From Ectocarpus siliculosus (taxonomy: Eukaryota; Sar; Phaeophyceae; Ectocarpales; Ectocarpaceae), in assembly GCA_000310025.1 (NCBI GenBank), contig FN649727.1:7321928-7385927 (forward strand): a stretch of DNA of 64,000 nt. Reading direction: 5' to 3'. Every line of letters starts with the position of its first letter. Positions within the stretch are counted from its first letter, which is position 1. This document shows positions 1-64,000 of this stretch, piece after piece. Made by a program: the position numbers and the translations under genes. The notes beneath the pieces are model-generated. The model worked only from the letters and a program-made list of their open reading frames with translations. It had not been told where the DNA came from and searched no databases.

Positions 1-2209
1 AAACAGGAGAATGGTCGGACTCTGATTCGAGTGGCTGGCCGGATGCCGGAGAGACAGTAGATTATGTGATTACGGTGAGCAATACCGGCACGGTGACGTT
101 GAAGACCGTTAAGGTGACCGACACGAGCGGCAACGTCAACTGCGGTGCTGTCAGCCAGCCTTTGACATCATTGGGTGTAGGAGATTCGGTCACCTGCACG
201 GCGTCTCGACAGGTGTGTGCGGACGCGTGTCTGTATGCATATGTGCGCGGTTGATCCATGTGAGTAGCCTAGCCAGCACCCGGCTGACTCGCCAAACATG
301 TTTAATCGTGCGCACATGTGCCTGGTCTCGCTACTACTACTAAGAGGGCCCATGTACGCCAGCGTGTTAATCTTTGTGTCTTGTGTTCTGGCTGTGGTAC
401 GGTAAAGAATATTGGATATTTGGCGTAGCGTGTCAACAACATTTATTTGGGGGTGTGATCGGTGCGCGTTTCGAAGTGCCGGTGACTGAACCAAGGAAGG
501 TCGATCATGCAAGAGTGCAGGTGTGTCGTGAGTCCGTCCATCGTCCCAAGGGGTGCTGCAGAAGCTTTGTCACGAATCACACCGAGCTGTGTGTCGTACA
601 CGAAACTTGAAGGTCCCACAAGCCTCTCACATATTCCTTCGACTTGCCCTTGTTGATGTCCTGTCACACCCGTGTGTATGTTCCTAACCGCAGATCACAC
701 AAGCAGATATCAATGCTGGGACCGTCTCCAACACCGCGTCGGTCACATCCACGGCCGCGGTTGGAACACCCGACGACCAAAGTAGCACGTGGTCACAACC
801 GCTGGCGCAAAACCCATTCATCGAGATAGGTGAGATACGATTGGCAACTGCTTCGTTGTCGGTGCCGTGTGCCTGAGATCGTGCACAAGCAAAGTACACG
901 AGTACGTTGGCATCGCGAGTGGACACAGGTCATTTCAGAAATGATTCCGTGTGTTGCCTCAGAACACTGGATAGACAAAAGCTTGGTGCATGAGGTGCGT
1001 GCGATGACGGTGCACGTCGTGAGTCCGAAGACGTCAAGAGCTTTTGGAACCAATCGTCGACTGGTATGCATTGTTCGAGCCTTACGCTTGATCGTCTGAG
1101 TGTGGGTTGTTCAGTCCCACATTCTTGTGCATCTCCCGCATGCAAACAAATGACTTGCTCGCCAATTTCGGCGTTCGCTGCACTGGAATGAACAGTCGGT
1201 CAGGGTACATGGGAGGACCAACCTAACACGCCTACGGTCGACTACTCGGATCAGTCGGAGATCATCAGCTACGTTTTCACGGTAAGGGGGGTGGTTGATG
1301 ACACAGGCTAACCATTGGCGTCGGTGAAAGCGATGAGAGGCAGGGTGGAGTGAATCGTCTGGGCGTGATCGGGGCTGCCAGTCTCGTGAATATCTGCTGT
1401 ACCAGCCGTCGATGTAGACTTCAGACAACGATACCCCCACGGTGTATTAGGAGCACTGTGACCCTCGGAAGATATTCTCCGCAGAATGATTTCTCGGTCG
1501 TTGATTTCTCGCGTGCAGCTGCTTAGAATCCTCGTTGTTTCCCGCCACCACACAACGTACCTCGGAATAGGTGCGGAACATCGGAAACGTTGATCTGACG
1601 GGGATCACTGTGTGGGACGCGACGATAGAAGACGACTGTGGCGTGGTTGCCGGGCTTGGAGCAGGGGTACAATACACATGCACAGGGAGCTACTCATTGA
1701 CGTGGGCGGACATCAACAGTGGCTCGAAGCTGACCAGCGCTACGTGAGTCGATCTCGTGTGGCGTCGATGGGGCTGGGTTTAGTCAAAGTAGAAGGCGGG
1801 TCATATGTGTGCAGAGGCACGTTGGCGAAAACCTCGAGACAGTAGAGGTTTCATACAGGAAACCAACAGTAAGTATACCCCGCCCTTCATGTCGCCCAGA
1901 CTGAACCAATGGCCTTCGACATGGTCGGCCTGCCAAGTGTGCGGTTGGGGCGTGGTCATGTGAAACGACTTCGCCGGTAGGATACTCGGAAGGCACGATG
2001 AATGGAAACGAGTCGGCAAGGTCGATACCTTCGGCGGCGTTGTCATCATTCCAGTGTGTGCTGACCTGGATCGCATCGGTTGTGTGCCGGGCGTTCGCCG
2101 TATGCAACCGCCGACAGGGTCACCGCGACGGCCCCTGGTACCACCGAGCCTGCCACCGACTCAGAAGATATCGAAGTGGAGCTCAAGCCTCCGCCGTCCA
2201 TCTCGCTAG
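1..2209 (+). repeat. Copy 1 of intragenic tandem duplication
   Basis: This block of five exons and their introns reappears about 8.2 kb downstream (8197-10421). Exon lengths in copy 1 are 212 (cut by the window edge; full size 215), 136, 86, 173 and 92 nt, identical to copy 2. Identity is very high over roughly the first 1.1 kb, including intron sequence, and lower after that. It lies inside the surface-repeat gene. Confidence 0.9.
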
Positions 2210-5200
2210 GTACCAGTCGGGGACGTTCGGTCATGATTGGCTCGATGTTGACTGCCATAGAATGACCGATGTTCACGATAGCGTAATATTTGGTATATCA
2301 AACACTACATGGACACATGTCGGACCGTCTGCATGCTCGACGCGCTGACATGGTCCTACGGATCTCTTGACGCATGGCGTATGGTTTGCTGCCCTTGATG
2401 CCTCTAACTGTCTTCGGCCTCTCGATGTTCTGCGTTTCAACACCTGAAGCCATGACTGGGTTGTTCATGGATGATTCGGCGTCGGAGCCTCAAGATGGCT
2501 ATGCTGCGGTCGGCGAAACCATCAAGTGAGACCCGCGTCATTATTGGTGGCAATTTAGGATCCGGGGCGGTCGGAATCTGGGAGTTGACATCGCAGATGA
2601 AGTTGGAGTATGTGAGGAAACGGGCATTGTCGAGTTGTCAAGGTGGCCGACATTCGTCGATGACGAACATTCATGAACACCAATCACGCTCGATGCTGTG
2701 TCTGTGGTGGTCGTTCATTCCTCCGCTACGCCAGGTATACTCTGGCAATCACGAACAACGGGCACGCCGTGCTGAACGACGTCACTGTCCGCGATCCATC
2801 GCTGGTCTCAGGTAACCAGTGTCCCGTTGCTGTGTTGAGGAAGGCACTTTTTGATTGTTGTGTGACATCCTTCATCTCCACGGTATGGCGTTCGTCCCTA
2901 CACCCATGGCAGTGGCGGCTCCTCTGGTTGCTGTCATGCGCGGTCACAAGAGTATCCTATCCTCGCTCTAGGCAGACTCTCCTCGCTGCCATCACGATGC
3001 ATGTCAACTCCGTCAGGCCTATCCGTCCCGCAAAAACCTCGGGGCTCGGTCCGGTGCAACACACCTGCGTGGTGCCATTCCGTTCCATGGCAGGCGGTCA
3101 GTCGACCCTGGTCTGTACCGAGGCCTACGCCGTTGAAGGAGACAGCGTGGTATTGGCGTCTTCGCTGGCCTTGGACGCCGAGGTGACGTGCACCGGATTT
3201 CATGCGGTCACGGCCGCCGATGTGAACAACCTTGAGCGGGACAGCTCGGCATTCGTGACGGCGGTGGACGGGTACATGAGGGAGATACAGGATGAGAGAA
3301 CAGTGACCGTGGGGCTGGACCAGGTGATGCTTCGGTGGCGTTCGACGGTTTGTTTTCGTCGACGTGCACACGCACGTACATGTATGGCCTAGCCTCTCGT
3401 TACAGCAGCGTGAATATATTGCTCGAGGTCACGACAGGAAGCAGCATGTGCGGACACTTCGCTCGGATGGCTGGTTGATTTCCCTGTCGTGAGCTGTGGT
3501 CGTGCGGTACGTTGCAGGCCGCCCACTCAACGTAACTCAACCGTGATCCCGCACGTGTTCCATGCATCCCGGTACTGTGCGCTCTTCGGCCATCTTCGTC
3601 AGGTCGGCTCTGTCCAACTCCGTCTCGAATCGACCTACGCCAACAAGGACAAGAACGCCACCACAGCCGACGAGGTCAAGTACGTCTACACCATCGAGAA
3701 CAACGGCCTGCTGACTCTATACAACATCGCGGTCCAGGCGGAGGGTCTAGTGGATATTGTCTGCGTCAACACCGACGGCGATAGTGTGTCTGGGTCGAGC
3801 CCCGGGAGAGTCGAGGATCTCGCCGGCTATCCCAGCGATGGCTTAGCTCCCGCCGGGTCTCTCATATGCAGTGCCACGGGCAGAGTGTCTCAGGCAGAGG
3901 TGATGTACCACACCCTTAAGGAATAGCCACGTCGGTGCATGACCTCGCGATATAGGGTGTCGACGAAGTTTGGTATTGCTGAAAAACCTATTGCTTGATG
4001 CCTTAGCGATTGTCTTTTCCTTCGTCTCTTGGTTTGTTGTGGCCATTCTGGTCTGACACGGCTTGCGCGCACACACCGAATGCAGATCAACGCTGGAGTG
4101 AAGAAGGATACTGTAACGGCATTCGCTTACCACGAGGATACCGCCGACCACCTGGAGAGCGATGCCATCAAGAGTGAGCCCGCCGCGTCGACGATCAACC
4201 TGAACCAGGTACGTGAGCTCTCTCTCACAGGTGGGGCAGCGTTCGTGGGACATCGCGAGAACGTGTTGGGCACTATCGGCATCCCTCGTCGCTGTTGTTG
4301 TGGTCCGTTCTGCGTAGCTGCAACATGTGGGGCGTCCGGGTAGGTGACTGCATATACTGGGGAGTCGAATATTTTGTCCCCCCATCCTGCTCATCCATCC
4401 TGTGATGTCGAAGTTGTACCGCTCCTGTGTGCTTATCAACCCGCTTGAAGCCAAGCCTCGTGTCTCCTAGACAGCCAGCCTATGGTCTAAACAAAGTGTG
4501 CCCAACCGTGTGGTGTGATCGTGGGGTCCATTAGGTGGCCGATATTGACATGGTCAGTCGGTTGACCTATGTTGCCATCGACCTTGACACGGCCCTGGCT
4601 GGAGTGGGAGAATCCATCGAGTTTGAAGTCGCTATGACCAATGGCGGGAACGTGGACATTGACAATACCGTGGTGTCCAACGAGCTGTTCAAGAACGATG
4701 CCGGTGAGTGTTTCGAGGGTCGTTCGTGAGCCATGCCAAGGAAAACTTCCAAGAGCTTCACATCCGTTCGTGTAGCGTAGGTGATTCTCGCTGTCCCCGA
4801 GTGATGGTCCCTGGTACAACCAATGACCACCGTGCCGCCATTCCCTTGCCAGGTGGCTACAACCTTGACTGCGGCGGCGACATTCCCAGCCCCTGGCTGG
4901 TCGACACGTCATTCGTGTGTACCGCCACGTACACGCTGAGCCAAGCCGACATCGACGTTGGCTCCGTCAGCAGTACTACGAGGTGAGTGCGCTCGTGGAG
5001 GAGGCTAGGGATTGTCATGTCAGATAGAACGAAGACGGTTCATGTCTACCGAGGTGTATGCGACCGAGTTCGGACTGACGTATCGTTTCTTTGCTTTCCT
5101 CGGATCTTCCAATCATCCATTCTTGCACCCTCGCAGCCTGAGAGGTGAACCGGCGTCTGGAGGGTTCATCGTAAACTCCTCCACGGTGACCGAGACTCTA

Positions 5201-8200
5201 CACAGAACCGGGATTCTATCCGCCACGGCTGCGTGCACGATGCCAGACACGGGCGACACCGGCCACTCCGCCGGTGACCATATCGCGTACACGATCGACC
5301 TCAGCAACACTGGTACAACCACCCTGACATCAATTGATGTCTCCAGCGCTGACTTGGTGGCTCAGGTTCAAAGGTGCGGGACACGTAGAGTGTCGGTTTG
5401 GTTGCTTGATTTCACCACAGCTTGTGTGGACGACTATCCCGGATGAACTTGGAGTGCAATGTCTTGATAGATCGATGCTGACCCGTGATGTCTTTTGTCC
5501 CAACGGTACCAGCGGAAACTCTGCCGCGGCGCTGCAGTGCGACCCTAGCCTCGACAACCTGTGAGCTTGGGCCGAACGGCGTAGTGAGCTGTCAAGCCGT
5601 CTATGAGGTGCGCTGATGAAACCGTCAACCTTACAGTCGCATTCATGGCATGCCGTCACGCCTGTGTGAGCCACGGTTGTCACCTTGGTGGCCCCGACGC
5701 ATACCACGGCTTTCATCGAGACACGCACTTCGTACGTAATGTAGCCAGGGCATGATGATATCGGAGAGCTGCCTCTGGCACGGGCACGTTCCACGACACT
5801 CTTCTGTCGGAGCACGCATGCAGACGCCAAGGTGTGTCTGTAGCAGAATGGTGTGGCGATGGGGACCCATCAAGTGAGATGAAACCCCGACGCCCCCTCG
5901 CTTCCGCGCAGGTACAACAAAGCGATGTGGATGCCGGAAGTGCGTCAATCCTTACCGTGAGATCAGCAACAAGCCCTCTGGGGCCTATTTCGGAAGGCGT
6001 ATCGGTGTCGGAAAATCTGATACAGTCATCGGCGTTGGAAACCGGTGAGGGCTGTTGATTGAGATGGTCTAGCTAGCTTCATGGGCACTACCTCGGAGTT
6101 CGGAATACGTAGTTCAAGGTGTGGCATCACGCATGTCGTACTGGGCCAATCGAGCGTCGGGGCTGTGGCAGTCACTCCGCGAGTGTCGCCGGTCGACGCG
6201 GATCTCAGGCTGGGTCGGATGTATCGCGCGGAACACACGCAGTCACGCTTCACGCTCTTGCTGTGACGATTGTGGCACGCGGGCGAGACCGTCAATGAGG
6301 TGGAGAGATTCCAGGCCCAGTGTCATGGTATCACCCGCTGAAGGACTTGGCGTCAATTCGTACGTCCTGTTTGTGTGAGGCTTCTCGTGCATACATGGGG
6401 CGATGTTGGCCTGCACCCTAACCCACCACACGCCTTTCTGCCGTCGTACGCTGGCTGCTCGGTGCGTCGCTGTTCCTTGGCAAATATCTGCAATCAGGGC
6501 TGAGTGCGACCCTGTCGAAAGGAGTCGACCTGGTGGCTGGTGTCGGAGACGAGATCAAGTACACGATGGAGGTCACCAACACGGGCAACACATGTCTCCG
6601 CGACGTGGTAGTGAGCGACGATGTTGACTCTTCGATCGAGTGCCCGGGGTCCACGGCACCGTCCATCGCAGGTGTTGCTTTGATCTCAGCACCGAGTATG
6701 CGTCAAGGACATCGCGTGGTAGGGCGTGAAAGGGGTCTCGTCTCGCACTGTCGTACCGTGTCGTCGCAGGTGTGTAGTGAGGAAATGTAGCGCGATGTCA
6801 CAATCGTCCATTGTTTCGCTCGCTCGTTCCTTTCCCTCACGGCGTTGCCCAATGGACGATCTCGTCCCACCTCATCCATCCAGGGTTGTGCCCGCAAGAC
6901 CAACCCGTGGTGTGCTTCGGCACGTACACCGTCACCCAAGCCGACGTGGACAGCGGCGAGCGCACCAACACAGCTCGCGTAACGTTCACGAGCCCCGATG
7001 GGTTACCTCCATCCGTAAGCCCCGGAGAATACCCTTGCTATTCTCGGCAGTGCGGAGATGACGATCGGTGAGCGTGGTGTGCTTGTGTGCTGTGCTAGTA
7101 GGTGTTTGCAGGGGGCACGACGACGGACGACTGCGGTTCGTCGAAGAGCATTCCGAGCGGTAGTGTGCAAATTCATCGTGGCCCTCAACGCGTTTCTGTT
7201 GACTTCGAAACAGGTGCGTCTGGGACCTGGGTGGACGGTGCCGAGACCAACCACTTGACAAATGTCGGCGAGTCCATCGCCTGCACCTACGAGATCGGGA
7301 ACTCGGGGACGCAGACGCTGGGAAATTTCTGCTTGACTGACGACAACGTTGGCAATGACAATGTCTGCATTGAATGCGGAGCTGCGGATGTTTCTCCGGG
7401 GGGTGGATTCTCTTGTTCGACGACCTACGAGGTAGAGTGGATACACGTATGGTATGGCTTAGCAGACGGCGCTGCACTGGCCATGACTGTAATGTATCAC
7501 ACTGCGTCCCTCCCCAGTGGCAGAGAGGAAAGCAAACGACAGACCTTGTGGGTAGGCTGTTCATTGGTGATGCGTGCATTGGGTGGTGCGAGCACATGAT
7601 GTTCAATTGGACAGATTGACGTCGACGTGATTGTGTTGGCCGCTACAGTAGCTAGCATGACAGGACGAGACGAAACATGAGCACCCTGCTTGGCCTGACA
7701 GGGGCGTGAGCCGTGCTGCGCACCAGCGCCCGCTGTCGTTGCATCGAAAGGTCAGGACACCCACCTACAGAGTGAGGCTGCTCGCCGTGAACTTCCCGTG
7801 GGAAACGTCCGACGGGGTTCCTATTGTCTGCATGGTCGTCCGTTGCGTTGTACATGACGACAGGTTGACCAGGACTACATTGACCTCGGACAGGCCAAGT
7901 GCGCCGCGATGGTGACAGCTGATCCGAAGAATGCGTCTACCATACGCAATGTGGTCGATGTGCCAGTGTCGCTGAACACTCGGGCTTTGGTTCAAATTGG
8001 TCAGTGCTCGTTGTCGGTTGTATACACCGCGTTGAGAGATGTACGGCTGAAACATCTTCGGCATGTGGTCGTCTGAGGCAGGGCGCGCTTGGCTCGCTGA
8101 AACGGAACCGGCTTTCGGATATACCCATGTGGAGAACGATCGGATTGTGTAGGGCTGACCAGCCAATTTCGTCACTGTTGATGTTGGTTGTTGCAGATGA

Positions 8201-11200
8201 AACAGGAGAATGGTCGGACTCTGATTCGAGTGGCTGGCCGAATGCCGGCGAGACAGTAGATTATGTGATTACGGTGAGCAATACCGGCACGGTGACGTTG
8301 AAGACCGTTAAGGTGACCGACACGAGCGGCCACGTCAACTGCGGTGCTGTCAGCCAGCCTTTGACATCCTTGGGTGTAGGAGATTCGGTCACCTGCACGG
8401 CGTCTCGACAGGTGTGTGCGGACGCGTGTCTGAATGCAATGTGCACGGTTGATTCATGTGCGCAGCCTAGCCAGCTCTCGGCTGACTCACGAAACATTTC
8501 AGGCGTGCGCTGATACGTACAGGGCCCATGTACGCTTGTCGGTAAGCTCCTTGTCTTGTGTTCTGGCTGCGGCACGATGAAGCAAAAGTCATTTTTGGCG
8601 GAACGTCCCAATGGAGTGATCGGTGCGCGTTTCGATATGCCGGTGACCGAACCAAGGAACGCCGACGATGCAATGGTGCAGAAATTCTGCAGCGTGTCGT
8701 GAGTCCGTCCATCGCCCCAAGGGGTGCTGCAGAAGCTTTGTCACGAATCACACCGAGCAGTGTGTCGTACACAAAACTTGAAGGGCCTACAAGTCTCTCA
8801 CATATTCCTTCGACTTGCCCTTGTTGATGTCCTGTCACGCCCATCTGCACTTCCCCAATCGCAGATCACACAAGCGGATATCAATGCTGGGACCGTCTCC
8901 AACACCGCGTCGGTCACATCCACGGCCGCGGTTGGAACACCCGACGACCAAAGTAGCACGTGGCCACAACCGCTGGCGCAAAACCCACTCATCGAGATAG
9001 GTGAGATACGATTGGCAACTGCTTCGTTGTTGTATGCCCGAGATCGTGCACAAGCAAAGTACACGAGTACGTTGACATCGCGAGTAGACACAAGTCATTT
9101 CAGGAGTGATTCCATATGTTGCCCGAGCACATTGGATGGGTGACCCCTTGGTGGATGAGTTTGCGTGGGATGGCGATGCACGTCGTGAGTCCGAAGACAG
9201 GAGCTTTCGGGACCAATCGTCGACTCGACTGTTTGATCCCAAGCTTGATCCTCTGAGTGTAGCTTGTCCACCAACGTTTCCTTGCCGAGTGAAGTCAGAA
9301 CAACTTAGCATGTGTAGAAAAATCGCCGCACATGCGAACTACACGCCTTTTCGGTCATGAGACTGTTCCTCTCCCCGTCGAATATTCGATGTCTTCCCGC
9401 CGCAGCCAGCACCGGTGTCTGGACGGATGGAACAGTCGACGGTATGGTTGGCTACGCGGACAAGCTTGAAACGGTCACGTACACATTCCAGGTGCACCAA
9501 AGACTAGGAATTTGCAACGAGTGAACCAGTAAATGTCGTGTCAGGTGGCACATTGATGCCCTTTGGACCTTGCTGACGTCGGCATGAATGTTTCGCCAGA
9601 GATCGGCAGACCGTTGGCCTGCAAAACATTTCTTGAGCGCGTTTGATGCCACTGGCCCTCTGTTTTGCCACTGGCCCTCTGTATTGTGCACATCCGCCTT
9701 GTCGCAAGTTCCTTTCTCCTGGTTCCATTTGCCTCACCGAGTCGTACAAGCTCGTCGTGTTGTAGCTAGGTTCCTCGAACTGCCTGATGCATTCTTGTCG
9801 TACAACGCTTCGAAAGAAAGAAGAGTGGCCGCGGCGTTTTTTCTTCTCTGCGACAAGGACAATCTAGCCCCAGCGCAAATCGTGACGAGATGACGCTTTT
9901 CGACCAGGTGGCCAACATTGGAAACGTCGACTTGACGTCAGTAACTGTGGCGAACGCTGCGGTCGTGGACGACTGTGACATGGTGGACACGATGGTAGCG
10001 GGTAGTGGCTTTTCGTGCTCGGGGATTTTCTCGCTCACGTGGCTAAATATCAACAGCGGCGCAACGGAGAATACCGTCAGGTGACTTCACGCGACACGCG
10101 AGACATTCTTGTACGCGTGAAAGCCAATGTACGTAGGCAGGTTTCGTAGACGACATGTTGTGTAACTCAGCAGGCGGCTGATACAATAGCTCACACTCTT
10201 TTGAAATCCCTTGCCAGAAGGGGCGAAACAGCCGACGAGCAATCTGCATCGGACGATCGATCATGAAAACAAGAGTTCCCCATACAATATCCGCATATTA
10301 CTTTTCCTTGCCGAAATATGTACTGACAGGGTGTCTGCCACTGGTCCAGCCTCTGCTGAACCCGTCACGGACGACGCTACTGCGGTGGTATCCCTCAAGC
10401 CACCTCCCTCCATCTCATTGGGTATGGATCATGCCCATAAATCCAGCAGGGGTGAATAGCCAATTTCATGTGACACCTGTCTTGTCGACAGCGCAGCAGG
10501 AATCCACGCCGAAAACAAATATTTTGAACTGGAGTAAATAGTTTGTAATGCCCCGACTCGTTACGGAAATGGCCTTCGAGGAAACCGCGTACGACTCATT
10601 TGACATGCTCTACGTCCGTGGGNNNNNNNNNNNNNNNNNNNNNNNNNNNNNNNNNNNNNNNNNNNNNNNNNNNNNNNNNNNNNNNNNNNNNNNNNNNNNN
10701 NNNNNNNNNNNNNNNNNNNNNNTCAGGTCCGGCAAACACTGGTGACCCCTTGGGCGCCAGCAACTGCGGGTGAGTTTGATAGTACAGAATCTTCGGCAAC
10801 AATACACACACACAATCTCTCGAGAAACACCCACCCACAAATCGGGGATACTTCGACTTGATTTGTGTGTCGAAAACCGTCATTCTTTCATCTGCATCCT
10901 CTGTGCTTTGTCTTTGCAACGGACCCCAGTTTACAATCATCGGCACCAACGTTCCACCTCAAAAACGTCTCGCCCATAACGCTTACAGACTTATGGGACA
11001 GAGGAAGTCTATGAAATAGATGAAATTATACGTGGAGAATACAACTGAACAAGACATGGACTAGGGGTTGGTGATTCTTGTTTGTGTTGTCGGGTCGTGC
11101 GCGGCGGAGCAACAGTTTGGGACGGTGGCGTACACGTGGCTACAAATACCCCCCGAACTAGTCGGCGAAACTTCTGTACTACCAAACTCACCTGTCCCCG

Positions 11201-11220
11201 TCGACCAGGGGAGCGGCGTA
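1..11220 (+). CDS. Multi-repeat DUF7507/DUF11-type surface protein (partial)
   Basis: Tandem beta-sandwich repeats resemble the DUF11/DUF7507 'conserved repeat' family of cell-surface proteins. Each repeat has a YTxxVxNTG stretch, a Cys, then a C-x-A-x-Y-[TS] strand and Q-A-D-[IV]-[DN]-x-G, for example VTQADVDSG near 6.94 kb, SQADIDVG near 4.96 kb and ITQADINAG near 0.7 and 8.87 kb. Exons by splice sites and phase: 1-212, 694-829, 1196-1281, 1571-1743, 2118-2209, 2450-2525, 2735-2811, 3094-3323, 3603-3899, 4086-4208, 4535-4703, 4853-4982, 5137-5373, 5538-5607, 5912-6044, 6498-6671, 6884-7067, 7214-7431, 7864-7999, 8197-8411, 8865-9000, 9406-9491, 9908-10080, 10330-10421. Phases agree across nearly all junctions; the 7067/7214 junction does not close and may need a mini-exon near 7111-7162. 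The 5' end lies outside the window. The 3' end is obscured by the N-gap: 10723-10769 and about 11116-11208 look like eroded repeat pieces and no terminal stop could be assigned. An extracellular adhesive or wall role is inferred from the family only. Confidence 0.75.
8197..10421 (+). repeat. Copy 2 of intragenic tandem duplication
   Basis: Exons 8197-8411, 8865-9000, 9406-9491, 9908-10080 and 10330-10421 match copy 1 in order, length (215, 136, 86, 173, 92 nt) and intron phase. The first two exons and their flanking introns are nearly identical to 1-1100; the last three have diverged mainly at the amino-acid level while keeping length. This supports a duplication of a multi-repeat block, possibly followed by gene conversion of its 5' part. 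Confidence 0.9.
10623..10722. other. Assembly gap (100 N)
   Basis: Exactly 100 undetermined bases, the usual placeholder for a gap of unknown size. It falls in the surface-repeat gene just after the last well-modelled exon, so the real number of repeats and the gene's 3' end cannot be read from this window. Confidence 0.99.
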
Positions 11221-14200
11221 TGCCGGATCCGAGTAGAGGACCAATGCCCTCGATGAAACGTTGCGTGGAACGGGGTTTTGGGCGCGATCGCGCCTTGAAA
11301 GTCTCCACCTGTGGGTCAATGTGTGAAAAGTGGTGTACCATGGAGGAAGCGTCATGTGTCATGTAGGCTTGTGATTGTGGACGTCGATTTCGTGGGTCCT
11401 GCAGGAAACGGAACTAGTTCCCTGTCTACAGGGCTACCAAGCACAGTCTACACATACATCAGGCTTTCCTACGGTTTTAATCCAAATCGTTGCAGTTGTT
11501 TGAGCCTCGAGGTAGGTGTTACAGCCTTGCTGTTTGTCCAATGTACCTCAGCAATGACTACGCTGTCGGCCAACAAATCAAAACAAAACGCCGAACCCGG
11601 GAATGTACCCTACCCCCCCCCGCCCACTCAAGTTGAAGCAAACACAAGAACTCACCGCCTCCTCAGAGACATCCACGCGTCGCCGATCACGATTGCCCCG
11701 GCGATGAACACAGAGGCAGTCGCACATGCGTACCTTTTGGAGGTGGAGGAAAGAAGGGAACAAAACAGTTGCACCGGACGGGGAAAGCGTCGTTTACATT
11801 CAGGCACAGGCCGAAATCTGACCCTTGGTGTTCCCAACCAGCCATGTTTGCGACAAACTCTGTCTGCCACTCGCGTTCCACGTGTTGGTTAAATTAATCC
11901 TCCTATCTATGGGTATTTCTTTTTCCGGTGACCAACCCACTATACGCAAGCATCGGAAGTTCGTACGTCTTGTGATTTCTTCCAAGCACGTGGTAGTCTA
12001 CAGCGCAGCAGTATGTGTGCGCTCAAGTTTGACGTGCATGTATGTGAGAGAATAGTCCAAAAACCGCAGATCTTCAGTAGATCAGGCAAGTCTGGCCGTG
12101 ACAACAGATGATATTACGAGCGAAAGAGAGACAGAGAGAAAGAGAGAAAGAGAGAGAAGGGGGGGGGGCTCTTTGCGCTTGATTTGAAGGCATGCAGCGT
12201 AAAGGAAATCTCCTGCATGATCTCGGATATTCTCCGGATGGTCCTCTGTAGCTCGTTAGTATGTCAGCACACGAGAGGGCCAAAAAGAGACGTTATTCAA
12301 TCAGACAAAAAACGGAATATTTATAGCGCGCGCTGGGTAGGGTGAACCAAATCTCTCCTGTCTAAAAATAACGAACCTTCACCATCCTCATTGTAATCTG
12401 TTAGAGTGCTGGAGAGCTATAGCGCTATAGCAGGACATCTGGATTTCTCGAAATCGATACTCACCCACCATGTCTGTGCACTCAACGGATGCCACAGATA
12501 GATAGTTGCTAAAAAAAAATCGAGTCGGATGTGAGATTATACTGCGGAGGGACTTGACTTTTATACTTTGCTGTCCTAGGAAAGATATGTAGTGACCGAC
12601 CTGATGCCACTACCGACAACATTTGCACCCCTGGGAAGGTCTTCACTTCGCAGATCTCGCGCCCTGACTCACAGACTCACAGGCGACCGCATCGTCGTTC
12701 GGCGCTAAGCAGCACAACCGGATAGTGGAGACTATAGACAGGCATGACGTCATATTGTGAATCACTCCCAGCGTCATCAGAGCAAACTGGGTACGTACGT
12801 ACGTGACTCCCGTGTTCACACACCTCTGGTACGGCGTCCTTGCACCCACTCGCTCGTGCATGGCCTTGCTCCAAAAGAGCACCTCCCCGCGGAAATCCAT
12901 CTTCGATCTCTATTTAACCTTGTACCTGGTAGTCGGTAGGTTGTTGAATGGTTGGTGTGGTGAGAAGTGGGAGGTGTGGGGGCGAGATATATTTTTCTTC
13001 TTCTCGAGCCCCGGCCCCCGGTCGCTTTCACGCTTTTGATCGTTGGATCTTTTGGTCCAAATCGGACCGGCTTGTGTGGTGCAATCAGTGTTCTATAGTA
13101 TTTTCAAGTTATTTGGGCATACTAGCGTTAGAATAGGATGAGTGGGTTTGTTTATTATAAGTTCAAGGGGAAGGAATAGTCTATGGGTTATGAAAGCTAG
13201 TCCATGAGTTACCGAAGTCAGCTTATAGGTTACCGAACGAAGTTAAGGATCCGAGATCCAGAAGTCAGATATGTCGGAAGAATTTTGTGTGTACTCACTT
13301 GAAGGCGAATAAGTCGTGGGAGAATATGTTCTTAATTTGAGAATAACTGGACTATTGGAGAATAATTGTAGTCTGGGAAGGGACCAACCAGCAGGCGGGA
13401 GGTGCCTCATGCACCCCATCTGGGTTCAGTTCCCCACTCCGGATTAGATTTCCAAAGTCAAGAACTCCAAATTCCAAAGAACGACTTACCACGACGAACA
13501 TCATACACGTTATTTCGTATGCAACGGTATTCATCGTCATATGATTGCTAATGTTTGTCACTGAAATTTTTTGGAAGCTTTCAGGCAGCAACAACACATA
13601 AGTAAGCCTCAATGAGCTGATGATGTTGTTCATGCTGAGAATCAATTTGCCCACCACGCGCATGCCGCTACATATATATATCTGTGTGTGCTGGTTAATT
13701 ACAGAACCCACCTCCCATTCGGAGCCGTTGTGGTATGTGCAGGATGCAGGTATGTTCTGCTCCCTGTGGCAAGTGGCACGCACAAGGTGTGCTTCGTGCC
13801 CTTGTGCAAACGAAAAACAGAGACATGCCTCGTCTGCGTCACTTCCGCGTGCAGTCTGCACAGCGTGTGTGTGTGTGTGATGACCGTGGCGTCACTCATG
13901 GTGTCGGGTTGTTGTGTATGAGCCTGTGAGCGTACTACTGCACATAGACGATTTATGGAGTTGGTTTGCCGTGTGGTGCGGTCCTTGCTGTGTGTACATG
14001 CAATGTGTCGCGTGTCGTCTACAACAAGAAGATCGACAAACCGTAGGCCGCAGGCAAAAAATAGAATGGCGTTACACGACAGTCCCGTAGCCGTATTGTT
14101 GTGCCGCACTGCTGCGGTGCAATATACCGCACTTGTTGTGTTGTTGTTGTCTTCACATGAATTTGCAGAGAATGAGAGTTGTGTCGAGTTGCTGTGTCGT

Positions 14201-15827
14201 TGTGTCACACTTTTGCTGTACCTGCACCTTGCCTGCTTGAAAGTATATTCCGTGCCAGCAGATACCCCGCCCCAGCCAGGCTTTTTAGAAGTCAAAGACG
14301 ACCGATATGGAGTTGGGAGGATGATGCCGATCCCACCGCCGGCGAATTCTATTTTCACAGCACTACTATGTATAGTAGCTCAATACTGAGACGATGGCCT
14401 GGGCACACCCCTGCTGCGATCGGTTTGTCCACTCATCCTTTTGTACACATGAAAGACTCCGCCTCTCCCCAAGCTGAGAGACGCCAGCTTATTTCGCGGC
14501 ACACCAGCACTCTTCGTTCCGCTCGCTGTGTGCGGAATATTCAAGCTGTGAGGAATCGGCCTGCCAGGGGGTGTGATATCTCAAGTCACCTACGGCGTGT
14601 GGTAGGTGACGAGAGACTAGCAGGGAAGGCACAGATCGCACAATTAGGGTTAGAGAGAGTGGATGCGAGAACGACAACAGCAGCAGTGGGCCATGGCGTG
14701 CTGTATTCTAGCAGCAGCAGCGAATTATATCTTCGAATGCCAAAAAGTTTAGCTCCCGGTACGAATCTACCATCGCGACGCAACCGTCCGCAGACAGCAG
14801 TAGACGTCGCTGCACACAGACAGCTCTTCGCTGCTCACATACATTCTACAATAGTTGCCGCGTACATACAAATTCGATTTGAAAATTCCCTGCAATTCCT
14901 TCATCTTGACGCCAGAGAGCAGCCTCGCATACGCAGTGTAAACAACTCGCATACCCGACGTATATGAATGTACGTGCTTGTGCGCTTGCCAAGCTCCTCC
15001 TTTCCCCAGCCCGCTCTCTATCTGGAAAAAAATAAGGAGCTTGAGATTGAGCTCGGGCCGCCCGAGCAATGCCATCTAATTACACGACCCCGCTTATCAA
15101 TGGCCAACCCGCCAAAGATAGATGTGTTCCATGCAAAGAGTACATCCATTTTTCGGCTGGCTCTCCCCCGCTCCCCTCTCTCGGTTCGAAGGACTCCACG
15201 TACCAAACAAGGCTTCAGGGAGTCGTCTCGTCATCTCGGGTGGTTCCCCTACTTCCCATGGCTGTCGGAACGCTTCTGAGGACAAGTTCTTCCTGCACCC
15301 ACTTTGGATGTGTCCGCACGAATCTTGCTCTTCCAAATACATACCTGTAGGCCCCCGCATGCAGACGAAATCCCCTTTTGGCTAAAACCCCCCTCCCATG
15401 TCAGCGATAGCAATCATTCATGGCAAAAACCAACCCACCGCCTGCATGTGTGTCACCATCACCAAAACGACTGATGCAAAAACGCCCGCCCCTCGCTCCC
15501 CCCCACCCCCCCCCTGCCGGCAGACGGAAAGACTCTCCTTCCCTTCACTCACCGCTGCACGTCGTCTGCAAGGCATGGTCTCTACCTGTTGTAGACTGCA
15601 TCCAACTCCGAAAAACGAAGAGCCCTGCACCGAGGTGCGCAAGCAAAGAGGCGAACCCAGACAACGTAACACAGGACGGGGAAACAATACTTTTTCCCCG
15701 TAGTGCTACTAAAGGGAGGTACTCCTCTCGGGGCCTTGGCGCTCAACAGCAAAGAAATATGGCCTGTAAGAGTCAATAGCCACCTCATTCTCATTCTCTT
15801 CAATCCGGCTGACCCCACCACAGCACG
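11221..15827. other. No recognisable gene
   Basis: Downstream of the surface-repeat gene and beyond the 3' end of the nibrin gene. There are open frames on both strands (for example 14179-14967 plus, opening with TTG, and 13699-14358 minus, overlapping it) but none shows a domain, conserved motif or convincing splice structure. A short GA-rich tract sits at about 12122-12158, followed by a G-run. This may be UTR, intron or plain intergenic DNA. Confidence 0.5.
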
Positions 15828-16346
15828 ATGGCGAAAGAGGTAGGAAACACCGCTCCCGAGAAGCGGCGCAAAATTTGCGCACCCCGTCCTTGTGGGAAGG
15901 AAGGAACTCTTGGGTTAGGAAGGGGTAATGGCGTGATGCCAGCGGCGGCGGCAGCGACAGCAACAGCTGTATGGCTGATGCTATATCAACAGCAGTTTCT
16001 CCCCACCCAACCCGAAGATCCCGTCCGCATACGTATGTATCGCCAACGGTACGGCGACACAGAGTACGCCGACGGGCTGGCCACTTCTTTCTGCTCCCCA
16101 GTCAGGGAGCGGCCAGCTCTCAGTGATACCGCGAAATGCGCAAGCGACGAAAAATCGATCAACTCTTCTAAAATCCACACCGTTGTGAACAAGGAATACC
16201 CTCCGGATGATTCCCCGACATGCGCACACTCTGCCCGCAAGCAACGGACACACGGCGGCGTCTTTTGTCTTGACTCAGAAAAGTTAAGGCTGAGGTCTCG
16301 AGCTTTCATCTCCTCTTGGTCCGGCCGCGAGGTGCCCGTGCCCTAG
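15828..16346 (+). CDS. Doubtful single-exon ORF, 172 aa
   Basis: An ATG-initiated frame with a basic N-terminus, an Ala-rich stretch near residues 38-46 and a soluble, unremarkable remainder. I do not recognise it. It sits just past the 3' end of the nibrin gene on the opposite strand. Nothing but its length and ATG supports it; it could be a chance frame. Confidence 0.2.
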   Translation: MAKEVGNTAPEKRRKICAPRPCGKEGTLGLGRGNGVMPAAAAATATAVWLMLYQQQFLPTQPEDPVRIRMYRQRYGDTEYADGLATSFCSPVRERPALSDTAKCASDEKSINSSKIHTVVNKEYPPDDSPTCAHSARKQRTHGGVFCLDSEKLRLRSRAFISSWSGREVPVP

Positions 16347-16640
16347 CGGCGCCGCGCGCGTTGTCATTCTGCGTGAACAATCGGTCAGCGTCCGCCTTAC
16401 ATTATCCATGCGCGGCGCAGCACCAGGCGACAACAAAGAGAAAGCCAGCCAGCCAGGTCGGGACGACAAGTCAGCCAGGTTGGCACAAAGACGGGAGGGG
16501 TGGGTGGGAGGAAGGGAGGTACAGGCGTGATTGTCAGAGTTTCAGCAAACGCGCGAGATCGATACAAGCCGTGGTTGCGGCGTCGTGTATCACGGTTCGT
16601 GGGTGTGGCGGATATTCGTTGTCATTTTGGTTCTTTGCGG

Positions 16641-26607
<9,967 letters not shown>

Positions 26608-27146
26608 AGCCACGGTGGTGCTCACGTCTGGTGAAACCCGGCACGCAGTCAGTCGTGGTGAGAAACACGAAGAAAGAGAAAGAGAGAGAGAACGACAACC
26701 TCTGCGGGGTTCAAACGTTCCACTTCTTGTCCCTACAGCTCTCCATGTAGGCTACGGCAGTATGCACAGCAATGAAGTAGTCTCAACGTATCATAGACAT
26801 AACATTTGAAATCAAATTTGCAAATTTGCGTGTGCCCAGAATAGGGGGTATGTGGAAGGAGCACGGTCACGGATGTTCTGCGCATAGAATCTCGAAGAAA
26901 ACTTGGTTCAACTTGCCTCCAGTCTTTGGGTCCAGCACATCGAGAAGCCACATTCTCCAACAAGCTTACAGGCAGCACCTCGTTTGCTTGGTGCTTGGTG
27001 TGGATGTGCGCGGCTAGTGTGGATGTGCGGAGCAAATGCGGGCTCGAAGATGGATACCCCATGTTTCCCGCTCCGCGCCCCCCCCCCCGCCCCCTCAATG
27101 GGCACTCGCAGCGGACTGGAGTGCTTACACCACACAGCGAGAGAGC
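26608..27146. promoter_or_regulatory. Putative bidirectional promoter NBS1/POLE3
   Basis: The 539 bp between the ATGs of two divergent genes. It includes a short GA tract (about 26672-26690) and a C-run near 27075-27090. I see no clear TATA box. The role is inferred from position only, and an undetected 5' exon of nibrin could lie in it. Confidence 0.5.
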
Positions 27147-29778
27147 ATGGCCGAGAACAAGACCCCCGAGTTTGAGCCTCCCCAGGTTAGTGGAAGGGGA
27201 GTCGTGTGGTTTCCATCTATTGTTGGTCTTGGTGTAGGAATCTTGATTCGTGTGGTAAGCAAGGGAGGACACCATACCAATTTTTGGTTCACATCCCAGA
27301 GGCAGCCGGCATGCAGCTGGCAAGAGAGCCCTCGTACTGCTATGGATGCGCTCGTACGAAAGGTGGTTGCGTCAAGACTATGCTGGTCTTGCCTCTGTGG
27401 CCTTCTCAGGTCACAGGGAATCGCGTCTACGGTAGGACAAAGTTCTTCTTGGTGGCAGGGGGGCGAGCGTTCAAACCCTTCAAGTTTTTTAGAAAGTTTC
27501 TTGAAATTCAAACTGCGGTGCGTGCTTTTGTTGGAGCTCGTGCTGGCGGTGGCGGTAGATTATCTGATCTACAGCAGCAGCATGGCCACGTAAAACAAGG
27601 AGGAGAACAGCGTTACCCTCTACCATGGTTTAACGATTGGACCAGTAGCCTAGTCGTGAAGGCACAAGGAGCAGTACCGTTGAGGAAGCTCTTTGCTCTA
27701 TCGGTGATGTGGTTTTCCCTTGTCCCGCCGAACACTTCGCGGGATGTGTGATACAGAGTTATTAATTTTTTTTTTTTTTCGAAATATGACCCAACGAAAC
27801 CATCTCTATCTGAGTCTAAGATCGATTAATAGCAATGAATCCATAGCGTCAGCGAAGGCTACCTGTATTTCCACGATTTCCCGAGCAGCACACAACGGTA
27901 TCCCCCCTGTGGGTAACAGGCTCAACAAGACAGTTTGGTAGCCATCTTGTGCATCTCTCTGTATGTTATTTTATATTTCCGCGCGTGAAACAAAAGAGAT
28001 TTTTATTCACGTGAGTTCTTCTCCTCAGAAATGCATAGCATCATAGTATGAGATCAAACAGTGGCAATACCTCCCACGAGGGTCGGTGTTGGTACTCCTC
28101 GTGAATAGGAAAGGGCAAATACATACAATGAGCGACACTCATTTCCTTAACTGTTCACGACCAGTTTGTCGGAGAACAACTGAGCAAAAATATCTGCTGG
28201 GTGCGTGGGTGGGTGGGTGGATCTCACCGAGCACGCTCGTATCCCTGTGTTCCTGTGGAAAAGGTTGGCATTTGGAGATTAAGAGGGAGCTCCTGACTCT
28301 CTCGAATGTTGCCTCTGTATTGCGTGGCAATCACTGCGAACAATTTTTCTTTTTCCATCTCTGTTCCTCCTACATAATACTTTGAAGTGTAGATTTTTTG
28401 TGCTACTGCTGCTAGTCCGAGCGATGGTGGAGCAGTTCGGCGCAGCCCACGGTTTTTTGTTGGTGGACGAGACGCACAACGACAACGCGCGCATGTGCAC
28501 ACTCCCCCACCCCCCACCACATTGCCTTGTTTGATTTTCGCGTCCCACCTTGCCTGATGATGACGCCCTTTCTTTTTTGCACCTGTGCTCCTGTTATAGG
28601 CGTGCGTGCAACGAGTCATCAAGTCGGTGCTCCCTGACAACGTTCAGATCGGCAAGGATGCCAAAGCAGCCTTCTCGCGCAGTGCGGGTATCTTCATCAT
28701 GTGAGTGAATCATGCATGTGGCTGGGACTGCTGGCGAGATTATGTTTTTACGATTATGTCGCGCGCCGTTCGCTAATCCGTTTTTGCCGTTTGCCATCTA
28801 CAGCAGGAGTGACTTCGTGACCACCGTCCGAATTCATGGAACAGATTTCGTGTTTCTGTCGTCCACTCCCGTGTTCCAGAGTGTTTATCGAGAAACTAAT
28901 TGGGTCTGTTTCGATGTACGAAATGTTGGTGAACAGGTACCTGACGGCATGTGCGAATGACTTTTGCCGAGAAGCGAAGCGTCAGACTATCAGCGCCCAG
29001 GACGTCATGCAGGCCATCAAGGAGTTGGAGTTTGGAGAGCTAGAGGAGCCGCTCAAAGAGTACCTTGATCAGGTAAACTTATGCTATGATGGATTGAGTT
29101 TGAATTTGTACAACTTCATACCGGTCTGTTTCGTTGCAGTATAGGTAACGGCTGCTTTCATGGACGACATCAAATTCCGCGTGGTCGCGTCATGTGGGGG
29201 TGTGTCCAAGGATGCCCTGTCTCCTTTCAGTCACACACCCTTTCCCCCATATGCTTGCGCTGCTGGCGTGCACGATTTCCTGTCCTCCCTACCCGTTGCT
29301 GAAACAAAAGTACCGTCGTGAGGCCAGCGCTAAGAAACAGAGCAAGGCCGCAATGGGGGCTGCAGGGCCTGCCGCAGCAAAGAAGGGGGAGGCAGGCGGC
29401 GACATGATGGAGGAGCCAGAAGCCGATGATGGGGAAACGGACGGCGCTGGCGCTGGCGCTGGCGATGACGCACAAGGTGGTAGAGACAGGGTAGTTAACG
29501 CTGCTGGTAGTGCTGATGCCCATCGACAACAACAATCAGGAGCCGTGCCGGGCGGTGGTGAGGCGGGAGCTATTGCGACTCCGACGGGCATGAACGTTGA
29601 GCGGCAGGAACCGCCATCCGGTTTGCAGCAGCAACAGAGGCCGCCACCACAGCAGCCCCCCGCGGCGTCCGCGGGCCTGGCTCCAATGGACGAGGACGGG
29701 GGTAGCCATGCAGCACCGGCACCAGCACCGGCCGTACCTGCTGCCGCTGGTTCGGGCGAGGGTGGCGTTGTAGGGTAG
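27147..29778 (+). CDS. POLE3: DNA polymerase epsilon subunit 3 (histone fold)
   Basis: The small histone-fold subunit (Dpb4/POLE3) of DNA polymerase epsilon, also found in CHRAC-type remodellers in other eukaryotes. Exons 27147-27185, 28600-28700, 28937-29072 and 29311-29778 join in phase (744 nt, 247 aa). The fold runs over about residues 14-95: VIKSVLPDNVQIGKDA, AFSRSAGIFI, YLTACANDFCREAKRQTI, SAQDVMQAIKELEF, then PLKEYLDQYRREASAKK at the exon 3/4 junction, all typical of the family. The C-terminal 140 residues are an Ala/Gly/Pro/Gln-rich tail with an acidic patch; family tails are usually shorter and Glu-rich. The ATG is chosen because MAENKTPEFEPPQ precedes a good GT donor and matches the usual short N-terminus. 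The first intron is about 1.4 kb. Confidence 0.95.
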
Positions 29779-30481
29779 ATTGGGAGCCGCCCGAGCGGAG
29801 GGAAGGACATGGTTCTTGTTTGCACGGGAATTCCGCCAAACGAGCGGTACAAAATTGTTGTCTACACGTTGATATTCTTGTTTTTGTATCATGGAGGGCG
29901 TGTGCAGCTAGTGGTTCCTCAGCTGCTTGTATATCTTAACCCGAGAGCATCCAGTGTGCCTGTTGATTGGTGGTCCACACGAAGCCCTTTGTGTTGTGAG
30001 CCTTCACGATAAGATGTGAACTGCGACGGGAGAAATACCGTATGATGTTCCTGGACATGGATTCTACATATACCACAGGATACGAAAAAGTATGTTGAAC
30101 GGCTGGCATGAAATACGGTCTCCTCTTCAACACTTGGTTTCAAACCCAAGTCGAATAGTGTCTTGTTTCCCACTCTCGCTGCCACCTTCAAAATGTGCGA
30201 CGTGTACCAGCTTACTGCGCACCTATGAAATTGAACGAACGCGTCCGATCGAAACATCACCGCATACCGAGCACGGGCGAGCAACACCACGACTCATGGC
30301 TCAAGTTATAGACTGATCCAATTCGAAGCGCTCCAGTGGCGAGTTGACAATAAAACCCAATCGACCGTGCAGTAATAGAGTATCGCAGACTTTTGCATGT
30401 TGATGGCACACAGCGATCACGAACCATTGGTTTGTACAGGGAATCGAAGGTAAGCTTTCATTTCCTTTTCCGCACCCCATT
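29779..30481. other. Convergent spacer POLE3 / phosphatase-F-box gene
   Basis: 703 bp between two convergent stop codons. It presumably holds both 3' UTRs; no further ORF, RNA gene or repeat was recognised. Confidence 0.6.
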
Positions 30482-33400
30482 CTAGGGACTCCCGTGTTTT
30501 GTGCCGAACCACGTGTTCACGAACCCGAGATCAAGCTCTACCCTTGCCGACCGAACTACCCACATATGCCCAGCCGGGCAGGAGCGCTTCTGCGATGACC
30601 CTACGACATCGTTCTCATCACGTTCGGTCGGTGACTCCACCAACGCCAGTTCGACGATGACCCTGCCCACCCCCGACTCCGTCACGATGCCACGCCGCCG
30701 CTCCTCCCGAAGTTCCCTGCGTGCCATGTCAATGGTATCGTCGTCGTCCTCCTCCCTCGAACTGCCCCCGGGGTTAGGTGCCGATCCCTCAGCTGGACAG
30801 GCTGCGAACACGATGGGTAATGTAAAGGCCCAGATAGAGGCGCCGTCGGGGTCGTAGAGAGTGAAATCCGCCAGTAGCACGTCCGCCACAGTGCCTGACA
30901 GACCGCCTGGCGTGTAATAGGGCACCCCGGGGCCAGAGCTGAGTGTCCGATCCGGGTCAGACACGGCCGCCGCACCACCACCGAAACTTGCAGCATTGTT
31001 TGCGCCAGGGTGCAAAATATCGATACGAACCACTGCAGCTCCGGGGTCATCGCCCACGGGAGATTGCTGAAGCTGGGGCGCCACGTTGCGCGGCGGGCAG
31101 ACACGACCATCCACAGCGGTCGATGCCTTCTCCCATAAGGGAACTCCCGCCGTCCTCAGGCCGAGCGCAGTCGCAAAGCCTTCGAGGCCGTGCCCAGGGC
31201 CGGCCGAGTCGTCGCCGAGATACCGGCCACGGGTACTGCTGCCGCCGCTAGGAACATTCCTCTCTGTCGCCCTCCTTGGACCATGGGTTGCAACGTCAAG
31301 CAGCAACTCATGAGGGAAGTGAACCGTCAAAAAAGCAACCCCGCCATCATCTGTGCCGGAGTCCCGTTGACCACCGTGGCTGCCGGATGGAAGCACTCCG
31401 AGCAGGGCACAGCCGCGCCGCACGGGAGAAGAGGGAGTGGTTCTCGTGGTACAGGTATGACCACCGCCTCTTTCGCTGCTGCTCGAGCTGCTGCTGCTGC
31501 TCCCCGTAATGTCGTACAGTACAATAGCGTTATCAACGCTCTTTCCGAGCGCTCGGGCCGGTGAGAGAACAGGCCGTTCGTCGATTCGGGCCACAACAAT
31601 CCGTGGGAGCAAGGTGGCCTCCTTGCCGGGCCAGGAAAGAGCCACACACATCGATCGAAGGTCCTTCACGGTCTCAAGGCTCGTGGGTACGTCAATTTTC
31701 GCGGAGCTGCTCAGAGAGAAGGTCCTGACACCGTTGTGGTTGACAGACGGCTCGCTCACAATGTTAGGTCGAGAGACCCATGCCCCTGTCTTTGCGCCTG
31801 TTGTCTGCACAACACTAACTGACTTGCCGTTAATTGTCACCGAAATGTCCCCACGCATGGCGACCACCGAGACGCGCAGGTTGTAGATGACTCCGACTCT
31901 CCTCTTTACGGTTGCCACCTTCTTGGCAATCTTGGCAGCGTGCATAGACGAGGCGATGGATACAGCAATCGCGAAGAGAACCTTAGGGTGCACGTGTGCT
32001 GCTGCTTTTTCTGGGTAAATTTCGCTTTCTCCACCTGCGGGAAGGACACCCTTGCTCCTATTCTTCAGACCCTCTGGGAGCCGCGCGTACAGTTCACCCC
32101 AGAGATACTCGTTCATTGTGGCGGGGGCAATCGAGGTGCAGATCGCTTGCGCCTGTGTTGGATCGGCGGGCACATGACGGGGGGGGACAGGTTCGTGGGG
32201 AATACATTCATATAGGAGCGGCATGAGCTCCGGTCCTCAAAAGTGGAATCGAAAACATGCACACAAAATACCTGGGATAATCGGGAACTTTCCAGTGATA
32301 TCTCGATCACGACGTGGGGGCAATTAACTCTGTTGAACACGTTTTCTATATTGCACTTTCTTTGTCTGAGGAACCTACTCTCTCACCGTGCACAGCTCAG
32401 TGGGAGACAGAAACGAGAGCACGCCAGATGAGCCGCAGAGCACGTCGACCGGAACCCCTAAGAACCCTGCAAACGTAGAGCCACCGCCCACGGCACGACG
32501 TCGTGACGAACGGTGAACAGCGACGCGAAAACCACGCCCGGCGAGGGAGCCCTCTCGTGGTGCAACGTTCTTCCCCCCGCCGGCCGCAGACACAGGACCA
32601 CCGGAAACAAGATCACCTTTCATTGTCGTGGTAGAAGAGACTTTCTGGGAGCCGCTATCGGGCGTTCGCCGCGGTGGTGGCTCCGTTATACGCTCCCCGC
32701 CTCCACTTGCTGCCCCACCACCTTTCCCCCCCCCTACTACGCCAACAGCTGTTCCCTTGCCTGTTGATCGACGAGTAGACTTCTGTGTCGAAATCTCCGG
32801 GACTGTCGTTTTCCCTCTACCTGCTTGCGGGCCGCTTGCAGTGCTTCTCCCAGCTATGGGTTGCTTGCTTGTTCCCGCCGCCGACAGCAACGACTTGGAA
32901 GCGCCGCGCAGCCTTCGCATCAGCCCCGTAGGCCTCGACGACGAGCGTCTATCCTGATCATTTTGACGGCCCCCACTGTTTTCGCGAGAATTAGCACCTC
33001 TGCCAGTGCTTGCCCGTCGCTGAGCATCCTCTTTGGCTCCAGAATGGTTCTTAGCCCTGGGCTTCGGGCCCTTCATGTTGACAGTCAATGCAGCTACCCT
33101 TGCGGCCAGTGCTTCTACTTCGCCCCCGCCGTCCTCATGCTCATTCCTCGGACGGCTTTCCTCTTCCATCATGGTCGAAGTCGGTCTCGCGTAAGGTGAT
33201 TCTCCCTTGGGTTTGAGCGACTTTCCTGTGTTCGACAGCAGGTCGTGTATCTCGTACGTGCACAACTTTTTCTCCGGTGCGTTTACCTTGAATATGCCGA
33301 TGCAGCAGTGTGGAGTGGGTACTTTCCTCCCTGCCATCGCTCTTGTGCCCTCCCTGTGCCCTGGTGATGAGTACGCGCGATACGAAAATAAGCGTCATCA

Positions 33401-34318
33401 GTACATAAGCAAAGAGTGCCGACCCACCAACAACATGAAACCATTTGATGTGTAGAGCAACGTCCAAACGTATTCATGATGTCAAAGCCGACGATATACA
33501 CACATGTAGATACAGCGAGTTTCTGTAGTGCTTCCCAAAAATCAAATAAGCGTTCACGTGAGTAAACCACGGGTCAGAGCTCATAACTACGAGACGCGAG
33601 GCCATAACAAGGGTAGAGACTGCGAACAAGAACAATACGTGTTATCTGTGGTTTAGGGTTGGGGTCTAAGTGTACACTCACCCACAGCCAAGACGCGCGA
33701 GAAGCATTCACCGTCGCCATCGCTGCCTGCTCCTTGCTTCTCGCAGGCCTTGGCGGCTAGCCACGAGGCAGCACCACCAAATGAAGTTGGTGCAAGCGGA
33801 TCCCTAGGCACGATGGTGACCCCCGGAAAAGCTTCGATGATGTCTTCGTCGGTCAAAAGAGTGGCCTCGGCGCTTGAGTAGCCGATGTGCCTCAGCGCAG
33901 CGGTACACGAGCAGAGACCTGGCACCACTTGCAACGGGAGGTTCCCGAGGCTCTGCGAGATGCAGACAGCTGTCTGCACGGCTCGAACCAGTGGCGATGT
34001 GAACACGACGTCGAAGCTCCCCGGTTGTTTCTGCTGCCGGTTGAACGGCAGGCCTTTAAGATGTTGTCCAGCTCTGCACGCCTGCACATGACCGTAGCTT
34101 GTGAGGAATGGATCAAACCACCCGCCTGCCTTGCATCTGGGTGACTTTTCCCAGGCCCGTCTCTCTTCTCCCCGTACTTCGTCACATCGCTCGCCGTGTC
34201 GGACGTGCCACACCTCGTTGGTCCGCATGCTCGGTACGCTTCGAACTCCGATTCTGTGATCCGGTTTCGCTGGTGCTGCTGGTGCTGCTGGTGCTGCTGC
34301 GGTGGCTTCGGAAGACAT
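30482..34318 (-). CDS. Histidine phosphatase-F-box fusion protein
   Basis: Exons 34318-33682, 33360-32387 and 32152-30482 join in phase (3,282 nt, 1,093 aa). Residues about 36-250 are a histidine-phosphatase (PGAM-like, UBASH3-like) domain: VRHGER with catalytic His41, TSPLVRAVQTA, and VGHREGTR with the second His (about 214) created across the first intron. The place where relatives carry the acid Glu reads GLCSC. Then comes a Ser/Arg/Gly-rich basic linker (about 250-510). An F-box-like segment (about 512-565) spans the second intron: VLSFLSPTELCT, then AQAICTSIAPATMNEYLWGELYAR. The C-terminal 530 residues are unrecognised, with a Ser run and an acidic stretch. An F-box suggests an SCF adaptor. 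The phosphatase C-terminus and linker share one uninterrupted frame (33360-32387), hence one gene; alternatively a donor after IGIFK could give a shorter phosphatase-only transcript. I chose ATG 34318 over an upstream in-frame start. Confidence 0.7.
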
Positions 34319-35001
34319 CCTTGCCTTGAACCTCCCTGTCGGAAACCCTTGTGCAACCAAGTCACGTGAACCGCTGCCGGTGTGTCTCTGGCGAGTTACG
34401 GCAGCGTCCAATACGGGAGAACGTTCTTCTGCAGGTAGATCATCTACCGTACGTTCTGATAATTTTCCTCGGGTGTAGCTGTACAACAACGATGACTCGG
34501 ATTGATGCCCTCACCCAGCGGCCTTCGGCTCTCTTCGACTCAAAACGTTCGGTCTTCGCCAGCAATATGATTTGTCCTATATCGTGTCGTTTTCTGGAGT
34601 TCTCGCAGCTCGCAGAGGAGAACAGAGGAGAGGGATCCCGATCCTGGCGCTGGGCTGAGCTGTGATCAAGCAGCATGATGCAAGTGAGTGGAGTTGCCCC
34701 GCGTTCCGGGGCTCCGTGGTTCAGTACCTCCCCCGGCCCTAACGGTTTTCGTGATGTTGCTCTTCGTCTTCCTGCCGAGGTTCAGTAATCGTTCCGCGTA
34801 CGTACACGAATAGGAGCAAAGGTGGACACACACGCAGACGAGTAAACAAATGACTTCAGTTGACAGTCGCGCTTGTTAGGCCGCTCCTTGGAGGGAAGCT
34901 TTTCTTGAGCCACTAGGTGGATTGTACACCGTGTCCTGTCACAGCAGTCTCGATTCCACCCTCGGTTGTTCTGTAGCTCACCGGGTTTCTTGATCAAGAA
35001 A
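34319..35001. promoter_or_regulatory. Putative bidirectional promoter region
   Basis: 683 bp between the start codons of the divergent phosphatase-F-box gene and the armadillo-repeat gene. No motif stands out; the role is inferred from position. Confidence 0.4.
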
Positions 35002-38000
35002 ATGAGCGGGGACATGCTGCGGAAGAAACCAGCGTGTGTGCTGCGGAGGGACGCATGGCTCACCGAGTTGCGGCAGCTTGAAGACAGGGAATCGCTGCGC
35101 CCATGGCTACAGAAATATGGTGTGTGTAGATACAGTAGTGTGCAGCCTTGCGCCTGTCGACTAAATGTAGACAAGCAGAGAACATGCAGTAGCCTTTCTG
35201 TGTAGACTGACACTCAGCGGCAGAAACATGAGCCGAAGGCTCTGAATGTGGTACTTCAATAGTCCACTGAAGCATGTTTTTTTTTATGACACTTCTCTGT
35301 TCCTGAGACAACCTACTTGTGTGTGTCATCCATTGTACTACATATCTCTACAAACTAGAGCGAGTTTGGTCACAATACTGCTACACGGCAGTTAGTTGCA
35401 TGTCGTCGCAATGCAAGATCGTCGCATCTAAAGTTTGGGCTGTGGTCTAGAGAATGTACCTGGTGCACGGCAACCTCTATAGGCTTGCTGTTCGCTTCGT
35501 GTGCGTGCTTTTTCTCCAGGGTGCTTTGAGAAGAAGAACGCATGGTCCTCCTCAGGAGTAATACATCTTGATAATCTCAAGGAACTGGCTAAGAAATTTC
35601 GCCTGCACAAGTCAATCCCCAACTTTTTTCGAGACTACACGACCGAAGACTCGCTGGTCGCGGTGTTGAAGCGGTATGTTCGCAACAACGCGGCCTTCCT
35701 ATCGCTGGCTCCAGTTTCGGTCGCCAGAGCGCGACGCTCTGGTGGCAATCACCAGACCGAACCCGCAGTTGGTGCAGTTGATGCAGTCGGCGCAGGAGGC
35801 ACGGGTGGCGGCAGTGGCGGCTGTGGTAGCGACCCGCCACACGCCGCAGGACACACCTCATCGATGGACAGTGCATCCCTTCTTGACGGGGGGGCAAGCT
35901 TAGGGTCCGGTGGCATGACAAACGGGATGAACGACGATGCAAACAGCGCACAGCCGACAAAAACAACGATCTCGGGGGACTCCGAGCCTCGCAACCCTCA
36001 GCACCGCACCGCGTCGGGAAGCTTCGCAGGCATCTTGTCGAACGACGCTGTCCACCCCGGTGGAGCCGCTGCCGGCGGTGCATCAGCTGGTCAAGTCTCA
36101 AAAGCATCGGGACACAACAGCAGTACAGCCGCACTTGGTGCGCCACACGCAACTCGAAACCTTCGCGGCCGCCGACTCAGCGAGAGCAGCGCACCAAATC
36201 GACCACTAAAGCCGAAACGCCCTACCAAGGCAAGCAGAGCTAAGACTGCCGGTTGCTTTGGTCTGGGTGAAGGGCGACGAATTGTGACTCTGCCTCACAT
36301 AAGCATGTAACCGGTTGGGAATCTTGCGGCTTGTGTCGCGGCGTCAGTTGATTTCCTTGCAACAATACTTTTGGAAAGGACTAATGTTCGGGCGCACATG
36401 TTGTCATCTTCTAGTTTTGAAGTATACGGATATCGACGGTTTTCTGAATGGTGAGCTCCAAGAACAATCACTTCCTTCTCATTGCCCCTTGAACGATCGC
36501 TTCCAACCAAATCACTTGTTGCCGACGCAACCAGGCGAGCGTGTTGCTCAACCCGAACAACGGAGGGCGAAAGCTCTTCGGCTACTCGGACGCCGATCTC
36601 ACCACCGGCATGATACAGATGAGTCGGGTGGGACTGACCTCTCGCACGGTGGACAGGATGCAGATCATCTGCAACCGGAACAAGCGCCTCAGCACTTCGC
36701 CGGGCATGCGCCAAAACGTTTCAGGGGACGGCGGCCAGAGGGGTGGGGGCGGAGGGGGCGCGGGTACCAGCGGCGTGGCAGGGAGCGGTGAGGACCGGCA
36801 TGGGCCCATGGGTGGCGCCATGGGAGGCGCCCGTCAAGGCGCTCAGACCGCGCCGGGAGGGTCTGGGAGTGGACCTGGGTCCACAAAGCATGGTAGGAGC
36901 GCCCCCGGTGGGGTAGCGATGACTGACGACGGGGAAGGCGGAGAAGGCACGGAGGAGACTCGCGGTGGAGGGGGCTGGGGGGACGGCCGAGAGGGCAGTG
37001 GGCATCACGATGGCGTCATCGAGGATAACGATCATAGTCAGATCCTCAAGATCAAGGCCGCTCAAGCGCTGTTCAGGATGTCATTGGAGCCTGGAGGGGA
37101 GGTGAATTGGAACAGATAGTTCAGCCGGTTGCTGCAGAATCGGTCGGTAGTAGAGTGGCTCCCACAAAATAGTGAGGTGTGGAATCCGGAGCGACGCAAA
37201 GTTCCAACATAGTCAGTGAGGGTATAGATCGCGTCGTGTGGTTTCCCTAGAGACGACGAGGAAATCACACCTGTAGCGTGGGTCGGTCCATAGGAAAAAG
37301 TACGCGGAAGTGCACATGATTCCGAATGTTGATCCTACGTTGTTTATTTCATCCTGCGACAGAGATTCCCACGTTCCACGTCTGTCCCTCACGTACACGC
37401 TCAGACGAAGTTGGTGCAAGATGGCGTGGTGGTTGCTCTGATGAAGCTGATCAACGTTGAGAGCGTGCCGGCACACAGACTTGTTTCTGGTTGTCTTGCC
37501 AATCTCACAACAACCAGGGACGTCAGTTGGGAACTGATTCAAGCGAAAGGCCATCAGGTGCGGTTCAAATCAAAATCAGCACGCGCTGTATCAACTACGT
37601 TTGTGATCGGAGCGAGAAAGGCAAAGGATGAGCACTCAGCCCGAAGGGGGTCCACCCTCAGTTGCAGAATGCATACGGAAACTCCACGTTCGTGCTTGGT
37701 TAAGAAAAGACCTACACTCGTAGCAAAATCAAGCTAAGCTCTTCTGTGTACTACATACAACCGAAACAAGTGTTCTACCTCTCTGCGCAGTCAGCATTGT
37801 CGAATCCGTCCCTCTCAACCCCACGCTTGGCAGGTACTCGCTTTCTTGGTGAACGGGGTGAAGACGCGGGACCCCATCACCTTATCAAACGTTGCGACAG
37901 CCTTGTGCCGTTGCACCTATGAGGCGCGGAACCACGAGCGCCTCGTCACGGAGTTCAACGCGGCGCAGGCGCTGTGCTACATCATGCAGCGGCACACCAC

Positions 38001-41000
38001 TAACCTCAAGATTATCGGCGCCAAGGGGATGCTCAACATGTGCGGGCTGTCCTCGACCTTGCCCTCGCTGGCTGCGAAGCTGGACGTGTGAGTGGTGGAT
38101 GCAAACAGCGTTAATTGACGCAGGTCAAGAGAAACCTGGTCGTTCTCCTGCACGCTCTTTTGCTTCACTCATTCGAGGCCAAAAATTGTTGAATGTTTTC
38201 GTGGTTTCTCTCGCCACGTCTCTGTTCATTCAAGTCAAGGGTCAGATTGGTTGACCGGGATACCCCTTGTCCGCAACGTGACTTCCCCGTGCAGGTACAT
38301 GTTGACGCTTTGCTCTGCTATGGAGGACCTTGCCAGGAACGAGTCAGAAGCCGTACAGGTACAGAGTGGGGAGGGGAGGCAAGGTTACCACGAGGAATGT
38401 GGAATGAAGCAACCCTGAGAACCCCATCGGCGACACTTAATGTGGCATGAACTCAAGGAGCTACCTAGCCATAGAACACATGACAACAAACAACATTGAG
38501 TGCCTATTTGGCTCAAAACCAAACACGCCTAACGGCAATATTGTGGCCATGGTGTTGTGCGGTAAACCATGTCATGAGAAACCATATAATTCTCAAACAT
38601 CACGCGAGCGAAGCTTTGCTCACCCGATGACGCACGAAAGTTCAGGTAATCATTTTGAGTCGGAGACGCTGAGCAGAACTTCCATCCCCTCGCCGCCGTA
38701 CACTCTTCTTGTGAAAATGCCCGCTTTTCTTCAGACGTTTGTGTGTCGCGCTATTCAGGGACTCACATCGGTACCGACATGTTTGTCTCGAATTCCTGAC
38801 TCCGGCATTGTGGACCTGCTGTTGCCCTTGGTAAGTCAAGACGCACGTGTTTCTCACCGGCACACACGCGGATGATGTTTCGATTGAGAGAGGAGGTGGC
38901 ACCTTTGAAGGATCTTGCCATCTTAAGTGGTAGTGCGTACGTTCGCCGTTCGCGACACATAAGGCAGCCTTCGACGGCGTTTACATTCCCTTGGAATGCA
39001 TCCTATAAAGACTCCATTTGATCTTGATTTCACTCAAAGGAAGGACGTGAGGGGTCTCAAACGTTGCGGTTACACCGTGTTGCCGTATTGGGTGTGTGCT
39101 TGAAAGCAGACACGAAACATGATGACATGATCCCCCTGTGGCTTGGAGGTAGGCGGTGTTCGACAAGAGTTGTGTGTGTGTGTGAATGTGTGTTCATCCA
39201 TCGTCGGACAGAGTTTCGTCCCGGCTCTTGATATCTTCAAAAGAGCTGCTTTCCTTAAAGGCAAAAGAGAGCGCTGTTCTTGTGCTTAAAGGAAGAGAGG
39301 AACCCTCAGGACATTGTACGACTCTTGGAAGCATGCAATACAAGATTCCCTTCCGTTTTTTGCAGGTCAAGCTGAACTTGAAACGACCGGGGAATCTAGC
39401 CTACCTAGCTTCCGCATCGGTCAATTTGGCGGATCTGAAGAGCGCTCACGCTCAGCTGGTGAAGCAGAAGGATATCGTGACCGTGCTTTGCTTGCTCTCC
39501 GAACAGCCGAAGCTCGTCGAGGTGAGCTGGGCTATTAATTCAGGTCTGACGGTATGTAAAGAGAGTTTGTTCTTGGGGGAAGGGTAGCCTCGGTGCCGAT
39601 GAATGATTGTAGGCGCGCTGCGAACAAAACAAATTCTAGTTACCAACAGTCTTCCCCTGGAAATTTTCTCGGGATATAGACCTAGGCCGCTGTTTATTGT
39701 TCAGTGATCATGGTTAGTGAGAGGGAGCGAGAAGGTAACTATGCTCATGGTTGCGGTTTGCTTGAGTTGCACGTCTAATCGATACTTGAAACCAGCTGCT
39801 TACCTACGTTCTGGACTTGTAGCTTTGCTCTGTTGGGCATCATTGTAGAATCGATTTCGCATTGATTCACAGCCACTGTGTGGAGCTAATCGAAGAGAGA
39901 CGCAAGACAAGCGGGCAGACCTGGAGTGTGTACGGTGGAGAAGATCGGCTGCTTGCAATCCGGGGTACCAATAATTCGTGCTCTTTCGTAGTCGGCAACG
40001 AAACAATTAAACCGCCGATTCGTTTTTCGTCGGGTCGCTGAAATGATTTGCAGGACTCCATTCAAACATGAAACGTGAGCAAGTACGTGTACCTTGTCAC
40101 AACGTGTATGGTGGCGCAACCGTCAATCCGATAACTCGACGCATGCGCAAGCCAGCACATAGTATTTACCTGCCTTTTGCCGTTGTTCGTGACTACCGCA
40201 GAGTTGCTGCGTGGCAGCTGCGTGCCTCAGCCGGACTCGAGACCTGGAGACCCACTTGGCACCCTTGGCCACAACTTTGGTCGAGATTAACCTCCCCAAT
40301 GAAGCCAGTGTGGATTGCGTCGCATTCTTTTTGCAGGTACGGCAAGGCGGTGTGTTGTGAGCCATTGAAACCTCAATATTGTGCTCAAGCCCCGGAGCTC
40401 TTCAGTTTGAGGGGCAAGCTCGCAGGGTGGATACAACCTGCAAGCGTCGGTAAACAAATGATCTGACGAAATTATTGTAAATCAAACAAGAGTACGCCCC
40501 TCGCCACATTTCTATCTCGCTGGAATATTTATTGTTGTTTCAACTGAATCATCGTGGTCGGCACTGTTCTTGCGCGGGCTTTGGTTGCTCCACAACTTCT
40601 AATTCCTGACTGGCAAGTTGTGCATCACTTCCAAACGATGCTGGTCTGCAGCGTATGCGATGCTCTGGCGCAACGATACCACGTCCGCCCCACTCCGACC
40701 ACTCTTGACCCTGACGAAAGGAGTGTCATTCTTCGTCAACCAAGTTACACGAATCATGCCCCTCTATTGGTCTTGTCCCGGGCTGTTCATCCCAAGATTT
40801 GGGGCTGCCTCTCTATACGTATTTCGTGTTGCCTCGTGCATCACTACAACTCTGTTTGCCCCCCTCCCCCCGCCTTGTCTGTTCACTTCGACTTGGTGTA
40901 ACGGCGGTGTCTGCAGAATGTCAGCCGGGCTCACCCAGTGAGCGAGTCGTCTGTGACATCGTGGCTGGCGCTTGAGGCCGATTCTGCCTCACCAGACGGC

Positions 41001-44000
41001 CGTCTCGCCTGCCTTTCCGCGATCGAGCACCTCATCCGTAACCAGGAAGGTGAATTGTGTTGTTGTGCTGCAGGCACCAACCTCGAGCACCCTCTTTCGG
41101 CGCTACGGGTTGCACTCTCGACTTGGATAACACAAAATGAAACAGCATATTGTTTTGGTTGGTTCCTCGAAACACACCTGCAATTGCGTCCGTCACCCTC
41201 GCTCCGTGATGAAGAACAAAACTGTAATGGCCCGATTCGATACCGCTATCTAAACTGGCACGTCGCCGAAGCATGGAAGACCTGTGATCCTCCGGCGAAC
41301 ACCTCACCATGTAGCCAAGCAAGGCATGCGGCGTACCTTATCGTGTAGTCTCCCCCCCCCCCCAAGGATGCACATCTATCTGCGTCGCCTACGACACGCA
41401 CCGCCACTTGACCGGCAACACGCTTGTTGGTGTACACGCACAGAGGTGGACACTCCTTTGCTGCGGGCCGGACTGATGGGAACGCTGCACGCCATCCTCG
41501 ACGAGCCCATCGCCGCCGCAGAAAAGGCCACCGAGCAAGCGCAGGAAGCCGGTATCCTGGAAGCCAGCGAACCCTCTCTTCTTCCTTCCGCGTCTGGCTC
41601 TGCCATTGCCGCTGCTGGTTCCGCAACAACCCGTGGCAGTGTTGTAACGCCGCCGATAGCCAGCTCATCAGACAGCACCTCAGCAATCGGTAAAAGCGGG
41701 GCGGAGCGGCCTTCGAGTCCAAGGAGTGGGGTGGCCGTTACGGGAGGCGGGGGGAGAGGAGTCGAAGTCCTTGACGCGAAGAAGATCGTGGCAATGACGC
41801 AGACATCAAAGAAGAATCGCGAGCGTTTACTGCGGTCCAGTCCAGACGTCCTTGATCGGATCCTCGCGGTGCGTGAGAGAACGAGCGACGTCAACGCAAG
41901 CAGAGTAGACGTCTCTAGAAGCTTCCAGGGTTGAATTGGTGTTTGTTTGTCGTATAAGCGTAAACCGCTGTATCTCGCGGATATTGAAGCCACTGCGTTT
42001 CTCCTATTACTCTCCGCCAACAGCTAGTTCATGTTTGATCTGGTCCTCCTGCTCCCATCGGGTTTCAAACGAATTTCGTGTCGTGGACCCTGAAACGCAG
42101 GTGGTGACGAAGACATGCTTCTCTATGACGCTTCGAGGCAGAAACAGGCCAAGGCTCGTGCAGCACGGTCTCCCAGCGTTGTGCGGCAAGGTCATGAAGG
42201 CAAGCATTATTATGATGATAAACTGACTCTTCATGGTAGTATATCTAGCGGGTGATGGAAATCAATTCATGGTCACTAAACGCACCAAAGTCACATGTGC
42301 TACGACAAGGTTCGCTGCGGCTAGAGAACCGCATGTCTCCTGCTACCGTGTACAGGGGGCGGGGCCGCGGGAGGAGGGGTGCCGTACCCGCGGGTAGCCC
42401 CGGGATTGAGCCCCGAATCACGTTTCATGGTTCTTATTTGCCTTTTTTTTTTGCCACCCTCAATTCATTTGTTGTTTCCACCAATTACCGTAACCTGCTT
42501 GGGGGTCAATTTTCCACGTACCTACGTCATTGACTCACACGTTTACTTCGTTTTCGTACCACTGACCGTCTCGGCGGGCTGGGGCCGGGGTCGACAACCG
42601 TTTGCTCGGATTGACGGCAACCGCTCGCTGGGACTGGCTTGATTGCTGTCTTCTTCTTGTCATCGGCTTACGACACCACAACACCGACATCATCAACGAA
42701 CAACGATAACGACGGCAACAACAACAACGATGGCGACAAAGCACAGCTCACCAAAGACGAGAATATAAAGTTCATGGCGGCCGCGTGCATCTTCAGCCTG
42801 GCGCAGTCGGCTGACCTGTGCTCGGACATTGCCGAGAGCGGTGCAGCTGACCTCGCCCTCGAGGACCTTGCTAACGGCGGCCAGCCCGGCCAGAACGGCC
42901 AGGAAGAGTCCGAGTTTCTGCTTGCGCAGCTCGCCATCGTCGCACAGGTAATAGGTTTTCTGCAACGAGCTTCAGCTCGGGATCGGATACCTGTTTCCGT
43001 GCTTGTTGTCAATCTTGACGGCTACCATTGACCGCGCACCCGAGTTGATGCGAATGAAGCACCGCCGCTTCTTATCACGAGTTCGGATTACGTTGATCGT
43101 CTGATTGGCATCAACTGTGTTGACCCTAAGTATATTTTAGTTTCGCCTCACACAGTCATTCGCCGTTCAAGGGGTGTCCAGCTAGACAACAATGCCGCTC
43201 AACCTCACACTTGTTTTCACGCCACAGTTCGTTAACTCCAACGCATGTGTTTCAGTATTTCCACCCTGTGGAAGGATAAGAGCTCTCCGTATATGTACAC
43301 GTGTACGAAGTATCAGAGGCGGGGGAGTGCTATTTATTGTCAAGGTCCGTCGTAAGCAGCACTCGTTGAGCCCAGTACAATTCGAGCAACATGCTCACTG
43401 GCATGTACGTCAATATGTGAAGAGTAATCTGTAGCTGGCAGAGGTGTTTTCGGTGTATCATAAAGATATCCTGAGTCGGTTCGGAACGATGTTTGGGCCG
43501 GCAGGAGGGAACACTCCTACCCACAATCGACGCCGACGTTGGTCCGTCGTTATTTCGTGTTGACCGTTTCTTTTGTATATGCCGTATCAACATTTTGCAC
43601 CTCGAAAAGGGTACGTAAGTGGTCACAAAACTGTCCCCCGGTCCCCTCATCCCCAAGCCTGGCGCACCAAACTGAAACTCGACGGGGGATTCGCCGTTTC
43701 TAGCAGAGTATGGCAAATCCGGCTTGGTGTTTGTCCTGCGCGCATCGTGTCGCGCAGGTGGCCGTCGAGCCGCGCTTCTGCCGGCGTATGGCCTCGGCGA
43801 AGATGATCGATCTCCTCATGACGCTAGCGCTAGGGAATGCGCCGGACAAAAAGGCAGAGCACGGGCGTCCTCGCCCTGACGCCGAAGGGACCAACGATGG
43901 TAGCGGCAGGAGCGGGGGTTCTGGAGCTCCCAACACGAGTGGGCGTGAGGGCAGCGGAGGGGGGAATACCGTCATCGATGGTGGCGGTGGAAAGGGGGGG

Positions 44001-45773
44001 GTGAGAAGTGATGGTATTGGTAGCCCCCGACCGCAACGGTCGGGCTGGCCGATGAAGGGGAAGAGGTTTTCAGGAGAAAGGGTGAAAGTGGCTACCCCGT
44101 ACGTTGGCGCTCTGAGGTACTGCGTGGTGGCCATCGTCGAGCGTGTGGGGACGATCTTGAACGCCGACGGAGAGTACGGGCGGGCATCGTCGCCTTCGGA
44201 GATGACTTCAATGGTGGTTAGTGTTCGCAACGAAAGCAGGGGGAAGCAGCATCGATGTTGTTGGGATTGCTGTGATGGTGGTGGTTGTCTGCCAGTACTC
44301 TGAGGCGTCATGTACACAACCTGACCCATCTTCGTCGAAAGCTACTTGGTCACCTCATATCTAGCCTATTAGAAAGCAGGATCGAAGCAACCACGGCGTG
44401 GAAGCACGATACCACGGTATGGTCTGCTTGAATGAGAGTTCATAGCGACCACGCAATTAAAAAGGGGACGGAAAAAAACAAGCAAACTCCGATATTTTGG
44501 TGTGCACGTGAGCACCGTTTACTGGGTTCCTTCCATTAAAATATCTAGGCCAAGGCAGCCAGCTGCATTTCGTGGTGCCCATTGGTATGCTGACATACTT
44601 AAGAGGCCAGTTGTTAGAGAATATGGACTGGAGAAATCGCCGAGCCTCTGGCAACACGGCGAGACTATTTTCATGGCAACAAAGCACACCAAGAAGAAAG
44701 GCTATTTTTTGCTCCAATGGTCTGGTTTATTGTACTCTTTTGTCTATCTCCCTGGGTGTTCTCCCACCTTCGCGTCTCGTACTCAAACGGATGTGAGACC
44801 AACAATCTACAGAGTACGGCGTGGGAATTCATGTGCAACCCCCCCTCCGTGTCGTTGCTCACCTCTCTGCTCTCTCCTTGGCGGCCAGAAAAAGCTCGTG
44901 TATCTCGTGTGCTCTGCGGTGCTTACCTCGGGGCCGGACGAGGCTCTCATGGCCCGGTGCGCCAGGGTCATGGCGGACTGGAGCAGCGAGGCCAAGTTTG
45001 CCAAAGAGATGGGAGTCAAGGAAGCGGCCGGGAAGAGCCTTGCGGTGCTCATGCGGAGCGTTTCTCCGAAAACCAAGGCATGTAGTTCATGCATGTGGCC
45101 CTCCCACCTGCTGGGCCACAGGTGAACGTCTCGTTTCGTCTTACCTGGAAGCGTCAACAAGGTTAAATAATCGATGAAGCACCCTCCTCTTTGTCCTCCC
45201 CCTATTTGCGTTTTTCTCCAATCCCGCGCGTCTACCCCGGACGGGCAGAGCTACGTGAGTGTTGCGCTTTGCAACGTGGCTGCGGCGACTCAATGTGAGA
45301 CTCAGCTCCCTTCCCCAAGGAACGACGGGGGCGCGGCAACACCAGAACTCGCAAGCACACAAGATAAGGCAGCGGTGAATGAAGGGGGCGGTGGGGGGCA
45401 CGGTAAGGACACGAACGACCACGGTAGCCAGCGGCAAAGCGATGGTGGGAGCAGCGCGCAAAGCCTAAGGAGTCGCGAGCCTGACAACAACCACATGGTC
45501 AGCCACGAGGGCAGCGGGGCTGCCGTTAGCGAAACGATAGACAACAACGAAGGCAGCGTAGCCGCTGGTGACGGCGACCGGTTCTGGCTCACTAACACAA
45601 ACATCCTGCGAGACACCATCGCCGGCTGCCTCGCGTCCGCCACGGCCGACGTGAAAAGCAACCTCATCAAGGCAATGAACAACCTCATGGTATCGAAAGA
45701 GCGACGAGCGACGCTCGTAGCGGGCGACGAGATGCCTGCCCTCTTCGAGCTCGTCCACGGATACACCCCTGAG
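35002..45773 (+). other. Armadillo gene, exons 1-17
   Basis: Exons: 35002-35119; 35520 to about 36300 (3' boundary unresolved); 36535-37101; 37405-37557; 37834-38087; 38295-38358; 38735-38830; 39366-39521; 40202-40336; 40618-40743; 40917-41049; 41444-41868; 42101-42199 (ends AAG/GCAAGC, a GC donor, or 42190 with GT); 42747-42947 (acceptor lacks a pyrimidine tract); 43758-44213; 44890-45078 (donor unclear, GT alternative at 45060); 45249-45773. Phases close at each junction except the unknown end of exon 2, where the remainder required by the rest of the gene is what exon 2 would supply if it ended in phase 0. Confidence 0.6.
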
Positions 45774-48700
45774 GTATGCAATTGCTGACGCCAGCTTTCA
45801 GAACGCCTTTGTACGTGCCTTGAGAAATTCCCTAGTGTATTCCGACGGCTAGTATCAAGGCCCGCAAGCAATCCGAAGCGTCATCTGCACAAGATAATAG
45901 GCGAAACGGGCCGAAACCCTTGTCACAAGCAGTCCGTAGTGGTGCAGTTCAACCTCTGTGGCCCTCGCTTAACACCTCGCGGTGATTCACGCGGTGCGTT
46001 GCTGTTCTGCTTAGGAAAGTGCCATGAGCTGCGTCCGGCTGTGCAAGGGTGCGACGGTCCATGACCTGAGGGTTACGATCATAGAAAATCATTCTGTCAT
46101 CCCTTGCCCCGCTCGCTTAACTCTCTCCCAGGTTCGCGAGCTTGTCGCGCGGATGCTGTGGAACCTGACGTGCGAGCACGACTTCCACCCGGCGCTGCTC
46201 GAAGCCGGCGTGACCTGCACGCTGCTCGAGCTACTGGGGTCCTCCTCGATAAACAACGCGAAGAAAGCTAACAAACAACAACAAGAGCAACAGCCCGACA
46301 GCAATGCTGCCGCGTCAATAAGAGGAGTCGGAAATGGCAGCGGCAGTGGGGGTGGTGGTGTTAGCGCAACAGATGCCTCGGTATCAGGTACGCAATCGTC
46401 AGGGGCGGCCCTTTTGGACGACGGCGGGGTTGGCGCTGTCAGCGGGGGCGAGACCGAAAGCGCACAGGACGGTAGCAGTGGCGACGTGGGGCCTACAACG
46501 AGCGGGGCGAGCGGGGTCGGGAGCGGGCCGGAGGCCAGCACGACTACGAGTGGTAGTGACGGACACACCGCAGACGCCGTTGGCCAGGGGGCGACCAGAA
46601 GAAGCAGCAGCAGCACGGGGGAGCGGGTTGCAAGCGCGAGATTAGAGGCGGTGGAGGCCGTCAGCATGGGACGTAAACCGAGCCTAGAAGTCCGAAGGAA
46701 CGTACTAGGAGCAGTGATGAACCTCACGAGTTTGAGCATCTCGGACCCGAGGCTTGACCCGTCGGCGGTGATGTCGCTGCTCACCCTCATCATGCACGAA
46801 GACCCAAACGAAAGGTTAACTGGAATGCCGTTGTTGTTGTTGATGATAGCGCTGCTGCTGTTGTTGTTGGAAGTATTTTGTCCAAAGAGTACAGAAAGAG
46901 TACATTCAACGTTCATCCGCAATACCGAGGTCCATCTCTTGATGTTTTGTTGTTCGGTGATTGTTTTGGCAGGGGGGGGTAGGCCACAGTTTAAGCCGTG
47001 ATCGAGTGCTTTGCCCTATCATGTCCCACTGCGCGTCGATCTGCGTGTATTGTCACCTACACATCAGCCAGCCCAAACAGGAAAACGTATCTTACGAAGT
47101 CTTCACGCCCGTGACAGAAGCCGAGAGAAGCCGTCTGAACCACCACGCTCGTGTCTTTCACCCTCGCCTCGCAAACTGTTCATTGGCCACCCGCTGCCCT
47201 CCGTGCCTGTTGCCCGTGCCATCGTAGCCCGAACGAAGACATGGTCGCTGACCTGTGGGTGACGTGGCAAGCTGTGGTCCTACGACTTTCTTTCGTGGAG
47301 AAGTACCGTGCGCTCATCGTTTACCATGGAGATGGGCAGATTTTTTCGCACCTCAAGGTTGGTCTCCATTTGGACTGCAGCCCCCCCAGGGGTACAACGG
47401 CGATACCAGCCTGTTTCGGGAGTCGGGGGGAGAGGGAGCCTAACTCGTACTTGACAGGTGTTGACTTGGCACCCCTCAGTCACGGATGTGAGGGAGCCCA
47501 GCCCGTCGGAAGTGTTTGATGAACGTTATGCGTGGGGGCAGCGAGACACCAGCTCTTGCCTGCTGCCATCGGCGGTGACTGTCACGCCTGGACTAACTAA
47601 CAAGCACAGTTCACGTGTTCTCGGTAGCTGTGGTTTCATTTGAATCGGAGCTCTTTCGCGCGTAGGGCCACACCAGAATAGGCCTCAATTTCCCACGTGC
47701 CTTCGCCCTCTTGCCGGATTCTTGACGCCGCTCTTTGAGCCAGCTGACGAACGATCCTTTGTCGGGCAAGAGCTCCGTCATGAGCATGGCACACGATCGC
47801 GCGTACAAGAGGCTTATCATGGGCACCATGGTCAACATCTCCTGCGAGACCTCACTGTACGAGGAACTGGAAGGGCAGGTACGGGTTTAGTTGCAAAACT
47901 TCCGGCTAGCCAGTGGTTTCTTCCGCAAGACTCTCGCGATGTTTGATGAACTTGCCGCGCACGAGTATCATATTGCGCCCCTCTCGATCCCACGCAACAA
48001 TGGCGAGGTCAACGAAGTGTTGCGAACACACGGAAAGAGTCTGCTGTGTGTGAAGCACGGGTTGTCCAACTCCACCCCTCCACTCGTGGGCGCTTTTCGT
48101 CCTCGCCGTCGCTGCCACGGCCACCCATACACACCACCCTGCGCTCACACACACCGCAAAAAGGTGCAAGTCCTCCGGGAGTTCCTATCGGAGTACGAGC
48201 ACGAGGCTTCCGGTGGCGCCCACAGCACAGGGGGAACCCTCGGCGGGGCGAGGGGTGGGAGCAGGGGCGGGAGCAAGGGCGGGAGCAGGGGAGGAATGGG
48301 CCTAGCAGATAGCGACGGGCTTGAAAGTGCAGACAGCGACGAAAGGGGTTTTGACGAAGACGGCAGTGGTATGGGGGGGGGGGGGGGTGGTAGCGGCGGT
48401 GGGAATAGTTCTTCTCGAGGGCGGGACTGGGTGCGGCACGAGCTGTGCGCCAAGCTGGTGTCCAACCTGTTTTCGAGCAAGACGCTCAGGGAGAGGCTCA
48501 GCAAGAAACCGATCGCCGGCATATTGGTTGGGCTCCTGTGCGGCCCGCCGACCCGCTGGAACAACCGCACGAGCAATTCCGGGGGATCAACCTCGGTGAG
48601 ACCTTCTTCATTGTGTTTCGCGGTCCATGCGTAATGTGTCAACAGGAGGAAAGTGTATGATGATGACAATTGATCCATACCCTGTTGAGAATTTAGAGCG

Positions 48701-49199
48701 CTGGTGGGATAGTGATCTGTGCAGCAGGGGAATCATTTGTGTAGATACGGAAGGGGCTAGGTGTGGAAGCAATACTGCTAAACGGTTACCGATGGACCCG
48801 TCAACCGATTCTATACGTGTTCCGTTTTCCAACTCTCAGCCGTTCCGTGTTCGTTGCCACAGAAACAATGTGTTGACATGTGCGCACCAGAAAACTTCGG
48901 AGTAGAGCGCAAATCGCTGAGTGTCCGTTCCAGTATTAACCTTATCTAGGGGAGGAAGGCCTACGAAGGCAGTTCACCTCATCTACGGGAGGAAGGCCTA
49001 CGAGCCCCTCCGACGCTCCATAAAACACAACCTTCACCGTTATTGTTTTGCTCTCACCCTCCAAAACACCCCACCTGCATACTCCTGCCGCTACCAATGT
49101 CGTGTCAAACTGATACAGAACATCACCACGCCAGGGTCAACCGCCCGGTCCAACACGTCAGGTGGGGACAACAACAACAACAACAGCAACAACAGCAAG

Positions 49200-49236
<37 letters not shown>

Positions 49237-52200
49237 CCACCACGACCACGTCGACGGGCAGGCGGACCATTGTCGCCTCGTCGGAACGAATAAACACCAG
49301 CAGCAAGCACCACCCACCCCGGAGGGGCAGCAAGCGCGAGGGAGAGCCACCTCCTCCGAACCCACCCCTGCCCGAGGGCTGCGGGGAGCCGCGGCCACTG
49401 CTATACGGCGGCGGAGAAGAGGCGGCGGCGATCACCAGCAGGTGAGAGAAAATTTTGAAGTTGTAAACTGGACCATTGATGAGCGGACCTTTTTTCAAGT
49501 TGAGTTGGTCCTCACCGGTGAATTGAGCACTCTTCAAGTTGAAGTAGAGGCCGTCGATGGATCAACTGAGCACTCTCCCAGATGGACCTTCAATAGATGA
49601 ACCCAGCTCGTTCCAAATTGAACCGCAAAAAAACCCTGGCCTAAACTTCCAACGGTTCAAGTAGACAAAACAACGAGAAAGTCGGGGGTGACCGGGTGCT
49701 CCAGGCACGCTATCGCTCCCGTGGACAAATGTCACGCGATATTCAACGCTGCTCTTCCTCCCTCGCCAACAATAGTCATTCCCCGCTCAGCGTGCGGCGA
49801 TCCTCTTCCCGTCCCATCCCGATGGCCCACCCTGCAGATTCCTTTGCGAACTTTGCATTCTTTACTCGACCGAGGGGGGCTTCGACCTCCCGCAGCGGAC
49901 GTTCGACGCACTGGTCAAGATCGCTCACTACTACAACTACAATGCGTCCTCAACACCCGCTGCGGCGGCGTCAACACAGTCACACCCTTGGAGGATAGGA
50001 GAGGGCGGGGGCAGTGGGGGCGAAGTCGGGGGAGGGTTGGCGGCATCGGCATCGGTCGGGGAGAAACAACCGCAGGGGATGGACAGCAATACTTCCCCCA
50101 AGGCCGCAGGAAAAGACAGCAAGGATAGTGCTGCCGTGATGTCGGAGAGGGGTCTGGCAAGCAATGACAATCTCGCCGACTCTCTGTCCATGTCCCCGCC
50201 CACCGGTACCGCCGACCACGAAGAAAATCGGCGATCGCCGTCATCGCCGGAGAGACCTCATGATTCCACGCGTTCCTCGCTGGAGGCGACTGCAGCACCA
50301 GCGCCGACAGAAGAAGCAGCAGGAGGAGGAGGAGGCCCGAGGCCGCGTTTATCAGAGGGTGGGGGCGATGGCAGTGGCGGCGATACGACGCAACAAACGA
50401 CGGCATCCCAAAAAACGCTGCAACAATCCGTCGGCGACGACTGGTACACGGAGGGAGCGGGGCGACCGCACAACCCGGCCTACCGGCATGGAAACAGCAA
50501 GCAGGGGAGTGAGGGCGGCGCCGGCGAAGATGCCTGGTCGAGGACGGCGAGGGAGATCACTAGGCTGTGGGTGCGGGCGGTTGGATGGCTCTGTAGCCCG
50601 TCTCACTCGAATCTCTGGCCGCACATGATCGACGTGGGGATCCTGGGCGCCATCAATACGTGAGACTCGGTTCAAATTAGAAGCCCAGCTTCGTGGGAAA
50701 AATAAACCAGGTCACGCTTGTGTTGCTTCGATACTTACCCAGATTCTTCCCGGTGCTTGGAAGAAAGCGCACGCATTCGTAACACACTCAGAACCCGTTC
50801 AGACGATGCAACAGTCGCCCCGTCTACTCATCTCTCCTCCTGAAATACCACCTATAGATTCCCTTCCTGTCTTCTTTGTGTTTATCCGTTGATCTTGTTT
50901 TCACTATTCCCCGCCCTACCCAGACCCTCGTTTTAGCCTCACCCGAACAACCGTTACATTCTGCAGGTGTGTCTCCTCGTCGACCCTCTCGGGGGACGAG
51001 GAGGGACTAGCGATCTGCTCCACGGTGCTAAGGAACCTTTCGACCGCGACCAGCGCTCGCTCGCTGGGGGGCGAGCGCGCCGCCGCCTGCTTTGGGACAG
51101 CCAAGCGGCTACTATCTTGCTGCTCCGACCAACCCCAAGTGCAGGTCAACTGCGCAGCGGCCATGGTGAACCTTGTCGACGCCACGCATGTGCAAGACCT
51201 GCAGGTGTGATATGTGCAATTACAGGATGTCATATTTCTTCGTAACGCCGCTTCTGACGAGGAACACCAGAACAAAGATCCCATCCTTGTGCGTTTAGGG
51301 TTTTCTGCCTACGTGCGTCTCTTATTCGAACGATGAGAGACTGTCCCCCCCAAGACACTTGGATCCTTGCTTGTGAAAAGCTACTCAAATGAGTGTGACA
51401 TAGGTGCGACAGAGGCAACTTTCTCCTCGGTGTCCCCAAATTCATCGCACACCAACGACAAGAGAAAACCAGACACAAAAAGAACAACGCTCTGCCACGC
51501 ATCATCACTGTCGGCGCGGCCTAAGCTATGCCTGGATGCGGTCGGGATACAGAATAGATATCCTTTTTACCCCTACGATAATGATTTGCTATCCCCGCGC
51601 ACCCCCCTTCATCATGCGACATTGCTGCCGTACCTCTACAAACCTGCGCGATATGGTTTTAACCACAATTCCATGGGTTCTGTAGACTCTCGATGTGGTC
51701 GGCCTCCTGGGGGAGAACTGCAGCTGGGAGGATCATGGTGACAACACGCCTTCCGCCACAACGGTGGGGGAGCTTGCGATCTACAGGTAATTGAGAACCG
51801 ATGGGGTCAAGTCCGATTTGTTCCCCCCTCCGGTGTTTGCCATCGAGGTTTGGGTTTTCGTCGTTTGGCAACGACGTTGTAAAACAAGCCGCCCCTCCCG
51901 TGTTTACCCCCCCCCCCCCTTCGTGAACTCGGCAACCAGGTTACCGTTTTTTTTTTTACCTCGGTTTTTTTTTTTGGCGGTAACCATAATGGTGGTCGAG
52001 TAGATCATGTTGTGCGGGGTCGAGAACCCTCACTCCGCGCAACGGGGGATGATCGCACCACGTTGTGTTAAAATGGTCAAGCTTCCTCGAGGCAGTTACA
52101 CAGTGCTTACAACTGTCTCTGGAAGTGAAAGCACCAGAAAATAAATTAAGTCATACGTAGCTGTCATCCGTACGCAAGGAAGTAAGCACAAGATGCCGAA

Positions 52201-55200
52201 CACCCTTAGCAGGATGCAGCTCACCCTTCATGCGACTCGCCAAATACCTCACGGCGCTTCGTGCTTGGTGATGTGAGAGCCTGGTCCGGTGAGAACCCGG
52301 CGTGCTCCGTCCCGGCTTTGTAGGGATGCGAGGTCAATGGTCAAACGACTACGGCATGCACGACTATGAGTACACCCCCCCCCCCCCCCCGTAGCGCAAC
52401 GATGTTTGCCATCGGGGTTGGGTTTTCGTCGCTTGGCAGCGATGTTGTAAAATAAGCCGATCACTTCGTGAGCTCGGCAACCAGGTTACCGCTTTTTTTT
52501 TTTGCCTTTTTTTTTTGCGGTAACCATGAGTGGTGGTCGAGTAGATTATGTTGTGCGGGGGTCGAGAACCCTCACTCCGCGTAAAGGGGATAATCGCACG
52601 TTGTGTCAAATTGGTTACACGCCCTCGAGGAAGTTACACAGCGCTTTCAACTGTCTCTGGAAGTGAAAGCACCAGAAAATAAATCAAGTCATACGCAACT
52701 GTCATCCGTAAGCAAGGAAGTAAGCACAATATGTCGAACACCCTTAGCAGGATGCAGCGCACCCTTCATGCGACTCGCCGAATACTTCACGGCGCTTCGC
52801 GCTTGGTGATGTGAGAGCCTGGTCCGGTGAGAACCCGGCGTGCTCCGTCCCGGCTTTGTCGGGATGCGAGGTCAATGGTCTAACGACTACGGCATGCACG
52901 ACTATGAGTACACCCCCTCGGGGGTGTGTGTACTCATAGTCGTGCATGCCGTCGTCGCCCCCTCTCCCTGGTATCAACGTGTTCGAATAGTTTTCCCGTC
53001 TCATCTTCGCTAAACTTGCAACAGTGAACACCTCCTGTAGTGTCGGTCTCTCTCTCTCAGTTTTCTGCCCTACAGCTTACCAACTCTGAGTTGGGGGTCA
53101 CACAGAGCGCTCCTTGGATCTAATGATTGAGTGCAGCTTTCACCCCGAAAACCGATTTTTCCCGCATAGTCCGAGATAACGCTTCACCTACGTAAACATC
53201 CATGCTTGGCACAGGCTCTCCTTGACGCAAGGACCGTAACGTATTGCTAAACTTCACGTTCGCCGATGGTTGGGGGTCGTTCGCCGCTCGCATCTACATT
53301 TTCGGAAGAATGCCCAAACTGTTTTAGTCGCCTTTCTAGCATATTATACCAGCATCCTGCCCATGACTGCGTGCTTCAAATTCACCTCCGCCAGAATTCT
53401 CTCGGCTCCGGTCTTGCTTGGTTTGTGTCCTACTTCGGTTACCGGGTTCTTTTCCTGCTGTCACCCTCTCCGACTTTCGGTCCATGCCTCCGAGTAAATC
53501 CGCGTTGTCACCCGCCTACTTTCGAACCACCACAGAAGAAACCTCATGGTCATTTCGTACTCTGCCACGCTTCTTTGACTCGAGCAGCTTGTCGAAGCTG
53601 TGCACGCGGGACTTCTTGCCCAAGGGAGACCGCGTAATCGCGACCATCACGACAATGATGGACTTTGACCCGCAGGTATGTGCGCAAGCCGAGAACAATT
53701 TGTGTGGACTTTGACCCGCAGCAGGAAAGCCTGTTCCGAACCGCCGAATGTAGGAACGCGAACAGTGGAGAAGGGAGTAGGATACAGACAATGGAGCTTC
53801 CCGAGCTTTGCGAACCACTGCAGCTACCGGCGGCTGTAGTAGACTACAACAGCAGTTGAAACATGGATCCTGCCCTCGTCGAAACCGTCCCCCTCCGCCC
53901 CTCACATGAACGCGTTATTTGTCGTCTTCCCCCCCTCCCGCCCCAAACGAAAAGACGATAAAGCGATTGGATGATTCGGTACGGTCGCTGGTGAACCCAG
54001 AGTTGCCTCCTCGTGGACCTTGGAATTTCCTCCACCCGAACGATGCCCTCGGCCTGACAGCATTGCCAGTGCTGACCAAAGGCGCCCACAAGAAAAGGTC
54101 CGTACCGCTTGAATTAAGGCGGGTACTAGGAAGAGGGGAGGGTGAATGGGCTGAAGGCGGGGATTCTTGGCTCTCACAGAGATCACCAGCAGAAACATGG
54201 CGGGACCGAGCGATCCGAAGTAGGGATATCCTCAGAAACAGAACCGAAATGGGAAGGCGGAGTGCCACCAACCGACTGCCGACCTGCTGACCCGATATTA
54301 TGGTCAATTTTGAACCTGTTGGGCACAGCACGGTGAGTGTAGCAGGCGTGGTCGTTCACCGTAAGGTATCAAGAGGGCTACTGGCGTGGGCGGGGTGAAT
54401 GTGGTACGTGGCGGTCGCCTAGTGGTTGTAAATGGCGGGGTGGGGGACATGAGAGGACAGAAGAAACTCCTCTACCGGCGGACTCGAAGCACCCTTTCGC
54501 CTACCATCGCTGCTTCTCCATAAAAAGTCCTTCGACTTGTGTATGATTCCTTCCTTTTCAGTCCCCCTGCATGTACTTCCTGGGATATCTCAAAATAACC
54601 AGAGATACAATCAGCAACACCCCCAAAACATGCGGTTTGTCTTGGCTGAGGATGGATCATATGATGAACCAAGCAACTACATGCACCGCGGAGTTTCTTG
54701 CGTCTTAAAAGACTTCGCATTTTATGCTTACCCGCGTAGCATTGCGACACACGCACCTACTCTAGCCCTAACCCCAACGATCCACAGCGCTCGACATCTA
54801 TCCGTTACGGCGAGAGAAGGGCAGCAACGATGGTCCGGAGATGTGGTTTCCTCTGCCATTGGAAGGGGAGACGGAGGAGGGGCGGGGGCCGGGGGGGGCG
54901 GGGGAGCAGGGGTCTCGATGCTTTTGGGGGGCGACGTGCGGTGGGAGCTTCAACTAGCCGCTCGCGAGAAGGAAGACTCCACACCAATATCGTAAGGGAG
55001 ACAGCTGGCCATCCATCCCGTCATGTCTCACATAGCAGCAAGCTTGTGGTCATCAACCAGTGATTGTGTGGCGCCCAACCCCGCGTGTTGTTGCTGTGCT
55101 AGCCTCGCTTTAGCCGTTTGCGATCAGCTGTGTGCTTGATTTGGCCCCTTGTGCCTTTGTGCTTCCTCATCTGTTCTGGCTTGGTTAGGTCTACGTTTGC

Positions 55201-58113
55201 TTCGCCTCTGTCACAAGGTATAGATACAAGAGGATTTGTTTGTCGTCCAGGGCGTAAACCGAACACTAGTGAGGTATATCGGCGTGGTCGGAACCGCAGG
55301 GTGGTACAGACGCTTGTTTTACCAACCAAACATGCTAAAATTCAGTTCATGTGTCATGAACGACCGTTCAACCTCCCCGCCCCTCGCCCCCGCCGTCCTA
55401 CGCAACCTGTTGAATAGCGGAGAAGCGGTGGACCAAGGGCAGCTATCAGTGCAGAGATCCCCCGAAAACACGCATGACACTATGAATGGACAGCACCAGG
55501 GCCTGCAGCTCGGCGACACGAGTGCCACGATGACATCAACGTCGGGCGGTGGCGAGGTTGGAGGAGAAGAGACCACGGATAACGGTAACAACACGAGTAG
55601 CGCCGGGAACAAGGCCACCGACGGCGGGGGTGGTGGCGGTCTCGAGAGAGAAGCAATGGCTTCCCTGGCGGCAGCTGACCTTCCGAATGGCAGCAGTAAG
55701 TCGGCTATTGAGAGTGCCGCTGCGGGTGTTGCTGCCACGGGTGCGGGAGGGGATGGGAACAATCGGAAAGGTCGAGGCGATGGCCGCACGCTCAAGAACA
55801 CCGCGGCGAGGCTAGCGACGGTGATATCGGAGACGTCCATGGTGCGAACATTGACGGTTCCAAAGCGTAGATGTGTTGGGTGCTCTACGTTGCACACCGT
55901 TGCCTACGTTCAAGCATGACATGGGGAAGAAAGGCTCCACTTTTACAGAGAAGCGTGATGTATATTGTATAGGATAGGATAACCCCCTTCCTCTTGATAT
56001 TTCTCTCCCTCCGTCTGTCTTGTAACGTTACCGTAACTATAGCTTCACCAAATCAACACCAGACATTCATTGCAGCCTTGACCGGGGGGCAGACGGAAGG
56101 CTTGATCAGTGCTTTGATTCAATTCTCGGCGAGGTATATGCTTTGGCCGTATCTAACGTAGTAGATATGACGCTCGTTCGTGAGCACACATGAGCGAAGG
56201 ACGACAAAAGTTTTTGCGACTAGATAAATGCATGCGCCACAATAGTCCGTGTGAGCCCGGGTCGGGGCGAGTCATTGAAAGAGCCAAGAACCGTAGAGGC
56301 AGGTAGAAACTGGCACAACGAATCAAAGTACGTGGTGACCCGTCAACCAATGCTCCAGCGTTCGCGAAGGTCCCTTTAGCACGTTTTGTTCGTCCTCCTC
56401 TACTGGTGTTATTGCCCTCCGGTGGAAGTACCAGGACTGCCCTCACTGGCGACAGGCCTGTACTGACAACCCAGGCTATGCTTTACCCTCTTCCATGCCA
56501 AATAAATTCGTTCATATTCCGAACGTGTTGCGGGCCTATGCATACGCTCTCTTCAAATCACGTTCATTGCAAACTTGTTCCGTTCGTTACCAACCACTAA
56601 TTTGCGCTTTCCTGATCTGTTTTCTTTTTAACCAGAGGATGACTTTACCACACCCCCATGTTACCAAACCATCAACCGCCCGCGGCACGAGTGCAATAGC
56701 TCAACGACCCCGCCCCCAAACATATAAGAACATCAACGGGCTCATCGGTGCTCTCTTTTGCCCCCCCCCCCCCTCCCGCGTGTCAATAGGCCGCTAGAGC
56801 CTTTACCTCGAAGCCAAGCAGGGCAGCCAAATTGGAGACGCGCATTCTACGAAATCCGGTACTTTCCACAGAAGAACCTCCATTTGAGCTACCGTGGCTG
56901 CTCAAACACGGCAAGGTATGCGCACGTGTATTTAAATGTATCCACATTGTTGTTGGACGCTGGGTTAGACGGAAGAGGTTGAACACGTTCGTCCTCCTTT
57001 CATTCTCCAAGTGCACAGCGAGGCCACCGCTATGTGTCTCCACCGCACACAGAAGTCGTGAAGCGTCGGAATACGCACGAGCCAACCCTCAATAGACTAG
57101 ACTCTGCGAACTTTCGTTCAGTAGACGACCCGCGTCGATATACGTCCCACCAGTTCCTCTGAAGCACAACATCAAGAGCGGTGATTGGAGTGAATGTAGT
57201 TGATGGGGCTTCGGTGAAACAGCAGCTAGACTCTAACGGCGTTACTCCATTGGCGAAGACGACGCAGCGCGCGGAGATAGGCTGAGAGGGGAGGGCGGGT
57301 AGAGCGAGCATGACGGGAAGGAGGAGCTGCCGGTGCCAACACCCTACCGTTGGCCTCTTCCCTGGCAGCGATTCCAAATTCTGCGGATCGTCAAGGACAT
57401 CCCATCCCCGCGATTTGGGACAGGGTTGAACATTGCAGCGAATGGGCGTTTTTCATGTAGAACGACTTGATCATGCGACTGAGAACTGTGCGCCCAAACA
57501 ACAACGAAACCGTGCCGCCCCCTCTACCTCCCCTCTCTATTAACGCATGTAGGCCGAGCGCTTGAAGCTACTCGAGGAATCCCTGGGCGGGACCCCTTCT
57601 CGTTCCGCCACCCGACGGACAGACCCGTCCAGTACGAAGACGACGTCCTCCAAACACGCGGAGGGCAAGAACAACAACGGTGGCGGAAAGGGCGGACACC
57701 AACAAGACACCGACCCGCAAACAACGGCCGGCGCCGAACAGCAGCAGCATCAACAACAAGGCGTCCGCGGGGACGGCGCAAGTGGAATAAAAGAAGCAAC
57801 GGCAGCGGCGGAACGGGCCCGGGGAACCGTCTTGGAAGAGGAAGGCGCATTCGAAGTCTTGACCGTGCCTGACGACAAATGGATCAGTCCGGACCTCCCA
57901 CCCGAGGCCGGCAAGCAGCAGCAACAGGACAGCCATCACGCGGCGGCAGGCCGTGGAGGAATTTTGGGCGGTGCCAGTGGCGGTGGGTTCGGCAGCGTCG
58001 GCATGTCTCGACCGTCGTACGCCAGCAGCAAACCCATCGGGTCCACCGTCGCGGGGACCCCGCAGCAGCTGGCCGGCTTGACGCACAAGGTGCCGCAACG
58101 CCGAGCAGGTTGA
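35002..58113 (+). CDS. Giant armadillo-like repeat protein
   Basis: About 34 exons encode roughly 3,000 residues. Many exons encode pairs of short amphipathic helices with armadillo-type signatures: GCLANLTTT, LSNVATALCRCTYE, IIGAKGMLNMCGLSS, ARMLWNLTCEHDF, RRNVLGAVMNLTSLSI, VLRNLSTAT, VNCAAAMVNLVDATH. Conserved exons alternate with Gly/Ser/Ala/Asn/Gln-rich insertions, all in frame, as in exons 36535-37101, 41444-41868, 45249-45773, 46132-46814, 48164-48595, 49119-49441, 49838-50659, 55346-55841 and 57553-58113. The protein starts MSGDMLRKKPACVLRRD and ends at the stop at 58111. No signal peptide or catalytic domain was seen, so a cytoplasmic scaffold is the natural inference. Exon lists are in the next two entries. 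I do not recognise a named orthologue. Confidence 0.7.
49166..49236 (+). repeat. (CAA/CAG)n triplet repeat in armadillo exon
   Basis: A coding triplet repeat. Splice phase places it in the Asn/Ser frame, although the Gln frame is also open across it. Confidence 0.85.
51835..52373. repeat. Tandem intronic element, copy 1
   Basis: First of two direct copies of an element of roughly 0.5 kb in the long armadillo-gene intron. It starts GTTTGCCATCG and ends with a GACTATGAGTACAC motif followed by a long C-run. Inside it, GGTTACCG (about 51939) and CGGTAACC (about 51978) form an inverted repeat around two T-runs. It has no ORF of note and is probably a non-autonomous mobile element. Confidence 0.8.
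52404..52950. repeat. Tandem intronic element, copy 2, with hairpin
   Basis: Second copy, with the same order of landmarks, the same in-element inverted repeat around T-runs and about 90% identity by eye, but slightly shorter. Its 3' end is followed at once by an inverted copy of its terminus (see the hairpin at 52891). Confidence 0.8.
52891..52950. repeat. Near-perfect inverted repeat (hairpin)
   Basis: The left arm begins GGCATGCACGACTATGAGTA and the right arm ends with its reverse complement. The arms match perfectly over 23 bp and then through a C/G-rich apex. It marks the junction between copy 2 of the intronic element and the rest of the intron. Confidence 0.9.
53657..53721 (+). repeat. 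Short direct repeat of an exon end
   Basis: TGGACTTTGACCCGCAG, the last bases of exon 53495-53675, is repeated about 46 bp downstream inside the following intron, creating a second CAG there. It may be a small splice-site duplication with no effect, or an alternative acceptor. Confidence 0.8.
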
Positions 58114-58742
58114 ACTAAGAGTAGTGTAGGCCCGGAATTGTTTCGCATCAAAGCCGTAAGTTGAAGATGAACCTTAGTGTACAAATAGTGTTGGTTACGA
58201 GCTGTTTCACGTCGAGTGGAGGTTAAGATGTCCCTTGATCAAGATTTTCCCGGTGGATAGCATAGAGCGAGCCAGTTGGCGGCGTTTTGGATGGGCGACG
58301 CAAGATGCGAGCGCCGGCATACAGACCGACGATCCAACAGCTCACGAAACCACAACGCATGAAGTGTGGGCTGACAATAACGCCCCGGTCAGTGGCGCTC
58401 ATGGTGTTGAACGCGGACTGTTCGATCCGGTGGTCGTCTGCAATTGGTCGTGTGCTCTCAACACAAGATGTTAAGGTTCATACGATCTCAACATGACGAG
58501 AGCGCATGCACGTGCATACACTCGGGGGGCGTGACTAGGCTGCTTGACTCGACAAAACCAACAGCGGTCAATTGGAAAACCCCTCCTCAAAACGAATCAC
58601 TCGGAAACAACCTTTTGGTCACGCGCACAAAGAGCAACTCAGTGCAACAGCACAAAACAGCGAACGGCAACCCCCCCACAATATGTTCGCGAAAGAGTAC
58701 CACACAAATTCGTGGAGGTCTGTTCCTCTTTGAAACCACCCT
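58114..58742. other. Convergent spacer armadillo gene / thioesterase
   Basis: 629 bp between two convergent stop codons; presumably overlapping 3' UTR space. Nothing else recognised. Confidence 0.6.
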
Positions 58743-61700
58743 TCACCTCAGTTTTTCAGTCAAAATATCACCCAAGAACGTCAACACCGCTTGCTCTCCT
58801 TCCCCCTGCAAGAAGAAGTGCCCCCCCCCGAACATCTGCAAGCGGAATTCCGCTGCCGTGAGGCTTGACCAGCGCTCCAAGTCGCTCCTCGGGGCCCTGC
58901 CGTCTTCCTCCCCGCCGAGGCAGATGATTGGGCACGTGATTGGCCGAGAGTCGTCCCCCGGGCGAAGTTCGTACCTGTAGCCCTCGTAAGCGCTTGTTGT
59001 CGTTGCAAAGTTCACAGCAAAGGCAAGAGAAGGATATGGGGAAGCATGAACGCTCTGCCGGAAAGTCCTTGAGCTTCCATGAAATCGTTTCTGTGGCGGC
59101 TGAGAAATTCCACCGCGCACGTGGTTGATGCTGTTTGGCGATATTCTCGCTCAACGGCACTTGAGAATGCCTGTGGCATACACGGACACAAAGGCTACGA
59201 TGACAATCTGAATCAACGGTCGCGATGGGGCATGCAACGCGTTTACTATCTCCTACGGAGAGAGGGAGCATTCGGAGTGTTTTTCATGTGTGTGGTCGGC
59301 ATGGTGTCAAGTCGTGGGCGAAATCTTCACCACGCGAGCGAAGCGTCCCGCCGTTGCTTTGCCTGACAACTCCCGTGTTCGGTGGCAATGAATGAACACA
59401 TCTGACTGCCGCTCGGAGCAGGATTGAGGAGGAAACCAAGCTCACTACCACACGACCCGAAACACAACAAAAAAACGAGTCGCATCCCAGAACAACGCAC
59501 ACAAACGCGCCTCGCCTCATAAACACGGGTCTAGAAATGCGCCGAATTCACAAAACAAGAAAAAGGGACGTCAGGGATACCGATACCTTGCGGCGTCAGG
59601 CAACAGAAGGTACAAGCATCAACTGCTCTGTACGATGAGGTAGACCCGGCGGGCGGTGCGATCAAAAACATGTCAGCAAGTGCACTTCATGTACCCTGTC
59701 GGGCCTCCAACACAATCTCTCTCATCAAGTTTTCATGGAACAAGCCCCCTTCCCCTCGTTCCAAGACATCGACGTAGTGCATTTCCAGGGTTGGGTGACC
59801 CTCGTTTTCGATACTGCAAGCGTTCATCAAACGGAGGTTTTTGCACTGTCTTTGTCTCACGTGTAGTCCGCCCGAATCGGGGGAAGAAAGTAGTCCACAA
59901 GCTCCGTCTGGTCCCTTAACTCCTCGGGCATGCCTCCGAGGCCGATAAGGTGGTCTACCAATGCGTCACGGGGAAGCTGGCTTATCGGGGGCGAACTCCC
60001 ACCGCCGACGCACATCTGCGTGGCACGTGCGCCGTGCGTGAAAAACGAAGCACCGTTCGAAGGGAGTGAACGTACACGCATATTGGGTTTGAAAGAAAAG
60101 CATCCGTGACGGAACCACGATGTTCGCAACTGATTGTCGATAACCAATAAAGTTGGCGGACGGACGCACGAAAGGGAGAACGCAACAGTTTTCGGCGAGT
60201 CTTGCGCGTGTGCCTAGCGTGATCATGCAAGGAGTGTAGAGTCAAGGCACGAGTACGAGCTATACGCAGCTTGCTCTGCCGAACATACGATGATACGTGG
60301 TTGATCGAACGCTCAAGGCGAGAACACGTGACGAGATGCGCCAAGGAGACACCCCCTCCCCTCCCCGCGTTTAATGGCAGACAGAGCTCACTCTCCGCTG
60401 ATCAACAACAATGTTGGCTGGTACAGAGCTTGGCTGATGTCGAACGTTCACTCTTGAAATTTAACTTTTTCAATCACAAGGGGTCACCTAAGCAAGCTCG
60501 ATGAGCTTTCTCTCAGGGACCCGCATGAATACACAGCGTTTCGACGACGGATGCAACTTACATCTGGCGGGCAGCACCCGGACACGATGAGGTACACCGG
60601 GATTTTCCCGGCGTCTTCCTTAAGCTTTCGGGCAAGCTCGAACATCACGAGAGACCCGAAGCTGTGCCCGAACAGGGCGAATGGCTTGTCGAGCAGCCCC
60701 ATCGTCACCAGGGCCTTGGGTGTGTGTGTGCGTGTGTGGTCTTAATTATAATCGACCGCGCTAACCGGCTGACCAATGAAAACAAGAAGTCAGGCTTGTA
60801 GCGGGAAGATAACACACTTTCTAATCAAATGGTACCGACAAGGGGGGTGCAGGAGTTGGACGACAGAGTCCTGCCTCTGAAGTACAAGGAGAAGGCTCAA
60901 TGATTTGTGTGCGAGGGGCCTCACAGGTTCAAGCTACCGCATGTACTAGCTTCGAGGGAGACAACTGTAACACACGGCGAAACAGGCGTTGTCTTTCGGC
61001 GATTGCCGAGCGCATTGATCGCAACGGTCAGCACTTTCGGGCATCGCTTTCCTACCATCTGCCTCTCGTTCGCGCACCCGCGCCGCCCCTACCCCCCAGG
61101 CCTGTCTCAAATGTCTGTGTGTCCACCTCTGTCGTCCCTCTGCTCTATCTATCCCCTTTCCTCTCTCTCCCTACCGTCCTCTATGACTACAGTACATCGC
61201 TCGCCGGAACAAACTAGACGAAATTAGTATTTCGCGTATAAACTCCAACAAACCCGCCCCAGCCTCCTCTCGGCATCCCGCGTACCCACCCACCTGAGCA
61301 ACCCCTTCCACGATGGCAGAGACGGACGTCAGACTATCCTCCTTGGATCGCCTGTGTTATTATAGTGGCATGCGCAGGACACGGTGCTCCATGATGAAGC
61401 AATGATGAAGAAGCATAGCGACAAAAACCAAGTAAACAGGGGACTTGGATCCACATAGACTGTGTCGCGACGATAGCTGGCCAGAATTCAAATAGACAAC
61501 AACCGTCAACCGTTGATCGTCTCAATGCCCGTCCATGTGTACTACAGACCAATACTGATGTTTGCTACCTTCTGGTACTCCAAAAGATAACCTATGTCGG
61601 AATGTGGCACTCATCCCCATGGTGGAAGTGCGGGGACACGGGAGTGATGTCGGCAACAACAACTGCTCCTCTCTTGCTGCGCGTGGGTTCGCGACTAGAT

Positions 61701-61940
61701 AACATGAAATACAACATATACATGGCAAAAGAGTAACGCGCTCGAATGGCATATCTTGCCAGTGCAACCCAACGACACCAGCGTGTGAAGCAGGCTCTTC
61801 ATTTAACGGCAATCCATAGGGGGTGTGCGAAGCCGTATTTACCTCATTCTCCCGGGGAGCTCAAGCGCGTGTAGTTCCACCGCCTCCGGCAGCTTGGAGG
61901 TCCACTTGTTGAACGAGCTCGCGCTGCCACCGGCCCACGC
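58743..61940 (-). CDS. Type II thioesterase (alpha/beta hydrolase), N-terminus missing
   Basis: A stand-alone thioesterase of the type that removes aberrant acyl groups from polyketide, non-ribosomal peptide or fatty-acid synthases (TEII/OLAH family). Exons 5' to 3' on the minus strand: 61940-61843, 61351-61294, 60714-60562, 60015-59861, 58992-58743; the phases join (238 codons including the stop). In order: AGGSASSFNKW and LELPGRMR, the N-terminal part of the family; PFALFGHSFGSLVMFELAR with the nucleophile Ser (codon near 60662); LIVSGCCPPD; LGGMPEELRDQTELVDYFLP then IRADY; CPIICLGGEEDGR with the likely catalytic Asp; and FGGGHFFL with the catalytic His. All three triad positions are kept. 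The first exon, encoding the initiator and the strand before AGG, was not found upstream of 61940. Introns carry a GT tract and the 32-bp dispersed repeat. No synthase gene is in the window. Confidence 0.88.
60751..60782. repeat. Dispersed 32-bp repeat, copy 2
   Basis: Identical over 32 bp to 24089-24120 and likewise preceded by a GT-rich tract (about 60720-60738). It lies in the thioesterase intron just upstream of exon 60714-60562. Confidence 0.85.
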
Positions 61941-62632
61941 CTATCTTCACACATCAGGACAGCAATGCAATCAGAGCATTACATATACGATCCATGCCGA
62001 AACGTGCACACGGAATTGCACGGGCTAGCTTCTTCCTTACGTCACACGTAACATGAACAGCAGTTCGTTGGAGGTGTGGAGGTGCGGTGCAATATGGCGG
62101 TAGACATAACCGCAGTGCGGCGCAAATACGGCCGGGCCTGTTTGCCTGCTGTTTGAAGACTTGGACAGCTGCACTACCGCGCCCGTGGCTATGGTTCAAG
62201 CACGACATTCCATACCCCGGGTGCATGACGCTGCATCGCTAATACCACGACAATTTGCACAACAGGAACGTGGGTGCTGTGCACAAAGTTTCAAAACATG
62301 CGCATCAAGTTTAGATCTAAACTCGGGCACGCGCCTATGACGTCGACCACGCCCACCTCACCGCGCAGAAGAGCCGTATCGAGGCATCCGCCTTAACTCG
62401 GCGACATGCGACCCACTTCTCAAGGGCTGAAGAGCTCATGCCTACGCCTGGCGACGGGATCTGAACGTGACCAGCAGAGGACACACCAGACACAGCGTGG
62501 CAAGATGTGTCTCTCACGAAGGAGGCGCTCCGCAAAATGTTCGACCCTCCCCCCCCGCCGTGGCGTCCCTGTTCCGTGCCACCCCGCCACCTACCACTCG
62601 CTGTGTCGCTGTGTGCTGTGTCTACGCAAGAC
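61941..62632. other. Divergent spacer thioesterase / NDUFAF5
   Basis: It must contain the missing first exon(s) of the thioesterase on the minus strand and the promoter of NDUFAF5 on the plus strand. I could not identify the exon; no repeats or RNA genes were recognised. Confidence 0.5.
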
Positions 62633-64000
62633 ATGATATCGAGGCGCGTGATAGCGGCCAGGCCATGGCAACATCATCTGGGCAAAGGACGAGCATGCCG
62701 GCCATTCGCCGGGAGCGGCGGTGGGGGAGACGGCACGCCAGCAGTCAAGGTGTTCGATCGAACGGCGAAACGACGCCAACGGGACCGAGCCGCGGCCGCT
62801 GACTGGGAGGGAGAATTCGACTACCTGAGGGAGCACATCGCAAGGGTGCTCGTGGATAGAATAGAGGTGCAACCATATCACGCTGTCACGGCTTGATTCG
62901 ATGGGAGGCGGTCTTCTCTGCCAACAAGCTGTAGTAGCACTCCATTTCCACACACCTCTCTCGCTTGCTCGGTTGGCATTTTTGACAGAACTCCGCGTTG
63001 TTGAGGACAACAGCAGAATTACATACTTGTACAATGGATATATCGTCGGAACGGCTGCAGCAGTCGGGCGAAGTAATCGTTGAACCGTAGTGTGCAAGAC
63101 TTCCTGCCACACGACTGCGATTTTTTACAGCTACACGCATCGTCTAACCAGCACGCACTGCGTGTGTGTACTGCTGTGTAGAGAAAAGTCCACATTGCGT
63201 AGGATTGAACACGCCAACCCATAAGCCGATGTTCCATGTATATACTCCAACAGGCAAAACACGTCTATACTCCTCGTAAACCTGGCAATGCGTTGCTGTA
63301 GGCTGGCGGCATTGTCAGCAGGGACGTAGGGCTGACAATGATGTACAAGTTCGACCAGTCACACGTACGACCATAACGGAGCTATTTACGGTAGCTGCGG
63401 CCCACACAGCAGTTAGGGGGATAAGCTGGAGCGTGTTTTGGGAAAACAACCACGACTGAGCGCGTGCCCACCCGACAGATTGGATGGCTCTGACACTCAG
63501 TGCCTCCCCCCCCCCCTCCCCCTCTATCTCCTCCAGGACATTTCGAGGGAGTTTCCACGAGCGCTCGATGTCGGAGCGCACGCTGGGCACATCTATAACG
63601 CCATTTGTGAAAAGGTACTGTGCGGCGGTTCAGAGACAAGGCAACAATTGCCAAGCGATGTGGATGAGATGTTATCTTTGTGCCGCGGAGACACAGCTCC
63701 TTGCAGAAGTCTTTCTCCCACGACCACGCAAGTCCGTCAAGTGCGCGGGCGCGTTTTCTGAGCGCTTGAGGTTTTTCAAGCTCCCGGGTTTGTTTGTTTC
63801 TACCTCCTTTTCCTGCTCGCGTTGAAAGAATCCAATTGAAAGAATCCTACGTAGCGCGCCCGTTTCTTCCCAGTACGCAACCAAACCAGGGCCACAGATT
63901 TTGGCCCTATTTTCTCCGCGTCCACAGAACCGGAAAAACACTGCCGGCTGATCAATGACCGATAGTTCTCCATGTGGGCGTCACTGTCGAATTATTTAGG
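62633..64000 (+). CDS. NDUFAF5: NDUFAF5-like complex I assembly methyltransferase/hydroxylase (partial)
   Basis: A mitochondrial SAM-fold protein that, in animals, hydroxylates an arginine of NDUFS7 during complex I assembly. Exon 1 (62633-62866) encodes MISRRVIAARPWQHHLGKGR, a basic, Ser/Arg-rich presequence, then VFDRTAKRRQRDRAA and FDYLREHIARVLVDRIE, the hallmark N-terminal signature of the family. Exon 2 (63537-63614, after a pyrimidine-rich acceptor) encodes DISREFPRALDVGAHAGHIY, the SAM-binding motif I region. Both exons are phase 0. The rest runs off the window; no clear exon 3 is visible before 64000. An in-frame ATG at 62537 is an alternative start, but the chosen one gives a better targeting peptide. 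Confidence 0.85.

Follow-up and report, generated by a model that had tools for sequence, protein, structure and literature searches.

A predicted gene of Ectocarpus siliculosus joining a histidine phosphatase to an F-box-like motif

The stretch of DNA analyzed here, called the window, is 64,000 nucleotides long and corresponds to positions 7,321,928 to 7,385,927 of contig FN649727.1 in the Ectocarpus siliculosus assembly GCA_000310025.1. Coordinates are those of the window unless the contig is named, and genome-wide searches covered 189 Mb in 492 contigs. The minus strand of the window carries a predicted gene of three exons with GT-AG borders, which encode 1,093 residues followed by a stop. 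The exon lengths of 637, 974, and 1,671 nt add up to 3,282 nt, so the total of 1,094 codons given in the original prediction is borne out when the stop is included. Exon 1 (33682 to 34318) contains the start codon, a low-complexity Ala/Pro leader, and most of a histidine phosphatase with its RHG motif, and it ends after residue 212 and the first base of codon 213. Exon 2 (32387 to 33360) opens on the second catalytic His (GHREG) and continues through the end of the phosphatase and a basic low-complexity linker into the first part of an F-box-like motif. The remainder of this motif begins exon 3 (30482 to 32152), where it is followed by about 530 residues without a recognized domain and then the stop. 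Intron 1 (33361 to 33681, 321 nt, GTGAGT...CAG) and intron 2 (32153 to 32386, 234 nt, GTGAGA...CAG), the second of which splits the F-box-like motif, both have stops in all three frames, with G+C contents of 0.45 and 0.49, respectively.

Some further features of the window were recorded. The Ala/Pro leader of the phosphatase includes a perfect 9-nt repeat of 3.4 copies (34269 to 34299). The window contains 100 N, and thus an assembly gap or a masked stretch, while the gene itself is free of N. No Rfam family scored above its gathering score in the window. On the plus strand, an open frame at 28821 to 29144, which by eye we took to resemble a subunit of the DNA polymerase epsilon or NF-Y type, has a 56-residue piece with a weak match to the CBF/NF-Y histone fold (19.3 bits; cutoff, 21.4) as well as to six other families, all below cutoff. 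Another plus-strand open frame, at 37738 to 38091, seemed by eye to hold armadillo-type repeats and gave no Pfam match at E values up to 1.

The N-terminal domain is a predicted branch-1 histidine phosphatase according to both its profile match and its motifs. Pfam His_Phos_1 (PF00300) matches residues 39 to 135 (33914 to 34204, minus strand) with 35.2 to 38.6 bits, above the curated cutoff of 21.7. The motifs RHGER at residue 40, SPLVRAVQTA at residue 108, and GHREG at residue 213 supply R40, H41, R112, and H214, which we take to be the catalytic pocket positions of a branch-1 enzyme; the first His (H41) is encoded in exon 1 and the second (H214) at the opening of exon 2. No general-acid residue was recognized for the enzyme. 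Like the phosphoglycerate mutases, the protein matches the His_Phos_1 family above cutoff, and it weakly resembles bisphosphoglycerate mutases in the PDB (best E values, 0.0068 and 0.0085). Unlike in those enzymes, however, the match covers only part of the domain, residues 39 to 135 in Pfam and about 54 to 126 in the PDB. All 13 NCBIfam models listed were under cutoff, the best with 26.5 against 316 bits, and the protein is therefore not filed as a mutase. An AlphaFold run on exon 1 together with exon 1 of the paralogue described below was unusable (pLDDT of 36.6).

Downstream of the phosphatase, the frame stays open to the end of exon 2 at residue 537, within the F-box-like motif. It was this uninterrupted, in-phase passage from the second His through the basic linker that the original prediction had described, and it was confirmed. 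The linker, with limits that we set at residues 256 to 505 (32483 to 33232, minus strand), is rich in Gly, Ser, and Arg and has 46 Lys and Arg residues and 20 Asp and Glu residues. Its 250 codons are without a stop, for which the chance at the composition of the linker is about 1e-4, whereas the other frames have 11 and 9 stops in the forward direction and 3, 5, and 7 on the opposite strand. A codon usage score trained on the flanking parts ranked the fusion frame best of the six overall, by only 0.03 per codon, and best in only two of five 50-codon windows. As this signal is slight, composition alone is no proof that the linker is coding.

The F-box-like motif is encoded on the minus strand by the end of exon 2 (residues 526 to 537, 32387 to 32422) and the start of exon 3 (residues 538 to 559, 32087 to 32152). 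Pfam F-box-like (PF12937) matches residues 526 to 559 with 18.0 bits (E value of 0.0025) in the whole protein, 19.6 bits (E value of 0.00077) in a piece of 270 residues, and 21.9 bits (E value of 1.5e-4) in a piece of 100 residues. At all three lengths the score is under the curated cutoff of 24.3, and profile positions 1 to 11 are unmatched, while the E values of 0.0025 to 1.5e-4 indicate an F-box-like match beyond chance. The match spans the junction of exons 2 and 3 and appears only when the two are spliced: the end of exon 2 alone, the start of exon 3 alone, and six of six shuffled sequences gave no match at E values up to 10, and two unspliced readings gave no Pfam match at E values up to 1. 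Among 14 prokaryote genomes run as controls, 3 gave weak matches to the same model, none of them above cutoff, and a 106-residue piece around the motif matched no PDB chain at E values up to 10. We regard the segment as probably an F-box, of subthreshold score. The original prediction of an F-box half thus holds insofar as there is a splice-dependent F-box-like match, but this match is weaker than the wording suggested; when the predicted protein was examined with domain HMMs, the check named at the time, His_Phos_1 was above cutoff, the F-box-like model was below it, and PF00646 (F-box) was not among the Pfam matches listed. The Skp1 family is present in the genome, with two matches above cutoff.

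No domain was assigned to the C-terminal region of about 530 residues by Pfam, NCBIfam, or PHROGs. A Cu-oxidase match in this part was dropped, being below cutoff with E values of 0.11, 0.018, and 0.051. The genome search listed no second place matching exon 3, and an AlphaFold model of exon 3 alone was unusable (pLDDT of 33.7). In comparisons with viral contigs, exon 3 and exon 1 gave 9 and 20 pattern stretches, respectively, with no confirmed relative, and none was confirmed for exon 3 among phages either. The phosphatase pair likewise gave 34 stretches in prokaryote genome contigs, none confirmed, and among PHROGs there was no family for exon 3 and one, at an E value of 0.36, for the phosphatase. 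Since these collections consist of viruses and prokaryotes, absence from them says little about conservation in algae.

A second copy of the phosphatase was found outside the window on the same strand of FN649727.1, running from an ATG at 7394752 down to about 7392840; its ATG is 38.5 kb from that of the window gene (7356245). At the DNA level, the copies are 88.9% identical over exon 1 and the 27 bases preceding the ATG and 81.8% identical in the first part of exon 2, the donor and acceptor positions of intron 1 are shared, and the Arg and His residues of the phosphatase motifs are kept. There is a 9-nt gap in the Ala/Pro leader of this copy. The predicted protein has 349 residues and ends at a stop within the linker, and no F-box and no match to exon 3 were found at the locus, which we therefore predict to be a phosphatase-only copy. 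Homology continues past the paralogue stop to window position 32544 with 75% identity and gaps of 1 and 4 bases, and it is lost before the F-box. Length differences amount to 174 nt before the stop, which are in frame, and 154 nt containing the stop, which are out of frame. A GT-AG intron removing the paralogue stop was rejected by eye, as the frame is not kept.

This homology past the stop allowed the linker to be compared between the copies. The dN/dS ratio of the pair is 0.30 in exon 1, 0.63 in exon 2 as far as 33062, and 0.57 in 18 codons at 32875 to 32821. In the linker part at 32805 to 32544 (minus strand), read in the fusion frame over 83 ungapped codons with rounded counts, pS is 0.38 and pN is 0.20, giving a pN/pS ratio of 0.52 (Fisher P = 0.0023). 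The other two frames show no synonymous excess (Fisher P = 0.95 and 0.47) and have stops in both copies, and only 0.55% of 2,000 neutral simulations reached a pN/pS ratio as low as that of the linker. Differences at the three codon positions number 17, 18, and 30, which is marginal by chi-square test (P = 0.089), with a one-sided binomial P of 0.021 for third positions. The linker test is one pairwise comparison without an outgroup, covering 32805 to 32544, upstream of 32543 to 32387, intron 2, and exon 3. Because no frame other than that of the fusion shows the synonymous excess, translation of the linker in this frame probably preceded the duplication, and the paralogue was probably truncated later; after the copies diverged, one or both of them probably went on using the stretch as coding sequence for a large part of the time. 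This supports the fused frame at least to 32544.

The in-phase canonical introns, the splice-dependent F-box-like match, and the synonymous excess in part of the linker relative to the tandem paralogue together support a single predicted reading frame running through phosphatase, linker, and F-box-like motif, a prediction in which we have good confidence. It has to be weighed against an arrangement of two genes with intron 2 left unspliced. The phosphatase would then end with a long tail at the TAG at 32377 to 32375 (540 residues), and exon 3 would be part of another gene, without an F-box, that starts at an ATG inside the supposed intron, in a frame open from 32236. The unspliced frames are indeed open as this would need (33394 to 32375 for the exon 2 frame and 32236 to 30482 for the exon 3 frame), and the paralogue suggests that the phosphatase can exist on its own with a shorter tail. 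The F-box-like match would then, however, be a coincidence of the junction, at an E value of 1.5e-4 when spliced and none when unspliced; the two stretches examined hold only 9 GT and 9 AG; and the G+C content of intron 2 is below the average of about 0.60 in the coding parts. On this evidence, two separate genes appear unlikely, and of the two gene models the fusion has the better support.

The paralogue also bears on whether the fusion is old. Had the standalone phosphatase been the ancestral form, the window copy could recently have lost its stop and come to read through into an adjoining F-box gene, as the nearby phosphatase-only copy might suggest. Past the paralogue stop, the linker DNA of the two copies has diverged preferentially at sites that are synonymous when read in the fusion frame (a single comparison with no outgroup to polarize it), which argues against this scenario and makes it distinctly improbable. 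Somewhat harder to set aside, if still doubtful, is the idea that the fusion is real but its motif has decayed, or is a helical stretch resembling an F-box by chance, and does not bind Skp1; the protein would then be a phosphatase carrying a long extension for targeting. The subthreshold PF12937 score with its unmatched first 11 positions, the lack of a PDB match, and the weak hits of the model in prokaryote controls all fit such a protein, whereas the best E value and the failure of every shuffled sequence to match speak for a genuine motif.

The fusion appears to be a new combination of known parts, as far as the literature searched allows us to rate it. No fusion of an F-box with a histidine phosphatase or phosphoglycerate mutase was found in open-access literature, including that on Ectocarpus, brown algae, and stramenopiles, and the original statement that no such architecture had been described holds to the extent of that search; entries in protein databases may contain one. 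In the genome, 27 His_Phos_1 and 24 F-box-like matches (E values up to 1) included, by eye, no pair within 100 kb, in a search that F-boxes split by introns, that of the window among them, escape. The UBA domain of UBASH3 binds ubiquitin. UBASH3/TULA/STS proteins have a histidine phosphatase, a UBA domain, and an SH3 domain in one chain (PMC10253181), and they resemble the window protein in linking a histidine phosphatase to a ubiquitin-system domain. They differ in that their ubiquitin part is the UBA domain, while the window protein has an F-box-like adaptor motif after its phosphatase. With no Pfam match to UBA or SH3 listed at E values up to 10, the protein does not show the domain set of the UBASH3/TULA family, and the link of its phosphatase to Sts-2/UBASH3 structures in the PDB is not significant (best E value of 0.045). 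We would place this family as the nearest functional parallel. Like the F-box substrate receptors of SCF ligases, the window protein has a large C-terminal region behind an F-box-like motif; in contrast to them, its motif sits mid-chain after an enzyme domain, and its C terminus matches no known substrate-binding domain.

Taken together, the best explanation is a three-exon gene encoding a 1,093-residue protein of phosphatase, linker, F-box-like motif, and C-terminal region that is most likely an SCF substrate receptor; to this explanation as a whole we assign a probability of roughly 0.6. Production of a single transcript, binding to Skp1, catalysis, the client, and the order of events are what we infer. 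Within a ubiquitin ligase of the SCF type, the protein would serve as the substrate receptor, binding Skp1 through its F-box and holding a client through its C-terminal region, and the tethered phosphatase would act on the held client or on a partner of that client. We propose this SCF-coupled mechanism tentatively. More speculative still is a single-chain "phosphatase ligase", an SCF receptor that would dephosphorylate its client and pass it to the ubiquitin machinery, and that would predate the tandem duplication releasing the phosphatase-only version; we hold this to be improbable as a complete account. For many SCF receptors, phosphorylation of the client is the signal that is read. If the proposal is true, the erasing and the reading of a degradation signal would be united in one chain, and the tandem phosphatase-only copy would serve as a natural control for the contribution of the F-box half, making the idea testable in the organism itself.
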